From NCBI GenBank assembly GCA_020832405.1, contig JAFIET010000011.1, forward strand, positions 1-64,000: a stretch of DNA of 64,000 bases. Reading direction: 5' to 3'. The position numbers and the translations under genes are program-made. How positions within the stretch are numbered: position 1 is the stretch's first letter; every line of letters begins with the position of its first letter. Below, in pieces: positions 1 through 64,000 of this stretch. The notes beneath the pieces are model-generated. The model ran no database searches. It worked only from the letters and a program-made list of their open reading frames with translations, and was not told the DNA's origin. The stretch comes from Balneolales bacterium (GTDB taxonomy: Bacteria; Bacteroidota; Rhodothermia; Balneolales; Cyclonatronaceae).

Positions 1-185
1 CGATCTCTATACCCTCAAAACTTTAAATCAAGATGTGGTTTGTAGGGGGGTTACCATTAGTAGCAGATATTAGTGAGACTATAGATCATTTCGTATCTAT
101 GATATCGGCCGACCTGACCATTGGAGAGAGTTCTGTTGCGAAGTGCGAAAGTTGAGTGTTTAACTATTGTTTAAAATAACAGCTT
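1..185. other. AT-rich leader of the WYL regulator gene
   Basis: No coding region is visible here. The stretch is AT-rich and leads into the WYL gene at 186. There is no good Shine-Dalgarno site before the ATG and no convincing consensus promoter. The neighbour on the other side is cut off by the window edge, so what the regulator controls cannot be seen. Confidence 0.4.
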
Positions 186-1202
186 ATGGCAATTACTAAA
201 AATGCAATGATCAGATATCAAACCCTTGATCGTTGTTTTAAAAATAAATTTAAAAAATACACTGTAACTGAACTCCTTCGTGAAGTTAATGATGCTTTAT
301 TTGAGTTTAACGGAACTAATAGTTCAATTCAAAAGAGACAACTGTACGATGACATCCGATTTATGGAAAGTGATCAAGGCTGGAGTATACCTTTAGAAAG
401 AATCAGAGAGGGCAGAAATATTTTGATGAGCTACTATGATTCGGATTTTTCTATTCGTAAACAACCCCTAAATGATGACGAAAAAAGTAAGTTACGAACC
501 GCTTTGGAGGTTTTATCGCGTTTTTCGGGAGCTCCACAATTTGAATGGGTGCAAGAAACTCTACCAATATTGCGGGACAAACTACAGCTATCAAGTAAAC
601 ACAGAGAGTTTATTAAACTTGACTCCAACCCGGATCTTAAGGGCATAACCTATCTTCCTGTTTTATATGAGGCAATAGAAAAACAACAGGTATTGTCTAT
701 CGATTACAAACATTTCAAAGCAAGTGATTCCGAAGAAATAACCTTTCATCCGTACTTCCTCAAAGAATATAATAAACGGTGGTTTGTTTTTGGCCGAAAT
801 GAAGAAAGCACCCAAAACAACTGGAACTTAGCACTCGACAGAATAAATAAAATAAACTACTCTAATCACTTATACTTTCCGGATGAGACTGATTGGGATG
901 ATTATTTTTTTGATATTGTTGGGGTGACAAAACCTTCGAATCGACCTAAAGAGCTAATTGAACTTGATTTAGAAAAAAGCATTGTGCCATACATTTTGAC
1001 TAAACCGCTCCACCCCTCTCAAAAAGTTCAATTATATGGCAATCAAACTAAAATTACAATTAATGTAATACCAAACTTCGAGCTTACTGCACTCATTCTC
1101 TCATATTGCCCATTTGTAACAGTATTGAAACCCGATTATTTAAAAGCAGAAATTACTGAACTCCTCAAAACGTCGTTAAAAAACTATGATAGCCTTCGAT
1201 GA
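186..1202 (+). CDS. WYL-domain transcriptional regulator
   Basis: A probable DNA-binding regulator of 338 residues. An N-terminal winged-helix region (about residues 8-90) is followed by a linker and a WYL domain (about 155-225). The family's usual tripeptide appears as the variant core RWFVFG at 199-204, and a WCX-like C-terminal extension follows. Proteins of this layout (DeoR-like HTH plus WYL) bind nucleic-acid-like ligands through the WYL domain, and many repress or activate phage-defence or DNA-repair operons. The gene is clearly more AT-rich than the genes that follow, with many AAA, AAT and TTA codons, which suggests acquisition by transfer. It ends in a good terminator, so it is probably transcribed alone or as the last gene of an operon that starts outside the window. 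The family call is good; the target is unknown. Confidence 0.82.
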   Translation: MAITKNAMIRYQTLDRCFKNKFKKYTVTELLREVNDALFEFNGTNSSIQKRQLYDDIRFMESDQGWSIPLERIREGRNILMSYYDSDFSIRKQPLNDDEKSKLRTALEVLSRFSGAPQFEWVQETLPILRDKLQLSSKHREFIKLDSNPDLKGITYLPVLYEAIEKQQVLSIDYKHFKASDSEEITFHPYFLKEYNKRWFVFGRNEESTQNNWNLALDRINKINYSNHLYFPDETDWDDYFFDIVGVTKPSNRPKELIELDLEKSIVPYILTKPLHPSQKVQLYGNQTKITINVIPNFELTALILSYCPFVTVLKPDYLKAEITELLKTSLKNYDSLR

Positions 1203-1233
1203 TGATTTGAGTGCTTAACCGTAATCTATAACG

Positions 1234-1270
1234 AAAAGGCAGAAAACCGTTTTTGGGTTCTCTGCCTTTT
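1234..1270 (+). terminator. Intrinsic terminator, probably bidirectional
   Basis: An inverted repeat with a 15-nt left arm (1234-1248) and right arm (1256-1270), one mismatch and a 7-nt loop. It is flanked by AAAA on the left and TTTT on the right, so it can stop both the WYL gene on the plus strand and the phosphatase gene on the minus strand. Confidence 0.85.
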
Positions 1271-1332
1271 ATTTGAACATGGCTACTCCATGCCTACGAA
1301 GCTTTATTGGAATAACGACCTCCTATCCCCCC

Positions 1333-2781
1333 CTAAACCTCAATCCCCGCCGCTTCAAGCATTAGCCCGAACCAGTCGGTGTTGCGGGTGATGGGGCCGA
1401 GGGTTTGGCTTCCGGGGCCGGCTGCGGCGAGCTCCACATAATCTGCGGTGTGTACGCTGCCGGTAAAGGCTACGCTGGTGTAGTTGCTCATCAGATCGCC
1501 GAGTACATTCATCGGGCGGGCTTTCATGGCGTAAGCTGCCTGAAACTCACCGCGCAGGCCCTGCTGAAGCATACGGGCATGATCGCGGGTTAAGTCCAGA
1601 CTTGTTGCTGTTCCGAAGCGCGCAATGATATCAGCAACAGAGGAGTCTTCATTTAAACCGCGCATCATCCAGTTGTTGGTGTAGGTAAAACTTTGAATGC
1701 GGTCAAAAAACGGCTCTGAGTCGTTGTAGCCGCGGCCGGCTGCGTTCAGGGACGGATTGGCGTTGCCGTGATCCGTGGTGATTACGAAAAGGGTTTCATC
1801 AGCATGACGCTCATAAAAATCCCAGGCAACCCGGATGGCTTCGTCGAAGGCAATCTGATCGTAAATGAGACCGGCAGCATCCATCGAATGCGCAGCGTGA
1901 TCAACGCGGGCACCTTCAATCTGAATAATGAATCCGTCGCCACTGGCTTTGAGGGTATCGAGCGCATATTTGGAGAGCTCTGCAAGAGTCGGCACATCGC
2001 GCACGAGATCGGGGGTGTTGTCGTGATCGAGCTGATACGGCAGGTGACGCTCCGTAAATACACCGAAGGTGCGCTGAAAACCGTTGGGCTGACCCAGCTC
2101 ATTTTTTGTGCGGGCAACTTTGTAGCCTTTTTCTGCGAAACCGGCGAACAGGTCGCGGCCGTCTTCGCGAACCCCGGCATCAAAGTGCCGGCTGCCGCCG
2201 CCCAGAATAACATCGAACTCACGCTCAAGGTACTGATCGGCAATTTCGTCCTGCATGCCGCGTCGGGCCACATTGGCAGAGAAACCGGCCGGTGTAGCGT
2301 GCGTAACTTCGGCGCTTGTTACCAGTGCTGTTTTGCGGCCATTGCGCTTAAAAATCGGAAGGATGGGCTCAAACGCATTCCCGTCGTCGTCCATATTTAT
2401 GTTGCCGTTTGTAATACGCTGACCGCAGCCCCACGACGAAGCGGCAGCTGCCGAATCGGGCACGCTTGAGTTTCCGGTTGTCATATCCATGAGCCCGCGG
2501 GTAACGGCGCGCTGTTCGTACAGCTCAATCCACTTACTTGCCCGGCCATATTGCCTGCGGCTCATTAAGTCAGCCATTTGCAGGGTTCCGTGACTCATGC
2601 CATCCGAAACCATAAAAATGATGTATTTGGCTTTCCCCTGAAAGCGGCCGTTAGAAGCGGGCGTTGAGCAGGCGGAGGCAACGCCTGATGCGCCGGCAAA
2701 AAGCCCGGTTAGCGCACCCACCTTCAGAAAGTCGCGGCGGTTAAATCCTGATTTTAAATCCTGTGATTTTTTAGAAGACAT
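1333..2781 (-). CDS. Alkaline phosphatase, Tat-exported (PhoA family)
   Basis: A metal-dependent alkaline phosphatase of about 482 residues that releases phosphate from monoesters outside the cytoplasm. The start chosen is the ATG at 2781, because the protein then begins with a Tat signal: NRRDFLK at residues 14-20, a hydrophobic stretch, then ASAC ending at Cys38. That last motif looks like a lipobox, so the enzyme may be a Tat-exported lipoprotein. Family motifs are present: VSDGMS for metal binding, PDSAAAAS with the nucleophilic serine, THATPAGF, ILGGGS, EGARVDHAAH, TTDHGN and a C-terminal TGSVHTADYV. The gene is convergent with the WYL gene. No Pho-box could be identified. Phosphate scavenging is the likely role but is not shown by the context. 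Confidence 0.9.
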   Translation of the reverse strand: MSSKKSQDLKSGFNRRDFLKVGALTGLFAGASGVASACSTPASNGRFQGKAKYIIFMVSDGMSHGTLQMADLMSRRQYGRASKWIELYEQRAVTRGLMDMTTGNSSVPDSAAAASSWGCGQRITNGNINMDDDGNAFEPILPIFKRNGRKTALVTSAEVTHATPAGFSANVARRGMQDEIADQYLEREFDVILGGGSRHFDAGVREDGRDLFAGFAEKGYKVARTKNELGQPNGFQRTFGVFTERHLPYQLDHDNTPDLVRDVPTLAELSKYALDTLKASGDGFIIQIEGARVDHAAHSMDAAGLIYDQIAFDEAIRVAWDFYERHADETLFVITTDHGNANPSLNAAGRGYNDSEPFFDRIQSFTYTNNWMMRGLNEDSSVADIIARFGTATSLDLTRDHARMLQQGLRGEFQAAYAMKARPMNVLGDLMSNYTSVAFTGSVHTADYVELAAAGPGSQTLGPITRNTDWFGLMLEAAGIEV

Positions 2782-2901
2782 AATGAATGCATTATTTGAA
2801 AGATGGTTAATCCGCACCTGCCGAATATAATGCGAATCATACAACACAGTGTTAAGAGTTCGTAAAATCGGAAGTAAAGGCTTTCCTGCTCAAGCGGGCA
2901 T

Positions 2902-2936
2902 AAAAAAAGCTTCCCGGAAATTTCCGGGAAGCTTTT
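2902..2936 (-). terminator. Intrinsic terminator of fumC
   Basis: A perfect palindrome of two 16-nt arms (2905-2936) with no unpaired loop bases, followed on the minus strand by a T tract (plus-strand A run at 2902-2908). It lies 34 bp past the fumC stop codon. Confidence 0.9.
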
Positions 2937-2969
2937 CAGTTTAACAGGGGGATGGTTCCTGAACCGGGT

Positions 2970-4370
2970 TTATTCGGTGAAACCGCCTGCCGTCATTTTG
3001 ATCGGGTCGAGGGCTTTATCAAGTTCTTCTTCGCTGAGGTCGGTCATTTCGAGGGCCACATCCTTCAGGGCGCGGTCTTCGGCGAAAGCCCGCTTGGCGA
3101 TTTTAGCTGCCAGATCGTAGCCGATAATCGGGTTGAGGGCCGTTACCAGAATCGGGTTTTTGGAAACCATCTGCTGAATTACGGCTTCACGCACCACAAT
3201 TTTGGAGACGGAAAGTTTGGCGAAGTTGGCCGCGCCGTTAGCCAGCAGACGGATGGACTCCAGCAGGTTGTGCGCCACAACCGGCAGCATCACGTTAAGC
3301 TCGAAGTTTCCGTTGATGCCGGATATGCTGATGGTTGCATCGTTGCCGATTACCTGCGCGCAGATCATGTTGGTAGATTCCTCAATTACCGGATTCACTT
3401 TGCCGGGCATGATGGAAGAACCGGGCTGCAGGGGCGCAAGCTGAATTTCGCCGAGGCCGCTGTTCGGGCCGGAATTCATCCAGCGCAGGTCGTTCGAAAT
3501 TTTGAGCAGGCTAACGGCTACGGTTTTGAGCTGACCGCTGAAATCGACGGGCGCATCAACCGTGCCCTGTGCTTCGAAATGGTTCTCGGCTTCGCGGAAG
3601 CTGAGGCCGGTGTAGGCGCTGATGCGCTCCGCAACGAGGCGGCCAAAGTCGGGATGTGTGTTGATGCCGGTACCGACCGCTGTACCGCCCTGCGGCAGCT
3701 CAGAAAGGCGGGGCAGGGCTGTTTTTACGCGCTCGATGCCAAGGGCAAGCTGACGGGCATAGCCGCTGAATTCCTGCTCGATGGTTACCGGCATGGCGTC
3801 CATAAGGTGCGTACGGCCGGTTTTTACTACATGCGCGTATTCTTTGCCTTTGGCAAGAAACGCATCGTGCAGCACTTTAAGGCTGGGGATGAGATTATTG
3901 TTTGCGGCCATAACGGCAGCAACGCGGATGGCCGTCGGGATGACATCGTTCGAGCTCTGCCCAAAATTGACGTGATCGTTCGGGTGCACTTTTTTGCCGG
4001 CAACGCCTTTTTCGGCGAGCAGCTGCGTGGCGCGGGTGGCAATCACCTCATTGGCGTTCATGTTGGTGGAAGTGCCGGAGCCGGTCTGAAAAATATCGAG
4101 CGGGAACTGCCCGTCGTGCCTACCGGAAATGACTTCATCGCAGGCAGCTGCAATCACTTCCACAACATCCGCTTCAAGCAGGCCAAGCTCGGCGTTGGCT
4201 TCCGCGCAGGCCTTTTTGATGTAGGCTACGGCCTGAATAAACTCGGTGCTGAAAGTTATGCCGCTGATCGGAAAGTTTTCGACCGCACGCTGGGTTTGGG
4301 CGGAGTACAGGGCGTTGGCCGGAACCTTGATTTCGCCCATGGAGTCTTTTTCAATTCTGAATTCACTCAT
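2970..4370 (-). CDS. fumC: Class II fumarate hydratase
   Basis: Iron-independent fumarase, which interconverts fumarate and malate in the cytoplasmic TCA cycle. At 466 residues it has the usual class II length. The superfamily signature GSSIMPGKVNP is present, along with SGSSTNMNANEV, GRTHLMDAMPVT and the N-terminal pattern DSMGEIKVP, all of which point to FumC rather than aspartase or argininosuccinate lyase. The gene stands alone, divergent from the helicase gene at 4634, and has its own terminator. The leader upstream (4371-4633) contains short hairpins but no obvious regulator site. Confidence 0.96.
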   Translation of the reverse strand: MSEFRIEKDSMGEIKVPANALYSAQTQRAVENFPISGITFSTEFIQAVAYIKKACAEANAELGLLEADVVEVIAAACDEVISGRHDGQFPLDIFQTGSGTSTNMNANEVIATRATQLLAEKGVAGKKVHPNDHVNFGQSSNDVIPTAIRVAAVMAANNNLIPSLKVLHDAFLAKGKEYAHVVKTGRTHLMDAMPVTIEQEFSGYARQLALGIERVKTALPRLSELPQGGTAVGTGINTHPDFGRLVAERISAYTGLSFREAENHFEAQGTVDAPVDFSGQLKTVAVSLLKISNDLRWMNSGPNSGLGEIQLAPLQPGSSIMPGKVNPVIEESTNMICAQVIGNDATISISGINGNFELNVMLPVVAHNLLESIRLLANGAANFAKLSVSKIVVREAVIQQMVSKNPILVTALNPIIGYDLAAKIAKRAFAEDRALKDVALEMTDLSEEELDKALDPIKMTAGGFTE

Positions 4371-4620
4371 CGTAAATAACTATAAATTAAGAGCTCCGGA
4401 GGAGCCGATTTGGGTTGATATAGGGAGATTGAATTTCTTTTGGCGGGCATTTTGCTGCACAAGCCTTAACACCACTACCGATATTAAAATATCTCTATAA
4501 GATATGAATTTTGGATGAGGGCTGCAAAGGCTGTCCTGAGCCGTTATGTGTTCAGAGATGTTTTAAATGCAGAGAATAGCTAAGTTCTCAAATCCGTAAA
4601 ATTCATAACCCATTTCATAT

Positions 4621-4636
4621 AAAGGAGCCGAAGTTG
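4621..4636 (+). promoter_or_regulatory. Shine-Dalgarno site that fixes a TTG start
   Basis: AAAGGAG at 4621-4627 lies 6 nt before the TTG at 4634. No ATG or GTG occurs in frame nearby, and the next in-frame Met lies far inside the first domain, so this site sets the start of the SNF2 gene. Confidence 0.7.
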
Positions 4637-7600
4637 CTGAACAGAGATGATGAGTACGACCCGATTTTGCTGAAGCTTGAAGGCCGGATTTTGCACAGCC
4701 TCCACAATGCTCATATCCGGTGTGTTGAACAGCTTTTCGGAATTACAGAGGCCCAATTGGTCTCGATTCGGGGTATCGGCGGAAAAGCGCTGAAGCAATT
4801 AACAGATCTGCTTCACAACCTGCCCTTCGATTACATGCGTCATGATCTTGCTCCGAACCCTGACCGAAATCCGTATCTCGGCCTTTCAGAAGATGTGCAG
4901 ACGCTTATGCGAGAGTTCGCGGACTTCTCATATGATAATACCATTTCACGGGGGCTTTCCTATTTTCGCAACGGCAGGGTTCTGAAAATTACCCCTGAAA
5001 ATGCGGAAGGCAAACAGTTTTCGGCTCATGTTGAAGGCACAGACATTTACAACGTTTTCATTGATCTCGTGCCGCCTGCGCATCAGCATAAAGGAAGAAT
5101 CAAGCCGGTTAAAACCAGCCGGTGCAGCTGTCCGATCAATGCATCCTGGAAGGGTTCGTTCTTCAAATGTAAACATATCGTTGCGGCATTTCTTGAAATT
5201 GCCATGATGCAACGGCTGGACCGTTTTGAAAGGGACGGTGAGCAGACCGTTAGCCTGAGGCGCTTAAACCAGCTCTTCAAAGAGCCCCCCCTGCAAAAGG
5301 CTGCTCCCGATTTTACCGCAAGGGTCCCATTGCGCTACTGCCTGTTCTACAACAGTCAGGTTTGGAATTTGCTGCCTGAAACCGTGTATACTGCTATTCA
5401 AAAAATATTCGTACAAACTCAAAATAACAGATACGTTAACTTTTATAAGTGGAACCCCTGGGAGAGTGCCCGGCCGCAAAACTCACGCGATCAGATTGTG
5501 CTGAATTTCCTGAAGGCCATTTACCACATCGAAGCCAATCCCTATTCCGGAAACGGGGTTTTAATCAGCCGAAGCGACGAATTCACCGATATTTTGTCGC
5601 TGCTCGAGAGAGACGAAATCACGGTTCATCACCCGCTGACCGACGGACAGAAGGCCTTTGTTTCGGGTGAAAAAGGTCAGCTTCTCGGTCGGTTCAGCCG
5701 AACGCGGCACCAAAACAACGAAGTGCAGCCCGACAGTCTGGATCTGGTTTTCAGTATCCTTCACGCCCAAACAGAAATCCCCGTTTCTGAATGCCTGCTG
5801 ATTAGCCGGAAACCCTGCTGGGTGTATCACGACCGAAAGATCCTGGAGGTGAACGCCAACGAGCAAACCGCAATGCTCATCAGCGACAACACGGCTGCGG
5901 AGGTTACCTTAGGAGCGGATGAACTTGCAGGTTTCTTCGGAGATTTATTCCCCAGGATGCAGTTGCATCAGGTTGAGTTTGAGTTTGAGGATGGGCTTTG
6001 TGCCCATAAAGAAGTTGCCCCCGTACCGCGGCTTTACCTTAGTGAGATGGCGCAGGCCCTGCATATCACCCTCCGATTTGCTTATGAAAATACCGAGACG
6101 AACGGCAGCTCCGGCAGTGAAATGGTCTTTTCCGGCCTGATTCCGCAAGATGGAGACAATCCTTCCATTCAGATCAGCAGCATCAGCCGGGATATGCTTT
6201 CGGAAAGCCAGTGGATTAATCTGCTTGAGTCGGGCGGTATAGAAACCGGAAACGATCCGCAGGAATACGTTGTGAAAAAGAAGCCCCTTGAGTGGGTTGC
6301 CCGGAAACTGCCTGCGCTGGTTAAGGCCGGTTTTGAGGTTTACGGGGAAGAGGCCCTCAAAAAGTACGCCCGCCCCAAAAAGATGACCTCCAAGAAATTT
6401 CAGATTTCCAGCGGGATGGACTGGTTCGAACTCAGCGGCACGCTTAATTTTGAAGGTCAGGAGCTGAGCATGAGCGATATCGAGCAGGTACTCGTTCCCG
6501 GCACGACCTACGTGAAGCTGGCTGACGGCGGCACGGGCGAGCTGCCGAAGTCATGGCTTGAGCGCATCCGGAAACTGCTGCACCTTACCGAGGCCGGAAA
6601 GGACAAAGCCCGTGTCCCCAAAATTATGGCCGCTCAGCTGGATGAGCTGCTTGGGGAAGCCGATGAGGTCGAAAAAGACGCTGCGTTCGAAAGCTACGCG
6701 GAGCGGCTGCGCTCGTTCGACCGCATCGGGGAGGTACCGGCGCCGAAGGGGTTTCAGGGAAGTCTGCGGCCGTATCAGCTTGCAGGCCTGTCGTGGCTGT
6801 CGTTTTTGGGGCGTTACGAATTTGGGGGCATTCTGGCCGATGATATGGGTCTGGGCAAAACGGTTCAGGTGCTGGCCTGGCTGCAGCACTGTGCGGAGCA
6901 ATCCGGCAAGCCTCCCCGCTGCCTGATTGTGGCCCCGCGCTCGGTCATCCAAAACTGGCAGGCTGAAGCCGCGGTCTTTGTGCCCGATCTCGGCGTGTAC
7001 CTGCATCACGGTCCGGAGCGAAGTCAGAACCCGGCCGACTGGCCCGAAGCCGCCCTCATCGTAACGACCTACAGCACCCTGCGCATAGATATCGAAACCT
7101 TCAAAGAAATTGGATTTGACGTGGCCGTTCTCGATGAATCGCACAGCATGCGCAACCCCGCGAGTCAGACCTTCAAAGCCGTGCGGCTCATCAACGCCCG
7201 ACAGCGGATCTGCCTCACAGGTACTCCCGTACAGAACACCGTGATGGATTTATGGACGCAGTTCCACTTCCTGAACCCCGGTCTCATCGGGAATCAGGCC
7301 CATTTCCTCAATAAATGGGTGAAGCCAATTGAGAAATTTGAAAACAAGGAAGCAGGCGGGATGCTCCAAAAAATTACGGCTCCCTTTATCCTGAGGCGCA
7401 CAAAAAAGAAGGTAGCCAAAGATCTGCCTTCGCTTACCTCAAGCATCGTGCACTGCCCGATGGAACCCAAACAGCGCAAATACTACGACAAGCACCGGCA
7501 GGTGTACTACGAAATCATCAACAAAACGCTGGATGAAAAAGGGGTGCGGGAGTCACGCTTTGCCGTGCTTGAGGGCCTCACCAAACTGCGGCAAATTTGC

Positions 7601-8143
7601 TGCTCCCCCCTGCTCACCAAATCAAGCATCCGGGATGCCGCCAAAATTAACCGGTTTCTGGAGCTGGCCGAAGAGCTGATCAGCGAGGGGCACCGCGCGC
7701 TGGTGTTTTCGCAGTTCGTGAAATTTTTGCGGTTAATTGAAACGGAGGTCAAAAAACGAAAATGGGACTACGAGTACTTAGACGGCGGCACAAGGGACCG
7801 ACAGGAGCGGGTGGACCGCTTTCAGCAGGATGACAGCAAGAAGCTGTTTTTAATAAGCCTGAAGGCCGGTGGCGAGGGGCTCAACCTCACTGCGGCGGAC
7901 TACGTGTTCATCATGGACCCCTGGTGGAACCCGGCGGCTGAGCGGCAGGCCATGGACCGCACCCACCGCATCGGCCAAACCGAAAATGTTTTCGTGTACC
8001 GCCTCGTGTGTCCCGATACCGTGGAGGAAAAAATCCTGAAGCTGCAGGAGCGCAAGCAAAAGCTTTCGGATCAGCTCATTACCGCCGAAGCCGGCATCTT
8101 CAAGGAGCTTGACCGCAAAGAGCTGTTAGACCTGTTTGCGTAA
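4634..8143 (+). CDS. SWIM zinc-finger SNF2/Rad54 family helicase
   Basis: A large (1169-residue) ATP-dependent DNA translocase of the Swi2/Snf2 superfamily, probably acting on protein-DNA complexes or in repair. A helix-hairpin-helix-like segment (about 18-58, core RGIGGKALK) comes first, then a SWIM zinc finger around 164-187 (CSC...CKH). A long middle region follows, then the SNF2 motor: Walker A DDMGLGKT near 736, motif II DESH near 834 (DEAH/DEGH is more usual), and helicase C with SLKAGGEGLNL, WWNP and HRIGQT near 1111. The start is TTG, supported by a strong Shine-Dalgarno site. It is divergent from fumC. Such SWIM-SNF2 proteins are common in Bacteroidota, but their role is poorly defined. 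Confidence 0.9.
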   Translation: MLNRDDEYDPILLKLEGRILHSLHNAHIRCVEQLFGITEAQLVSIRGIGGKALKQLTDLLHNLPFDYMRHDLAPNPDRNPYLGLSEDVQTLMREFADFSYDNTISRGLSYFRNGRVLKITPENAEGKQFSAHVEGTDIYNVFIDLVPPAHQHKGRIKPVKTSRCSCPINASWKGSFFKCKHIVAAFLEIAMMQRLDRFERDGEQTVSLRRLNQLFKEPPLQKAAPDFTARVPLRYCLFYNSQVWNLLPETVYTAIQKIFVQTQNNRYVNFYKWNPWESARPQNSRDQIVLNFLKAIYHIEANPYSGNGVLISRSDEFTDILSLLERDEITVHHPLTDGQKAFVSGEKGQLLGRFSRTRHQNNEVQPDSLDLVFSILHAQTEIPVSECLLISRKPCWVYHDRKILEVNANEQTAMLISDNTAAEVTLGADELAGFFGDLFPRMQLHQVEFEFEDGLCAHKEVAPVPRLYLSEMAQALHITLRFAYENTETNGSSGSEMVFSGLIPQDGDNPSIQISSISRDMLSESQWINLLESGGIETGNDPQEYVVKKKPLEWVARKLPALVKAGFEVYGEEALKKYARPKKMTSKKFQISSGMDWFELSGTLNFEGQELSMSDIEQVLVPGTTYVKLADGGTGELPKSWLERIRKLLHLTEAGKDKARVPKIMAAQLDELLGEADEVEKDAAFESYAERLRSFDRIGEVPAPKGFQGSLRPYQLAGLSWLSFLGRYEFGGILADDMGLGKTVQVLAWLQHCAEQSGKPPRCLIVAPRSVIQNWQAEAAVFVPDLGVYLHHGPERSQNPADWPEAALIVTTYSTLRIDIETFKEIGFDVAVLDESHSMRNPASQTFKAVRLINARQRICLTGTPVQNTVMDLWTQFHFLNPGLIGNQAHFLNKWVKPIEKFENKEAGGMLQKITAPFILRRTKKKVAKDLPSLTSSIVHCPMEPKQRKYYDKHRQVYYEIINKTLDEKGVRESRFAVLEGLTKLRQICCSPLLTKSSIRDAAKINRFLELAEELISEGHRALVFSQFVKFLRLIETEVKKRKWDYEYLDGGTRDRQERVDRFQQDDSKKLFLISLKAGGEGLNLTAADYVFIMDPWWNPAAERQAMDRTHRIGQTENVFVYRLVCPDTVEEKILKLQERKQKLSDQLITAEAGIFKELDRKELLDLFA

Positions 8144-8193
8144 TTTTTTTAGGATGATGGCTTTCCGGGCAGCATCCGGCTTCCGGGTGGATT

Positions 8194-9369
8194 TCAGGGG
8201 AGGGATATTTTTCCGAGTCGGACACCTTTGCCGGGCTCAAACAGCTCCGGGCCTTCTGTAAAAAGCGTGAGGTAGCCGAGCAGGGCGAAGAGCTGAAGCT
8301 CTTTGAAGTCGGCAGAGGCGCCGGTTTCGTCAAGGCTGCGGACCGTGATGCCGGTCTGAGACTGAATCTGCCGGAGCAGATGCAGATTACGCGCTCCGCC
8401 GCCGCTTACCAGGATTTCGGCGGAAGCTTTTTCGGCGGGCTTCACAAAACGGAGGATGCCCTCGCTAACACTTCGGGCGGTAAGGGCGCTGAGGGTTGCC
8501 ATAAAGTCGGTGAAAGCCGGAAGCGGGAGTCCGGCGGCGGCAATGCGCTCAAGCGTATCGGGCAGGTTGAAGGCTTCGGGGCCGGTGGATTTAGGGAAGG
8601 GCTGTGCGAAGTAAGGGTGCTGCAACAGCAGCGCGAGAACGGCCTCATCAACCGTGCCGGAGGCGGCGATTTCTCCGCCGGCATCCCAGGGGCCGCGGCC
8701 GTGCTGCTGCATGAGCTGATCCATGAGCTTGTTGGCGGGGCCGGTATCGCCCTGTGCGGTTTGTGCAAGGGCCTCACCGGGGCGCAGCACGGTAATGTTG
8801 GCGATGCCCCCGAGGTTGAGCATAATGCGCAGCCGCTCGGGGCTCCGGTAGCAGTAGTGATCGAGGATGGGGGCAAGCGGGGCACCCTCACCGCCCGCAG
8901 CGATATGCCCGCTGCGGAAATCGCTTACAACCGGGCAGCCAAACTGCTGCGCGAGATAATCCGCCCCGGCAAGCTGCAGGCTTACAGCTTTAAAGCTGCC
9001 CCCGGACATGCGTTCGTGATAAAGGGTTTGGCCGTGCGTGGCAATAAAGCTGAGATCAGTGCTGTCGAGCCGGGCTGCCTGTGCGGCTTGCTTTAAAGCA
9101 TCAGCGCAGAAAAGGGTGAACTGCTGTTCAAGCAGCAGCAGCTCCCTTACCGGAGCATCGGCACGAAAGCTGAGTTGGCGCAGCTGCGCGGTGAGCGCAT
9201 CGGGGAAGTCCGCTGTGTGGGCAGCAATAAGCTCCATGCGGGGCTGCATGGGCTGCGCGGCGTTTGAGGTGATGCGGTAAATGCCGGTGTCGAGCCCGTC
9301 CTGCGAGGTGCCGGAGAGCATCGAAGCGGCGTTTAAGGCCTGGGGCGGCTTCCAAAAAGCTGGGGACAT
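8194..9369 (-). CDS. anmK: Anhydro-N-acetylmuramic acid kinase
   Basis: Cytoplasmic enzyme of peptidoglycan recycling that cleaves and phosphorylates 1,6-anhydro-MurNAc to MurNAc-6-phosphate. The 391-residue protein shows the AnmK pattern of the ASKHA ATPase fold: MLSGTSQDGLD near the N-terminus, VSDFRSGHIAAGGEGAPLAP, LNLGGIANIT, DTGPANKLMD and the C-terminal VSGGGARN nucleotide-binding loop. It is convergent with the SNF2 gene, with about 50 bp between them and no clean terminator. No murQ or other recycling gene is adjacent. Confidence 0.95.
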   Translation of the reverse strand: MSPAFWKPPQALNAASMLSGTSQDGLDTGIYRITSNAAQPMQPRMELIAAHTADFPDALTAQLRQLSFRADAPVRELLLLEQQFTLFCADALKQAAQAARLDSTDLSFIATHGQTLYHERMSGGSFKAVSLQLAGADYLAQQFGCPVVSDFRSGHIAAGGEGAPLAPILDHYCYRSPERLRIMLNLGGIANITVLRPGEALAQTAQGDTGPANKLMDQLMQQHGRGPWDAGGEIAASGTVDEAVLALLLQHPYFAQPFPKSTGPEAFNLPDTLERIAAAGLPLPAFTDFMATLSALTARSVSEGILRFVKPAEKASAEILVSGGGARNLHLLRQIQSQTGITVRSLDETGASADFKELQLFALLGYLTLFTEGPELFEPGKGVRLGKISLP

Positions 9370-9485
9370 GCCGTAGGTTTATGAGTTCAGAAATGTTTAA
9401 TTTGACGTGATGCGCACGGGCTTACCCCAAAAATAAACCATGCAGCTTGTGCGCGGTAATTTATTTTCAACCCATTTTTTTTGTT

Positions 9486-9707
9486 ATGGAAGAACAGGGA
9501 ATCACGATTGAAGAGCTTGCGCGGGCGGTCGCCGAACAGTTTGGTGCCGAACGCTTTGCCGTTACGGAAGATAGTTTTCGGGAAATTTTGTTTATCCGGA
9601 TTGAAGGATTAAGCAAATTCAGTGAGGAAGAAGTGGAAAAACGTGCCGCTCCTTTACTTGATGAAATAGAATCGGACTATGAAGAGATCATATTAGTTGA
9701 TCTTTAA
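9486..9707 (+). CDS. Small acidic protein of unknown function
   Basis: A 73-residue acidic protein that I do not recognise. The start is set at the ATG at 9486 (protein begins MEEQGITIEELA); a longer reading from 9447 would add a hydrophobic stub with no clear signal. The predicted pattern is two helices around a beta strand, with a very acidic C-terminus (about residues 48-73). It has no cysteine or known motif. It is divergent from anmK and followed by a 210-bp AT-rich gap. Codon use looks like that of normal genes, so it is probably real. Confidence 0.55.
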   Translation: MEEQGITIEELARAVAEQFGAERFAVTEDSFREILFIRIEGLSKFSEEEVEKRAAPLLDEIESDYEEIILVDL

Positions 9708-9920
9708 AATCGGTGAATCCATTTCATTAAACAGTGTTAAGCAGGTGTAATTCACAAGAAATTCATTTTTTAAGAACCTTATCTTCGTATATTAAGCAAG
9801 TGATTAATAAAGGAGTTCTAAACTTAATATTAATACCTTTTGGGGCCCTGCAATTAATCGCGTTTTAAAATAGCATTTAAACTGAAACGTTCTTATATTT
9901 AATGAATTCGGAGGTGTACA

Positions 9921-10049
9921 ATGAACACCAACGTAACGATGAAGCAAAACAGGCTTCACAATTTCGACAGATATCACAGTAATTTTAAAGCAAGAATTTT
10001 TGATGCGTTCCGGTCATTTATCGATATGATCATCCGCATCGGCAGATAG
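9921..10049 (+). CDS. Putative 42-residue basic microprotein
   Basis: A short open frame with an unusually good Shine-Dalgarno site for this window: GGAGG at 9910-9914, 6 nt before the ATG. The product is basic. A hydrophilic first half (with repeated N, H and R) is followed by an amphipathic or hydrophobic tail, FRSFIDMIIRIGR. A strong intrinsic terminator lies 77 bp downstream, so a transcription unit of about 250 nt is plausible. I do not recognise the protein. It could instead be a leader peptide or part of a small RNA. The 210 bp before it are AT-rich and hold no other frame. Confidence 0.45.
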   Translation: MNTNVTMKQNRLHNFDRYHSNFKARIFDAFRSFIDMIIRIGR

Positions 10050-10125
10050 TTTTCGCAAAGTATTCATAGTAGTTAGTTTGATTAGATTGATTCATAAGAT
10101 TAGTTGTTAGTTATGTTTGGGAGAC

Positions 10126-10158
10126 CCGGTCATGGAATACTGGCCGGGTTTTTTTTTG
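10126..10158 (+). terminator. Intrinsic terminator after the microprotein frame
   Basis: An 8-bp stem with one G-U pair (CCCGGTCA at 10126-10133 with TGGCCGGG at 10142-10149) and an 8-nt loop, followed by nine T residues (10150-10158). It separates the small frame at 9921 from the gene at 10288. Confidence 0.85.
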
Positions 10159-10287
10159 CCTTTTTTTCGGGTTTTGACGCTGTTTTTTGAAATGCACCTC
10201 AGGCTTAAGCGGTTAGTTCTGTATATTATAATTTCAAACCGGTCTTTTTAATCGGGCCGGGTTTTAAGCATCGCTTCACGTTTTTTC

Positions 10288-11490
10288 ATGAAAGCTTTTA
10301 AGACGCTACTTATTTTTTTCGTTGTTACGGCCGGCATTTTCGGAATGGTGGTCGGGCTGAACTGGACAGCTTTTAAGGTCGTTTTTTCTGATCCGGAAAC
10401 GTTTTCGGAAGGCTCAGAGTGGATTGAGAAAACCCATTCGCTGGCCGGGCTCGTTGAGTTTCTGGAAGCCGCCCCGCAGCATGTTTCGCTGGTTTCGCTG
10501 AACCTGACCGACCCGGATGATTCTATTTTATATAATGCGCATGAGCCGCGGGTGATGGGCGCGGTTTCGAACTTGTTTTTGCTGATGGAGTTTGAGCGGC
10601 AGTACCGTGCGGGTGAGCTTGACCCCGATGCCCGCATTTATACTGAGGAGCTCGATGCTTTTGTGGTACCAACCTGGTACGAAAGCGGGCACCGGAATGC
10701 GATGCGCAGTATCCCTTCAGAAGGCGGCACAATCGCCCTGAGGGATGTAAGGTATCTGGTTTCTCGCAGTTACAGTCAGGCGGCTTCTGACTGGCTTTTT
10801 TATTTTCTGGGCGCTGATTCGGTAAATGCCCTGGTTGATTCGCTGGGCGGGGGCCGTATTGAGCCCTGGATACCAGGCTCAGGTTTGCAGCTCGCCGTGC
10901 TAATGCGTGACGACCACCGGAGTGTGAAACAGGAAGCAGCACGGCTTCGTGCTTTGGATGCTTCTGAACGGCTTGCCCTGAGTATGGCCCTCTCCAGGCG
11001 CTATATTCATGATTCTGATTTTGCTGCTGAAGTTCGTTCCCGCTCCGGCCATATCCGCAACCGGCTGCTGGCTGATGAGCGCGCAGTACACGGGCTTTGG
11101 AGCCGTGCCGAGCCGCTTGCTCTCACGCAGGTGCTTGCCGATGTGATGGAAGGCCGCTTTATAGATGCGGAGTCAGGTTCGCGTATTCTGGAACCTTTCG
11201 GCTGGGCTTTTAACGACCCCGTTGTGCAGCAGCATGCTTCTGAATATGGCGCGCTGTTTGGCAGCAGGCTGAGCTATCAGGCGGGTATGGATTTCGGTAC
11301 TTCGGTTTACACTGGTGACCGCTTTGCACAGGTGATGCTGTTCGATGATCTGCCCGTAGCGTTTTTCCTGCATATGAGCAGCAACCACATGAACCAGGAT
11401 TTGCAACGCCGCCTGATTTATGACCCGGAGCTGCGCCGGCTTACACGCCTTGCTTCGGAGCAGCAGCTTACTGTAAACCGCGAACCGTGA
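10288..11490 (+). CDS. Membrane-anchored beta-lactamase-fold protein with substituted active site
   Basis: A 400-residue protein with one N-terminal transmembrane segment (about 5-27), predicted to lie outside the inner membrane. The body follows the class A beta-lactamase-like serine hydrolase family: LYNAHEPR at 81-88, EFERQYRAGELDPDARI after it, and a SQAASDWLFYFLG segment. Aligned with that family, the S-x-x-K motif falls on A92-V93-S94-N95, the SDN loop reads YSQ, and the KTG/KGG box reads QAG. So both the nucleophile and the general base appear to be lost, and I infer a non-catalytic (binding) role. A 9-nt unit is partly repeated across the stop codon (11481-11500). No Shine-Dalgarno site is seen at the ATG. 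Confidence 0.7.
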   Translation: MKAFKTLLIFFVVTAGIFGMVVGLNWTAFKVVFSDPETFSEGSEWIEKTHSLAGLVEFLEAAPQHVSLVSLNLTDPDDSILYNAHEPRVMGAVSNLFLLMEFERQYRAGELDPDARIYTEELDAFVVPTWYESGHRNAMRSIPSEGGTIALRDVRYLVSRSYSQAASDWLFYFLGADSVNALVDSLGGGRIEPWIPGSGLQLAVLMRDDHRSVKQEAARLRALDASERLALSMALSRRYIHDSDFAAEVRSRSGHIRNRLLADERAVHGLWSRAEPLALTQVLADVMEGRFIDAESGSRILEPFGWAFNDPVVQQHASEYGALFGSRLSYQAGMDFGTSVYTGDRFAQVMLFDDLPVAFFLHMSSNHMNQDLQRRLIYDPELRRLTRLASEQQLTVNREP

Positions 11491-11578
11491 ACCGTGAACC
11501 CTTATTTTTTTAAGCCCCCCCCCTTCGGGATATATCGTGATCTAACATTTTTAAAAACATAATTTTCAGGAGCTTATT

Positions 11579-12286
11579 ATGATTTCAAAACTGACGCCCA
11601 AGACCCAAAAAAGTATTGCAGAATATGTGCAGGAACTCAAGGAAACAAACCGGATCCGCAGCAGCAGTGCGCTGGACCATCCGTTTCCGACCATTACCAT
11701 TTCGCGTGAATTTGGCTGCGCCGGTTTTCCGCTGGGTCAGGTACTGGTAAAACGGCTCAGCAAAAAGGAACAGCCCTGGGAGCTTTACTCGCGCGAGCTC
11801 ATTACAACTATTTCGAATGAGACCGATCTCGGCAGCGAGCTGTTTACTGATACCTACAAATCAGGCGGTGCCAAGCTCATGCAGGACCTTCAGGAACTGC
11901 TGGGTGTTGCTCCATCAGATTTTACACGCTACAAGATGCTCGCCCAGAATGTGCGCATTATCGGCGATCAGGGCAACGCAGTTATTGTGGGGGCCGGAGC
12001 GTCCATTCTGGCACAAAAAGAGACGCACTTCTTTAACGTGCGCATCACCGGTAGTTTTAATTTTCGGGTAAACCGCGTAGCCCGCGAACTCGGCCTGAGC
12101 CGCTATGAGGCAGAGAAGCTGGTCTCGGAAAAATCGAAAGAACGTCTGGAGTTTATTCAGAGTTTTTCGAAGCACGATATTGCCGATCCCGGCCTGTACC
12201 ACATGATCCTTCGCAACGATTTCTTCGAGGTCGATCACATGGCCGATCTGATTCTGGAAGGCATGAAGAAAATTAATTTGATCTGA
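11579..12286 (+). CDS. Cytidylate kinase-like family protein
   Basis: A 235-residue P-loop protein of the cytidylate-kinase-like family (AAA_26 type). Its key feature is ISREFGCAGFPLG near residues 42-54, where related proteins have SRQxGSGG. The lid-like arginines in NFRVNRVARELG and the segment EKSKERLEFIQSF also match the family. These proteins are distinct from the canonical Cmk, and their substrate is not known. AGGAG at 11568-11572 lies 6 nt before the ATG and supports the start. The gene has its own terminator, so it looks monocistronic. Confidence 0.78.
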   Translation: MISKLTPKTQKSIAEYVQELKETNRIRSSSALDHPFPTITISREFGCAGFPLGQVLVKRLSKKEQPWELYSRELITTISNETDLGSELFTDTYKSGGAKLMQDLQELLGVAPSDFTRYKMLAQNVRIIGDQGNAVIVGAGASILAQKETHFFNVRITGSFNFRVNRVARELGLSRYEAEKLVSEKSKERLEFIQSFSKHDIADPGLYHMILRNDFFEVDHMADLILEGMKKINLI

Positions 12287-12303
12287 ACCAATTTTTTTAC
12301 CGG

Positions 12304-12336
12304 AAAGGGTGAAGTATCTTCATCCTTTCTTTTTTT
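12304..12336 (+). terminator. Intrinsic terminator of the cytidylate kinase-like gene
   Basis: A 9-bp stem (12304-12312 with 12320-12328, one G-U pair), a 7-nt loop and a T tract to 12336. A possible TTG start of the next frame at 12335 lies inside this element, which is why the next gene is started at the ATG at 12353. Confidence 0.8.
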
Positions 12337-12352
12337 GGATTTAATACCGCTG

Positions 12353-12865
12353 ATGAAACCCTATCATTTATCTCACTTGGCCTGGCTCATACCGCTGGCG
12401 TTAGCAGGCCTGCTTATTCAGCAGGTTTCTGTTTTTTATGGTATCACGAATACCATGGAACAGGGCGAACTGCTGGAAGCAAACATCACGGATTTCCGGA
12501 TTAAGCAGATTGCCGCGCAAACCAACGGCTATGTGGACCTTCAGTTTCTGGACAGTACCGGGGCTGAACGTAAAGAGCGGCTGAGCCTGCACGCGCAGCA
12601 TGCTTCGCGGCTTATTGGCGCCAATACCGTTGAAATCCGCTACCTGGCCGGCACTGCCTACGATATCGTAATCGTGAAAACCTTCGAGTACCATCGGAGC
12701 ACAGTTTTGGTAAATTTGGGCGTAATTTTGCTTTCCCTGCTGGTTATGATACCCGTCAGCATCTGGGCGAGCCGCTATGCACGGCGCCGTGCCGCTGAAA
12801 CTGAAGCACCCGGCGGGGGTGAGCTTCGGCTTGAATTTGAGAATCAGCCGGCGGGTAAAGCATGA
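12353..12865 (+). CDS. DUF3592-like two-helix membrane protein
   Basis: A 170-residue protein with a transmembrane segment near each end (about residues 8-27 and 122-146) and a beta-rich loop domain between them that would face the periplasm. The layout and pattern (TNTMEQGELLEANITDFR, then a strand ending in YDIVIVK) resemble DUF3592-type proteins, whose function is unknown. The C-terminal tail is charged. The start is the ATG at 12353. The stop overlaps the next start as ATGA (12862-12865), so the two genes are translationally coupled. Confidence 0.6.
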   Translation: MKPYHLSHLAWLIPLALAGLLIQQVSVFYGITNTMEQGELLEANITDFRIKQIAAQTNGYVDLQFLDSTGAERKERLSLHAQHASRLIGANTVEIRYLAGTAYDIVIVKTFEYHRSTVLVNLGVILLSLLVMIPVSIWASRYARRRAAETEAPGGGELRLEFENQPAGKA

Positions 12866-13659
12866 TGGAAACTGCCGCCATAAAGTCAGGTTTCGGCCGG
12901 CTGTACCTCATCCCGACCCCGCTCAGCAAAACAGGCGGCAATACCTCCCTGCCGGAAGCAACCCTCGAAATTACCCGCAGCATCCGGCACTTCGCGGTCG
13001 AGAACATTCGTCAGGCCGCGTCATTTTTGCAATGGATTCAGCACCCCGTGCCAGAATTTGAGGTTCAGTTTTTTCCGCTCTCCAAACGCACGAGCGAACT
13101 GCAGCTTCAGGAGTACGTAACCCTGCTGCTCAACGGCACCGATCTGGGCGTGCTTACCGATGCCGGCTGCCCCGGCGTTGCCGATCCCGGCGCCGACCTC
13201 GTGAAACAGGCGCACCGCTTCGGCATTACCGTAGTGCCGCTCACGGGGCCTGCCTCCCCCATCCTCGCGCTCATGGGCCTGGGGCTTGGCGGTCAGAAGT
13301 TCGCCTTCGAAGGCTACCTGCCGGCAAAAGCCGAAGCCCGTGCCACCGTGCTCCGTGCCCTCGAAACCCGCTCTGCCCAAACCGGCAGCACCGAGCTTTT
13401 CATGGAAACCCCCTTCCGAAACCTGGAAACCCTCAAAGCCGCCGCCGGCCTGCTGCGCATGGATACCTCTCTCGGCGTAGCCGCCAACCTCACAAGCCCC
13501 GACGAACTCATCGTGATGTGCGAAGTGAGCGAGTGGCAGCGCCGCAAAATGCCCGACATCCACAAAATTCCCTCCATTTTCGGCCTCAAAGCCGCACAGG
13601 ATGCCGGCCTCGAAAACCGCCTCAAACGCAAGGCCGTCAAGAAAAAATTCTCCGGCTAA
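12862..13659 (+). CDS. RsmI-like tetrapyrrole-methylase family methyltransferase
   Basis: A SAM-dependent methyltransferase of the RsmI/tetrapyrrole methylase fold, 265 residues. YLIPTPLS near the start corresponds to the usual LYLVPTPIG, DAGCPGVADPGADLV is the family's DAGTPGxSDPG motif, and PLTGPASPILALMGLGL follows. A central stretch (FAFEGYLP, then TELFMETPFRN) also fits. It is shorter and more divergent than true RsmI, which 2'-O-methylates C1402 of 16S rRNA. Bacteroidota often carry such a paralogue in addition to RsmI, so the rRNA target here is uncertain. Coupled by ATGA to the preceding membrane protein gene. Confidence 0.82.
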   Translation: MMETAAIKSGFGRLYLIPTPLSKTGGNTSLPEATLEITRSIRHFAVENIRQAASFLQWIQHPVPEFEVQFFPLSKRTSELQLQEYVTLLLNGTDLGVLTDAGCPGVADPGADLVKQAHRFGITVVPLTGPASPILALMGLGLGGQKFAFEGYLPAKAEARATVLRALETRSAQTGSTELFMETPFRNLETLKAAAGLLRMDTSLGVAANLTSPDELIVMCEVSEWQRRKMPDIHKIPSIFGLKAAQDAGLENRLKRKAVKKKFSG

Positions 13660-13954
13660 AAACCCGCCGCTGAGCCGGGACTTCAAAGCATCGTTTTGGC
13701 AAAACCCGCAGGAACCCCTGAATCCGGCTACCCGGCCATTTCCGGCTTATGTTTTTTTTTGGGGGGGAACTCCGTGAGCATCACTGTCTTTCGTGCCAAA
13801 GGAACGCCCCCAAATCAACGGATAATCCCGTGCTTTGGGGTTTCGGTTTCTGCGCTATGTTCAAAGCGGGGACTTAAAGCACGCAGGCTCACTATCTGCC
13901 TTTGAAGCGTCCGCAGCTATGTTACCACTATTAGGTTTGGTTTTGAAATCAGGA
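13660..13954. repeat. Dispersed repeat, copy A (core 13723-13836)
   Basis: A non-coding stretch between the RsmI-like gene and the membrane protein gene. Its core matches a second copy at 35711-35820 on the same strand. Shared blocks are TCCGGCT (13723), TTCCGGC (13740) before a T-then-G homopolymer run, CATCACTG (13779) and TAATCCCGTGCTTT (13823-13836). The spacing between blocks is identical in both copies (18 nt and 44 nt), except for a 4-nt difference at the homopolymers. An apparent 69-residue frame across it has no start signal and is probably not a gene. Confidence 0.6.
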
Positions 13955-14278
13955 TCAAAAGAAACCCAGCACCCATATAAAAAGCATCACGGCTAACAAC
14001 GATACAAGATTTCCGATGAGGAAATAATCATCGGAAACCTTACCCTTTTCACTGTTTCTGAACCGGGTTCCGATTTTGAGCGCACCAAACGCAATAATAA
14101 CCTGCGGGTAACCGAGCAAAATACCGGTTATCAAAAACAAACGTTCGAGTACACCCTTAAAGATAGAGATACCGCGCTTCTCTCCCGGGTTCATGTTCTT
14201 ACTGATCAGGAAATGATACATAAGGTTGATGATCAGCTCCATGACCAACCATATCAGAAAACCGTAAACCCAGATCAT
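13955..14278 (-). CDS. Small membrane protein partnered with SatD-like protein
   Basis: A 107-residue protein with three hydrophobic segments (about 4-25, 45-68 and 88-107) separated by short charged loops, such as KNMNPGEKRG and FRNSEKGKVSDD. I cannot name a family with confidence. It is the second gene of a two-gene operon: its ATG overlaps the SatD-like stop codon as ATGA (14275-14278). It therefore probably works with the SatD-like protein, perhaps as its membrane-side partner. Confidence 0.7.
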   Translation of the reverse strand: MIWVYGFLIWLVMELIINLMYHFLISKNMNPGEKRGISIFKGVLERLFLITGILLGYPQVIIAFGALKIGTRFRNSEKGKVSDDYFLIGNLVSLLAVMLFIWVLGFF

Positions 14279-14937
14279 AGCGCCGCCTCCATAAACTCAA
14301 GCCCGGCGAAAACGGCTTGCTTCAGCAGATTGTACTCGTTAATCATCAGCGTCTTGCGGCGGCGGTAAATTTGGGTGCGGTCTTTCCCATGCAGCTTCCC
14401 GACTTCCGCATCGCTCTCATTTTGAATCATATCAAAGATGAGTTCATAATCGTCAGGGTTCCAGCGTGAAATGATGCCGTCAAGTACAGCAAAATTCCTG
14501 TTCAGCTGTGCCGCGTGAGGGGCAGCTTCAGTTGGCAGGCTGATGGTGTACCGGCGGCGGTTCCGGCCTTTATCCGTAAGCAGCTCCCGCGCTCTGGTGA
14601 GCCCTTCCCCCATCATCCCCCAGGCTTTGTCCGGGTTAATGGCCGTCTCGATAAATCCCTGATGCAGCACATAATGAAGCCGAAACGGCACCGGCAGCAG
14701 CAGCCGGTTTTCTTCCATGTATAAAATTGTCCGTATCCCGGAATGCAGCGATTGTGTAACGCCCTGAAATTCATCTCCAAGGGTGATGGTGTAGGGCGAT
14801 GGGGTCTCCGGTTTAAACTGCTCGTTGGTTTTTTCAACCAGTTCCCGCAATGCTGTCTGAAGCTTTGCCGCATTAAGCTCCCGGCTCGCGGACACATCAC
14901 CCATCAAAATAAAGGCTGTTTCTTTTTTTGAAGTCAT
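14275..14937 (-). CDS. SatD-family protein: cyclase-like N-domain plus C-terminal HTH
   Basis: A 220-residue soluble protein of the SatD family, named after the acid-tolerance satD gene of Streptococcus mutans; its biochemistry is unknown. Residues 9-60 hold two acidic motifs, LMGDVSASRE (Asp14) and ITLGDEFQG (Asp55, Glu56). Their spacing recalls the two metal-binding aspartates of class III nucleotidyl cyclases and related palm domains. This is my inference, not a proven activity. The C-terminus (about 170-205, AEVGKLHGKDRTQIYRRR) looks like a helix-turn-helix. The gene is preceded by three phased operators, so it probably regulates itself. Translationally coupled to the small membrane protein gene. 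Confidence 0.75.
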   Translation of the reverse strand: MTSKKETAFILMGDVSASRELNAAKLQTALRELVEKTNEQFKPETPSPYTITLGDEFQGVTQSLHSGIRTILYMEENRLLLPVPFRLHYVLHQGFIETAINPDKAWGMMGEGLTRARELLTDKGRNRRRYTISLPTEAAPHAAQLNRNFAVLDGIISRWNPDDYELIFDMIQNESDAEVGKLHGKDRTQIYRRRKTLMINEYNLLKQAVFAGLEFMEAAL

Positions 14938-14952
14938 AGTGGATAATACAAC

Positions 14953-15029
14953 TGTTGCAAAAAAACTGCAAATAATTTATTGTTGCATAAAAAATGCAAC
15001 AATAGAATATTTGCAGTTATTTTGTAACA
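14953..15029 (-). promoter_or_regulatory. Three tandem operators upstream of the SatD-like operon
   Basis: Three copies of TTGCA, 7 nt, TGCAA lie at 14955-14971, 14983-14999 and 15011-15027, at an exact 28-bp period. The third right half reads TGTAA. The middle copy extends to two 11-nt arms (14978-14988 and 14994-15004) around AAAAA, and the whole array is symmetric about 14991. A weak minus-strand promoter (TTGTTG at 15002-14997, 17 nt, TAAATT at 14979-14974) sits inside, so binding would block it. The array ends 15 bp from the SatD-like start. Confidence 0.75.
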
Positions 15030-15141
15030 CCAATGGCCAGCATTCGGCTGTTCTTGAATATCTGTGTTGAAAACAGAGCTGAAGCTGCACTTAACCGTTA
15101 TTTTCAAGCTTGACTTAATCGTTATTTCGTAAAAATATAGC

Positions 15142-15199
15142 TTGACAAATACTCACAATATGTCATACTATACCTTGACAATCTGAGTCAAAAAGTCAA
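15142..15199 (+). promoter_or_regulatory. Promoter and operator of the mobile mystery A/B operon
   Basis: A sigma-70-like promoter: TTGACA at 15142-15147, an 18-nt spacer, and TACTAT at 15166-15171. Just downstream, TTGAC at 15175 faces two GTCAA boxes at 15187 and 15195, and a TGTCA lies at 15161. These look like operator half-sites for the HTH antitoxin encoded next. Confidence 0.65.
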
Positions 15200-15216
15200 A
15201 TTATCAGTTTACCAAA

Positions 15217-15675
15217 ATGGACAAGCAACAGCTCATTATAAGTCAGCTCGAAAAGCGTGTCTCTGCTTTTTCGGAGGCAGTGGCAATTCCCCACCCCCCT
15301 TCAGGATGGGTAAAAGCGGTACGTAATGCACTCGGTATGACCCTCGAGCAGCTGGGAAAAAAACTCTCGGTTTCTAAACAGGCAGCACTTGAAATCGAAA
15401 AAAGGGAAAAGGAAGGAAGAATTACAATCAACAGCCTCAGAGAAACAGCTCATGCCATGGATATGAAGCTGGTTTATGGTTTCGTACCAAAAGACGGCTC
15501 TTTTGAGAAGCTAATTGATAAAAAAGCAACTGCACTTGCCAAGGAAATTGTTCTCAGAACTTCACAATCAATGAAGCTGGAAGATCAGGAAAACAGCGAT
15601 GAACGAATTGCAAAAGCCATTGAAGAAAAAACCTTAAAGCTTAAGCAGCAACTGCCTAAGGCGCTATGGGATTAG
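15217..15675 (+). CDS. Mobile mystery protein A (HTH antitoxin)
   Basis: A 152-residue protein of the 'mobile mystery protein A' type. An XRE-like helix-turn-helix lies at about 30-85 (VRNALGMTLEQLGKKLSVSKQAALEIEKRE), followed by LRETAHAMDMKLVYGFVPKDGSFEKLID, which is characteristic of the family, and a charged helical C-terminus. It is expected to neutralise the Fic protein encoded next and to repress the operon. Its last codons overlap the mmyB start by 10 bp, so the two are translationally coupled. The pair is known from mobile and accessory regions. Confidence 0.88.
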   Translation: MDKQQLIISQLEKRVSAFSEAVAIPHPPSGWVKAVRNALGMTLEQLGKKLSVSKQAALEIEKREKEGRITINSLRETAHAMDMKLVYGFVPKDGSFEKLIDKKATALAKEIVLRTSQSMKLEDQENSDERIAKAIEEKTLKLKQQLPKALWD

Positions 15676-16262
15676 ATTTCGGATATATTTCGGGTCAAAC
15701 GCCAATTGACGAAGAGGAACAGCTTGATCTGCTGATCCCGGGAATTTCAATGCGCTCGGAACTTGATGAGTTTGAACAGCAAAATATTGAGGAAGCCTTA
15801 CTGTGGGTCATAGGCCGCAAACTGACAGCTGAAAAGATATTAAGCGAGAGTTTCATACGTCAGCTCCATAAACGCATGCTGGGAGAAGTTTGGAAATGGG
15901 CAGGAACATACCGGAAAAGCAATAAAAATATTGGTGTCGATAAATGGCAAATACCGGTTGCCTTAAAGCAACTATGCGATGATGCACTGTTTTGGCATAA
16001 ATCAGGCACTTTTGAGCCTGATGAAATGGCCATCCGTTTTAAACATCGCCTTGTTAGTATTCACTGCTTTCCGAACGGAAACGGCCGCCATTCCCGCCTG
16101 ATGGCAGATATTATTGCAGATAAACTCTATAATCTCCGTCCGTTTACATGGGGTAGTCAAAATCTCATTCATCTTTCCGAAGTGAGATCCGAGTACCTGA
16201 AGGCTCTGCGCCAGGCTGATGCCGGTGAGCTCACCCCATTGATTCGGTTTGCACGCTCCTGA
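15666..16262 (+). CDS. Mobile mystery protein B (Fic/DOC toxin)
   Basis: A 198-residue Fic-domain protein of the 'mobile mystery protein B' type. The Fic core reads HCFPNGNGRHSR (near residues 138-149). Compared with the common HPFxDGNGR, the acidic residue is Asn, so the usual metal ligand is missing; other proteins of this type often show the same change. Fic enzymes transfer AMP or other phosphate-containing groups to target proteins. The conserved helix LHKRMLGEVWKWAGTYRKSNKNIGV precedes the core. It forms a toxin-antitoxin module with the preceding HTH gene and is convergent, 10 bp apart, with the amylase gene. Confidence 0.88.
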   Translation: MGLDFGYISGQTPIDEEEQLDLLIPGISMRSELDEFEQQNIEEALLWVIGRKLTAEKILSESFIRQLHKRMLGEVWKWAGTYRKSNKNIGVDKWQIPVALKQLCDDALFWHKSGTFEPDEMAIRFKHRLVSIHCFPNGNGRHSRLMADIIADKLYNLRPFTWGSQNLIHLSEVRSEYLKALRQADAGELTPLIRFARS

Positions 16263-16272
16263 CGCTGCTGCG

Positions 16273-18174
16273 CTACTCCCCCGCCATTAGCACCGCGCCT
16301 GATTTGGGCAGGATGAGCAGCTGCAGGCGGTTGTCGCTGCGGATGTTCCAGGAAATTGCGTTGGTGCCGAGGGCGTCAATCAGGCCGCGGGCCGCAATTG
16401 CTGAGGGGAGCATCAGTTCGATATCGGCCGGCTGACTGCTGTTGTTAAGGATCACAAGAGCGTAATCGTCGCCGAGGGTGCGGGTGTAGGCGAGTACGTT
16501 TCGGTGATCGTCAGCCACTACGTAATCGAGCTCGCCGAGCGCGAACACGCGGTTATCCCGGCGCAGGTGAATGAGCTGCCGGTACCAGGCATGCAGCTCC
16601 ATATCGGCCTGCACACGGTCGCGCGGTTTTTCGAGGCCGAAGGGATGGGCAACTTCATCATCAAATTCGAGGTCGGGCCAGATCAGCGGCTTGCGGTTGT
16701 CGGGGTCGTCGGCGCCCCACATGCCCAGCTCATCCCCCATCCAGATGTGCGGCGCGCCCAGCCAGGTAAACTGATGGATGAGCATCAGGCGCACATCGCG
16801 CCAGGTGCGCTCATCCGGCCGGTGAAGCATGTAGCCGGCATCTTCCCGAGGGTTGACCCGATACTTGTTCAGGTTCGCCTGATTAAAAATGGACGTGCTG
16901 AAGCGCGGCGTATCGTGGCTCGCAGTAAGGTTCATCTGCGCCCGCAGCACTTCGGGGCGAAGGCCGGCCGAGACCGAATCGAGATGATGCACAAATTCCG
17001 AGGGAGTTTGCAGCGGCGGTGCGCCTCCGCCCAGCCACTGCCGGGCCGGACGGTACCAGCGGTAGTTCATCGCCGCATCAAAGATATCGCCTTGCAGCCA
17101 TTCGGTGGGGTCCATGAGTTTTTCAGGCCACTCCGCCCACCACAGCTCGCCAACGAGGTAAGCTTCGGGATTGATGCCACGCACGAACTGACGGTATTCC
17201 CGCCAGAAGTCAACGGGGATGAGCTCGGCCACATCGAGACGGAAACCATCAACGCCCCGGCTCACATCGCCGTCGGGAGCCAGCCAGCGCTCGGTTACGG
17301 CATAGATGTGCTTCACCAGCTCCGGATGGAAATTACCGGGGATGAGGTCACCGTGCGCGAATTCCTCCACCGAATCGTAGCGCCGGAACTGCGGCAGCTC
17401 GGGCACGCCGGCCCAGCCCGGAAAACTGAAGGAGGTTGAATCGCTTTCGAAACTGTCGATTTGGTACCAGTCAGCAAAGGGCGACGCCTCCTGATGCTCA
17501 AGGATGTGCTGCCATGCCCAGAACGTGATGCCGGTATGGTTCCAGGAATAATCCATAATTACGCGAATGCCACGTTTTTTGGCTTCTTCCACCACCTGAA
17601 GAAAGAGACGGTCGGCGGAAGTCCACACCCAGGTTGACGGATCGGCCGGATCTTCGGCCGCCATCAGCGCCATATCGCCCTCGGGGTCAGGTCCAAAATT
17701 GACGTCGATGTGGTGATAGCTGCGCGCGTCGTACTTGTGCAGCGATGGCGAATCGTTGAGCGGATTGAAATAGATGGCGGTAATGCCCAGATCGTGCAGG
17801 TAGTCGAGCTTATCGAGCACGCCCTGAAGGTCGCCTCCGTAGCGCCGCATCTGAACGGTGCGGTAAAAATCTTTGCCGCTTTCGAGGGCCCAGTCCTCCA
17901 TTTCGTACCAGTCCTGCGTCCATCGTGTGGGCTGCCAGCTGTCGGGCTTGTTGTGCGGCCAGGAGCCTTCCACGGTTTGCAGCGTCGGGTTATTCGAGGC
18001 ATCGCCGTCGCGGAAACGCTCCACGAAAATCTGATACCAGATGGCTTCCTGCGCCCACTCAGGCACCGAATCCGGCGGAGGCGTTTGCTCCTGCCCGGAA
18101 GCGCATCCCCCGATAAAAAACAAAAACAGGATGGCAAAAATGGTAAGCAGACGGAATGCAGGGAAAGAAGTCAT
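16273..18174 (-). CDS. Alpha-amylase family lipoprotein (GH13)
   Basis: A surface or periplasmic glycoside hydrolase of family 13, 633 residues, of the neopullulanase/cyclomaltodextrinase-like kind. The start is the ATG at 18174 (a GTG precedes it). The N-terminus is a lipoprotein signal ending FFIGGC, with Cys24 as the lipidated residue. Catalytic motifs are in order: YFNPL, DGFRLDVAE (nucleophile Asp), LVGELWW (acid/base Glu) and TASHDTPR (transition-state Asp). The early motif IWYQIFVERF is typical of secreted GH13 enzymes. It hydrolyses alpha-1,4-glucans, probably starch- or glycogen-derived oligosaccharides. No sus-like transporter genes are adjacent. Confidence 0.92.
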   Translation of the reverse strand: MTSFPAFRLLTIFAILFLFFIGGCASGQEQTPPPDSVPEWAQEAIWYQIFVERFRDGDASNNPTLQTVEGSWPHNKPDSWQPTRWTQDWYEMEDWALESGKDFYRTVQMRRYGGDLQGVLDKLDYLHDLGITAIYFNPLNDSPSLHKYDARSYHHIDVNFGPDPEGDMALMAAEDPADPSTWVWTSADRLFLQVVEEAKKRGIRVIMDYSWNHTGITFWAWQHILEHQEASPFADWYQIDSFESDSTSFSFPGWAGVPELPQFRRYDSVEEFAHGDLIPGNFHPELVKHIYAVTERWLAPDGDVSRGVDGFRLDVAELIPVDFWREYRQFVRGINPEAYLVGELWWAEWPEKLMDPTEWLQGDIFDAAMNYRWYRPARQWLGGGAPPLQTPSEFVHHLDSVSAGLRPEVLRAQMNLTASHDTPRFSTSIFNQANLNKYRVNPREDAGYMLHRPDERTWRDVRLMLIHQFTWLGAPHIWMGDELGMWGADDPDNRKPLIWPDLEFDDEVAHPFGLEKPRDRVQADMELHAWYRQLIHLRRDNRVFALGELDYVVADDHRNVLAYTRTLGDDYALVILNNSSQPADIELMLPSAIAARGLIDALGTNAISWNIRSDNRLQLLILPKSGAVLMAGE

Positions 18175-18286
18175 CACAAATAAAAAATACGTGGACGTTT
18201 AGCGGTTACTTTGCATAAGCACTTTTTGACCTTTAAAAATAGGAAAATTGCGGCTAACGGGCGGGCACAAATACACGACCGGAAGC

Positions 18287-18490
18287 TCACCAGTCCGATT
18301 TTTCCAGCTCGAAAAGCGCGTGAACCTCCATCTCAAAAACCGCTGCAATTTTGAGCGCCAGCACAACGGAGGGCAGGTATTTGTTGGTTTCGATGGCGTA
18401 GATGGTTTGGCGGCTGACGCTGATTTTTTCGGCCAGCTCAGTTTGCGTTATGTTGCGGGCGGTACGCTCCTGCTTCACGCGGTTATTCAT
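18287..18490 (-). CDS. XRE-family HTH regulator (small)
   Basis: A 67-residue helix-turn-helix protein that is almost only the DNA-binding domain: ERTARNITQTELAEKISVSRQTIYAIE, then NKYLPSVVLALKIAAVFEMEVHALFELE. This YozG-like type is usually encoded with a small polytopic membrane protein. That is the case here: it overlaps the preceding membrane gene by 8 bp. It probably represses its own operon through the palindromes at the promoter near 19009-19037. Confidence 0.88.
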   Translation of the reverse strand: MNNRVKQERTARNITQTELAEKISVSRQTIYAIETNKYLPSVVLALKIAAVFEMEVHALFELEKSDW

Positions 18491-18950
18491 GGCTGCCCTC
18501 CCGGCTCAGGCGGAACATCACCCACTCGAAGCGCATGATAAAAATGAGGAGCACGGTGAACATGTTGATAATCATTACCGTGAAGAACGGACTGCTGAAC
18601 ACAAACCAGATTGCGAAGAGCAGCACGATGTAGTTTGCGTAAACCGCCCAAACCAGGCTCTCAAGCCGGATCCGGGTGATGTACTCATCTTCTGTCTCCC
18701 TGCGGGAAAACGCCAGCATGAGTCCGCCAATGATAATGCCCGTTGCGGTAAGTTCCGTTGCAATATTGGTTTGGGTGAAGGTGAACCAGAGATCAGGGCC
18801 GAGAAGCTCAGAAGTAGCTACGGCAAATAAGGTCACATCCAGCCATTCGGGCTCAATCTGAAAAAACAGCAGGATGATGCCGAGAATGGAAAAGTTGGAA
18901 AACAAAACCCAGCCGGGTTTTCTGAAAGATGCAGGCAGGAGCGCGTTCAT
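18483..18950 (-). CDS. Four-helix membrane protein paired with XRE regulator
   Basis: A 155-residue membrane protein with four predicted transmembrane segments (about 14-33, 55-73, 100-118 and 122-142). The ATG at 18950 is chosen because the longer frame upstream has no signal-like or conserved sequence. Such proteins commonly accompany small XRE regulators in Bacteroidota and Firmicutes, but their function is unknown. It is the first gene of a two-gene operon with the 67-residue HTH protein. Confidence 0.72.
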   Translation of the reverse strand: MNALLPASFRKPGWVLFSNFSILGIILLFFQIEPEWLDVTLFAVATSELLGPDLWFTFTQTNIATELTATGIIIGGLMLAFSRRETEDEYITRIRLESLVWAVYANYIVLLFAIWFVFSSPFFTVMIINMFTVLLIFIMRFEWVMFRLSREGSHE

Positions 18951-18986
18951 AGGATTACAGATGTGAAATGAAGGTTGGATTGGAAT

Positions 18987-19037
18987 GACAAGCAAACTTG
19001 TCGTTCGTAAAGTATTCTTTACCTTCGTGAATGTCAA
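18987..19037 (-). promoter_or_regulatory. Promoter with palindromic operators for the HTH/membrane operon
   Basis: On the minus strand, TTGACA (19037-19032), a 17-nt spacer and TACTTT (19014-19009) make a good sigma-70-like promoter. GTAAAG, 4 nt, CTTTAC (19007-19022) overlaps the -10 box. GACAAG, 4 nt, CTTGTC (18987-19002) sits at the likely start of transcription. Both are perfect 6-nt inverted repeats and are candidate operators. The rest of the gap to 19292 is AT-rich, without other clear signals. Confidence 0.6.
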
Positions 19038-19292
19038 GTAAACTTTGCATTACGAGACTCAATTCAGGTTTACTTAGGTAGCCATACCTTCTTCTCTGCC
19101 CCCATAAAAAGCAATATGGCGAAAGACTATGCGGAGGGCGAAATATCACCCTTTCGGGCGATTGAAGCATAGAGAGCCACAGGGTAGTTTAATTTAAGCA
19201 ATTGGTAAACCAAATTTACCAGTTCTAAAATCCACCTATTACCAAATTACACTACCTTTAAAAATTTAATCATCTTACTTCAGGCCTTATTA

Positions 19293-22200
19293 ATGGCCTT
19301 CATGCTCCTGAGTCCGGCGGCAGTATCCGCGCAGGACGACACCCTCCTTTATGAGTGGGAACCACAAACACTGATGGTCAAAATCAGCGAACAGGCGTTT
19401 TCGGAATTCAGCCCGATGCGCACCGGCGACACTTTTCTCACCGGTATTGAAGCCATCGACAACAGCCTTTCGGAATTCCGGCCTGTATCCGCAGAGCAGG
19501 TTTTCCGCACCGACCCCCGCTTTGCAGAACGGCACGCCGCCTTCGGCCTCAACCGCTGGTATTTCATCCGCTTCGATCAGTCGATGGATGAAAAAGCCCT
19601 GGCGCAAGAGCTGGGCATGTTAGCTGAAGTTGAATCAGCGGAACTGAATAAATTCATAAGAGAGCACCCTATGCTTCAGGCTCAGGCCTCAGGTACTGCT
19701 GATGCCCGGCGCACACACCCGTTGGGCAGCAACGACCCCTTGCTTGAACAGCAGTGGTACCTCAACAATACCGGGCAAACAGGCGGCACACCAGGTGCAG
19801 ACATCAACGTTTTCCCAGCCTGGGAAATGACAAGCGGCAGCCCGGAAGTTATTGTGCTTGTTATTGAATCCGGTATCGATGTATCTCATCCTGATTTAGA
19901 AAACCGCCTCTGGATAAACCCGACGCCAGGGCCGGAAAACGGATATGAGGACGACTTCCATGGATGGAATTTCCCTGATATGAACAATGATATTCAGGAC
20001 ACCTTCGGTACTGGTACATACAGTTCAGGGATTACAGTCGCACAAACCAACAATGATCTCTTTATGGCAGGTGTTGCCGGTGGTTACGATGATAGTGATG
20101 GTGCCAGAATTATGACGGTTAGAATGACAAATAAAGATGGCTTCTTTTTTATTGCAGCCATTGCACAGGGATTTGTTTACGGGGCAGATAACGGAGCAGT
20201 AATTTCAGCAAACAACTGGGGACCTTTTTTTGGTCAGGCTGAAATCGAAGCCATTAGCTACTTTCAGCAAAACGCAGGTTTGGATCCGGCCGGACGGTCC
20301 ATGGGCCCGGTTACGGGTGGAGTAGTTATGTTTGAAGCTGATAGCATGGGAAATATTCCATCCTGGTCTTCAGGGCTGACAAATCCGTTTTTCGTTACTG
20401 CAACCGATCATAACGATGAAATTAGTACTTTTTTTGCAGGTTACGGAGAGTGGGTCAGCCTTTCTGTCCCCGGTGATGATGTCATTAGCATATGGCTTGA
20501 CGGGGAAACAATGATAGGATTCGGAACCTATCCCTCTGTGCATATTGCCACCGGAGCAGCGGCATTACTCGCATCGCATGTGCCTGGTTTGACGGCAGAT
20601 GGGGTTTATGCGCTGCTGCGTGCCGGCTCTGATAACATTGATGATTTAAACCCAGGCTATGAAGGCTTACTCGGCGGACGACTCAACATTTACCGTACTC
20701 TGAATTTTGGAACAAATGAAGCCCCACCCTCAGTAATAAGCGATCTTACACACTTAGGGCAGCCGACTGAAAATTCAGCAATGATAAGCTGGACAGCCCC
20801 GTTCGGATTTAACAATGAAGGTCAGGCCGAAAACTACCTGATCCGCGTTTCCACAAGCCCCATCAACGAGTTAAATTTTGATGATCCGGAAAACATGCAG
20901 TTTGTGAAATCAGCCAGATTTCCCGAATCGATTGAAGAATTCCGCCTTACTGGTTTATCCCCTCAAACCGGATATTATGCAGCCATTAAATCCCGAAACG
21001 CATTAGGAACTATCAGTGAAATTTCGAATGTCATCGTTTTTATAACAGATGGTTCGCCGGCCATCAACATTACAACTTCAGATGACCTGAACATAACACT
21101 GCGGGCAGGCGAAACGGCAACCAGAACCATCACCTTAAATAACCCCGGAGAAGGCGTCCTGCACTACTCTTTTCCGGCGCATATTGCTGATGGTTCAAAA
21201 AGCCCAGAAGAAAGAACAGCTTTGTTTAACAGAGTGAATAATGAGCTAAGCCCCGGAGTCATTTCCCAAATGCAGGCAGGCCGATTCTCTGGTCTGGCAG
21301 GCAATAAAATTTCCGGTCAAAACCATTTAAACTGGTCTGAAGTAGTAACACCATTTGTAGAGTATGCTTTTACCGATTTAACACTGGATCCCTTCGAATT
21401 TTTTGCTTTAGACAAGAATCTCTACAACGGTGACCTCACTGCCGTTGGCGCAAATATTACCTTAACTGAAAACCAAAGCAATGGCTGGACCGAAGCTGTA
21501 GATTTTACCGTTCTTTTTTGGGACGGGGAACGCTACCCTCTTTTAGTAGGCGGTCCGTATGGCATACAGGCATTGGAGAATTATTTCTGGACAACCGGCT
21601 ACGACCCTGAGCCAGGAACTGTTATCGCTGAAACGGTATCCTTTAACAATCCTGTGCCCATAGATGATTTAGAAATCAGGCTTAAAAATAACTACTCTTT
21701 CGCCGAAGGTTCGGCGACATGGAGTGGCAGTCTGTTTTTCTATGGTATTTATGAAAAGCCCCAATACATTACCGTAATCACCCCAGCAGCCGGCAGCCTG
21801 CTACCCGGAGAATCGGTGGAAGTTACTCTCACCTACACCACACCCCAAACCGGGTACTTCGAAACAGAGCTGATTGTTCGCAGCAACGATTTGAGCGCAC
21901 CAATAAGCCTGCTGAGCACTTCTCTGCTTGTTACGGAAAACCTGGACTACGCCGGCCTGATCACGCCGGCCACCCACACCATGGAGCGCGGCAGCGTGGT
22001 TGAGATCACCGGAGCAGCAGCCCTTGAAGAGGTAACCGGCAGCGGTACCGCCCCTGACGGGCTGAGCTTTGAAGTTGGGTTCTCCAGGGAAAACACGCAT
22101 CCCCGCACCTGGCCAGAAAGCGCCTGGGTAAGCGGCGCATTTGTAGGAAGCATAAACAGTACTGATGTTTTCAGCGCATCCACAGGCGACATGCTTGATG

Positions 22201-22643
22201 AGGGCACCTGGTATTCTGCCACCCGCTTCACCTACGAAGGCTTCCATGCTTACGGCGGCTACAGCGAATCCGGGGGCGGGTTTTGGGATGGGGAAACACA
22301 TGTTTCCCGTGAGCTTAAAATCAAAGTACTGGTAAGTACCGAGCCGGTCGCTGATCTCCCTGCACAGTTCAGCCTCAGGCAGAATTATCCGAACCCGTTC
22401 AACCCGGCAACGGTCATCAGCTGGGAGCTGCCTGCCGCTTCTGAAGTACTGCTGGAAGTGTACAACATCTCCGGTCAGCATGTGGCAACGCTGGTAAACG
22501 GCACCCAAAATGCCGGCGCGCATCAGGTGCGTTTCGACGGCAGCGGGCTGTCATCCGGGATTTATCTGTACCGTCTGCAGGCCTCTGCAACCGGAAGCGG
22601 CTCAAATACCGTACTCGTTCGCAAAATGAGCCTTGTAAAATAG
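19293..22643 (+). CDS. Subtilase-fold (S8) exported protein without catalytic triad, T9SS sorting domain
   Basis: An exported protein of about 1116 residues. Residues about 145-470 follow the subtilisin fold, but every catalytic position is changed. The Asp motif reads VIESGIDVSHPDL (Glu for Asp), the HGTH motif reads TGTY, the GTSMA motif reads GTYPS, and the oxyanion Asn region reads FEADSMGN. A fibronectin III-like domain (about 475-590), further beta domains and a C-terminal T9SS type A sorting domain (LRQNYPNPFNPATV to the end) follow. The N-terminus is unresolved. The frame stays open upstream to 19209 and encodes the rest of a signal peptide (KNLIILLQALL before the ATG), but no ATG, GTG or TTG occurs there. 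The gene has a strong terminator. Confidence 0.8.
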   Translation: MAFMLLSPAAVSAQDDTLLYEWEPQTLMVKISEQAFSEFSPMRTGDTFLTGIEAIDNSLSEFRPVSAEQVFRTDPRFAERHAAFGLNRWYFIRFDQSMDEKALAQELGMLAEVESAELNKFIREHPMLQAQASGTADARRTHPLGSNDPLLEQQWYLNNTGQTGGTPGADINVFPAWEMTSGSPEVIVLVIESGIDVSHPDLENRLWINPTPGPENGYEDDFHGWNFPDMNNDIQDTFGTGTYSSGITVAQTNNDLFMAGVAGGYDDSDGARIMTVRMTNKDGFFFIAAIAQGFVYGADNGAVISANNWGPFFGQAEIEAISYFQQNAGLDPAGRSMGPVTGGVVMFEADSMGNIPSWSSGLTNPFFVTATDHNDEISTFFAGYGEWVSLSVPGDDVISIWLDGETMIGFGTYPSVHIATGAAALLASHVPGLTADGVYALLRAGSDNIDDLNPGYEGLLGGRLNIYRTLNFGTNEAPPSVISDLTHLGQPTENSAMISWTAPFGFNNEGQAENYLIRVSTSPINELNFDDPENMQFVKSARFPESIEEFRLTGLSPQTGYYAAIKSRNALGTISEISNVIVFITDGSPAINITTSDDLNITLRAGETATRTITLNNPGEGVLHYSFPAHIADGSKSPEERTALFNRVNNELSPGVISQMQAGRFSGLAGNKISGQNHLNWSEVVTPFVEYAFTDLTLDPFEFFALDKNLYNGDLTAVGANITLTENQSNGWTEAVDFTVLFWDGERYPLLVGGPYGIQALENYFWTTGYDPEPGTVIAETVSFNNPVPIDDLEIRLKNNYSFAEGSATWSGSLFFYGIYEKPQYITVITPAAGSLLPGESVEVTLTYTTPQTGYFETELIVRSNDLSAPISLLSTSLLVTENLDYAGLITPATHTMERGSVVEITGAAALEEVTGSGTAPDGLSFEVGFSRENTHPRTWPESAWVSGAFVGSINSTDVFSASTGDMLDEGTWYSATRFTYEGFHAYGGYSESGGGFWDGETHVSRELKIKVLVSTEPVADLPAQFSLRQNYPNPFNPATVISWELPAASEVLLEVYNISGQHVATLVNGTQNAGAHQVRFDGSGLSSGIYLYRLQASATGSGSNTVLVRKMSLVK

Positions 22644-22681
22644 GAGAAACAAAAAGCTGTTGACGCCACAATAACTAAAGC

Positions 22682-22730
22682 AAAAGAAAAGCCGGTTTTA
22701 CATTTGTTAATTCCGGCTTTTCTTTTATTA
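22682..22730 (+). terminator. Intrinsic terminator after the subtilase-like gene
   Basis: A perfect 14-bp inverted repeat (22682-22695 with 22713-22726) and a 17-nt loop. It is A-rich on the left and ends in a T-rich run, so it may act in both directions. Confidence 0.88.
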
Positions 22731-22761
22731 TTACCCATGCCTATTTAAACCAACCACCTAA

Positions 22762-23409
22762 GTGAAAACCCTTAAAAGTGAAGTTATAGTAAGAGTCTGT
22801 ATTGTTGAAGATGACGACCATATTCGTGAACTCTATATCGGTTTACTCGAGAAATCAGCAGGGTTCCGGTGTGTGGGCGGCTATTCCAATGCGGAAGATG
22901 CGCTCTCCGATATTCCGCTCAAAAAACCGGATTTGGTTCTGATGGATATCAATCTGCCGGGTGCCTCGGGTATCAGCTGCACACAAAAGCTGAAAGCTCA
23001 AAATGAAGCCCTGCTGATAGTAATGCTCACCGTTTATGAAGACACCGCACATATTTTCGATTCTCTTGCAGCTGGTGCTGTCGGCTATCTGCTGAAATCC
23101 GCAAAACAAGAAGAAGTTCTCGAAGCGCTGCATCTCGCCTTAAACGGCGGGGCACCTATGTCGGCTCAGATAGCGCGGAAAGTAGTTCAGTCATTTAGAA
23201 AGAGCAAAACGTTAAATGAATTAGAAGAACTCACGAGCCGTGAGCACGAAGTACTCACCTCACTGGCCTCAGGCCTTCAGAACAAAGAAATAGCGCAGCA
23301 GATGTTTGTTAGCATAGATACCATCAAAACCCACATCCGCAACATTTACAGAAAGCTGGAAGTGCGTACCCGTACCGAAGCCGTCGTAAAATTCATAGAC
23401 AACAGCTGA
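22762..23409 (+). CDS. NarL/LuxR-family response regulator
   Basis: A 215-residue two-component response regulator. The receiver domain (about 8-125) has the acidic pocket VEDDDH, the phosphoacceptor Asp62 in LMDINLP, and the Lys in YLLKS. The LuxR-type HTH lies at about 150-212 (LTSREHEVLTSLASGLQNKEIAQQMFVSIDTIKTHIRNIYRKL). The start is a GTG at 22762, with no in-frame ATG or clear Shine-Dalgarno site. The cognate kinase is most likely the propeller histidine kinase two genes downstream. Confidence 0.92.
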   Translation: MKTLKSEVIVRVCIVEDDDHIRELYIGLLEKSAGFRCVGGYSNAEDALSDIPLKKPDLVLMDINLPGASGISCTQKLKAQNEALLIVMLTVYEDTAHIFDSLAAGAVGYLLKSAKQEEVLEALHLALNGGAPMSAQIARKVVQSFRKSKTLNELEELTSREHEVLTSLASGLQNKEIAQQMFVSIDTIKTHIRNIYRKLEVRTRTEAVVKFIDNS

Positions 23410-23457
23410 ACGCTGTTTTTGTAAGTACCAATCAGTACCAATATTTATCACCCCTTT

Positions 23458-24147
23458 ATGCATCGCTCTGTACTCAAAGCCGCTGCTTTGATTTTGTTTC
23501 CTGCTCTCGTATTTCTTTCACCGAGGGGTGTTTTTGCACAAGAAGTGCAGGGCACGGGAAGCCCCTATATCGTCAATCAGATGCCCTCCGCGGCAATGAG
23601 TTTCAGCTTATACTCTTTTTACAGTACGCAGCAGGAGCAGGCATACCTGAAATTCGAGTATTTCGTACTTCAGCAACATACACAGCTTACGGAGCTGGTT
23701 TTTTGGGGAGCCGCGGGTTATAACATCCCCCTTACTGAACTATCCGATAACTTCTACTTTATTATTTACCCCGAAAAGGACGGTAAACCTTCCGGCCATC
23801 CGGCGCAGCAGGAAGACAATGCTCTTTTCAGTGTTCAGATCCCAACCGCATCTGATCGATTCAATAATTCTACAAACCCTGAATCAAGATTCAACCGGAT
23901 TATCATTGACTTAAAGGAATATGACATCGTGCTGCCTTCCGGGGTTTACTGGTTCACTCTTTATTTCGATAACCGTTTTTTCGATTACGGTTTTAACTGG
24001 CAGCTTAGCGACAAACGGAACAGGCCGGCATGGCACTTCAATCTCACAAATGATTTTTTCAACGCCACCGGAGTTAGGCCTGGCGAATTTTATGATATTC
24101 TGCAAAGCAATTACGCCTTTGTGTTAAGAGGAGATACCCTTGATTAA
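23458..24147 (+). CDS. Secreted protein of unknown function in a two-component operon
   Basis: A 229-residue protein with a clear Sec signal peptide (residues 1-28, cleavage after VFA) and a predicted all-beta body rich in aromatic residues (FWGAAGYNIPL, YWFTLYFDNRFFDYGF). I do not recognise the family. It lies between the response regulator gene and the histidine kinase gene and overlaps the kinase start by 8 bp, so it is co-translated with it. That placement suggests an accessory or ligand-binding role with the kinase sensor domain, but this is only inferred from context. Confidence 0.7.
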   Translation: MHRSVLKAAALILFPALVFLSPRGVFAQEVQGTGSPYIVNQMPSAAMSFSLYSFYSTQQEQAYLKFEYFVLQQHTQLTELVFWGAAGYNIPLTELSDNFYFIIYPEKDGKPSGHPAQQEDNALFSVQIPTASDRFNNSTNPESRFNRIIIDLKEYDIVLPSGVYWFTLYFDNRFFDYGFNWQLSDKRNRPAWHFNLTNDFFNATGVRPGEFYDILQSNYAFVLRGDTLD

Positions 24148-27100
24148 CCTTCTCCTGCTCCGCCTGCTTTTATCAGCCCTGCTGCTGCCTCAATTTATGC
24201 CCCCTGCAGCTCAGGATGTAACCATCCACATTGATGCGCCGGCCGGTGTTGTGGAAGTGATCACGACAGACGGCGATCTTACGAATGACAATATAAAATC
24301 TATTCAGCAGGATGAAAACGGATTCCTTTGGCTGGCCACGGATAACGGAATTAACCGATATGACGGCTACACCTATAAACCATATGTGCTCGACTCAGGC
24401 AGCAACCGTGTGTTCAGCGAACCTGCCAAAGTCCTGTTTAAAGACAGTGCAAACATCATCTGGAGCACTACCGAAAGCGGCAACCTGTACTTTTATGATG
24501 AATGGGAAGATCGTTTTGTTTTTACAGACCTTGGGCCTGAAATCCGGCTGCGATTTGAAAAAGCACCTTTACTCGCTATCATCGGCAATCAGGCAAACGG
24601 TTGGGTTTTGGGGAATTCTGACGGCTTGCTGCGGCTGAGTCCGGATTATGAACTCACGGAAATTGCCGTTTCAGGCACCGGTCACATCACCTCAATCCAT
24701 AGCGACCATGCGAACCAAAGACTTTACCTGAGCGGTTTTCGCAGCGGCATCTTCCGTTATGAGATTGAAAGCGGGGAGCTGAGTGCGATGCCGGAATTGA
24801 ATGAAGCACTGAATCTGTATGCCACAAATTTTATCGGCAAAACCCATGACGGGCAGTTTTATGTAATTGAGCATCATATTATCTATCATTTTTCTGATGA
24901 AGGACTTTTGCTTCAAGAGTACGAAACCTATCCTTTTCAGATTTATCGCGCCCAGGTGGATCCCAACGGCGACCTGTGGTTCATGCAGGGGTTTGATATT
25001 CAGAAATATGATCGTAGTACTCAAATTGCAACAAATCTCTTCCGCGTACGCGGCGCCATTTCACTTTTCACCGATCAGAAGAACACCCTCTGGATAGGAA
25101 CAAGTACAGGCATGATCACGGGTAAAGGCTTAATGAAGTACCGCTTCATTTCCGGGAAAATGGGATTCAAAAAGGAACCCTTCCTCGAAACAGCAATGCC
25201 GGGTTTCAGGGGAAAAGTAATGGAAGACTACCCTGTATTTCTCACCGGGGCTCATCACACAACAACTGTTTTAGTTGACCCTGATGATGATGAACTTTTT
25301 TGGATACTCACCAGCGAACTTGGGTTGTTCACCTACCATATTACCACTCTTGAACTAACCCGGTTTCCGGTCGAATATCCGCCGGTGAGTGCCGATACGA
25401 AATCGATTAACCATGCTTTCTACCGCGATGAAAGCGGCACGTTTTATATCATCACCAATAACGGACTTGTAATTTTCAGAGAAACGGAAGGCATCCTTCA
25501 GCTGATACCGAGGGAAGAAATTTTCGGTATGCAGCAGGGCGTCCATGTAAATATGATTTTGAAAGCAGGTGATACAATATGGCTTGCGAGCGCAGAAACA
25601 GCAGTAGTTTCCTACAATCTTGTTACCGGCCAAAGCAAAACGTATTTGTTTGATACCGTCGGCCGGTTCAGTTTTGAACTCAACCACGCGGTTGCGCTCA
25701 CCTGCATGGACGCAAATCCCTGTCTTGAAATTTGGGCCATTTCCTCCCGCTCCGGTCTCTATAAAATTGATACGCTTAGCGAAACAATTGAATTTGTTTC
25801 AAACCCAACTATAAATCAGTCAGCTATGTTTGGAGGTCTTTCTTCAGATGCAGATCAAAACCTCTGGATTGGCACGAATCTCGGCATCATCAGATACCAC
25901 CCTCAAACCGATTCAGCTGTCCGCTACACGGAAAGAGATGGCATACCCGGCCAAAACTTCTTTCGGAATGACGTGCTCAGATACCCGGATGGCACCCTGC
26001 TTTTTTGCGGAAACGTAGGCTGTAATAAATTTCATCCTGAAATTCTCCAGCCAGCTGAAGCTTCCATCCCCGTAGCTTTTACAGACGTAATTATCAAAGA
26101 TCAGTCCGTTATGCCCTACAGCTCCGGCTGGTTTGTGAAAGACGGGGAAAACCGGCCCGGGCTTCAGGTTCACTGGCGGGATCAGGTGCTTCGCTTCAAA
26201 TTCGCTGCACTGCATTTCAGCGAATCCAGTCAAAACCGATACAAATACCGGCTCACGCCCTACATCAATGAGTGGATCGAAATCGGAAATTCAACCGAAC
26301 TTACTTTCACGAATCTTAATCCCGGCCGCTACCTGCTCGAAGTGAAAGGCGGCGACCGCTACGGCAACTGGAGCACGGAAGCAGCAAGCATGCCGCTCAG
26401 TATCATCCCGCCCTTTTGGATGAGGACCTCCTTCCGCATTTCAATAGGCCTGTTTTTCACCATCTTTGTAATCGGCATCAGCTGGAATGCGGCGCACCGC
26501 CGCTATAAGAATCAGCTGCAGCAGCTGGAATACAAACTGGCCGTTGACCGGGAGCGGCTGCGCATCTCCAGGGATATGCATGATAACATCGGCTCGCGGC
26601 TTACGCAGGTTAAGATGATGAGCGAGCATCTTGCCACCGAATCAGAAACCGAAACCGGTAAAGAGATCCGGTTGCAGGAGCTCTCCGATGAGACCGCCGA
26701 AATTATGCTAACCATGAGTGAAATCGTTTGGTCGCTGAATCCCAAAAATGATTTCCTTGAAAACCTCGCAGGGTTTATTGTTAACTATGCAGATTCCTTC
26801 TGCCGAAAATGCGGTATCAGCTGCCGCATACAGGTTCCGCCTGAGCTCCCTGATCTTATGGTGCCCTCTGCTACCCGGCATCATCTGCTGAATGTACTCA
26901 AAGAAGCCCTCAATAATGCCATCCGTCACTCCGGCTGCACGCAGATTTCGCTAAGCCTCTCCTACACTCCCCCTTCGGTTCTGGAAGTCCTGGTTCGGGA
27001 TAACGGCAGCGGTTTTTGCCCGGACAGCACGCCCAACAAGTTCGGAAACGGGCTAACAAGCATGCGCGAGCGCATGAAGGAGTGCGGCGGCAGACTTGAG

Positions 27101-27160
27101 CTTGAGTCTGCTGAAGGAACCGGAACAGAAATCCGGCTCAAATGCCCGATAAATGCATAA
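24140..27160 (+). CDS. Beta-propeller sensor histidine kinase (HisKA_3)
   Basis: A membrane sensor kinase of 1006 residues. A signal or anchor region (1-20) leads into two seven-bladed propellers built from Reg_prop repeats (for example DENGFLWLATDNGINRYDG), then a Y_Y_Y domain (about 660-755), one transmembrane helix (about 768-788), and a cytoplasmic HisKA_3 region with the H-box RDMHDNIGSRL (His814). HATPase_c has the N-box EALNNAIRHS and G-boxes DNGSGF and GNGLTSMRERM. This is the SusR-like periplasmic-sensor architecture but without a fused receiver or regulator. The start is TTG, supported by AGGAG at 24129-24133, 6 nt before it. Its partner is probably the upstream LuxR-type regulator. 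Confidence 0.9.
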   Translation: MINLLLLRLLLSALLLPQFMPPAAQDVTIHIDAPAGVVEVITTDGDLTNDNIKSIQQDENGFLWLATDNGINRYDGYTYKPYVLDSGSNRVFSEPAKVLFKDSANIIWSTTESGNLYFYDEWEDRFVFTDLGPEIRLRFEKAPLLAIIGNQANGWVLGNSDGLLRLSPDYELTEIAVSGTGHITSIHSDHANQRLYLSGFRSGIFRYEIESGELSAMPELNEALNLYATNFIGKTHDGQFYVIEHHIIYHFSDEGLLLQEYETYPFQIYRAQVDPNGDLWFMQGFDIQKYDRSTQIATNLFRVRGAISLFTDQKNTLWIGTSTGMITGKGLMKYRFISGKMGFKKEPFLETAMPGFRGKVMEDYPVFLTGAHHTTTVLVDPDDDELFWILTSELGLFTYHITTLELTRFPVEYPPVSADTKSINHAFYRDESGTFYIITNNGLVIFRETEGILQLIPREEIFGMQQGVHVNMILKAGDTIWLASAETAVVSYNLVTGQSKTYLFDTVGRFSFELNHAVALTCMDANPCLEIWAISSRSGLYKIDTLSETIEFVSNPTINQSAMFGGLSSDADQNLWIGTNLGIIRYHPQTDSAVRYTERDGIPGQNFFRNDVLRYPDGTLLFCGNVGCNKFHPEILQPAEASIPVAFTDVIIKDQSVMPYSSGWFVKDGENRPGLQVHWRDQVLRFKFAALHFSESSQNRYKYRLTPYINEWIEIGNSTELTFTNLNPGRYLLEVKGGDRYGNWSTEAASMPLSIIPPFWMRTSFRISIGLFFTIFVIGISWNAAHRRYKNQLQQLEYKLAVDRERLRISRDMHDNIGSRLTQVKMMSEHLATESETETGKEIRLQELSDETAEIMLTMSEIVWSLNPKNDFLENLAGFIVNYADSFCRKCGISCRIQVPPELPDLMVPSATRHHLLNVLKEALNNAIRHSGCTQISLSLSYTPPSVLEVLVRDNGSGFCPDSTPNKFGNGLTSMRERMKECGGRLELESAEGTGTEIRLKCPINA

Positions 27161-27161
27161 T

Positions 27162-28145
27162 TTATGGTTCTGAAACCGGCCCGGCAGCTTCCTTTGCGCG
27201 CTTCTTCTCCCGCCACGAAAGCCAAAGGTAAATTCCCAGATTGGTGCCTTTCTTGAGGGCACTGTACACCAGCAGCATGCCAGCCATTGAGGCTGTTGCC
27301 ACTTCAAAGGTTTTGGAGAGCTCGATGCCAACCATCAGAAACACGAGGTCACGGCTGGGAAGCAGGGGGATGCGGTTGAGCACGATCATCACCGTTACAA
27401 AAAGCAGCCAGGTCTGAAACGCAACTTCCGGGATCACCACGGCCCAGAGCATTATCATCATGCCGTTATGCAGAATGAAACGGCTGAAATAAATGGAGAA
27501 AACCTTCGCGGCTTTTTTTGCCGGCAGCGCGAACAGATAGCGCCGGAAGCTGAAAAACAAACCCGTGAGCAGCACTGCTGCGAGACCGCCGGCCACCCAC
27601 TGCCACAGGGAAACCTCCCCGAAATAGCTGCTCAGGTCCACAATCCCAAAAACGCTGATGCCCCCCAGCAGCAGCAGGGCCGCTGAATTGTTGCTGAGGG
27701 CGGAAAGAATATTATTATCCCGCACATTTTTGATGGCCTCCCTATGGCCGATGCCGAGGTAGTTTTTGGCCCATAAACTCAGAAAAACTTCCCCGCTGTA
27801 GCCGGCAACTTCGTCATTAAAAACTTTTTTCTTGAGCAGCCGGCCAAAAAGGTGACGCCGCGGCACATCCCACACCTGCCGGTAAATGAAAACCTCCGCA
27901 AGCGGCAGGCTAAAAAAAGTGAGCACAAAAAGGATGTAGAACAGCGGGTGCACCGGCAGGTTATTCAGTATCTCAGTGATACCAATCGAATACAGCTGCC
28001 AGCCAACAAGTCCGAAAATCAGGAAGAGTACCAGCCGGCTAAAAACCGGTTTTGCCCGGTTCAGCGCCGGATTTTCGGCAATCTGCCGAAAAAAAGCTCC
28101 TGCCTTTGCAAGAGCCCCCGATGCCCGCTTTTCAAACGACATCAT
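27162..28145 (-). CDS. Polytopic membrane protein, possibly flippase-like
   Basis: A 327-residue protein with about seven to eight transmembrane segments, starting near residue 38. The layout (N-terminal basic region, a polar GYSGEVFLSLWAKNYLG stretch after the second helix pair, basic C-terminus) resembles the lysylphosphatidylglycerol synthase TM/AglD-like flippase group. I cannot confirm the family by reading. It overlaps the Stealth gene by 14 bp and is in the same operon, so a role in lipid-linked glycan export is plausible. It is convergent, 1 bp apart, with the histidine kinase gene. Confidence 0.6.
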   Translation of the reverse strand: MMSFEKRASGALAKAGAFFRQIAENPALNRAKPVFSRLVLFLIFGLVGWQLYSIGITEILNNLPVHPLFYILFVLTFFSLPLAEVFIYRQVWDVPRRHLFGRLLKKKVFNDEVAGYSGEVFLSLWAKNYLGIGHREAIKNVRDNNILSALSNNSAALLLLGGISVFGIVDLSSYFGEVSLWQWVAGGLAAVLLTGLFFSFRRYLFALPAKKAAKVFSIYFSRFILHNGMMIMLWAVVIPEVAFQTWLLFVTVMIVLNRIPLLPSRDLVFLMVGIELSKTFEVATASMAGMLLVYSALKKGTNLGIYLWLSWREKKRAKEAAGPVSEP

Positions 28146-29208
28146 GCGCTCTTAATATGTACGACTGCTGTGCGGATGCACCCGTGAGCTGATTCAGCAC
28201 AATTTCGAGCTCGGCACGGTTTGCCGGGCTCAGCTTTTCCATGGCCTGAATGCAGGCAAAACGGACTTCACCCTGAACAATCCGGCTGAGTTTTTTGGTG
28301 AAGGTAAGCGAGATATCCGTTTCACCGTTAATCATCAGGTGATCGTCTTCATCCGCAAAGCGGACGTTACCCGCTGAAATTTCGAGATGATTGGCAAGAA
28401 ATATGGCCGAAAACTGCTTCATATTTCTGAATCGCCACGAAATATTGCGCTCCAGCTCCTCCGGGTAAGCTTCGAACCAGCTTGCAAGTGTTTGCCGGTT
28501 GACCGGGTGCGGCACGTGCGGTGCGCGGTAATACTGCTTAAGGAATGCAGCCTTCCGTGCAGACTTAATCTGAAGCAGCAAATGCATCGACCGGGTGATG
28601 CCAAACAGTTTACGCGCAGCTTTACTTACAAAATTGTTGAACTTAATCCGCAAGCGGCTGTAACGCACTTGCTTTTCCCAGCTCCCCCTTAAAACTACTG
28701 CTGAATCCACAAAAAAATCCTGCGGTTTTACAGCCCTCACGATCAGAAAATCATCATTAAAATAAACAAACTGCGGTGCCAGCCCCGGTATTCGCCAAAG
28801 CATGCTTTCGATGGTTCGGGTATTGAAGGTTGGCAGATACTGTTCAAATCCGACAAAAATATCTTTATGATCAACCAGCTGCACCCCATGTAGCTGAAGC
28901 CATTCATCAGTTGCGAAAGCAGGCCGCTGATTATCTGTAACCAAAAAGATGGTACGCATCCAGGGGGCAAATTTGCGGATTGATTTAATGCAGTAAAACA
29001 GTTCTCCGTTTTCTACAAAGCGCGTTTTATCCCCTCCGGTCAGTAATCGGTTGGGGGCGTGTATTTCTGATTGCGCATAGCTGTTGCGCTTTTCAAGGTG
29101 CGCCGGGTCGTTTCCGTCAACCCACATTATCACCGCATCAATACTCTCAGGGTCTTCAGCTTCCGGGTTCAGGGTTTCGGGCTTTGTTTCAATCTCAGAC
29201 TGCTGCAT
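28132..29208 (-). CDS. Stealth-family sugar-phosphate transferase
   Basis: A 358-residue protein with the conserved Stealth regions: CR1 IDAVIMWVDGNDP (about 23-35), CR2 RFVENGELFYCIKSIRKFAPW (about 63-83) followed by LVTDNQRP, FVYFNDDFLIVR, and CR3 PHVPHPVNRQTL. Stealth enzymes transfer hexose-1-phosphate units onto glycans and make capsular or surface phosphoglycans, and eukaryotic GlcNAc-1-phosphotransferase shares the fold. It is the first gene of a two-gene operon with the polytopic membrane protein. The 180 bp between it and alr show no clear signal. Confidence 0.92.
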   Translation of the reverse strand: MQQSEIETKPETLNPEAEDPESIDAVIMWVDGNDPAHLEKRNSYAQSEIHAPNRLLTGGDKTRFVENGELFYCIKSIRKFAPWMRTIFLVTDNQRPAFATDEWLQLHGVQLVDHKDIFVGFEQYLPTFNTRTIESMLWRIPGLAPQFVYFNDDFLIVRAVKPQDFFVDSAVVLRGSWEKQVRYSRLRIKFNNFVSKAARKLFGITRSMHLLLQIKSARKAAFLKQYYRAPHVPHPVNRQTLASWFEAYPEELERNISWRFRNMKQFSAIFLANHLEISAGNVRFADEDDHLMINGETDISLTFTKKLSRIVQGEVRFACIQAMEKLSPANRAELEIVLNQLTGASAQQSYILRAHDVV

Positions 29209-29388
29209 TCAGCAATATCCTCAAATTACGCTTCTGTTTTCAGATTTTGTGATGTACCTGCTTCAGCGGGCATATAAATTGCTGCTTCAAAATAACCCCT
29301 GCATCTCACATTTTCACTTTAAATTTGGGATGCATTACCAACCATGAGTACAAAAGATCCGATACTGAAGGGGCTGAAATTGTTGAAT

Positions 29389-30486
29389 TTAAACCAGCCT
29401 TCGTTCAATTTTTGCATGAATGCCGCACAGAATTTCATAAGGGATGGTACCGGTCATAGCGGCCCATTCATCGGCCTGCATTGCGCCATCGCCCATTATG
29501 GTAACTTCCGTACCTGTTTCGATGTAATCCCGACAAAAGAGCATGGTGTAATCCATGGTGATGTTACCTGTTTGCGGGAGGGTTTTGTTACCGGCCCGCA
29601 TCACAATACGATTACTGAGTGCACGGGGAAGCCCGTCGGCATACCCGACCGGCAAAACGATAAGCCAGCCGTCTTCAGGGGCTGCCCAGCTTGCTTCATA
29701 ACTCACCGTACCCCCGGTATGTATGGCTTTTGTTGCACAGACACGGGTTTTCCACTGCATAACCGGCTTCAGCCCCGGCAGGGCATATGTTTCGGAGGGT
29801 GAAAACCCGTACATGCTGATGCCAAAACGGACCATATTATAACGCGCCTGCTTGTAGAACAGTAATCCGCCTGAATTCGACGCATGAATAAGCTTACCGC
29901 GTGCATGTTCATCCATATTTCGGATCAGTTCGTTCAAATCATCTATCTGCTGCAGCGTTTTAGCATGGCTTGGTGAATCTGCACAGGCAAAGTGCGTCAT
30001 AATACCCGAGGGATTCAGCTGCCTGCTCTCAACCTCCTGCCTTATTTCGGGCCAGTCTTCCGGGTAAAAACCAAGCCGGCCCATACCGGTATCAAATTCC
30101 AGATGAAATGACATGGAAGGACTGATCATTCGTAATTCTTCAAAGGAACCAACCGTTGCTACCAGGTTAAACGAGCGGTAATCAGCAAGGGTATCGCGGC
30201 GAACCGGCGCAAAAACGAGAATGGGCGTAATAATGCCGTCTTTACGGAGGTTTACGGCTTCTTCAACTGTTGCTACACCGAGGGCAGTTATTTTCCCCGC
30301 CAGTGCTCTCGCTACGCCTGAGGCCCCATGGCCGTAGGCATTGGCTTTTACAACTGCCATCGTTTTGATTCCCTGCCCTGCCATTTCGGAAAGCAGCCGG
30401 ACGTTATCCCGGAGAACAGATCCATTTACCTCCAGATAGGAAGTTGCTGCGTCTTTCGCGGTTATCTGCCTGGTTGAGTTAAGCAT
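29389..30486 (-). CDS. alr: Alanine racemase
   Basis: PLP-dependent enzyme that interconverts L- and D-alanine for peptidoglycan synthesis. At 365 residues it has normal length. The cofactor lysine is Lys47 in AVVKANAYGHG. Other family motifs include LEFDTGMGRLG, VRFGISMYGFSP, the VSYEASW segment that carries the second catalytic Tyr, and a C-terminal TGTIPYEILCGI. The gene seems to be single, with no Mur ligase fusion of the kind often seen in Bacteroidota. No ribosome site stands out before the ATG at 30486. Confidence 0.95.
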   Translation of the reverse strand: MLNSTRQITAKDAATSYLEVNGSVLRDNVRLLSEMAGQGIKTMAVVKANAYGHGASGVARALAGKITALGVATVEEAVNLRKDGIITPILVFAPVRRDTLADYRSFNLVATVGSFEELRMISPSMSFHLEFDTGMGRLGFYPEDWPEIRQEVESRQLNPSGIMTHFACADSPSHAKTLQQIDDLNELIRNMDEHARGKLIHASNSGGLLFYKQARYNMVRFGISMYGFSPSETYALPGLKPVMQWKTRVCATKAIHTGGTVSYEASWAAPEDGWLIVLPVGYADGLPRALSNRIVMRAGNKTLPQTGNITMDYTMLFCRDYIETGTEVTIMGDGAMQADEWAAMTGTIPYEILCGIHAKIERRLV

Positions 30487-30665
30487 GTTTTCGGTAGATT
30501 TCTCTGAATAAGGGGCTGCCGTTGCAGCTTGTTAATACCATTTTTAGGCAACTATTTTAACTTCAACATCTGATTCAGGTGGAGCACACCTTTTGTGCCG
30601 GCAATGCATTTACCTTCACAAAATCCAAAATAGCTTATTTTGAGCTTTGGCAGATATAAAAAAAT

Positions 30666-31814
30666 CTAAATCTTAAAAAGACGACTTTCTTTTTCGGGAA
30701 TCCAAAGATGTATTGCACCTTCGTTTTGCTGCATCCAGAACCTGAGTTCTTTGGCATCGCACATGCCGATAAACCTGCCGGCTTTATATACCGGTACCCA
30801 TTCAGCATTGAAACTCACCGTTGCTGCCCAGCTTTCCGGCTCATCAAGGGCAATGTAGTCACCGGTTTGAGCAGGCCTTATATTTTGGGGACCAACGGTA
30901 AAATCTGTGCTGCGCAGTAGCTCACCTTCCACCACTTGTCGCCCGCTCTCTACGTCCATGACGGGAAAGATACAGCGGCTAAGCAGCGTTTTTTGTGATG
31001 GGATCATTTGCTTAACCAGCTCTTCGGTTGTACACGTACCTGCAACAGGAATATGCTGAATGAGATCCCGCGCTGCCGGCATATAATTGAGTTCGTAGCG
31101 GCCGCTGTTCCAGGTGTACATCATGTAAAGAGCCAGAATCCCGCTAAAAATTACGTAATCTGATTTGAGCCAGGTGTAATCTATGAGTGCCATGAGCAAA
31201 AGAATGCCGGTAATCACACTGCCTGAGCGTTTGGTAAGCCATGAGGCACGAAGATAGTTGCCCGTAACTCCCCACAGAAAAGACCTCAGCAGGCGGCCGC
31301 CATCAAGCGGGAAAATCGGAAGCAGGTTAAACAACGCTATGAGCAGGTTTATTAAAGCCAAAAACCTGAAAAAGTACCAGGCCATGTAGGTCGGGTCGAG
31401 CACAACAGCATACATCACCCATGAAATAACGGCAAGCGCAAGAGACGCCAGCGGGCCGGCTAAGGCAATCCAGAACTCCTGCCGTGCAGCATGAGGCCGG
31501 TGCTGAAGCTCGGCCATGCCCCCGAACAGATAAAGATGAATCCGCTCGATGGGGATGTTCAGCCAGCGCGCTACCGTACTGTGCCCGAGCTCATGTATCA
31601 AAATTGAAATAGTGATGAACACCGCGGTAAGCCCGCCAAGTACCCAGTACTGAAGAGCTCCGGGCAGATACAACATTTCCGGGTAATATCGCGTGCTCAG
31701 CCCCCAAGCCAGCACAATGAGTACCAGCGGCAGCAACGGATCAACACTGAGCCGCCACCGGTTGATGATCACATGCCGGTATTTGAAACCGGAAAGAATG
31801 GGGGTTATTTTCAT
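30666..31814 (-). CDS. Site-2 protease family intramembrane metalloprotease (M50)
   Basis: A 382-residue polytopic protease of the SpoIVFB-like M50B group. The zinc site is HELGH (in ISILIHELGHSTVARW, about residue 75), with the third ligand in LLPIFPLDGGRLL (about 170). Five to six transmembrane segments fill residues 25-240. The roughly 140-residue C-terminal domain is where many relatives carry CBS domains; here it is divergent and does not read clearly as CBS. Substrates are unknown and no anti-sigma factor gene is near. It lies 25 bp downstream of the carotenoid-type oxidoreductase gene and is probably co-transcribed with it. Confidence 0.88.
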   Translation of the reverse strand: MKITPILSGFKYRHVIINRWRLSVDPLLPLVLIVLAWGLSTRYYPEMLYLPGALQYWVLGGLTAVFITISILIHELGHSTVARWLNIPIERIHLYLFGGMAELQHRPHAARQEFWIALAGPLASLALAVISWVMYAVVLDPTYMAWYFFRFLALINLLIALFNLLPIFPLDGGRLLRSFLWGVTGNYLRASWLTKRSGSVITGILLLMALIDYTWLKSDYVIFSGILALYMMYTWNSGRYELNYMPAARDLIQHIPVAGTCTTEELVKQMIPSQKTLLSRCIFPVMDVESGRQVVEGELLRSTDFTVGPQNIRPAQTGDYIALDEPESWAATVSFNAEWVPVYKAGRFIGMCDAKELRFWMQQNEGAIHLWIPEKESRLFKI

Positions 31815-31839
31815 TTTTTGACGTTAGCTTGCCTCGGGC

Positions 31840-33441
31840 CTAAAACCACTTTTTCTTTTTAAGTGCCTTAAGCACAACGTGCGCGGCATTGTGCCCGGCG
31901 GCAGCAAAAACGCCGCCGCCCGGATGGCAGGAAGCGCTCGAAAGGTACAGGTTCTGAACGGGCGTTTCGTACCGGCTGAGCTCCGGGGTAGGGCGAAACA
32001 TGAACATTTGGTCGAAGGTCATTTCCACATGCATCACGTTACCTTTCAGCAGGCCGTGCTTGCGCTCAATATCGAGCGGGGTTTGGATGTACCAATCGAT
32101 GAGCTTGCCCTTCATGTTGGGGGCGTAATCGACCACGACATCATAAATTTTCTGCGCTTCTTCAACCCTGATGCGATCCCACTCCAGGTCGTTTTGCAGC
32201 TCGTAGGGGTGCCACTGCGCCCACAGGAAAAGCGTGTGCGCGCCTTCCGGCGCCAGGGTGTTGTCGATGTTAGAAAAGGTCATGGCAACCACGGCCGGTT
32301 TTTCGGGGGGCAGACCTTTGTAATAGTTGCCGATGGCGCGTTTCATGTAGGCCATGTCCGGGCAGAGCATCTGCAGCCCGTTATGGATGTAAGGATCGTC
32401 GGGGCAGCTTGTGTACTTCGGCAGCTCTTTAACCGCACAGCGGATGACCATCCCGAAGCCGTTGCCCACGTTGATGTTTTCCACATTCCGGATGGTATCC
32501 GGGGGCAGATGCTCCGGGCCCACCATTTTGAGCATGGTGGTCTGCACATGGGCATTGGAAATCACTACGCGGCTTTGAAATTCCTCGCCTCCCCTAATGC
32601 GGACCCCGTGTGCCCGCTTGCCTGAAATCAGGATTTTCTCGACAGGTGAATCAGAGCGGATTTCGCCCCCGTGTGCTTTCAGCATCTGCGCCATGGCCTG
32701 TGTGAGCATACCGCTGCCGCCGCGCGGCCGCTTCCCGCCGCTTTCGTGCAGCATCGCCTGCCAGCCCACAAACGGGCCCGTGGCACTTTGATCCGGCGGC
32801 GGACCCGATTGGGCGGCCATCCAGATGAGGGCGGTTTTTACGCTTTCATTCTCGAAATAGCGGTTTACGACCTGCTCGTAGCTGGCAAAAATCTGCTGAA
32901 GGCCGGTTACCTGCTCACCCTTGGCAAACATGCTGCCATCGCGGATTTGCCCGCGGGCCATCTCGCTGAAAATATTTTTGGTGGTGGGCGGCACCAGAAA
33001 GGTTTTGAGTACGCCCCGGTTGATACGCTTCCAGAAATCAATAAACTCACGGTAAGCGGCGGCGTCTTTCTCAGATACCTGCGCGATGGATGCCATCGTC
33101 TTTTCCACGCTGCGGTGGAAGTGAATCACCTTCTGCTCGCCGGGTACCGGAAACGACATGAAAGGATCCATCTCAATGTATTCAAGACCGTACTTTTCCA
33201 GCTCGAGATCCTGAATTACGGGCGTCTGATGGATCATAAAATGCGCTGACGAACCCACATCCATCCGAAACCCTTCCGGGTAGGTCTCGCTTTTAAACAT
33301 GGTTTCCGTGCAAACGGCCCCGCCAATGGTATCGCGCCGTTCAAGCACGAGAACCGAAAAACCGGCTTTCGCCAGATAACACGCAGTAGTTAAACCGTTG
33401 TGGCCGGAGCCGATAACAATTGCATCGTAGGTCTTGCTCAT
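31840..33441 (-). CDS. FAD-dependent phytoene desaturase/CrtO-like oxidoreductase
   Basis: A 533-residue flavoprotein of the phytoene dehydrogenase superfamily. The N-terminal dinucleotide fold reads VIGSGHNGLTTACYLAKAG with LERRDTIGG, and the C-terminal signature reads SCHPGGGVFAAAGHNAA. The length and the GHNGL variant are closest to the CrtO-type carotene ketolase/PYROXD2 group rather than to CrtI. A carotenoid-modifying role is plausible, but no crtB, crtY or other pigment gene is near, so the substrate is open. It is divergent from sppA. Confidence 0.85.
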   Translation of the reverse strand: MSKTYDAIVIGSGHNGLTTACYLAKAGFSVLVLERRDTIGGAVCTETMFKSETYPEGFRMDVGSSAHFMIHQTPVIQDLELEKYGLEYIEMDPFMSFPVPGEQKVIHFHRSVEKTMASIAQVSEKDAAAYREFIDFWKRINRGVLKTFLVPPTTKNIFSEMARGQIRDGSMFAKGEQVTGLQQIFASYEQVVNRYFENESVKTALIWMAAQSGPPPDQSATGPFVGWQAMLHESGGKRPRGGSGMLTQAMAQMLKAHGGEIRSDSPVEKILISGKRAHGVRIRGGEEFQSRVVISNAHVQTTMLKMVGPEHLPPDTIRNVENINVGNGFGMVIRCAVKELPKYTSCPDDPYIHNGLQMLCPDMAYMKRAIGNYYKGLPPEKPAVVAMTFSNIDNTLAPEGAHTLFLWAQWHPYELQNDLEWDRIRVEEAQKIYDVVVDYAPNMKGKLIDWYIQTPLDIERKHGLLKGNVMHVEMTFDQMFMFRPTPELSRYETPVQNLYLSSASCHPGGGVFAAAGHNAAHVVLKALKKKKWF

Positions 33442-33804
33442 AAAAAAAATACGGGATGTGCTGAAATGTGAGTGTAATCAGAATGCTGTGCCGGAGCAGA
33501 TTTGTTGGGCAAAATAAGCCTGAGCCTTTACTTCCGGTGCTGATGAAAGCAGCTGAACCATCCGGCAAAAGTGAATGAACAGCCTGAAGAAGGGCTTCAT
33601 TCATACAGCCCGGAAAGATAACAAACCTGCTCCCCAATAAAGCATCTTTTCTGAAAGCGTCGGCTGCCGGGGCGAATTAAGGCAGGCTATCTTTGTGATG
33701 CTTCTGCGCAACAAAGCAGGCTTATCACGTATGACAGTTTGGCGATTTTATCCCTAAATTGTCAGCAAATTTTATCCTTTCATTTTAACGCATCCCTCCA
33801 ACCT
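33442..33804. promoter_or_regulatory. Divergent intergenic region between the CrtO-like gene and sppA
   Basis: 362 bp without a convincing gene. It must hold the divergent promoters of the CrtO-like gene and sppA. The only structure I see is an imperfect hairpin with perfect 8-nt outer arms TGAATGAA (33572-33579) and TTCATTCA (33596-33603). No consensus promoter stands out. A weak reading frame that runs in from the CrtO-like gene on the minus strand is not supported. Confidence 0.4.
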
Positions 33805-35595
33805 ATGATTGATTTTATAAAACAGGTATTTGCATCGGCCATTGGCTTCATAATGGTATTTGTACTGTTTTTCTTTTTCCTGTTTATCCTGTTTGTCGCA
33901 ACCTCCAGCGACCCGGAACCGAAGGTAAGCCCGAACACCGTTTTGTTCATGAAAGCTTCCGGTGCCATCCCTGAGCGTATGAGCAGCGACCCCTTTGAGC
34001 AGCTTTTTTCCGGCGGTTCTCCGGGAGACTTCTCCGTTCGCAGTTTTGAGCAAAACCTGCGCAAAGCAGCCGCCGATGATAACATTAAAGGAATTCTGCT
34101 CGAAGTTGATTTTGTAACCGCCTCATGGCCAACCCTTCAGCAGCTGCGGCGCGCAATGCTGAACTTCCGCGAAGATTCCGGCAAGTTCATCTACGCCACA
34201 ACCAACGATCTCGGCCTGAACGAACAGGGTTTTTACCTTGCAAGCGCTGCCGATTCCATCTTCGCCCCGCCCATGAGCATCATGCAGTTCGACGGCTTCG
34301 TGCTGGAAGGCATGTTCCTCAAATCCATGCTCGATGAAATCGGCGTAAAGGCTGAAGTGATTCATCAGGGCGCGTATAAATCAGCCGGCGATATGTTTCA
34401 GCGTACCAATTTTTCGGCAGCTGACCGCGAGCAGCTCACCGCAATTTTCAGCCACATCACCGATGAGCTGGAACAGGCCGTTGCAGAACGCACCGGCATG
34501 AGCCGTGCAGAAGTGACCGCGATGATGAATCAGCCGCCCCGCCTCGATGTGGAGTACTACGCTGAGGGCGGCCTCATCGACGCCATCGTGTTCCCCTCCG
34601 AACTCGAAAACCGGATCAAAGCCCGCCTGGGCCTCGGCGAAAACGATGACCTGAACCGTATTGCCAGCCGCCGGTACGACCGCGTGAGCGACCGCAGCGC
34701 CGGCCTTGATCGTGCCCCCCGCGAAGCTGTTGCCGTTATCTATGCCAACGGCGCCATCATGCCCGGCACCGACGATCCCTTCCCCTTTGGCGGTGAGCAG
34801 GGCATTAACGTAGATAACTTCAAACGCTCGCTCGACCGCGCCCTCAGCGACAACAATGTGAAAGCCATCGTTGTGCGCATCAACAGCCCGGGCGGTTCTG
34901 CGGCTACCTCCGATGCCATCTGGCAGCTCATTCAGGAAGCCCGCGAGCAAAAGCCCGTCGTAGCCTCCATGGGCGCCGTTGCAGCATCCGGCGGGTACTA
35001 CATCGCAATGGCCGCCGAAACCATCGTAGCCGACCGCACCACTATCACAGGCTCAATTGGCGTAATCGGCATACGTTTCGATGCCAGCCGCCTGCTCGAA
35101 GACCGCATCAAACTCGACTTCGACGAACTCCGCTTCCACGAAAACGCAAACTGGTTCAGCCCTACGCGTCCGCTCACCGGTGCACAGCGCGATGCCTTCA
35201 GCTTCTTCATCGACGATGCCTACGACAAATTCCTCGCCCGCGTATCCGAAAGCCGCGGCATGAGCGTCGAAGAAATCCACGAAGTGGCACAGGGCCGCGT
35301 TTGGAGCGGCGAAGACGCCCGCAACATCGGCCTGATTGATGCCGTTGGCGGCCTTGACCTCGCCGTACAGTTCGCAGCCGACAAAGCCGGCCTCGAAGCC
35401 TGGAGCATCCGCGAGTTCCCGCGCGAGCAAAGCTTCATCGAAACACTCGCTTCCCGCGCAGAAGTGAGCGTGCGCAGCGTGTTCAGCCGCAACATCCCGA
35501 TGTACGAAGAAATGAGCTTCATCCGCCACATGGCAGAAACCTCCGCGCGCCCGCACGCCTGGGCCATCCTTCCCTGGCAGCTCGAAGTGAAATAA
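33805..35595 (+). CDS. sppA: Signal peptide peptidase SppA, long (67K) type
   Basis: A membrane-bound serine protease that degrades cleaved signal peptides, 596 residues from the ATG at 33805. The longer frame from 33739 adds only an unlikely leader. A transmembrane segment (about 10-32) is followed by the two tandem S49 domains of the long form. The general-base lysine is Lys192 (GAYKSAGDMF) and the nucleophile is Ser395 (AASGGYYIA), preceded by RINSPGGSAATSD and followed by TGSIGVIG. The gene is single and ends in a strong terminator. Confidence 0.95.
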   Translation: MIDFIKQVFASAIGFIMVFVLFFFFLFILFVATSSDPEPKVSPNTVLFMKASGAIPERMSSDPFEQLFSGGSPGDFSVRSFEQNLRKAAADDNIKGILLEVDFVTASWPTLQQLRRAMLNFREDSGKFIYATTNDLGLNEQGFYLASAADSIFAPPMSIMQFDGFVLEGMFLKSMLDEIGVKAEVIHQGAYKSAGDMFQRTNFSAADREQLTAIFSHITDELEQAVAERTGMSRAEVTAMMNQPPRLDVEYYAEGGLIDAIVFPSELENRIKARLGLGENDDLNRIASRRYDRVSDRSAGLDRAPREAVAVIYANGAIMPGTDDPFPFGGEQGINVDNFKRSLDRALSDNNVKAIVVRINSPGGSAATSDAIWQLIQEAREQKPVVASMGAVAASGGYYIAMAAETIVADRTTITGSIGVIGIRFDASRLLEDRIKLDFDELRFHENANWFSPTRPLTGAQRDAFSFFIDDAYDKFLARVSESRGMSVEEIHEVAQGRVWSGEDARNIGLIDAVGGLDLAVQFAADKAGLEAWSIREFPREQSFIETLASRAEVSVRSVFSRNIPMYEEMSFIRHMAETSARPHAWAILPWQLEVK

Positions 35596-35624
35596 GGCCT
35601 CAGCGCACATCAGCCTAAAAAAAC

Positions 35625-35669
35625 AAAAACGCCCGTCCGGAACTCCTCTCCCGGACGGGCGTTTTTTTT
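35625..35669 (+). terminator. Intrinsic terminator of sppA
   Basis: A 15-bp GC-rich perfect stem (35626-35640 with 35651-35665) and a 10-nt loop, with A residues on the left and a run of T to 35669. It lies 30 bp past the stop codon. Confidence 0.93.
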
Positions 35670-35710
35670 ACCCGTTACACCAACCACAGCTCACAAATAA
35701 TAAGCCGGAC

Positions 35711-35820
35711 TCCGGCTGCACGGGTCATTCCGGCCTTTATTTTTTTGGGGAAACAACTTGCACATCACTGGCTGTCGTGCTGCTCCTGATATCCCAAGCC
35801 TGCGGCTAATCCCGTGCTTT
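35711..35820. repeat. Dispersed repeat, copy B
   Basis: The second copy of the element at 13723-13836, in the same orientation and also just past the 3' end of a plus-strand gene, here behind the sppA terminator. Matching blocks are TCCGGCT (35711), ATTCCGGC (35727) with a T7-G4 run, CATCACTG (35763) and TAATCCCGTGCTTT (35807-35820). The rest of the gap to rho (35821-35911) shows no gene. Confidence 0.6.
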
Positions 35821-35911
35821 TTTGTTGAGGCGCTCCCCGTTACAGCGCACCTCCAACCCAAAAACACAATCCGGAATCCGGAAACCGGCCGCAGGCAGGA
35901 TATAGCCCCGC

Positions 35912-38140
35912 CTACTGATTCATCGAAATCAGAAACTCCTGATTGTTCCGGGTGCCGCGGATTTTATCCATCATAAACTCCACCGCTTCAAGAGGCGACA
36001 TGTTCGACAGGAAGCGGCGCAGCAGCACTACTTTCTGGCGCTCATCATCCCGAACGAAAAGTTCCTCCTTTCGGGTGCCGCTCTTGAACACATCAATAGC
36101 CGGGAAAACCCGCTGTTCGGCAATCCGGCGGTCGAGCACCATTTCCATATTACCGGTACCTTTGAATTCCTCGAAAATAACATCATCCATGCGGGAGCCG
36201 GTGTTCACCAGGGCCGTTGCCAGAATGGTGAGGCTGCCGCCGTTTTCGATGTTACGGGCAAGGCTGAAGAGTTTCCGGGGCTTTTTCAGTGCTTCGGAAT
36301 CGACGCCGCCGCTCATCGTACGGCCCGAATTGGTCGCAATATTATAGGCACGGGCAAGGCGCGTAAGCGAATCCATCAGAATTACCACATCATTGCCGCT
36401 TTCGACAAGGCGCTTCGCTTTTTCGAACACAAGCTCGGCCAGCGCAATGTGGTTCTCGGGCTTCATATCAAAGGTTGAAGCCACTACCTCGGCATCGGCT
36501 ACGTTGCGGTCCATCTCGGTAACTTCCTCAGGCCGCTCATCAATCAGCAGAATGATGATTTTTGCTTCCGGGTTGTTTTGTGAAATCGCGTTGGCAGCCA
36601 TTCTCAGAATGGATGTCTTTCCGGTTTTCGGCTGCGCCACGATCAGGCCGCGCTGACCTTTGCCCAGCGGACAAAACAAGTCCATCATCCGGGTTGTGTA
36701 CTGAAACGGTGAGGTCTCGAGCTTCAGCCGCTTGCTCGGGTACACCGGGAGCAGATCTTCAAAATCGGGCCTATCATCCATATTCCGGGGTATTTTCCCG
36801 TTGATGCCGTCCACACGAAGCAACGCAAAGTAACGCTCTCCAACCTTGGGCGGGCGGATGATGCCAACAACCGTGTCACCCTGTCGCAAGGCAAAACGTT
36901 TGATCTGTGAGGGCGAAACATAAATATCGTCGGGGCTTGCAAGGTAGTTGTAGTTCGGCGAACGCAGGAAACCATAGCCCTCGCCGAGAATTTCGAGCGT
37001 ACCTTCATTTATGATGAAACCGCCCAGCTTAGGTGTAATAATCTCGAGGTGTTCAGCAAGCTGATCGGCATCGGATTCCGGAAGGTCGGTATATTCTTCG
37101 TCGGTAGTGCGCTGCCTCTCTTTGTCGGCAGCACCTCCACCGGTCTTCTGCTTGTGCTGTTTCGGCTTTTCACTGCCCGACTGTGCCTGCTGCCCCTTCA
37201 CCTGCGATGCCGCTTGAGCCTGGTTTTTGGGGCTTTCACCGCCTCCGGCCTGTTTGGGTGCACCATCCTGCTTATCAGCAACGGGTTGATTTACCGTTTC
37301 GCTGCTGTCATAAGCTGTGTTTTGCCTGCTCTGTTTCCGCCTTGTGTTGCGGTCTGAGCGGCCATCGGCTGCCGCAGCATCCTGCTGCCGGGTTGCCTGC
37401 TGGTTTTGACGGCCCTTAGCCTCAGGCTTGTTAATTTCTCTATCAGACTGCTGCGCGTTGCCCTGTTTTTTTTGTTTAGAGGGAGCGTTCGGCTTCTGAC
37501 GATCATTCGGTTGCTTGCGCTCACGGGTGCGCTGAATTTCGAGCTCAAGCTTTCGCTCTTCTTCTTCGCTAATGGTTCGCAGCTGTTTAGGCAGATTATC
37601 AGTACCCGCGGGTTCTGATGCCGGAGGTTCAGTCTTTTTCTTCTCTCCTTCCGCAGCCAAAGGTTTGCGTTTGGGCAGCAGCCTGCTCTCAGAAATGGAA
37701 TCTTCATCAGCCCGCATTTTGCGCTGCAGAAAATCACCGCTGAGGCGGCTCGTACGTACGAGCGCATCGGCTGGTTTAGCGTCCTGCCCGGTACCGCTGT
37801 CCTTTACTGCTGTATTTTCCGGAACAGCCTGCTCACCCCCTGAATCAGCGAATAAGTCGGCAGGGGCTGAGGTTTTCTTCTTTTTGCGTTTGGTTTCGCC
37901 GGGAGGTTTGGGTGCATCTCTGAAAACATCGCGTGCGGTGAGCCAGTATTTTCCCGGCCCCGGCCCGGGCGCCTCTTCCCCGGTCTGCTGCTCCTCAATA
38001 TTCTTCAATATTTTGGTGATAAGCCTTTGTTTCGTAATACCGGTTACAGACTTAATACCCATGGACTTCGCAAGATCCTGAAGTTCCTTAACCGTAAGTT
38101 TTTTGAGTTTATCCTGATTTATATCTTGAATATCAACCAT
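35912..38140 (-). CDS. rho: Transcription termination factor Rho with long disordered insertion
   Basis: Hexameric RNA-dependent ATPase helicase that terminates transcription. At 742 residues it is about 320 longer than E. coli Rho. The N-terminal Rho_N helical domain is at about 8-50 ([18 protein letters not shown]). It is followed by roughly 300 residues of low-complexity sequence rich in Q, K, N, P, G and charged residues (about 53-360), then the RNA-binding OB domain ([24 protein letters not shown]). The ATPase has P-loop AQPKTGKTS, Walker B-like [13 protein letters not shown] and the arginine-finger region. Bacteroides Rho is known to carry a comparable disordered region. The gene has a long leader (38141-38527), which would fit autogenous control. 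Confidence 0.95.
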
Positions 38141-38527
38141 ATGGTTGTTTTTTCGGTAAGTTATTTATTGGTGATTTACAGCAAATAGCGCCGTAAGGAT
38201 TGGTGGCACTTCACCATATCCGAAGCTGCCGGAACACGGCAGCCCCCCTTTGATAGTTGGTTGTTATACCCGTTCTGTTAACCCGGCAATGATATATCAC
38301 TGCATTGTTTGAGAGTTAACGGGCATGAAGCTGCAGTAAGAATCGGTATCACAAAAAGCGGTTCACTTGCACTGTTTAATGTAAAAGATCTTTCACACAC
38401 CCAAAGCTGCGGATACCAGCACAGCACTGAGCTAAAGCGAAAACAGCAGCGCTCTTATCCTATATAATTACACTGCTCAAAAGAGAAAAAGAACCTATCA
38501 GCAAGGGTTATGATGATCTGTTGTGTA
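38141..38527 (-). promoter_or_regulatory. Long leader/intergenic region upstream of rho
   Basis: 387 bp between folC and rho, both on the minus strand, with no gene. It holds a GC-rich hairpin (GCTGCCG at 38225-38231 and CGGCAGC at 38237-38243, loop GAACA) without a T tract, and AT-rich, promoter-like sequence near 38455-38480. A long leader would fit control of rho by premature Rho-dependent termination, known for rho in other bacteria, but the sequence alone does not prove it. Confidence 0.4.
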
Positions 38528-39832
38528 TTACGCTGTGCCGGCAAACAGTTCTGCATCGGTATTAGCACCTGAGAACAGGGATTTCGCAAAGCGATAAAAA
38601 TAGAGGGAACCCGAAAACAGCAGAATGGCATCAGGTTTTAAAACTGCTTTTTTCAGATCGGGCCAGTTAGCAGCATTAAACGGCTGAACTTTCGGAAGTT
38701 GCTGATGGATCTCGGTGAATGTAGCCGCTCTTTCTAAGTTAGCTTCAAAATAGAACAATTCATCGAATTCTGAAATAAGGCGGCACATTTCCGGTGTTAA
38801 TTTATCGCGCATAAGCGTAAACACCAAAATCATTTTGCGTCCGGCAGCTGTTTTTCGGGCCAGGGCAAGGGTTTCGGAAAAAGCTTCCGGGTTGTGAGCG
38901 CCGTCGTAATAGATATCTGAGCCCGAAACGAACTGCTCGAACCGCCCTGCGAATGCCCCCAAAGCTGAAACTTCCTGCAGCGCACCGGCCTGATCGGCTT
39001 CGCTCACTGGCAGCAAAGGCTGCAACAGAGCCGTTACTTGTGCAGCCATAGCAACATTGAACCGTTGCACCGGCTGCCTGAATCCGGTCAGCAGCTGTTT
39101 AGCTTGGCTGTGTTGCATAAGGGTGATGCGGCCCTCGTCCCAAACCGGCTCAGGGGTAGCGGCATCAAACAGCGAAGCAGAGCACAGCTTCGCATGCTGC
39201 CTGATCACATGTGCGGCTTCATCGGGCAAGCGCCCCGTAACTACAGGCACCCCATGCTTGATGATACCCGCTTTTTCGGCTGCTATTTCAGCAAGTGAGC
39301 TACCCAGCACATCCATATGGTCGTAGCCGATACTGGTGATCACAGAAACGAGGGGCGTAACAACATTGGTGGCATCAAGCCGGCCGCCAAGTCCCGTTTC
39401 GATAACAGCAAGCTCTGTTTGCTGCTGCCGGAAATGCCAGAAAGCGATGGCTGTTGTGAGTTCAAAAAAAGTGGGCTGCAACTGCTGAACAGCTGAGCCG
39501 TGTTCCCGGAAAAAACGAAGCAGCGAGGCATCGGGCATCTCCTCACCGTTCACTACAAAACGCTGCGTTACCCGCTCGAGATGCGGCGAAGTGTAAAGAC
39601 CGGTACGGTAACCTGCCTTCGAATAAATGGCGTGCAGCAGCTGACAGACCGAACCCTTGCCATTGGTTCCGGCAACGTGAATGCAGCGCAGCCCCTGCTG
39701 CGGGTTTCCTATTGCATCACATAATGCCAGGATGCCATCAAGGCCGAAGCGCGCGGCAACGGCTCCGCTCACTGCAAACATCGGCATTTTTTCGAGATAA
39801 ACCTTAACCTCTTCGATGGTTTGAAAGCTCAT
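38528..39832 (-). CDS. folC: Bifunctional folylpolyglutamate/dihydrofolate synthase
   Basis: Cytoplasmic Mur-ligase-fold ATPase that joins dihydropteroate to glutamate and extends the folate polyglutamate tail. The 434-residue protein shows the P-loop HVAGTNGKGSVCQLL (about 49-63), the SPHLERVTQRFVVNG motif, AVIETGLGGRLDATNVV, and SIGYDHMDVLGSSLAEIAAEKAGI, followed by YYDGAHNPEAF in the C-terminal domain. It is divergent from pyrD. No terminator is visible in the 387 bp before rho. Confidence 0.95.
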   Translation of the reverse strand: MSFQTIEEVKVYLEKMPMFAVSGAVAARFGLDGILALCDAIGNPQQGLRCIHVAGTNGKGSVCQLLHAIYSKAGYRTGLYTSPHLERVTQRFVVNGEEMPDASLLRFFREHGSAVQQLQPTFFELTTAIAFWHFRQQQTELAVIETGLGGRLDATNVVTPLVSVITSIGYDHMDVLGSSLAEIAAEKAGIIKHGVPVVTGRLPDEAAHVIRQHAKLCSASLFDAATPEPVWDEGRITLMQHSQAKQLLTGFRQPVQRFNVAMAAQVTALLQPLLPVSEADQAGALQEVSALGAFAGRFEQFVSGSDIYYDGAHNPEAFSETLALARKTAAGRKMILVFTLMRDKLTPEMCRLISEFDELFYFEANLERAATFTEIHQQLPKVQPFNAANWPDLKKAVLKPDAILLFSGSLYFYRFAKSLFSGANTDAELFAGTA

Positions 39833-39947
39833 ACCTGCTTTTGGCTGAAAGTTAATATGGTCATGGCTGCCATAAGGCGTATTTTACGGTTTCAGTTTTA
39901 TTGGTGATAACAGCCTTCCTGATTGTTCAACAATTTTGCCTTATAAT

Positions 39948-40985
39948 ATGATTTATCCTGCTTTGGTGCGCCCGCTGCTTTTCCGGATGGATGCTGAAAA
40001 TGCGCATGAATTTGTTTTTAACCGCCTTAAGAAGTGGCAGCACTCTGAAGCATTCCTCGAATTTATTCGCTCACAGCTATGCGTGAAAAACGACCGCTTG
40101 CGCGTGCAAACTTCTGGCCTCACTTTCCCGAACCCGGTCGGGCTTGCTGCCGGATTCGACAAGAATGGTGAGCTTATTCCGGCACTTACCGCTTGTGGAT
40201 TCGGGTTTCTCGAAATTGGCAGCGTTACGGCAGAGCCAAGTGTAGGAAACCGGCGCCCGCGTATGTTCAGGCTTCCTGACGACCGCGCACTTATCAACCG
40301 TATGGGCCTTAACAACAAGGGCGCTGCCGCCGTTGCAGCAGGCCTGCCAGTAAAGGGAAGCCGGGCTGTGCCGCTTGGTATCAACATTGCTAAAACGCCA
40401 AACCTGCACACTACAACGGAAGGCGGTATTTTTGATTATGTGCGCTCCTACCAGGCACTCGCACCTTTAGCTGACTATACAACCATCAACATTTCCTGCC
40501 CGAACACGGGAGACGGCAAATCGTTTGAATCGCCGGAATTGTTTCTGAGGCTGCTACAGGCCATTGAGGAAGTACGCCTGCCCGGCACGCCGCTCTTCGT
40601 AAAGTTTTCCGCCGATACACCCGACAAAGACCTGAGCAAGCTGCTTGTTATTGCCGAGGAAGCCGGCGTTGAGGGTTACGTGGCAGTGAATACTTCCGTT
40701 AAACGAACCGGGCTGAACACCTGTGCTGAACAAATTAACAGAATCGGAGCAGGCGGGCTCAGCGGCAGGCCGCTTTCGGAAACGGCCCTAAACCGGATCG
40801 CATTTATCAGAGGCCGCACAGCTTCGGGGAAAACGCTCATAAGTGTGGGCGGTATTGATAGCGCGGAAGAAGCGCATCAGCGACTTCGCGCCGGCGCTGA
40901 TCTTGTACAAATCTACACCGGGCTCGTATATGAGGGGCCTCAGCTGCCCGGAAAAATCTGCGGCGGCCTGCCCGGTACTGATTAA
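39948..40985 (+). CDS. pyrD: Dihydroorotate dehydrogenase, class 2 (quinone)
   Basis: Membrane-associated flavoenzyme of pyrimidine synthesis that oxidises dihydroorotate to orotate with quinone. The start is the ATG at 39948 rather than the TTG at 39936, because MIYPALVRPLLFRMDAENAHEF matches the N-terminal membrane helix of class 2 enzymes. Family motifs: GLAAGFDKNGE, GFGFLEIGSVT, NRRPRMFRLPDDRALINRMGLNN and ISVGGIDSAEEA. One oddity: the active-site segment reads NISCPNTGDGKSFE. Class 2 enzymes usually have Ser (NxSSPNTPGLR) where this protein has Cys, the base used by class 1 enzymes. Confidence 0.93.
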   Translation: MIYPALVRPLLFRMDAENAHEFVFNRLKKWQHSEAFLEFIRSQLCVKNDRLRVQTSGLTFPNPVGLAAGFDKNGELIPALTACGFGFLEIGSVTAEPSVGNRRPRMFRLPDDRALINRMGLNNKGAAAVAAGLPVKGSRAVPLGINIAKTPNLHTTTEGGIFDYVRSYQALAPLADYTTINISCPNTGDGKSFESPELFLRLLQAIEEVRLPGTPLFVKFSADTPDKDLSKLLVIAEEAGVEGYVAVNTSVKRTGLNTCAEQINRIGAGGLSGRPLSETALNRIAFIRGRTASGKTLISVGGIDSAEEAHQRLRAGADLVQIYTGLVYEGPQLPGKICGGLPGTD

Positions 40986-41021
40986 AAGGGCACAGGGCGC
41001 ATCACCCGGAAAAAACGCGCC

Positions 41022-43979
41022 TCAATCATCGCTTTCCGCAGCTGTGAGCGGAATTTCGATGATGTAGATTACCGGTACCCGCTCTCCGTTTACAACAGCC
41101 GGTTCAGCCGCAAGCACTTCAAGCATCTGATTCTGAAGCATTTGCGAAAAACCAAACTCATCATCTCCATCAAGAGGTGTTACGCGTTCCGTGTAACCCT
41201 CAGCGGTGATGTGCACCCGAAAGCTGAAGCTTGCCTCCACAATATTCATAGAACCCATCATGTGCCGCACACCTGACTGTTCGATGGCGTGTTCGAGCGT
41301 GATACCAAAATCGGCTGTGATACCAAGGTCTGCGGCCTCGTACACGGTTGTGCTGTTTACCGGCATTTCGTCTGGCCTGAGCGGTTCAGATTCCGGAGAA
41401 GATTCAGACCGCTGCGGACGGTCCGGACGGATGTTAGGATTGAACATACCGGATGTCATGCCCGGAATGGCAAGATCCGGAACGCTTTCTCCCTCTTCAT
41501 CCGGCGTGCCGGTGCCATCCGCAGGTTCAGCAGCAGGCTCTTCTTCATCGGGTTCAGGGTCAGGTTCGGGTTCTGCCGGAAGCCGGATTGCATCCTGCAG
41601 GCTTCGTACACGGTTAATCAGCCGAAAACCCGTATGTTTTTCGGTAATCAGGTTCAGGGAAGCCCGCGCATCATCCCAAACATCGCCCCTATAGGGAAAG
41701 AGGGCGTAGTAATCAGGCTCGGCGAGGGTTGAGTCGGCAATGCTTTGCCAGAAATCGCGCAGGCTTTCTTCCTCAAAAATATGGGTGGTGTCGCTGAGCA
41801 TCACCCGGGCGGAATCCTGCAATACGCTTAATTCATCCTGTTTAAGATCAAAATCACGACGGGTTTGCTCGAAAGTCCGCCGCCGCTCTGCAAATTCATC
41901 GTTGTTGTTTTCATGCTCAGCGAAAAGACGTACCGCATTAAACAGGGCTTCAGCAGCGTAAGAGGAAAGGGTATCGGCCTTACCAAAAGCCATCAGGGCT
42001 AGTCCGGCCTCGAGAGGGGGGAGTTCGGCAACCTCCCGTAAGAGCTCGTGATATTCGAGCTGAATACGCTCATTTTCAGAAACGGGCACGGGAACAAGGC
42101 TCAGCGGCAGCTCGAAGCGGTTGGCAAGGCGGCGGGCATAGGGGGTATCAGGATGGTTATCAGCAATTTTTACAGCCCACTCCACCGCTTCATCCTCATT
42201 GCCGCTTCTGTACAGGATTTCAGAAATCGAAAACATGGCCTGAGGAACAATTTCAGCAGACGGAAAATCACTCACAATACGGCTGAAATAAGAACGGGCG
42301 CTATCGGGCTGGTTGAACGAAAAGAAATAGAGGTTACCGATTTCATACTTGGTTTGGGCAAGTTTGCGGCGCATATCGTCGCGGGCAGCCCTGGTTCGGG
42401 GAATTTCGGTAAGATCGAGTTCGTATTCGTCGAAAGTCATTTCCTCCACAAATATGATTTCTTCGGCCAGTTCTTCGTCTTCTTCGGCGGCAACGATGGT
42501 ACGCCTTACCACATCCATACGGCGCCAGTTATCCACGAGCGGGCGGCCATCCCAGAGAGCCTGGAACTGCATGCTTGCCTGACTCATCAGCTGCCTGTTG
42601 AGGTGGAACAGAAATCCGTTATCACCGGATTCAGCCGCTCCCTGCAGATCTGCCGGGTTAACGTTCACAATCCTGCCGGATTCGCGGCGGCGCTCACGCT
42701 CAGCTGCCCGCATCTGCCGGCGATAATCTTCCTGAATAACCGTGATAACGGAATCGAAGCGGGCCGGCGGCAGGTTGCCCAGCCAAAGGAGGCTGTCCAT
42801 TTTTGCCTTTTCGATATTAAGCCGGGCAAAATTGCTGAAATCGCGCGATACGCTTCGTGCATCGAAGCCACGGGGGAGCATTTCAAGATCGGAGGTGTTC
42901 CTGGCGGCGGTATCATAATGTGCCGCTGCCAGCTGGTAGTTGCGAAAATCGAAACGGTAAAGGTCGGCAAGCCCGTAGTGCGTTTGTGCCAGAACTTCAC
43001 GTGCCGGAGTGCGAAAGCTGAAATAGAGCACTTCCCGATACATCTCCCTTGCCTCGTTGGGGCGGCCCATAGCATGAAGGGTGCGGGCCTGCTGAAAATT
43101 GATTTCAGCGAGAAATTCAAAATTATTGTTATCCCGCGCCATAGATGCAAAATGACGGCGGGATTCATCGTAGCGCCCCATTTTTCGGAGCATCACCCCT
43201 TTCTTAAGCTCTGAAAAGTAAATCATCTGATAGTACGGGTTTGAGCGCCTCACCCGATCGAAAGCATCATAAGCGGCCTGATATTCTTCCAAAAACTCAA
43301 GAATCTGCCCGTTCAGGAAAAACCCCCGGGCCCGGAGTTCGTTATCGCGAACATGCGGCAGGGCCTCAAATAAAAGCCGGCCTGCTTCCTCCCACTGATT
43401 GGTTTTTACCAAAAACTGCGCCATCAGAAGTTCAGCTTCGGCCCGACTCCTGCGGTCCCATTCTATTTCCGGGCTGTCGAACATGGCGATCAGATAGTTG
43501 ATGCCGTCGTTATGCCGTTCCATTTCGAGCATGGCTCTTGCCCGCCAGATAACGGCCTGCTGCTGCAGCTGTGAGGAGCCCGTAACTGAGTAAAGTTCTA
43601 TGAATTTCTGCTCTGCATTGAAATAGTTCTGAAGGAAAAAGAAAGATTTTCCAATCAAAAAAACGGTGTCATCCACATAGCGCGAGCCCGGGAAGCGCAG
43701 CAGAAGATCTGAGCCGCGTTGTATGGTGTCTTCAAATTCAGCAACACCTGAGCGCATCGGTGAGCGGTGTATCCGTATCGGACGCTCGGGATTGATGCGG
43801 TCAACCTGATTTTCAAACTGCCGGTAGCCGCGGTCGAAGCTCTGCTTGGTATTATAAAAGGTGTTGAAATAAGAATTGAAATTGGTCCATGCGCTGCCGA
43901 GTGAGCCGGAACAACCCGCCATACTCAGCGCAAAAACCGACACGAGGCCAATCAGGATAAGAGATTTTTTATTTGGCAT
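41022..43979 (-). CDS. SprE/PorW-like TPR lipoprotein (T9SS-associated), TonB-C-like tail
   Basis: A 985-residue lipoprotein with a lipobox ending LSMAGC (Cys23). The start of the mature part (TNFNSYFNTFYNTKQSFDRG) and the following long series of TPR-type helical repeats (about 85-370 and 540-640) match the layout of SprE/PorW, outer-membrane lipoproteins needed for type IX secretion and gliding in Flavobacterium and Porphyromonas. An acidic Pro/Glu linker (about 790-850) leads to a last domain (about 890-980, ASFSFRVHITAEGY, then VNGERVPVIYIIEIPL) that reads like a TonB C-terminal domain, which SprE lacks as far as I know. It is convergent with pyrD. A folded intergenic element lies upstream. 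Confidence 0.7.
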   Translation of the reverse strand: MPNKKSLILIGLVSVFALSMAGCSGSLGSAWTNFNSYFNTFYNTKQSFDRGYRQFENQVDRINPERPIRIHRSPMRSGVAEFEDTIQRGSDLLLRFPGSRYVDDTVFLIGKSFFFLQNYFNAEQKFIELYSVTGSSQLQQQAVIWRARAMLEMERHNDGINYLIAMFDSPEIEWDRRSRAEAELLMAQFLVKTNQWEEAGRLLFEALPHVRDNELRARGFFLNGQILEFLEEYQAAYDAFDRVRRSNPYYQMIYFSELKKGVMLRKMGRYDESRRHFASMARDNNNFEFLAEINFQQARTLHAMGRPNEAREMYREVLYFSFRTPAREVLAQTHYGLADLYRFDFRNYQLAAAHYDTAARNTSDLEMLPRGFDARSVSRDFSNFARLNIEKAKMDSLLWLGNLPPARFDSVITVIQEDYRRQMRAAERERRRESGRIVNVNPADLQGAAESGDNGFLFHLNRQLMSQASMQFQALWDGRPLVDNWRRMDVVRRTIVAAEEDEELAEEIIFVEEMTFDEYELDLTEIPRTRAARDDMRRKLAQTKYEIGNLYFFSFNQPDSARSYFSRIVSDFPSAEIVPQAMFSISEILYRSGNEDEAVEWAVKIADNHPDTPYARRLANRFELPLSLVPVPVSENERIQLEYHELLREVAELPPLEAGLALMAFGKADTLSSYAAEALFNAVRLFAEHENNNDEFAERRRTFEQTRRDFDLKQDELSVLQDSARVMLSDTTHIFEEESLRDFWQSIADSTLAEPDYYALFPYRGDVWDDARASLNLITEKHTGFRLINRVRSLQDAIRLPAEPEPDPEPDEEEPAAEPADGTGTPDEEGESVPDLAIPGMTSGMFNPNIRPDRPQRSESSPESEPLRPDEMPVNSTTVYEAADLGITADFGITLEHAIEQSGVRHMMGSMNIVEASFSFRVHITAEGYTERVTPLDGDDEFGFSQMLQNQMLEVLAAEPAVVNGERVPVIYIIEIPLTAAESDD

Positions 43980-44018
43980 TGTTTCTGTGTGTTGCGAAAA
44001 TCAAAAGGTCTGAAACAG

Positions 44019-44110
44019 CGGAAGGCTTTTCAGAGAAACCCTTAACGAAGCGGGCCTGCTGCTGTTGTACAGCAGCCCGATACGCTTTGTTCCTTCCGAA
44101 AAGCCTTCCG
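44019..44110 (-). ncRNA. Nested inverted-repeat element between pyk and the SprE-like gene
   Basis: Perfect 13-nt outer arms (44019-44031 and 44098-44110) enclose a second hairpin (AAGCG/CGCTT, GGG/CCC and CTGCTG/CAGCAG arms within 44048-44087). The whole is about 92 nt and fills most of the 162-bp gap. No T tract follows on either strand, so it is not a simple terminator. It could be a cis-acting leader of the SprE-like gene or an RNA-processing element; the assignment to RNA is inferred. Confidence 0.4.
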
Positions 44111-44141
44111 TAAGTAATCAAAACTGCGGATGAAATCAAAA

Positions 44142-45578
44142 TCAGAGGGTTCCGACTTTCACCATGTTCGTCCGTACGCGGTCAGCCAGCGGCATACCGG
44201 TTGCAATGATCACACGGTCGCCCTTGCTGAAGAGGTTTGTACCGCGCAGATATTCTTCCATCTGCTGCACGCTTTCATCCGTGTTGGAAATTTTTTTCAT
44301 CTTGATGCTGTGCACGCCCCATACAAGGTTCAGCTGCCGGCGCACAAGCTGACTGTCAGTAAACGCAAAAACCGGAACTTCCGGCCGGTACTTGGCGATA
44401 CGCCTTGCCGTTGAGCCGGAGTGCGTAATTACGGCAATGGCTTTCGCATTTACGAATTTGGCCAGCTGTGTAGCCGTGTACGCAATAGACTCCACAACCT
44501 GTTTTTGTTTCCATTCGGGCCGCGTAAAAGGTAATGTGTAATACAACTCGTCAGATTCTGTTTCAACACTGCGGCAGATTTTATCCATCACCCGAACTGC
44601 CTCAAATGGAAATTTACCGGCAGCAGTTTCGCCGGAGAGCATAATAGCATCGGTACCGTCGAGAATGGCGTTAGCCACATCTGAGCTTTCCGCACGGGTT
44701 GGCCGCGGGTTTACGATCATCGAATCCAGCATCTGTGTTGCTGTAATTACAGGCTTACCTGCACGGCGGCAGCTGTCAATAATTTTCTTCTGCACCATCG
44801 GCACTTTTTCACTCGGGATTTCAATACCGAGGTCGCCGCGGGCCACCATGATGCCATCCACCTCTTCAATAATTTCATCGATAACTTCGAGGGCTTCGGG
44901 CTTCTCAATTTTGGCAATAACGCCTGCATTGGAGCCGCTTGAGCGAATTTTTGAAACAAGCTCCTGAACATCTTCCGCCTTCCTCACAAAAGAAAGGGCC
45001 ACGAGATCGACTCCTGCCTTAATTCCGAATTCAAGATCAGCATAATCTTTTTCGGTAATGGATGAAATCGTGAGCTTGAGCCCGGGCAGGTTCACACCCT
45101 TGCGGGATTTGAGCATCCCGCCGTTAATTACCCTCGCAGTGATGTTGCCATCGGCCGTTTTCACAATTTTAAACTCAAACAGGCCGTCATCGAGCAAGAT
45201 GGTATCGCCTTCACGGGCATCCTGTGCGAGGTACGGATAATCGATTGGGATGTGCGATGAAGTGCCTTCGGTTACGCCATCGTCGGGTGTGAGCGTCACG
45301 TAACTGCCCGTTTCCACATGCTGAGCACCATCTTTCATTTTACCAACCCTGATTTTAGGACCCTGAAGGTCCATCAAAATCGGTACGCTGTACTGGAATT
45401 TGCGGGCTGCAGAACGAATCATATCAATCACACGCTGATGATCTTCATGGCTGCCGTGCGAAAAATTAAGCCGGGCCACATTCATCCCGCTTTTTATCAG
45501 TCCTTCTATCCCTTCCTGGGTATTGGTGCTTGGGCCAATCGTACAAACGATTTTGGTTCTGCGATTAGAATTTCTCAT
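44142..45578 (-). CDS. pyk: Pyruvate kinase
   Basis: Glycolytic enzyme that converts phosphoenolpyruvate and ADP to pyruvate and ATP. The 478-residue protein starts RRTKIVCTIGPST and has the substrate-site motifs GMNVARLNFSHG, MDLQGPKIRVG, IAKIEKPEALE (catalytic Lys), MVARGDLGIEIP and TATQMLDSM with NPRPTRAESSDVANAILDGTDAIMLS. The C-terminal allosteric domain (about 350-478) is complete and ends RTNMVKVGTL. It appears single. The 399 bp upstream are shared with the divergent GWxTD gene. Confidence 0.97.
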   Translation of the reverse strand: MRNSNRRTKIVCTIGPSTNTQEGIEGLIKSGMNVARLNFSHGSHEDHQRVIDMIRSAARKFQYSVPILMDLQGPKIRVGKMKDGAQHVETGSYVTLTPDDGVTEGTSSHIPIDYPYLAQDAREGDTILLDDGLFEFKIVKTADGNITARVINGGMLKSRKGVNLPGLKLTISSITEKDYADLEFGIKAGVDLVALSFVRKAEDVQELVSKIRSSGSNAGVIAKIEKPEALEVIDEIIEEVDGIMVARGDLGIEIPSEKVPMVQKKIIDSCRRAGKPVITATQMLDSMIVNPRPTRAESSDVANAILDGTDAIMLSGETAAGKFPFEAVRVMDKICRSVETESDELYYTLPFTRPEWKQKQVVESIAYTATQLAKFVNAKAIAVITHSGSTARRIAKYRPEVPVFAFTDSQLVRRQLNLVWGVHSIKMKKISNTDESVQQMEEYLRGTNLFSKGDRVIIATGMPLADRVRTNMVKVGTL

Positions 45579-45977
45579 AGACTAATTAATAGGTTCAAAA
45601 ATTTGCATGTACCGGCTGTGCGGCTATCAATGAATGTTACCATTGGCAGGCCGGCAGAAAAGCAAGGTGAAGAATACTGATAAGCTGTTTTGAAATTATT
45701 GGGCACTCAAAACGTTGTCTTCACACAAGCACGCAATATACAAAAAGTTAAGGGCCATTATTGATGCCAAAAAATACAGCCTGTAACCCACACGACCGTT
45801 TTAATGCGGGAATTTTTAACTGTGGCATTTGTTATCTTCGATTTGGCAGGTATTAATTTGATCCCTAAATCAGGCTTTTATCGCTTTGCAAAACCATTTT
45901 GACGGAAAGTCTCCTGCGCTTAAACCACAACAGGCCTACCCTTTTTTTCTTTTTCAGCTGTGAATCAACTACAATTT
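45579..45977. promoter_or_regulatory. Divergent promoter region of pyk and the GWxTD gene
   Basis: 399 bp with no gene that I can support. It is more AT-rich than its flanks and must contain the pyk promoter on the minus strand and that of the GWxTD lipoprotein gene on the plus strand. I find no consensus promoter, riboswitch-like fold or clear repeat. Confidence 0.4.
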
Positions 45978-47393
45978 ATGTCCCGTTTATCCGCTCTTAT
46001 TGTTCCGCCTCTGGTTTTGTTGCTGCTTTCGGCCTGTGGCGCGGGCAATGAAACCGTGAGAGACAGGGGGACATCACACGTCTATCAGACCGGGCACCCG
46101 GAGGTTTTGGCGCGGGTTACGAGCTTTTTTGACCTTGAGCAAAATCCGGTTGCGGTTCTGAATCTTGAATTACCGCACAACAATCTTGTTTTCCGAACCA
46201 TCGACGGGAAACGGCATGCATCGGTCGAGCTTTCCGTGCAGTACCGGCGCCTCGGCAGCAGCACCGAAGGCGAAGTTACCGGCACCCTGCGCGAAACCAT
46301 CGATATTGTGCCGGGTGACGGGCCGGAGCGCTTCCGAACTGTTATCGAGCGCAGCAGGCCTGTGCAACCGGGTTCGTATCAGGTTGAAATCCGGGTGCGT
46401 GACCGCTCGAGCAACAAATCCAGCGATGTTGTGCTTCAGGTGGAGGTACCTAACCCCGACTGCCCCGAACCTTCGCTATCAGACATACGGGTTGCGCTTT
46501 TGGGGGATGGGGAAGTCCGAAACATCACTTCTTACCTCATTCCGGCCAGCCACGACAGCCTGCGGTTTGAGCTTTATGTAGCCCGATCTGACGACAGCCT
46601 GCCCGTTGAGCTGCGCATGCGCCTTGTGGAGTTCCGCTCCGATACTGATCCGGCCCGCGCTATGGGGCACCTGCCCGTGAGTTCCGGCAGCATCGCCTTT
46701 CGCGGTATCGACTTCAGCGATCAGACTGTGCTGCAAACCCAAAGCCGCACGCTTGACTCCGAAACCGGGCCCATCCTCATCGAATACAGCTTCGCCCGCC
46801 CCGATGCCGGCAACTATCGCTTCGAAATTACCCTGCGTACCACCGCAGCTGACGGCAGCACCAAAGAGACCGTGCGCTTTCGCGATTTCGGCATTGTGAG
46901 CCCCGGTTTTCCGGATGTGCGCACCGTCCGGGAAATGGCCGAACCGCTTGTGTACCTGATGCGCGAGCGCGATTTCCGGAACATGATGCGCCTCACCGAT
47001 CCGGATTCCATCCGCCGGGAGATCGACCGGTTCTGGCTGCGCGACATGAATCCGCGGCAGGCGCGGGAACAGATTGAGCGGTTCTACACCCGTGTTGAGG
47101 AAGCCAACCGGCTGTTTTCCGGCTTCAAAGAAGGCTGGAAAACCGATATGGGCATGGTGTACATCCTGCTGGGTCCGCCGCTGTATGTGGAAAGCAACAT
47201 CGACGCCATGATCTGGCACTACAGCTACAATCGCATGGATCCGCGGACAGTCATCATTTTTGAGCGGGCACGCGTTACCAGCAATTCGTGGCCGTTCCGG
47301 CACTACATCCTGGCCCGAAACCGGTTCTACCAAAGCATCGAACTGGAAGCCATCGGCAACTGGACCAGCGGCAGGATGCCGATGATGAACTGA
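45978..47393 (+). CDS. GWxTD-domain lipoprotein
   Basis: A 471-residue lipoprotein. From the ATG at 45978 the signal ends LLLLSAC, with Cys20 as the lipidated residue; a GTG at 45960 is an alternative start. Beta-rich domains (about 50-310) are followed by a helical region and the GWxTD domain (FKEGWKTDMGMVYILLGPPLYVES, about 385-410). That domain is found in Bacteroidota, Acidobacteriota and related groups and has no established function. The protein probably sits on the inner face of the outer membrane. No operon partner is seen. Confidence 0.85.
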   Translation: MSRLSALIVPPLVLLLLSACGAGNETVRDRGTSHVYQTGHPEVLARVTSFFDLEQNPVAVLNLELPHNNLVFRTIDGKRHASVELSVQYRRLGSSTEGEVTGTLRETIDIVPGDGPERFRTVIERSRPVQPGSYQVEIRVRDRSSNKSSDVVLQVEVPNPDCPEPSLSDIRVALLGDGEVRNITSYLIPASHDSLRFELYVARSDDSLPVELRMRLVEFRSDTDPARAMGHLPVSSGSIAFRGIDFSDQTVLQTQSRTLDSETGPILIEYSFARPDAGNYRFEITLRTTAADGSTKETVRFRDFGIVSPGFPDVRTVREMAEPLVYLMRERDFRNMMRLTDPDSIRREIDRFWLRDMNPRQAREQIERFYTRVEEANRLFSGFKEGWKTDMGMVYILLGPPLYVESNIDAMIWHYSYNRMDPRTVIIFERARVTSNSWPFRHYILARNRFYQSIELEAIGNWTSGRMPMMN

Positions 47394-47418
47394 TAACCCG
47401 ACAGATGATTTTTAAGAA

Positions 47419-47447
47419 TTGACTTTGTAGCACAATTGCGCTACATT
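47419..47447 (+). promoter_or_regulatory. Promoter and operator of the dinJ-yafQ module
   Basis: TTGACT (47419-47424), a 17-nt spacer and TACATT (47442-47447) form a sigma-70-like promoter. An 18-bp near-perfect palindrome (47427-47444; arms GTAGC and GCTAC around CAATTG) fills the spacer and overlaps the -10 box. That is the expected position for an operator bound by the ribbon-helix-helix antitoxin. Confidence 0.75.
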
Positions 47448-47466
47448 TTAATAAAAAAGGATAGAA

Positions 47467-47730
47467 ATGTCAGTAAAGTCAACAACAGTTCGAGCAAGAA
47501 TTAGACCTGATTTAAAAGAAGAAGCAGAAGCTATTTTAGAAAGTATTGGTCTGAGCACTACAGATGCTATTCGCTTACTCTTCACTCAAATAACGTTGCA
47601 GAGAGGAATGCCATTTGAGCTAAAACTGCCAAATGATGAAACTAAGGCTGCCATTGATGATGCACTCCAAAGACAGAACTTAGTATCCGCAGACTCTGCT
47701 ACCGAACTTTTTGATGATTTGGAAATCTGA
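47467..47730 (+). CDS. dinJ: RelB/DinJ-family antitoxin
   Basis: An 87-residue ribbon-helix-helix antitoxin. The N-terminal DNA-binding strand and helices (STTVRARIRPDLKEEAEAILESIGLSTTDAIRLLFTQI) match DinJ closely, and MPFELKLPN leads into the toxin-binding tail. An AAGGA ribosome site lies 5 nt before the ATG. It normally blocks the YafQ mRNA interferase and represses the operon. The gene is intact, while the toxin gene that follows (TGATG overlap at 47728-47732) is broken. Codon use is AT-rich compared with the flanking lipoprotein and helicase genes. Confidence 0.9.
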   Translation: MSVKSTTVRARIRPDLKEEAEAILESIGLSTTDAIRLLFTQITLQRGMPFELKLPNDETKAAIDDALQRQNLVSADSATELFDDLEI

Positions 47731-48000
47731 TGAAACGCATTAACAAGAACTACCCGCTTTTCTTAGGATGTGAAAAGGATGAAAAAGCGGGGCAAGTCTT
47801 TCATCAATTTCAAAATTATTATAGAAAAACTTGCACGTAATGAGTTATTGGAACCAAAATACAGAGATCACAAATTGACCGGAAATTATTCCGGAACGCG
47901 TGAATGTCATGTTGAGCCTGATTGGCTGCTGATTTACATTGATGAACCTGACGAGCTTTTATTAATCCGAACGGGCACACATTCAGATTTATTCAACTGA
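47730..48000 (+). pseudogene. yafQ: YafQ-family toxin, inactivated by frameshift and stop codon
   Basis: Remnant of a YafQ mRNA interferase. The ATG at 47730 encodes MKRINK, the normal YafQ start, but the frame then runs into unrelated sequence and a stop. Skipping one base after 47747 restores a matching reading (TTRFS), which meets a TAG at 47764-47766 where Lys or Arg is expected. Then DVKRMKKRGKSF and the full toxin body follow, with the catalytic-site residues preserved (RDHKL, ECHVEPDWLL, THSDLF). A GTG at 47770 could start a protein lacking about 17 residues. A sequencing error could explain the extra base but not the stop codon as well. Confidence 0.72.
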
Positions 48001-48067
48001 TGTTTTCCCGCAGTTTCAGAACCGTTTTTTCAACTCCTCTGCTGTGCTTCGCAACGGTTTTGACTGA

Positions 48068-50656
48068 ATGTTTCGCCCCGCCCCTCTGGTTTCGAAACCA
48101 TCCCTCCTATTTCTGAAACCGGATTTTATTGTGGTTAAGCCTCCTCCGCCCTTCCTGAAATCTCTGCAAACACGGCCCTCGTGGCCTGTGGTTGCGCGCT
48201 ATTTTGAGCAGCGCGGCTGGGCGCCCTTTCCGTTTCAGCTGGAGCTTTGGTCGCACTGGCTCAGCGGGCGCTCGGGTATGCTTAACGCCCCGACCGGCAG
48301 CGGGAAAACCTACGCCGTGTGGGTGCCCGTACTCATGAACTGGCTCGACACGCAGCTAAGGCCCGGAAACGCATCACTCGAAAAAAAACCAAACAAACGC
48401 GGCAGCAATACTGTGATGGGCCTGCGCGTGCTTTGGATTACGCCGCTGCGGGCGCTCGCCAAAGACACCGAAAAAGCACTGACGGCCATATGTCAGGAAA
48501 TGGAAATCCCCTGGGAAGTTGCCCGCCGCACCGGCGACACAAGCAGCTCCGTGAAGCAGCGCATCGACCGGAGGCCGCCGCAATGCCTGATTACCACACC
48601 CGAAAGCCTGCACATCCTCATTGCCAAAAAGAATTTCGCGGAGCTGTTCAGCAGCCTCGATGCCGTAATCGTGGATGAGTGGCACGAGCTGCTGGCAAGC
48701 AAGCGCGGGGTGATGACCGAACTCGGGCTGGCCGTTCTGCGCGATTTGCGCCCCGAGCTGCGGGTTTGGGGCATTTCGGCGACCATCGGAAACATGGCGC
48801 AGGCGCTGGATGTGCTGTGCGGCAGCCCCGAAAAAACGCGGGAAGCGGTCATCATCAAAGCAGACCTGGCGAAAAAGCTGGAGGTCCGCACCCTGCTTCC
48901 CGACCGGGCAGAAGCCTTCAGCTGGGCGGGGCATATCGGTGCGCGGCTCATCCCAAAACTGCTGCCCATCCTGCAGGAAAGCCGCTCGACCCTGCTGTTC
49001 ACCAACACCCGGGCGCAGGCCGAAATCTGGTATCAGCAGCTGCTGGATGCCGATCCCATGCTGGCCGGGCAGATGGCGCTGCATCACGGCTCGCTCGATC
49101 CCGACATCAGGCAGTGGGTGGAAGATGCCCTGCACGAGGGCCGCCTGAAGCTGGTTGTTTCGACCTCAAGCCTTGATTTGGGGGTTGATTTTAGCCCGGT
49201 CGAGACCGTGGTGCAGGTGGGCAGCCCCAAAGGTGTGGCCCGCTTTCTGCAGCGCGCGGGGCGCAGCGGACATCAGCCGGGGGCTACAAGCCGCATCTGG
49301 TTTGTGCCCACGCACGCGATGGAAATCATCGAATCGGCCGCCCTGCAGACCGCCATTGCGCAGGGCTACATCGAGGAGCGGCCGCCCTACGAAAATCCGC
49401 TCGACCTGCTGGTACAGTTTCTGGCAACACTCGCCGTTGGAGACGGCTTCCTGCCCGAACCGACACTCCGGGTGGTCCGCAGTACCTACGCCTACCGCGG
49501 CCTCACCGACGAAGAATGGGAGTGGGCGCTCGGCTTCCTCACCACCGGAGGCAACGCGCTGAAGCGTTACGATGAGTACAACCGGGTGACGATTGACGAA
49601 GACGGCCGCTACGAAATGACCGACAAGCGCAAGGCGAGGCGGCACCGGATTTCGATAGGCACTATTTTGGCCGATCAGTCGCTGAAGGTGAAATTCGTGA
49701 GCGGCGGATACATCGGCACGGTGGAAGAATCCTTCATCTCCCGCCTCAAGCCCGGCGACACCTTCCTGTTTGCGGGCCGCTATTTAGAATTTGTTCGGCT
49801 GAAAGACCTCACAGTGCAGGTGCGGAAATCGGCCGCAAAGAAGGGCGCGGTCAGCCGCTGGATGGGCGGCCGCATGCAGCTGAGCACGCAGCTCTCCGAA
49901 ATGATCCGCCTCAAAATTGAGGAGGCCAATGCCGGAAAGCTGACCTCCGAAGAAATGCAGGCCGTAAAACCGCTGCTTGACATACAGCAGCAGCGCTCGG
50001 CCCTGCCGCGGCACGATCAGCTGCTGATCGAACAGCTGAAATCGCGCGAAGGCTGGCACCTTTTTTTCTACCCGATTGAAGGCCGCATGGTGCACGAAGG
50101 GCTTGCCGCCCTGCTGGCCTGGCGCATTTCCCAAATCAAACCCATCTCCTTTTCGATAGCGATGAACGACTACGGCTTCGAGCTGCTGAGTCCGTCGGAG
50201 CCGCCCATAGATCAGGCGCTGCGTGAAGGCCTGCTCAGCCCGGCGGGCCTCGATGACGACATCCCCAAAAGCATCAACGCCTCGGAAATGGCGCGGCGGC
50301 ATTTCCGGGAAATCGCCCGGATTTCGGGCCTCATATTTCAGGGATTCCCGGGACAGCACGTAGGCTCCAAACACCTGCAGGCCAACTCATCGCTGCTGTT
50401 CGATGTATTCAGCGAGCACGACCCGGGCAATTTTCTGGTGAAGCAGAGCTACGATGAAATCATGACCTATCAGCTCGAAACACAGCGCCTCGCGCGGGTA
50501 CTTGAGCGGATTTCAGCCCGGGAAGTGATCCTCACCCGGCCCGAACGCGCAACGCCCTTCGCCTTCCCCATCATGGTTGACCGCCTCCGCGCCAAGCTCA
50601 CCTCCGAAAAACTACAGGACCGCATTCAGCGCATGAAGCTGCAGCTGGAGAAGTGA
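48068..50656 (+). CDS. Ligase-associated DEXH-box (Lhr-type) DNA helicase
   Basis: An 862-residue superfamily 2 helicase of the Lhr core group, matching the bacterial 'ligase-associated DNA damage response DEXH box helicase' type. Motifs: Walker A NAPTGSGKTYA, DEWH box VDEWHELLASKRG, SATIGN, TSSLDLGVDF and QRAGRSGHQPGATS. The Lhr winged-helix and C-terminal domains follow (about 430-860). In many bacteria it is clustered with an exonuclease, an ATP-dependent DNA ligase and a PdeM phosphoesterase. None of these is adjacent here. The first 30 residues are Pro-rich and may not be translated, but no better start is visible. Confidence 0.92.
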   Translation: MFRPAPLVSKPSLLFLKPDFIVVKPPPPFLKSLQTRPSWPVVARYFEQRGWAPFPFQLELWSHWLSGRSGMLNAPTGSGKTYAVWVPVLMNWLDTQLRPGNASLEKKPNKRGSNTVMGLRVLWITPLRALAKDTEKALTAICQEMEIPWEVARRTGDTSSSVKQRIDRRPPQCLITTPESLHILIAKKNFAELFSSLDAVIVDEWHELLASKRGVMTELGLAVLRDLRPELRVWGISATIGNMAQALDVLCGSPEKTREAVIIKADLAKKLEVRTLLPDRAEAFSWAGHIGARLIPKLLPILQESRSTLLFTNTRAQAEIWYQQLLDADPMLAGQMALHHGSLDPDIRQWVEDALHEGRLKLVVSTSSLDLGVDFSPVETVVQVGSPKGVARFLQRAGRSGHQPGATSRIWFVPTHAMEIIESAALQTAIAQGYIEERPPYENPLDLLVQFLATLAVGDGFLPEPTLRVVRSTYAYRGLTDEEWEWALGFLTTGGNALKRYDEYNRVTIDEDGRYEMTDKRKARRHRISIGTILADQSLKVKFVSGGYIGTVEESFISRLKPGDTFLFAGRYLEFVRLKDLTVQVRKSAAKKGAVSRWMGGRMQLSTQLSEMIRLKIEEANAGKLTSEEMQAVKPLLDIQQQRSALPRHDQLLIEQLKSREGWHLFFYPIEGRMVHEGLAALLAWRISQIKPISFSIAMNDYGFELLSPSEPPIDQALREGLLSPAGLDDDIPKSINASEMARRHFREIARISGLIFQGFPGQHVGSKHLQANSSLLFDVFSEHDPGNFLVKQSYDEIMTYQLETQRLARVLERISAREVILTRPERATPFAFPIMVDRLRAKLTSEKLQDRIQRMKLQLEK

Positions 50657-50716
50657 GTGGGGGTTGAAGGGGCGGATGGATGGGGATTTAGCCGCTCTTT
50701 TTCGATTGCAAGGTAT

Positions 50717-51868
50717 TTATCGAAATGCGTCAAGATAGGGTTCAAAAACAAAAATGCGGTTGCGGCTTTGGCCGGTCACTTCTGCGAGGTATCCTTTTTG
50801 AAGCAGCATCGCGATAAGGTCGTTTGCTGACTTATAGCTAAGTGAACAGGTTTTTGCTGCCTTTTCAGTGGTAGTGTACGGGTCTTCAAAAAGCGACTGC
50901 ATCAGCTGAAATGCTGTATGTGCACGCCGGCCAAAATTTTGCTGAATGTCGGACTCCATCTTTAGTTTAAGATCAAGAACTGAAGTAAGTGTTCTGATTG
51001 CGTTCGCCGAGGTTTGTTCAATACCAACCAAAAAGTACCTGATCCACTGCAGCATATCATGTTTAGTTCTCACATTATTCAGGTTATCGTAATAAAGCGT
51101 TCTGTTTTGCTCAAAAAAAACAGACAGATACAGAAGCGGTTTTTCCAAAAGTCCCTCACTTACCAGATAAAGCGGAATCAGCAAACGTCCTATTCGTCCG
51201 TTCCCGTCGAGAAAAGGATGAATAGTTTCGAACTGATAATGGGCAATACCAATCCGGATAAGCTCCGGAACATCAATTGAATCGTTGTGCAGAAAGTTCT
51301 CAAGATCACCCATTAACTCATGAACATATTTGTGATGGGGCGGGATAAATATCGCGTCGTCAATGGAAACGCCACCAATCCAGTTCTGACTGCTTCTGAA
51401 CTCCCCGGGCATTTTGTGCTCCCCTCTTGCATTAGCAAGCAGAAGCTTGTGTGCCTTGCATAACAAACGGGATGAAATCGGAAGACTGTTCAAATCAGCA
51501 AGCGCCTGATTCATGGCATTTGTGTAGTTTCTTACTTCATGCCAGTCATTTCTTTTTTCAGGGTTGATTTCCTCTTCGGGCAGGAGCGCTTCATCCATAT
51601 TCGTTTGCGTGCCCTCAATCCGGCTCGAAATAACAGCTTCTTTAGTAACATGAAGCTGAATGAACAAATTGATATTCGGCACAAATCGTGCAAAAGCCTT
51701 CAGCTCCCCAAGCCGCACAGCTGCTCGCTCCAGCAATTTATTAACTGAGGGATCCCGCCATTGCCACTGCCGGTTTATTTTCTGCGGAACAAAGTACTTA
51801 TATCCGGCTCCCGGCTCTGTGTGGCCGGAACGGAATTGCTCCATCAAAAGTGGTTGATTGATACTCAT
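50717..51868 (-). CDS. Fic-family protein AMPylator-like, class II, with C-terminal winged helix
   Basis: A 383-residue Fic protein starting at the ATG at 51868. The N-terminal region contains the inhibitory helix motif SSRIEG ((S/T)xxxE(G/N)), which marks class II, self-inhibited Fic proteins. The core HPFLDGNGRIGR has all catalytic residues, with the flap IGGVSIDDAIFIPP before it. The C-terminal 90 residues look like a winged helix (KAAKTCSLSYKSANDLIAMLLQKGYL). It probably transfers AMP to a target protein, and the winged helix could bind DNA. The gene lies directly behind three phased palindromes. Base composition is AT-rich compared with its neighbours. Confidence 0.9.
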   Translation of the reverse strand: MSINQPLLMEQFRSGHTEPGAGYKYFVPQKINRQWQWRDPSVNKLLERAAVRLGELKAFARFVPNINLFIQLHVTKEAVISSRIEGTQTNMDEALLPEEEINPEKRNDWHEVRNYTNAMNQALADLNSLPISSRLLCKAHKLLLANARGEHKMPGEFRSSQNWIGGVSIDDAIFIPPHHKYVHELMGDLENFLHNDSIDVPELIRIGIAHYQFETIHPFLDGNGRIGRLLIPLYLVSEGLLEKPLLYLSVFFEQNRTLYYDNLNNVRTKHDMLQWIRYFLVGIEQTSANAIRTLTSVLDLKLKMESDIQQNFGRRAHTAFQLMQSLFEDPYTTTEKAAKTCSLSYKSANDLIAMLLQKGYLAEVTGQSRNRIFVFEPYLDAFR

Positions 51869-51920
51869 TGGGAATCTGATTGAAGAAAAGGAGAGCTTAG
51901 TACGCCCGGGCAATCCGGCT

Positions 51921-52034
51921 AAACTAAAATAACAGAATTCTTATTTTAGTTTAACCCCCCAAAACTAAAATAACAGGATTCTTATTTTAGTTTCGACCCC
52001 ACAAAGTAAAATAACGGGATTCTTATTTTAGTTT
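51921..52034. repeat. Three phased 32-bp palindromes upstream of the Fic gene
   Basis: Three copies of a palindrome at 51921-51952, 51962-51993 and 52003-52034, exactly 41 bp apart. Each has arm AAACTAAAATAA, an 8-nt centre (CAGAATTC, CAGGATTC, CGGGATTC) and arm TTATTTTAGTTT. The third left arm has one change (AAAGTAAAATAA). The 9-bp linkers are C-rich. The array begins 53 bp before the Fic start and is most likely an operator array, with the Fic C-terminal winged helix as a candidate binder. Confidence 0.88.
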
Positions 52035-52075
52035 GAGAGCATAAAGTTGCACCATACCTCTCCTTCCTCTGAAAA

Positions 52076-52975
52076 CTACCCGTAGAGTTCTGCTGCAATT
52101 TCGAACATCTGTGCGTGGGCGATGGCGGTATCGCGGGGCGTTGGGGCGTAGCCGCCGGCAAGCAGCAGTACGAGCGGGATGTTCTTGCGCTTCACGTAAT
52201 CAATCACGGCATGCTCACGGCGGCGGAGGCCATCCATCGTGAGGGCGAGGCGGCCGAAGTGATCCTGTTCCAGCGGATCGATACCGCCGTGGTAAAACAC
52301 CAGATCCGGCTGAAAGCGGCTGAAAATATCATCGAGGGCATCGCCCAGTGTTTTGAGGTAGGGCGCATCGGTAGTGCCGTCGGGCAGACCGATATCGAGG
52401 GAGGAAGGCGGTTTCCGGAAGGGGTAGTTTTTCTCCCCGTGCATGGAAAAGGTGAACACATCGGGCTCATTCGCAAAAATGGCGGCATTGCCGTTGCCCT
52501 GATGCACATCCAGATCAATAATAAGCGCCCGCCTGATCCACATGCCGCGCCGGAGCGTGTTGATGGCGACCGCCACATCATTAAACACACAAAAACCCTC
52601 CCCGTGGTCGGGCATGGCATGGTGCGTGCCGCCCGCGAGGTTACCCGCAATGCCGTCCTGAAGGGCCATCATCGAGGCGTTGATGGTGCCCTGAACGGCC
52701 AGACAGGAGCGGGTTGCCAGCCCCGGCGACCACGGCAGGCCGAGCCTGCGCTCTTCTTTCCGGGTCAGGTTTCCGTTCAGGATGCCGTCCAGATAGCGGG
52801 GCGTGTGCACCATGCTGAGGTCGGCATAATCTACGAGCCGGGGCGTGATGACATCCACATCGCGTACTACTTCGCGGTCGAGCAGGTAGCGGTGCAGGAT
52901 CTCAAACTTGCTCATCGGGAAAATGTGTCCGGCTGTGATGGGCGCCACGTAGCCGGGTGCGTAGCTCACCCTCAT
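52076..52975 (-). CDS. Histone deacetylase-family deacetylase
   Basis: A 299-residue zinc-dependent deacetylase of the arginase/HDAC fold, like bacterial acetoin-utilisation or acetylpolyamine-type enzymes. Active-site motifs are complete: GGTHHAMPDHGEGFCVFND (charge-relay His pair), DLDVHQGNG (zinc ligands Asp and His), YHGGIDPL (zinc-ligand Asp) and LLAGGYAPT (catalytic Tyr). It acts in the cytoplasm on acetylated proteins or small amines; the substrate cannot be told from sequence. It overlaps the pgeF stop codon as ATGA (52972-52975), so it is translationally coupled to that gene. Confidence 0.92.
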   Translation of the reverse strand: MRVSYAPGYVAPITAGHIFPMSKFEILHRYLLDREVVRDVDVITPRLVDYADLSMVHTPRYLDGILNGNLTRKEERRLGLPWSPGLATRSCLAVQGTINASMMALQDGIAGNLAGGTHHAMPDHGEGFCVFNDVAVAINTLRRGMWIRRALIIDLDVHQGNGNAAIFANEPDVFTFSMHGEKNYPFRKPPSSLDIGLPDGTTDAPYLKTLGDALDDIFSRFQPDLVFYHGGIDPLEQDHFGRLALTMDGLRRREHAVIDYVKRKNIPLVLLLAGGYAPTPRDTAIAHAQMFEIAAELYG

Positions 52976-53733
52976 TCGGCTGCGAGATGAATGAGGCCCA
53001 TCATGCGACCGCTTTGGCGGCCTTCGCGGCGGTAGGAGTAAAAGTGCTGTCCGTCGGTCATGGTGCAGCCGGGTTCGATACGAATCGCATCCCCCTTCAG
53101 TCCGGCATCTTCAAGCTGCTGCTTCACAAATCCTTTCAGGTCCGCATGCGGCCGCACCCGGCTGCGATCAATGAAGGCTTCCGGAAACTGAGCCGCTACC
53201 TCCTCCCCGACTTCAAAACGCGCCTGTGAAATGCAGGGGCTCACAAATGCCTGTATGTTTTCAGGTGCTGCGCCAACTGAGTGCATCACCCGGATCGTTT
53301 CCGGTACGATACCGGCGACCGCGCCTTTCCAGCCGGCATGTGCGGTTGCGATCACGCCCGCTACGGGGTCGGCGAGCAGCACGGCCGCGCAGTCTGCCAC
53401 AAAAACGCCCAGCGCAAACCCGGGCACGTTGGTGACCAGCGCATCGGTGTCGGGGTAAACGCCGGGCTCCGTCACCAGCTGCACCCGTGCCCCGTGCACC
53501 TGTATGCCCCAGGAGGTCAGCTTTGGCGCAGCGCCCGTCTCCCTGATAAACAGCTCCCGGTTGCGGCTTGTAAGTGCGTCCGGTTCCGGCGTGTTGTACC
53601 CCACATTCAGCCCGGGAATTCCGCTATCCGGGTTGAAATCCGGATTTTTCAGACTGAATGCCGCCCTGATGCGCGGACCGGGCTGCCAGTTTATGGATTG
53701 GAAAGTTGTTGGGGATTCGGGAGAAGTCTTCAT
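52972..53733 (-). CDS. pgeF: Peptidoglycan editing factor PgeF (YfiH/laccase-domain family)
   Basis: A 253-residue protein of the YfiH/LACC1 (COG1496) family, which in bacteria removes wrongly incorporated residues from peptidoglycan precursors and in related proteins has purine nucleoside activity. The start is the ATG at 53733. Conserved copper/zinc-site motifs: QVHGARV, FVADCAAVLLAD, ATAHAGWKGAVAGI and the C-terminal DGQHFYSYRREG. FVSPCISQARFEVG is also typical. It precedes, and is coupled to, the HDAC-like gene. Confidence 0.9.
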   Translation of the reverse strand: MKTSPESPTTFQSINWQPGPRIRAAFSLKNPDFNPDSGIPGLNVGYNTPEPDALTSRNRELFIRETGAAPKLTSWGIQVHGARVQLVTEPGVYPDTDALVTNVPGFALGVFVADCAAVLLADPVAGVIATAHAGWKGAVAGIVPETIRVMHSVGAAPENIQAFVSPCISQARFEVGEEVAAQFPEAFIDRSRVRPHADLKGFVKQQLEDAGLKGDAIRIEPGCTMTDGQHFYSYRREGRQSGRMMGLIHLAAE

Positions 53734-53852
53734 AGCAAAATTGCGGTATCGGCAGAATTTGGTTTCAGGTGCAGAACGCCATCGGTCCTGAAAAACATTC
53801 AGCGGGGATGCGCCGCTGTGCCTGTGTTTTTCGGGTGATGGCTTCACGAGCC

Positions 53853-54740
53853 TCATCCGGGCGCTTGGGCAGAGAGCGATTTCCGGATGGCTTCGGCGGC
53901 TTCCTGCTTCGGAAACCCGCGGCCGGTCCAGATCCTGAATGCGGCGGCCGCCTGCTCCACAAACATGGTGAGGCCGCCGAGCACCGCATGGGCACCGGCA
54001 TTTCGGGCCTGCTTCATAAAATGCGTTTCGAGCGGATTGTAAATGGCATCCATGCAAACCCTGCCTTTCAGCTCATCAGCGAGATTAAAGGGCACCGGCG
54101 ACCTGCCCGGATTTGGGAACATGCCCAGCGGCGTTGTGTTGATCACCGCTGAGGCCTCACGGAGAGCCGCCCCAAGCTGCTCATAGCCGATCAGGCACAC
54201 TTCCACGCCATTGAGCCGCGACGGCCATGCGGCACTGATCTCCCGCGGTTTTCTTGACACCACAAAAGCCTGCGGAACCTTCAGCTCCAGCAGGGAGGCA
54301 ACTGCGGCACGGGCCGCTCCGCCGCTACCAAGAACAACGGCCGGGCTGCCCGTGAGCCAGAGCGCGTGCGGGCGCAGGGTTTCTACGAACCCCGCGACAT
54401 CCGTATTATAGCCGGCAAGGCCGTTCCTTGCGGGGTGTACTGTATTTACAGCCCCGACCTCAAGCGCAAGCGTATCAACCACATCGAGCGCCTCCATAAT
54501 CCTGCTTTTGTGCGGAATTGTGACATTCAGCCCGCGAAAGGTTTTCAGGCTGAGCAGTTTGCCTACAAAAGCATAGGTACTGCCGGGTGTATCAAGCGCC
54601 ACATAGCTGCCGCGCATAGCGTGGTGTTTTAAAGCGAGGTTGTGAATCAGCGGCGACTTGCTCTGTGCCACAGGGTGACCTATCACCCCATAAAACGGTT
54701 CTTGCAGCGGCTTCTTCAAAAAATCATGGATTGCAATCAT
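53853..54740 (-). CDS. aroE: Shikimate dehydrogenase
   Basis: NADP-dependent enzyme of the shikimate pathway that reduces 3-dehydroshikimate. The 295-residue protein starts at the ATG at 54740, not at the longer frame upstream. Substrate-site motifs: YGVIGHPVAQSKSPLIHN, LNVTIPHKS (catalytic Lys), GAVNTV and YNTDVAGF (catalytic Asp). The nucleotide-binding loop is VLGSGGAARA, and the C-terminus has LGGLTMFVEQAAAAFRIWTG. The gene stands alone between pgeF and an ABC transporter gene. Confidence 0.95.
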   Translation of the reverse strand: MIAIHDFLKKPLQEPFYGVIGHPVAQSKSPLIHNLALKHHAMRGSYVALDTPGSTYAFVGKLLSLKTFRGLNVTIPHKSRIMEALDVVDTLALEVGAVNTVHPARNGLAGYNTDVAGFVETLRPHALWLTGSPAVVLGSGGAARAAVASLLELKVPQAFVVSRKPREISAAWPSRLNGVEVCLIGYEQLGAALREASAVINTTPLGMFPNPGRSPVPFNLADELKGRVCMDAIYNPLETHFMKQARNAGAHAVLGGLTMFVEQAAAAFRIWTGRGFPKQEAAEAIRKSLSAQAPG

Positions 54741-54875
54741 CTGAAACGGAATCAAATCTGGAATGCTGTGGGCTAAATACAGGCGGTTCGCAAAAAGGTT
54801 TTCGGACCGTATTTCATTCAGAATAGCAAAGATTGCGAACAAATGCTGTGAACAGCTTTAAAATTACAGTGCATT

Positions 54876-54911
54876 AAAAAAAGCTTTGCCGCCTTCCGAC
54901 GACAAAGCTTT
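54876..54911 (-). terminator. Intrinsic terminator downstream of the ABC ATPase gene
   Basis: A 9-bp stem (AAAGCTTTG 54880-54888 with CAAAGCTTT 54903-54911), extended by two more pairs, then an A run on the plus strand (54876-54882) that reads as T on the minus strand. It stops transcription from the ABC gene before aroE. Confidence 0.8.
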
Positions 54912-54917
54912 AGGGTA

Positions 54918-54957
54918 AGCCCAAATGCCGGTGTTAGGGTACCGGCAACTTGGGTTT
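54918..54957 (-). other. GC-rich hairpin before the terminator
   Basis: A long stem (about 15 bp with a one-base bulge, 54918-54932 with 54940-54957) around a 7-nt loop. It lies 7 bp from the terminator at 54876-54911, so the mRNA of the ABC gene ends in two consecutive hairpins. It may protect the 3' end; no other function is visible. Confidence 0.5.
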
Positions 54958-55055
54958 GCAAGCCTCCTGATAAAAGTTCACTAACTCACTTAGTTAACTG
55001 TCATCTATGGATTTTTCTCTCTGATGGGGTTTTTTACCGTCTGTGATAAGTTCTG

Positions 55056-55778
55056 TCAGGCGGAAAGCGACTGTGTTGCGAGGGTCGGGTTTTCGACCGC
55101 TTTGTCGCTTTCGAGCAGGCCGTCGCGCAGGCGAACAATCCGCCGGGCATGGGCCGCAATTTCTTCTTCGTGTGTTACTACAATAATGGTGTTGCCTGAA
55201 AGGTAGAGCTTCTCAAAGAGCTTCATAATTTCAACACCGGTCTTGCTGTCGAGGTTACCGGTTGGCTCATCCGCGAGAATAATGGAAGGATTATTGATAA
55301 GGGCGCGTGCTACAGCAACCCGTTGCCGCTGCCCCCCGGAAAGTTCGTTGGGCTTATGATAAATCCGATCACCCAGGTTCACGCTTTCCAGCATTTCGAT
55401 GGCCCGTTTTCGGCGCTCGTCTGCGGGCATTCCGGCATAAATGAGCGGAAGTTCGACATTGGAAAGGCAGGTTGAGCGGGGCAGCAAATTGAAGGTCTGA
55501 AACACAAAGCCGATTTCTTTATTCCGTACACCGGCCAGCTCGTCATCGCTCAGTTCGCTAACATCATTGCCATTAAGATGATAACTGCCGGTAGTAGGAG
55601 TATCCAGGCAGCCGATCATGTTCATGAGGGTTGATTTCCCTGAGCCGGATGGCCCCATAATGGCAACATACTCATTCTTATTTATAGAAAGAGAAACGCC
55701 GCGGAGGGCATCAACCCGCTGCTGACCCATTATGTAGGTCTTGGTCATTTCCTGAATATCAATCAGAGCGTTGTTCAT
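55056..55778 (-). CDS. ABC transporter ATP-binding protein, MacB/LolD type
   Basis: A 240-residue ATPase subunit. Walker [11 protein letters not shown]-loop [10 protein letters not shown], signature [15 protein letters not shown], Walker [17 protein letters not shown] and the His switch VTHE are all present. The sequence type is that of MacB/YknY/LolD ATPases, which work with FtsX-like permeases in efflux or lipoprotein release. Its permease and adaptor are not in the window. A TolC-family gene lies upstream on the same strand with a terminator between, so an efflux system is likely. A terminator-like hairpin sits 27 bp before its start codon. Confidence 0.93.
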
Positions 55779-55804
55779 ATGAGTACATTCATAAAGTTGT
55801 TATA

Positions 55805-55825
55805 CAAAAAAGCCCCGACAGGGCT
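55805..55825 (-). terminator. Terminator-like hairpin in the leader of the ABC gene
   Basis: AGCCC (55811-55815) and GGGCT (55821-55825) form a 5-bp stem, followed on the minus strand by six T residues (55810-55805), 27 nt before the ABC start. A separate tolC terminator already exists at 55979-56012, so this one is a candidate attenuator. Confidence 0.55.
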
Positions 55826-55978
55826 ATGATGTGTTTCATAAAGGGCTGTTACGCCACTTTTAAATGCTTGTTTCAGTAAATTCTTAAGTTTTTTTAATTC
55901 TCACAGCCTAAGCCCATACATCCCCAATAAATTCAACAATTTATAATTGTTATTTTTTGGGATTTATTTTTCCGGGCA

Positions 55979-56012
55979 TAAAAAAAGCCCTCAGCTTTAT
56001 CAGCTGAGAGCT
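55979..56012 (-). terminator. Intrinsic terminator of the TolC-family gene
   Basis: An 11-bp stem with one mismatch (55986-55996 with 56002-56012) and a 5-nt loop, followed on the minus strand by a run of about seven T residues. It lies 54 bp past the stop codon. Confidence 0.85.
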
Positions 56013-56065
56013 TTAAGCCGGTTTTCCCGGCGACTAAAGAAACATTTTTTTGGAACCTAAACGGC

Positions 56066-57469
56066 TTAAAATGCAACATCTTCGTTTATACGACCCAGGA
56101 AGTAGTCCAGCAGTTTTTCCTGAAACACAAACTGATAAATGGTCTGCACCCTGCGGGAAGAAGCCTGGAAAAAAGCGTTGTTAGCCTGAGTAAGCTCAAT
56201 CAATGTTGTGGAGCCAACATTGTAACGCTCCTGCTGGGTTTCAAACGCTTTTTCAGCAGCGCGTAAAGCGACTTCGGTTGTTACGAGCTCCTGTGCAAGA
56301 GATCGGTAATCTTCATAAGCCTGGCGAACTTCCTGAAAAACAAGAGACTGCCTGTCGATCAAAGCAAGCCGGCTGTTTTTAAGGTCAATCTGCCGGTTTA
56401 CTACATTGGTACGGGTCTGGAAGCGGTCAAAGATCGGAATGCTCAGGTTGAAGCCAAGCCCGCGGTTAATGCGCTGATCAAAAAACTGATCGCCGAAGCC
56501 AACGGTTTCTGAAACAATATTTCCGGATCCATCCACACTGCGCAAACGGTACTGATCGCCGTATGAGGAGGAAATACTCGCACTAAAGCTGAGTGTGGGC
56601 ATATAGCCGCTTCTTGCACCGCGCAAGGCGAACTCTGCTGACTCAATCTGCAGTTGTGCCGCGCGCAGATCTTTTCGGTTACTAAGAGCGGCTTCAATAA
56701 GTTCTGAAAGCTGAAATTCCTGAGGAATGATACCTTCCATATTTATTTGTGGCACCACAAATTCGTAATCCTGCAGGGCGTCGAGCTGAAGCAGCCTTAT
56801 CAGCTGAACTTTGGAGGTGTTAACCTGACTCTGCCGCTGAATGACGATGAGTTCATTATTGGCAACTTCTGCCTCCTGATTAAACTGATCTACTATAGGG
56901 CGCATCCCAACTTCGACCTGTGCCTGAACCTGCTTAAGCTGCTTTCGTGCGGTTTCGAGGTTATCTTTGGCAATATCAAGCAGTTCAATGTTGAGGATTA
57001 CCTGCAGGAAATTGGAAGCTGTGCTGAAAATCACGTCTTCACGCTGCCGCTCAAAAGTTGTAAGAGCAGCTTCCCTGTCTGTTCGTGCCTGTCTGAGATT
57101 GCTGATGTTTTGCCAGCCTGTAAACAGGGGTACACTTGTACCGAGATTACCGCTAATTGAATTCTGTGTAAACTCATCGAACGAGATCGTTGCCTGATTA
57201 AACTGCCGGCCTGTTGTGCGGTTGGCGCCCATAGTTGCATTCAGATTTGGCAAAAACTGACCGTAAGCGCCCTGTACGGCTGCGTCGCTGCGCTCCAGGT
57301 TATTTGTTGCCTGCTGCATTTCAATACTCTGCTCGAGAGCTATCCCGACCGCTTCATTGAGGGTAATTTGCCTTACCTGAGCTTCAAGACGTTCCGCGCT
57401 GCAGGTAATCAGCATCAGCACGACTGCTGCTGAGAAAATGGTACGAAAATTCCGGTATGAAAATGCCAT
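56066..57469 (-). CDS. TolC-family outer membrane efflux protein
   Basis: A 467-residue outer-membrane channel protein. A Sec signal peptide (about 1-31, ending near RLEAQ) precedes two related halves, each starting with a pattern such as ITLNEAVGIALEQSIEMQQATNNLERSDAAVQGAYGQFLPNL (first half) and LSELIEAALSNRKDLRAAQLQIESAEFALRGARSGYMPTL (second half). It would form the trimeric exit duct of an efflux or type I secretion system. The ABC ATPase gene follows on the same strand after a terminator. The periplasmic adaptor gene expected nearby is absent. A terminator-like hairpin lies 30 bp before the start codon. Confidence 0.92.
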   Translation of the reverse strand: MAFSYRNFRTIFSAAVVLMLITCSAERLEAQVRQITLNEAVGIALEQSIEMQQATNNLERSDAAVQGAYGQFLPNLNATMGANRTTGRQFNQATISFDEFTQNSISGNLGTSVPLFTGWQNISNLRQARTDREAALTTFERQREDVIFSTASNFLQVILNIELLDIAKDNLETARKQLKQVQAQVEVGMRPIVDQFNQEAEVANNELIVIQRQSQVNTSKVQLIRLLQLDALQDYEFVVPQINMEGIIPQEFQLSELIEAALSNRKDLRAAQLQIESAEFALRGARSGYMPTLSFSASISSSYGDQYRLRSVDGSGNIVSETVGFGDQFFDQRINRGLGFNLSIPIFDRFQTRTNVVNRQIDLKNSRLALIDRQSLVFQEVRQAYEDYRSLAQELVTTEVALRAAEKAFETQQERYNVGSTTLIELTQANNAFFQASSRRVQTIYQFVFQEKLLDYFLGRINEDVAF

Positions 57470-57781
57470 TCAATCAATTATTTAGGTTAAGATTCCACAA
57501 AAAAGCCGGCGTGAACCGGCATTGCAAGTCATGTTAGACGAATCAGGTCGGGCTAAGTTTCGGATTCAGGCGCAAAATGCAACTGATGATTTTACGACTC
57601 AGCATCTGCTCCGGTACACCCTCACAAGCATAAAGTAAGGCATTTAATTTCAGCTGTACCCTTTCGGTAACTATTTTTTACGTGTTAGAAGAAGAAACAC
57701 GATTACCGGTTCACCCGTCCTTTTTTTAACAAGCTGCCACAGCTAAACAATGGGATGCAATTTCTTAGAACGAGGCTGCCG
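57470..57781 (-). promoter_or_regulatory. TolC gene leader with terminator-like hairpin
   Basis: 312 bp between the YqjD-like cluster and the TolC gene, both on the minus strand, with no gene. GCCGG (57505-57509) and CCGGC (57516-57520) form a hairpin followed on the minus strand by six T residues (57504-57499), 30 nt before the TolC start. The layout matches that before the ABC gene. It may end transcription of the upstream cluster or act as an attenuator. The rest shows nothing distinct. Confidence 0.5.
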
Positions 57782-58210
57782 TCAGGGTTCCCGCTTTTTC
57801 TTAGGGGCGAAATTCCGGTCGATAGTTTCTTCAATTTTATCTACGAGGAAGTTGGTCGCCTTTCGCATCAGCAAACGCTTGATTTCACCGGTAATCAGAT
57901 CAGCTGTTCCGGGTGCATGCATCACGGTTTGTGTTCTTTCCGGGGAAGCCTCCTTATTGTAACGGCGGGCAGTTCGCTGCCGTCGGGGAGCAATCAAAAA
58001 GCCGGCAACAACTGCGGCGGCCAATACATATCCGGGATACCTGCGCACCCACCAGGCCGGCGAAACCGAATTGCGCGTACGTTCCACCTGCCCTTCCACA
58101 TCATCCTTAACCCGGGAGAAAGCTGTACCAAGGCGTTCTTCAAGGGCCTTCAGCTCGGCCTCAAGCTCTTTTTTTTTATCCTGTGTTGCCTTTGCGTTTT
58201 TTTCTGCCAT
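57782..58210 (-). CDS. Single-pass membrane protein with coiled coil (envelope stress cluster)
   Basis: A 142-residue protein that starts at the ATG at 58210. An N-terminal charged coiled coil (AEKNAKATQDKKKELEAE, about 2-50) is followed by one transmembrane segment (about 60-75, YPGYVLAAAVVAGFLIA) and a basic C-terminus. The family resembles DUF3618-type proteins, but I cannot confirm it. It is the third gene of a three-gene cluster that parallels the E. coli yqjD-yqjE-yqjK group, which is linked to stationary-phase membrane association. Confidence 0.65.
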   Translation of the reverse strand: MAEKNAKATQDKKKELEAELKALEERLGTAFSRVKDDVEGQVERTRNSVSPAWWVRRYPGYVLAAAVVAGFLIAPRRQRTARRYNKEASPERTQTVMHAPGTADLITGEIKRLLMRKATNFLVDKIEETIDRNFAPKKKREP

Positions 58211-58241
58211 GATGATTGGTTCAGGAAAGAGGCTTCCCGTA

Positions 58242-58691
58242 TTATAGTTGAGGTTTTTGTTCGTGCTGTCGGCTGCTGCTTTCTGACCGCTCTTGCTGCC
58301 CTGCTTCCTGTTTATCCACAGGCATTTCTGAGGTCGCTCCGGCGAGTGCATCATCCAAAAAGCTGCTGATCTGCCGCTCAAGCTTCTTCTTTAATGCATT
58401 TCGCTTTGTTGCATAAATATAACTGCCAACAATAATCAGCAATAGCGATAGCATAAGAAAACCAAGCGTAGTGCTTCCAAAAAGTTCACCCAAACCAAGG
58501 CCGGCCGTAACAAGCAGGAAGAACAAACCCACAACTAATAATATGATTCCCAAAAGGTTGCTGATTGCCGCAGCTGCAACAACAGCACCCTTTTCCTGAA
58601 ATTCAAGTGATTTTAGCTCAATTTTTTTTTCAATATAAGCTTGCAGGTCTGCAACAATAAGCCGAAGCTGCTCTTTTGATGTATTGAGCAT
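58242..58691 (-). CDS. Phage-holin-family (YqjE-like) membrane protein
   Basis: A 149-residue protein with two long transmembrane segments (about 40-65 and 73-93), a charged N-terminal helix (RLIVADLQAYIEKKIELKSLEFQEKG) and a polar C-terminal tail. This matches the YqjE/putative actinobacterial holin-X family (PF07332), a housekeeping membrane protein rather than a phage lysis protein. The start is the ATG at 58691; a GTG at 58700, immediately after the preceding stop codon, is an alternative. It is the middle gene of the cluster. Confidence 0.8.
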   Translation of the reverse strand: MLNTSKEQLRLIVADLQAYIEKKIELKSLEFQEKGAVVAAAAISNLLGIILLVVGLFFLLVTAGLGLGELFGSTTLGFLMLSLLLIIVGSYIYATKRNALKKKLERQISSFLDDALAGATSEMPVDKQEAGQQERSESSSRQHEQKPQL

Positions 58692-58701
58692 GCCGCTCAC
58701 C

Positions 58702-58908
58702 TTATTTTTTTAGTAACAGGCCAAGCAATAAGCCGGCGCCAAAAGCTATACCGAGCGCTGCAAGGGGTTTTTGATGAACGGTTTCATTTACCGCCTGCTT
58801 TGCAGCTTCTGCCTGCCTGGAAAATTCACCCTCAGGAACGATGTGATGAACCAGATTCTTAAGCTCTTCTAATCCGCTTATATTAGGACTGTCTTTCGAT
58901 TGTGTCAT
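58702..58908 (-). CDS. YqjD/DUF883-like glycine-zipper membrane protein
   Basis: A 68-residue protein. A soluble helical part (about 8-48) leads into a C-terminal glycine-zipper transmembrane helix (KPLAALGIAFGAGLLLGLLLKK), like ElaB/YqjD proteins, which tether ribosomes or other partners to the inner membrane in E. coli. It is the first gene of the three-gene cluster, is divergent from bshB1, and lies one base before the GTG of the next gene. Confidence 0.8.
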   Translation of the reverse strand: MTQSKDSPNISGLEELKNLVHHIVPEGEFSRQAEAAKQAVNETVHQKPLAALGIAFGAGLLLGLLLKK

Positions 58909-59042
58909 AGCTTGTCATATTTTAATAGTGATATTTGTTTTCATCATTATACAAAAAAACGGGCTCAGCCGAAAGTGTGCAAGCTTTGCCCTGCCTATGA
59001 TTCTCTGCCGAATTCGTTCGTCTTCAACCAAATTTTCAATAA

Positions 59043-59786
59043 ATGAAACTCGATGTACTCGCCATTGCGGCCCACCCCGATGATGTTGAACTCTGTTGCG
59101 CCGGCACCCTTGCTGCCCTGGTGAAGCAGGGCCTGAAATGCGGCATTCTGGATCTTACCCAGGGTGAGATGGGCACACGGGGTACGCCGCAGCAGCGGCT
59201 TGCCGAAGCACAGGATGCCGCCCGGATCATGGGGCTGAGCACGAGGCAAAACCTGGGCCTGCCCGATAACGGGCTGTTCAACACCCGCGCCAATCAGGAT
59301 GCCATCATTTCGGCTGTGAGGGCTTTACAGCCGGAGATCTGCTTCATCAATTCGGAAACCGACCGGCACCCCGATCACGGGCATGCGCACAAGCTCACCA
59401 GCGATGCGCTGTTTTACGGCGGCCTGCAGAAACGGGAAACGCAGGATGCTGACGGCAACCCGCAATCCCCCTGGCGGCCGAAGCACGTTTTTATGTTCAT
59501 GCAGGATACGCCCTTTGTGCCCGATCTCGTTTTCGACATCAGTCACACGCAGGCAGTTAAGGAAGCCGCCATCCTCGCGTTCAAAACGCAGTTTAATGTT
59601 CCCGAAACCGACGAAGGGCCGCAGACCTATATTTCAGGCGAGGGCTTTTTTGAGATGATCCGGAGCCGGGCCCGCATTTTCGGGCATCAGATCGGCGTTG
59701 AGTACGGCGAGCCGTTTAAATACCTGGGCGGACCCATGCCTTTCGGCAATTTCGACTACCTGCTTTCCCAAAAAAGAATCCGCTGA
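59043..59786 (+). CDS. bshB1: Bacillithiol biosynthesis deacetylase BshB1
   Basis: Zinc-dependent deacetylase that removes the acetyl group from GlcNAc-malate in bacillithiol synthesis. The 247-residue protein has the LmbE-type zinc motif AAHPDDVELCCAGT (about 9-22), GEMGTRGT, and the downstream histidine motif DRHPDHGHAH. It also contains EAAILAFKTQF, typical of BshB1. The gene implies that the cell uses bacillithiol as its low-molecular-weight thiol. bshA and bshC are not in the window. It is convergent with the inositol monophosphatase gene. Confidence 0.95.
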   Translation: MKLDVLAIAAHPDDVELCCAGTLAALVKQGLKCGILDLTQGEMGTRGTPQQRLAEAQDAARIMGLSTRQNLGLPDNGLFNTRANQDAIISAVRALQPEICFINSETDRHPDHGHAHKLTSDALFYGGLQKRETQDADGNPQSPWRPKHVFMFMQDTPFVPDLVFDISHTQAVKEAAILAFKTQFNVPETDEGPQTYISGEGFFEMIRSRARIFGHQIGVEYGEPFKYLGGPMPFGNFDYLLSQKRIR

Positions 59787-59791
59787 CCGGC

Positions 59792-60613
59792 TTAAAGCTG
59801 TGCCCGGCGCTTTTCTTCGGGGATGTACTCCCGGATGCGCTCCAGCAGATAGGCTGAAACCGGGCTGTTTCCGCAGATGATGCGCTTGCCGAACAGCCAG
59901 CCCTCACCGCCGTCCCAGTCGCAGACGGTGCCGCCGGCTTCCTGAATGAGCAGCACGCCGGCGGCCACATCCCAGGGAGAAAGCGCGTATTCGTAGAAGC
60001 CGTCGAGGCGGCCGGCCGCCACACAGGCCAGGTCGTAGGCCGCGCTGCCGGGCCGGCGGATGCCGTGCGTTTCCTCCATGAAGCACTTCATCAGGCGCAG
60101 ATAATCGTCAATCAGGCCGAGGTCGCGATAGGGGAAGCCCGTACCGAGCAGGGCATCACCTGCACGGCTGATTTCCGAAACCCGAATCGGTTTGCCGTTC
60201 AGAAAGGCCCCGCCACCGGCTTCGGCTGTGAACATTTCACCCGAGTTCACTTCATAAATTACCGCAGCTTTGGGCTGCCGGTTTTCCCAAAGCGCAACCG
60301 ACACGCAGAATACCGGAAAGGCGTGCGCAAAGTTGGTTGTGCCGTCGATGGGGTCAATAATCCAGGTTCGGGCATCGGTGAGGCGGGCATCAGCCGATGA
60401 CTCTTCCGCAAGAAAGGCGTCGTTAGGGCAGTACTCGCGTATGGTTTCGATAATGCGCTGCTCGGTCTGCACATCGGCCTGCGTTACGAGGTCGTGCCGC
60501 CCCTTGTGGTCGATGGTGAGCGTATGGCGGTTTTCGGCAAAATGGCGGATTATCTGCGCGCCTTTCAGAGCGGCTTCGTGAGCGACCTGCAAGTCGCTGT
60601 AGGTTTTCGGCAT
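59792..60613 (-). CDS. Inositol monophosphatase family protein
   Basis: A 273-residue Mg-dependent phosphatase of the SuhB/inositol monophosphatase fold, starting at the ATG at 60613. Metal-site motifs: DLVTQADVQTEQ, LAEESS, WIIDPIDGTTNFAH and the C-terminal YALSPWDVAAGVLLIQEAGGTVCDWDG. Members hydrolyse inositol-1-phosphate, other sugar phosphates or 3'-phosphoadenosine phosphate; the substrate here is not clear. It is convergent with bshB1 (5 bp between stop codons) and divergent from the DUF1538 gene. Confidence 0.93.
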   Translation of the reverse strand: MPKTYSDLQVAHEAALKGAQIIRHFAENRHTLTIDHKGRHDLVTQADVQTEQRIIETIREYCPNDAFLAEESSADARLTDARTWIIDPIDGTTNFAHAFPVFCVSVALWENRQPKAAVIYEVNSGEMFTAEAGGGAFLNGKPIRVSEISRAGDALLGTGFPYRDLGLIDDYLRLMKCFMEETHGIRRPGSAAYDLACVAAGRLDGFYEYALSPWDVAAGVLLIQEAGGTVCDWDGGEGWLFGKRIICGNSPVSAYLLERIREYIPEEKRRAQL

Positions 60614-60735
60614 GGCTTTTCTCCCTTGGGTTGGGTTTGTTACAGGGTTGGTTAAGCTGTATCTTTGGCACCTAAAATAAGCGGTTAAACACAGCATTCA
60701 GTTTAGTTTTACAACTCTTTGTCATCTGATTTTTC

Positions 60736-62172
60736 ATGGACATAATTAAAGATACGGTCAGGGAAGTGGTGCTGGCCGTTTTCCCGATTGCCGCTGTTAT
60801 TTTGGTGCTTCAGTTCACCCTCATCCACCTGCCGACCGAAACCTTCCTGCTGTTTCTTGCGGGCCTTGGCATGGTAACCTTCGGTCTCATACTCTTTCTG
60901 CTTGGCGTGCACAGCGGGCTTTTGCCGGTTGGTGAAATGATCGGCTCATCCCTGCCAAAAACGGGAAAAGTGTGGATTGTGCTGCTCTTCAGCTTCATTT
61001 TGGGGTTCGCCATCACCGTAGCCGAGCCGGATGTATGGGTACTTGCCGGCTATGTGGATACGGCCTCGGGGGGCATCATACCGCGGGCAAGCCTCATTTT
61101 AACGGTCGCCCTGGGTCTTGCGATTTTTGTGACCCTTTCGATGGTGCGGATCCTCACCGGCTGGTCGATCAACTACTTTCTGATTGCGGGCTACACCCTC
61201 ATCTTCGCCATCATCTTTCACCCCGCTTCTGACAGTTATTTCGTACCCATTTCGTTTGATGCCGGCGGGGTTACAACCGGCCCTATGGCAGTGCCCTTTA
61301 TCATTGCTTTCGGGGTGGGTATTGCCTCGGTACTTAAGAGCAAAACAAGCTCTCAGGATGGTTTCGGACTTGTTGCACTGGCTTCTATCGGGCCTGTTCT
61401 TGCCGTACTCATTTTAGGGATTATCTATGAAATTCCATCCGATACCGTGCTTGAAAAAAGCGAGGGTGGCTACACCTTTCTCGGCACGCTTGGTGAAGTA
61501 GCTTTGGCCCTTACCCCGCTTATTCTGTTTTTCGTTTTCTTCCAGTTCTACATGCTCAAGCTTGAGCCCCGCAAGCTGCTTTCCCTTTTCTTCGGTATCC
61601 TGCTCACCTGGCTGGGCATGACCTTTTTCCTGCACGGAGTACACGTCGGGTTTCAGCCGGCAGGCACTGCAATGGGCAACATCCTTGGCGGACTCCCTAA
61701 CAAGTGGATCGTGATCCCCATCGGAATTTTGCTCGGGTTCGTTGCCACTTTTGCGGAGCCCGCCGTGCGCGTACTCATTCAGGAAGTTGAAAAAGTTTCG
61801 AGCGGTTCTATCCCTCAAAAGGTGATGCTCCTCACCATTTCAATTGGCGTGGCCCTTTCTATCGGGGTGGCCATGGCGCGCATCATTTACGGCATTGAGC
61901 TGCTGTACCTGGTGCTTCCGGGCTACATCATCGCCCTCATTCTGATCTTTTTCACAAGCCGCGAGTTTACCTCTATTGCCTTCGATGCCGGCGGAGTAGC
62001 GACCGGCCCCATGACCGTTACCTTCGTGGTGGCCATTGCGCTCGGCTTTTCAGATACGCTGGAAGGCAGCAATCCGCTTATCGAAGGCTTCGGTATGATT
62101 TCCCTCGTAGCCCTTACCCCTATCCTTTCTGTGTTAATTCTTGGAATCCTTTACGGTGCTAAAGATGACTGA
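60736..62172 (+). CDS. Duplicated DUF1538 membrane transporter-like protein
   Basis: A 478-residue polytopic protein with about 12 transmembrane segments in two related halves. Motifs occur twice at matching places: GLILFLLGVHSGLLPVGEMIG with GMTFFLHGVHVGFQPAGTAMG; VAEPDVWVL with FAEPAVRVL; and FDAGGVTTGPM (about 173) with FDAGGVATGPM (about 415). The FDAGGVxTGPM motif and length match DUF1538 proteins, putative transporters of unknown substrate. The conserved Asp, Glu and His in the membrane suggest ion coupling. The stop overlaps the next start by 8 bp, so it is translationally coupled to the tandem PII-like protein, its likely regulator. Confidence 0.85.
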   Translation: MDIIKDTVREVVLAVFPIAAVILVLQFTLIHLPTETFLLFLAGLGMVTFGLILFLLGVHSGLLPVGEMIGSSLPKTGKVWIVLLFSFILGFAITVAEPDVWVLAGYVDTASGGIIPRASLILTVALGLAIFVTLSMVRILTGWSINYFLIAGYTLIFAIIFHPASDSYFVPISFDAGGVTTGPMAVPFIIAFGVGIASVLKSKTSSQDGFGLVALASIGPVLAVLILGIIYEIPSDTVLEKSEGGYTFLGTLGEVALALTPLILFFVFFQFYMLKLEPRKLLSLFFGILLTWLGMTFFLHGVHVGFQPAGTAMGNILGGLPNKWIVIPIGILLGFVATFAEPAVRVLIQEVEKVSSGSIPQKVMLLTISIGVALSIGVAMARIIYGIELLYLVLPGYIIALILIFFTSREFTSIAFDAGGVATGPMTVTFVVAIALGFSDTLEGSNPLIEGFGMISLVALTPILSVLILGILYGAKDD

Positions 62173-62932
62173 TTTTCTCATCCCCAATCAAAAATTGCTG
62201 ATCACAATCGTGGATAAAGGCCTCGGTTCGCTGGTTGTCGAAAAATCAAAGGAAGCCGGCTGTAAGGGCGGCACCATACTGCCCGGCACCGGCACCCGAA
62301 AAGAAGCCGGCGGATTTTCTTTGTTCGGGATGGCTGCCGAGCCCGAAAAAGACGTCATCTTCAGCGTAATTGATGCAGATATCTCTGAAGCCGTTCTTCA
62401 AAGCATAACGGAAGGCACAAAAATCGATAAACCGGGCAGAGGCATCGCCTTTATCCTGAATATCGAGAACATCGCCGGACTGTCTCATGTACTTTCACAG
62501 ATACCCAAAAATCCTGCTGATCCGCATCAGGATATTCTTGACGGCAACGCCTCAGAATCTGTAACCATCAAAAAAGCTCAACCTTCCCCGAAAAAATCAT
62601 CTGATATGAAAGCATCTGAAAATTTCCAGCTTATTGTTTCTATTGTGGATAAAGGAAGCTGCGACAAAGTTGTTGAAGCCTCCCGAAAAGCAGGGGCCGA
62701 AGGGGGAACCATCATTTATGGCCGCGGTACCGGCATCCGTGAAAAAACCAAGCTGTTTTCCATGCTTATCGAGCCGGAAAAAGAAGTGATTCTCACCCTC
62801 ATCCCAAAAGAAAAAACCAAGCAGGTACTGCATGAAATTGTGGAGGCAACCGAGCTCAATCAGCCGGGGAAAGGGATCGCCTTTGTGCTCGATGTGGAGT
62901 CAACGGCGGGCATCTGTCATCAGATCAGCTGA
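62165..62932 (+). CDS. Tandem PII-like protein (two fused domains)
   Basis: A 255-residue protein with two PII-like domains (about 9-105 and 157-252), joined by a charged, Ser/Lys/Pro-rich linker. Each repeats LITIVDKGLGSLVVEKSKEAGCKGGTILPGTGT / LIVSIVDKGSCDKVVEASRKAGAEGGTIIYGRGTG and ends KPGRGIAFILNIE / QPGKGIAFVLDVE, as in PII proteins. The T-loop region is short, so binding of ADP/ATP is likely but a uridylylation Tyr is not obvious. The start is the ATG at 62165, within the DUF1538 stop region, so the two are co-translated. The likely role is nucleotide-dependent gating of the DUF1538 protein. Confidence 0.85.
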   Translation: MTDFLIPNQKLLITIVDKGLGSLVVEKSKEAGCKGGTILPGTGTRKEAGGFSLFGMAAEPEKDVIFSVIDADISEAVLQSITEGTKIDKPGRGIAFILNIENIAGLSHVLSQIPKNPADPHQDILDGNASESVTIKKAQPSPKKSSDMKASENFQLIVSIVDKGSCDKVVEASRKAGAEGGTIIYGRGTGIREKTKLFSMLIEPEKEVILTLIPKEKTKQVLHEIVEATELNQPGKGIAFVLDVESTAGICHQIS

Positions 62933-62960
62933 GTATTCCGAAATTTGCAGAAAAGTAACG

Positions 62961-62989
62961 AGGGTTCAGGGTGATGCGTCCTGAGCCCT
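62961..62989 (+). terminator. Hairpin between convergent genes, weak terminator
   Basis: A 10-bp stem with one G-U pair (62961-62970 with 62980-62989) and a 9-nt loop. No strong T tract follows (only TTTT at 62997-63000), so termination efficiency is uncertain. Confidence 0.5.
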
Positions 62990-63009
62990 CACTCCGTTTT
63001 GGGAGCAGG

Positions 63010-64000
63010 CTAAAAATACATGCGGTAGAGCAGGCTAATGTTCCGCCCCGGCTCAGGGAAGATTTCCTTCACAACGGAGGTGTGATTGAAGAATTCCTGA
63101 TTTAGCAGGTTTTGGCCGTTCAACGAAAAAGAATGAAGGTTTTCACCAAACTGACGCATCCAGCTCAGGTTTATATCGAAGGCATACCAGCCATCTGTTT
63201 TAGTTTCAAACGGACCCGGCCTGTTTTGCGAGGCCGCAAAACGCAACTGCGGCCTCACGCTAAAACTCCCGCTCCGTAGTTCTGTGAACACGCTGCCACT
63301 CAATGGGGGGATCAGCGGCAGGTTGCGGGTTTGCTGATCTTCATGGTCGGGGCCAAGGCGTTCGGCAATCGTATAACTCAGATTCCCGCCCACGCCCAGC
63401 AGCCTGCTAATACGCAGGTTCAGGCTGGCTTCGAAGCCGTAAAAAAGAGCTTCGGTCTGCTCAAATCGCCAGTCGAACAAATCCGGAAAGCGGATATTTT
63501 CCCGGCCGGTATTTTGAGGATAAATATAGCTCCAAAAATAATTGCGATAGGCAGCCAGTTCAAGATCTAAACTGCGGCCGCGGTTTCTGAGAAAAATTTC
63601 CGAGGAAAAACCACGCTCCGTATCCAGGTCTGGGTTGCCGATTTCGAAGGTGAAGGCCGCCAGATGCGGGCCTTCGGAGTACAATTCTTCGAGTGAAGGG
63701 CTGCGGTAGGAATAAAGCAGGGTGCTGCCCACGTAAAAGTTACCGGCCAGATTATAAACGCCGGTAACCGACGAAGCCAGGCCCGCATGGGTGCGCGGCC
63801 GTATATCGCCGATAACCTGCGAAAAACGGCTCTCCTGAGGGAAAGCATGAGAGAACTCAATGCGGTTACCCAACTCGGCATGCCATGGGCCTGCATTAAA
63901 CTCCTGAATCGCAAATATGGCAGTACCTATGCGGCGGGAATCAGGTGTTCGGGAGCCGGCAACCTGATAGTCCGTAAAATCCGCTGATGCCCCGATAATA
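63010..64000 (-). CDS. TonB-dependent receptor, ZnuD-like, 3' part
   Basis: The C-terminal 330 residues of an outer-membrane TonB-dependent receptor; the gene starts beyond the right edge. The frame runs open through 64000 with DFTDYQVAGSRTPDSRR near the edge. The barrel pattern SPSLEELYSEGPHLAAFTFEIGNPDLDTER is typical of the ZnuD/zinc-type receptor group, and the end (SLNGQNLLNQEFFNHTS to final RMYF) is a normal barrel terminus with C-terminal Phe. It probably takes up zinc or a related metal complex. The TTG at 63873 is not its start; the true start is off-window. It is convergent with the PII-like gene. Confidence 0.85.
   Translation of the reverse strand, partial: IIGASADFTDYQVAGSRTPDSRRIGTAIFAIQEFNAGPWHAELGNRIEFSHAFPQESRFSQVIGDIRPRTHAGLASSVTGVYNLAGNFYVGSTLLYSYRSPSLEELYSEGPHLAAFTFEIGNPDLDTERGFSSEIFLRNRGRSLDLELAAYRNYFWSYIYPQNTGRENIRFPDLFDWRFEQTEALFYGFEASLNLRISRLLGVGGNLSYTIAERLGPDHEDQQTRNLPLIPPLSGSVFTELRSGSFSVRPQLRFAASQNRPGPFETKTDGWYAFDINLSWMRQFGENLHSFSLNGQNLLNQEFFNHTSVVKEIFPEPGRNISLLYRMYF

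Follow-up and report, generated by a model that had tools for sequence, protein, structure and literature searches.

We analyzed a two-gene operon and the region upstream of it in a 64,000-nucleotide stretch of a Balneolales genome (contig JAFIET010000011.1, positions 1 to 64,000), which we call the window. The features of the locus are collected in Table 1. The product of the first gene is a member of the SatD family, PF16264, by the curated cut-off (54.2 bits compared to a gathering cut-off of 29, E = 1.9e-14); the family takes its name from the sat acid-tolerance genes of Streptococcus mutans. The second gene encodes a small membrane protein, hereafter the partner, and the two genes share the ATGA that an earlier note on this DNA, made from the letters alone, had pointed out.

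Table 1. Features of the satD locus, with positions counted from the first letter of the window.
Feature	Positions	Strand	Description
Membrane partner	13955-14278	-	107 aa; four predicted helices; overlaps satD by ATGA
satD	14275-14937	-	220 aa; cyclase-type palm plus C-terminal HTH
HTH region, C-terminal	14281-14457	-	Residues 161-219; recognition helix 187-196
Arg192 (with Asp186 at 14380-14382)	14362-14364	-	K/R identity co-varies with TTTCA/TTGCA operator
Palm domain, class III nucleotidyl-cyclase-like	14539-14922	-	Residues 6-133; Foldseek and profile-profile comparison
Asp55, metal-site aspartate 2 (LGDEFQG)	14773-14775	-	198/198 homologues; aligns with cyclase metal Asp 2
Asp14, metal-site aspartate 1 (GDVSAS)	14896-14898	-	198/198 homologues; aligns with cyclase metal Asp 1
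Promoter-like site	14943-14972	-	TTTGCA-18-TATTAT; overlaps O1; -10 hexamer ends 5 nt before ATG; leaderless layout
O1, TTGCAAAAAAACTGCAA	14955-14971	.	TTGCA-N7-TGCAA, exact; overlaps promoter -35
O2, TTGCATAAAAAATGCAA	14983-14999	.	Exact; centre of array dyad (14991)
O3, TTGCAGTTATTTTGTAA	15011-15027	.	One mismatch, TGTAA end

The starts of the three operators are stepped by 28 and 28 bp, and the array as a whole is an inverted repeat, with 36-nt arms (14953 to 14988 and 14994 to 15029) that are 89% complementary and symmetric about position 14991. The earlier note had described three copies of TTGCA-N7-TGCAA at a 28-bp period around one centre, ending 15 bp before satD. The positions, the period, and the symmetry hold, and two of the copies are exact, but the third departs from the pattern at its end and the gap between the array and the satD ATG (14937) measures 17 nt. 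Counted one by one, sites with at most one mismatch show no excess over chance in the window (7 seen compared to 4.8 expected); the phased array, and not the isolated site, is the non-random feature. The 3.96-Mb genome contains seven exact copies of the pattern, two of which lie at the satD locus, and no other two are close together. We considered and rejected a regulon beyond the operon’s own promoter, given that the five other exact sites are all single and about four are expected by chance (base-frequency estimate). The distance of 5 nt between the -10 hexamer and the start codon is the commonest among relatives, and the layout of the promoter fits a leaderless transcript that would be shut off by SatD on O1.

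We measured the self-similarity of upstream regions in two sets of satD loci. The first set comprised 118 loci from related genomes, reduced to 74 non-redundant loci. Compared to dinucleotide shuffles, self-similarity peaked at lags of 28 (z = 13) and 29 (z = 22), with additional peaks at 56 (z = 8.6) and 58 (z = 8.3) and lower values at other lags. The best lag was 28 or 29 in 50 of the 74 regions and fell elsewhere in approximately one third, partly owing to degenerate arrays or misplaced starts. The second set, tested after the hypothesis was fixed, comprised 50 representatives from Bacteroidota genera, Pseudomonadota, Verrucomicrobiota, Thermodesulfobacteriota, Calditrichota, Armatimonadota, Acidobacteriota, Spirochaetota, and others. 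The collection was scanned with a narrower SatD alignment; the broad alignment had no conserved stretch. In this second set, from which loci common to both sets were removed by recognized taxon or match and not by a systematic set-to-set comparison, z reached 10, 15, and 9 at lags 28, 29, and 58, and the best lag was 28 or 29 in 38 of 50 regions. The same 50 loci gave no peak at 28 or 29 in the gene interior or at positions -500 to -350.

Palindrome centres in 129 upstream regions fell on two exact lattices, at 14/28/42/56 bp and 14.5/29/43.5/58 bp, with half-period values because symmetric sites recur at a fixed step. Chains of at least three sites were present in 55 of these 129 regions compared to 82 of 1,290 shuffles, and the arrays consist of two to four sites. 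The array is a family property of satD loci, and its operator words vary by lineage, including TTGCA-N7-TGCAA (the window), TTTCA..TGAAA, TATCGG..CCGATA, and TTCGATG..CATCGAA. On a haloarchaeal plasmid (locus L234, 3801 to 4663), TTCGCC..GGCGAA-type pairs approximately 29 bp apart stand before a SatD-DUF3307 pair; these were found by eye, as were similar arrays on Agrobacterium and Sphingomonas plasmids. Autorepressors with tandem operators likewise have repeated palindromes over the promoter; SatD differs from them in that its word varies by lineage but the 28/29-bp period remains exact. Operators whose words vary freely at a fixed period, as seen in bacteria and on a haloarchaeal plasmid, form an unusual signature, and the period could locate such loci independently of sequence similarity.

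Layouts with phased tandem sites over a promoter are also known from parC and tubC, and the satD arrays recall them. We nevertheless rejected the reading of the array as a partition-type centromere or replication iterons, and not an operator, as very improbable: the loci are mostly chromosomal (7 plasmids match), no ParM, TubZ, or Rep gene is in the conserved core, and each array has only two to four sites.

Within the clade that shares the window’s HTH type, we compared operator words with the residue that follows the Trp/Tyr of the recognition helix, which is Arg192 in the window. Lysine at this residue occurs with TTTCA and arginine with TTGCA (35 and 3 versus 2 and 23 in the two-by-two table; Fisher p = 7e-12). 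When the HTH is left out of the tree, approximately 13 independent pairs differ at the residue, and the operator agrees in approximately 10 of them and opposes in 0; well-supported branches alone provide 5 pairs, with 4.6 agreeing and 0 opposing, which is too few for significance by themselves. Proteins with Lys192 and Asp186 tend to have mixed sites (24 TTTCA-type versus 22 TTGCA-type words), compared to 127 TTTCA-type versus 7 TTGCA-type words where Lys192 is combined with a residue other than Asp at 186. The window’s SatD has Asp186 with Arg192 and pure TTGCA sites. Hybrid operators, with one TTTCA half and one TGCAA half, were observed at several loci whose HTH has Lys192 and Asp186 (L054/L128, L184, and L198).

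The co-variation between residue and word ties each SatD to its own array and makes an explanation by RNA or by chance less likely. In computational terms, an HTH together with self-specific operators over its own promoter marks SatD as a transcriptional autoregulator with an operator array, and the self-regulation proposed in the earlier note is supported by the phased arrays across the family, by the lattices, and by this co-variation. One terminator-like match does lie over O2, and the palindromes might be read as RNA hairpins forming an attenuator or terminator. However, the promoter-like site is downstream of O2, which would therefore be outside the transcript; exact 28/29-bp phasing is needless for RNA; and the operator word co-varies with an HTH residue. 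We rejected this reading too, as having almost no chance of being correct.

The AlphaFold2 model of SatD (pLDDT 97.1, pTM 0.93, 71 homologues) has a palm with the order beta-alpha-beta-beta-alpha-beta, followed by a linker helix and an HTH region with helices at residues 161-172, 176-183, 187-196, and 199-219. HTH profiles match relatives of the protein, and together with the model they back the C-terminal HTH that had been read from the sequence. The best PDB fold matches found by Foldseek were all class III cyclases (Cya2 with E = 1.5e-4, Ma1120, Rv1900c, and soluble guanylate cyclase), with moderate TM-scores of 0.4 to 0.58 (target-normalised TM of 0.55 to 0.58 for Ma1120). Profile-profile comparison of SatD with class III cyclases of related genomes gave E values of 2.4e-5 to 9e-5, compared to 0.4 to 0.7 for unrelated controls. 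Because a profile search of the PDB with SatD returned mostly HTH matches, with cyclases no better than E = 0.05 to 0.4, we base the fold claim on Foldseek and profile-profile comparison. SatD had no Pfam match to GGDEF, and no GGDEF domain was among the 50 best fold matches listed.

In the profile-profile alignment, Asp14 and Asp55 correspond to the two metal aspartates of the cyclases and residues 87-96 to the strand after them, in agreement with the cyclase-like spacing that had been noticed for the motifs GDVSAS and LGDEFQG. Both aspartates are present in every one of the 198 homologues checked, and conservation is nearly as complete at Ser18 (197 of 198 sequences), Gln58 and Gly54 (196 each), and Gly94 (194). 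Neither of two outcomes that the earlier note had named as refuting, a fold unlike those of palms and cyclases and homologues lacking the aspartates, was observed; its third, on DNA binding, was approached indirectly through the co-variation of residue and operator word. The transition-state Asn-x3-Arg pair of cyclases aligns with Thr114 and Glu118 of SatD, which vary among the 198 sequences. The base-selecting Lys/Asp or Glu/Cys residues have no counterpart before the GD, where SatD positions 51-53 vary or differ. SatD thus shares with class III cyclases (PF00211; Cya2, Ma1120, Rv1900c) the fold, the motif order, and the two metal aspartates, but it is without their Asn/Arg and base-selecting residues and is fused to its own predicted operator-binding HTH. 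Membership in the class III cyclase fold is thus supported, whereas membership among working cyclases is not. With the base-selecting and Asn/Arg residues absent, the palm could be a vestigial domain with a purely structural, dimer-forming role. Another divergent class III branch predicted in Bacteroidota is that of the DUF2652 cyclase-like proteins (PMC4886424); they are a different family from SatD, and that paper does not mention SatD or DUF3307.

The AlphaFold2 model of the partner (pLDDT 87.9) has four helices, one more than the earlier note had counted. The partner matches the C-terminal half of longer partners, in which the N-terminal half is either DUF3307 (PF11750; for example, locus L022, 2094 to 2798) or another membrane segment. 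PF11750 covers the N-terminal half only, and the module shared with the 107-aa protein of the window is the C-terminal half, which has no Pfam model and gave no PDB match in the fold search. Its invariant residues are Gly42, Glu45, Arg46, Lys68, Gly89, and Ser93, and no recognisable nucleotide-binding domain was found in the partner. A match of one long partner to MASE2 (E = 0.0018) was below the cut-off, and we did not rely on it.

In our neighbourhood survey, 182 of 186 loci had the partner module directly downstream of satD, and the start of a 4-nt overlap was present in 93, consistent with the earlier proposal that the membrane protein belongs to one unit with SatD. Partner genes also occur in genomes without a Pfam SatD match, including those of the window’s own congeners, and of 12 such genes retrieved, 10 adjoin a divergent SatD; the other two lie on short stretches. 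The profile built here finds these divergent SatDs, which PF16264 misses, so the Pfam model undercounts the family. Because a divergent SatD adjoins most of these seeming orphan partners, the pair looks obligate. Several of the divergent SatDs ahead of seeming orphans (L236 to L247) have 28/29-bp arrays.

We consider it likely that SatD is an autorepressor that binds metal and probably a nucleotide, assembles on the phased operators, and has control of its obligate membrane partner. SatD HTH dimers would bind two to four end-to-end palindromes, stepped by exactly 28 or 29 bp, over their own promoter, and bound SatD would switch the two-gene operon off, acting as a repressor rather than an activator. 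Since the metal aspartates and the following Ser are kept, the likeliest ligand of the palm is a nucleotide with Mg/Mn, and this signal would be passed to the DNA-bound oligomer. The period is fixed while words and HTH types change, which is most simply explained if protein-protein contacts between neighbouring dimers, probably through their palm domains, set the spacing and make the switch cooperative. At approximately 10.5 bp per turn, neighbours would be rotated by approximately 240 to 275 degrees, so that the complex would wind around the DNA. The simplest arrangement would have palm dimers form the bridge between one HTH dimer and the next, so that nucleotide binding and cooperative binding to DNA would be coupled. 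The regulated product would be the translationally coupled membrane protein, as an obligate effector or sensor. We think it quite unlikely that the nucleotide site forms solely at palm contacts between neighbouring SatD dimers, in which case the operator lattice would serve as a template of DNA, turning on or off a divergent class III palm enzyme or nucleotide sensor with the partner as its read-out; this would be a nucleotide-signalling system that is built on its own promoter and is common to bacteria and archaea.

SatD might instead be an active nucleotide-processing enzyme, a cyclase or one with other palm chemistry, whose signal acts on the partner and which also represses its own operon. 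The class III fold, the membrane partner at nearly all loci, and the complete or almost complete conservation of the metal aspartates, Ser18, Gln58, and Gly94 are in keeping with this, but the varying Thr114/Glu118, the lack of a base-selecting Lys or Glu before the GD, and a partner without a recognisable nucleotide-binding domain make an enzyme unlikely. Pycsar systems, which combine a pyrimidine cyclase with a membrane effector, likewise place a cyclase-type protein beside a small membrane protein; the SatD partner differs in having no recognised cyclic-nucleotide-binding domain, and PADLOC is silent on both proteins of the satD locus.

A toxin-antitoxin-like pair, in which overproduction of the membrane protein does harm and SatD either silences its transcription or antagonises it directly, is possible but rather unlikely. 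Near-obligate pairing, ATGA coupling, and a tight autoregulatory array would all suit such a pair. In addition, among the accessory genes of Streptococcus pyogenes, satD alone scores as essential in transposon screens (PMC11323703), which would follow if losing SatD set something harmful free; however, the streptococcal gene is distant and the case concerns satD itself, its neighbour gene aside, and we take it as a lead, not as evidence on the window’s locus. Further points against this reading are the mostly chromosomal location of the loci, the absence of any match in PADLOC or among phage records, and the fixed place of the cassette in seven genera, where it stands between gyrB/parE-like and parC-like genes, that is, between topoisomerase-like subunit genes (names assigned by eye; L153, L158, L161, L166, and three others).

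The earlier note had also raised a defence role, citing a toxin-antitoxin neighbour. The neighbour is there, a mobile mystery A (HTH antitoxin-like) and mobile mystery B (Fic) pair (TIGR02612/TIGR02613; window 15217-16262, plus strand), but it is separate from the SatD unit. With PADLOC silent, no phage match, no island evidence, and the fixed chromosomal place in seven genera, a defence link is not supported, and what stands of the proposed self-regulating cyclase-like unit is the palm fold, the aspartates, the array, and the partner. No third gene is widely common to the neighbourhoods.

We return to SatD as an autorepressor with a membrane partner. The pair is widespread, with satD in many bacteria and some archaea, and the papers we found describe no mechanism for SatD or DUF3307; as a signalling pair it becomes testable. 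The fold, the DNA target, the recognition-helix specificity code, and the near-obligate partner module absent from Pfam are new for the family, and they therefore make its function directly accessible to experiment. In the window’s genome and those of 40 relatives, GGDEF domains hardly occur (1 of 41 genomes), and class III cyclases are common (31 of 41).
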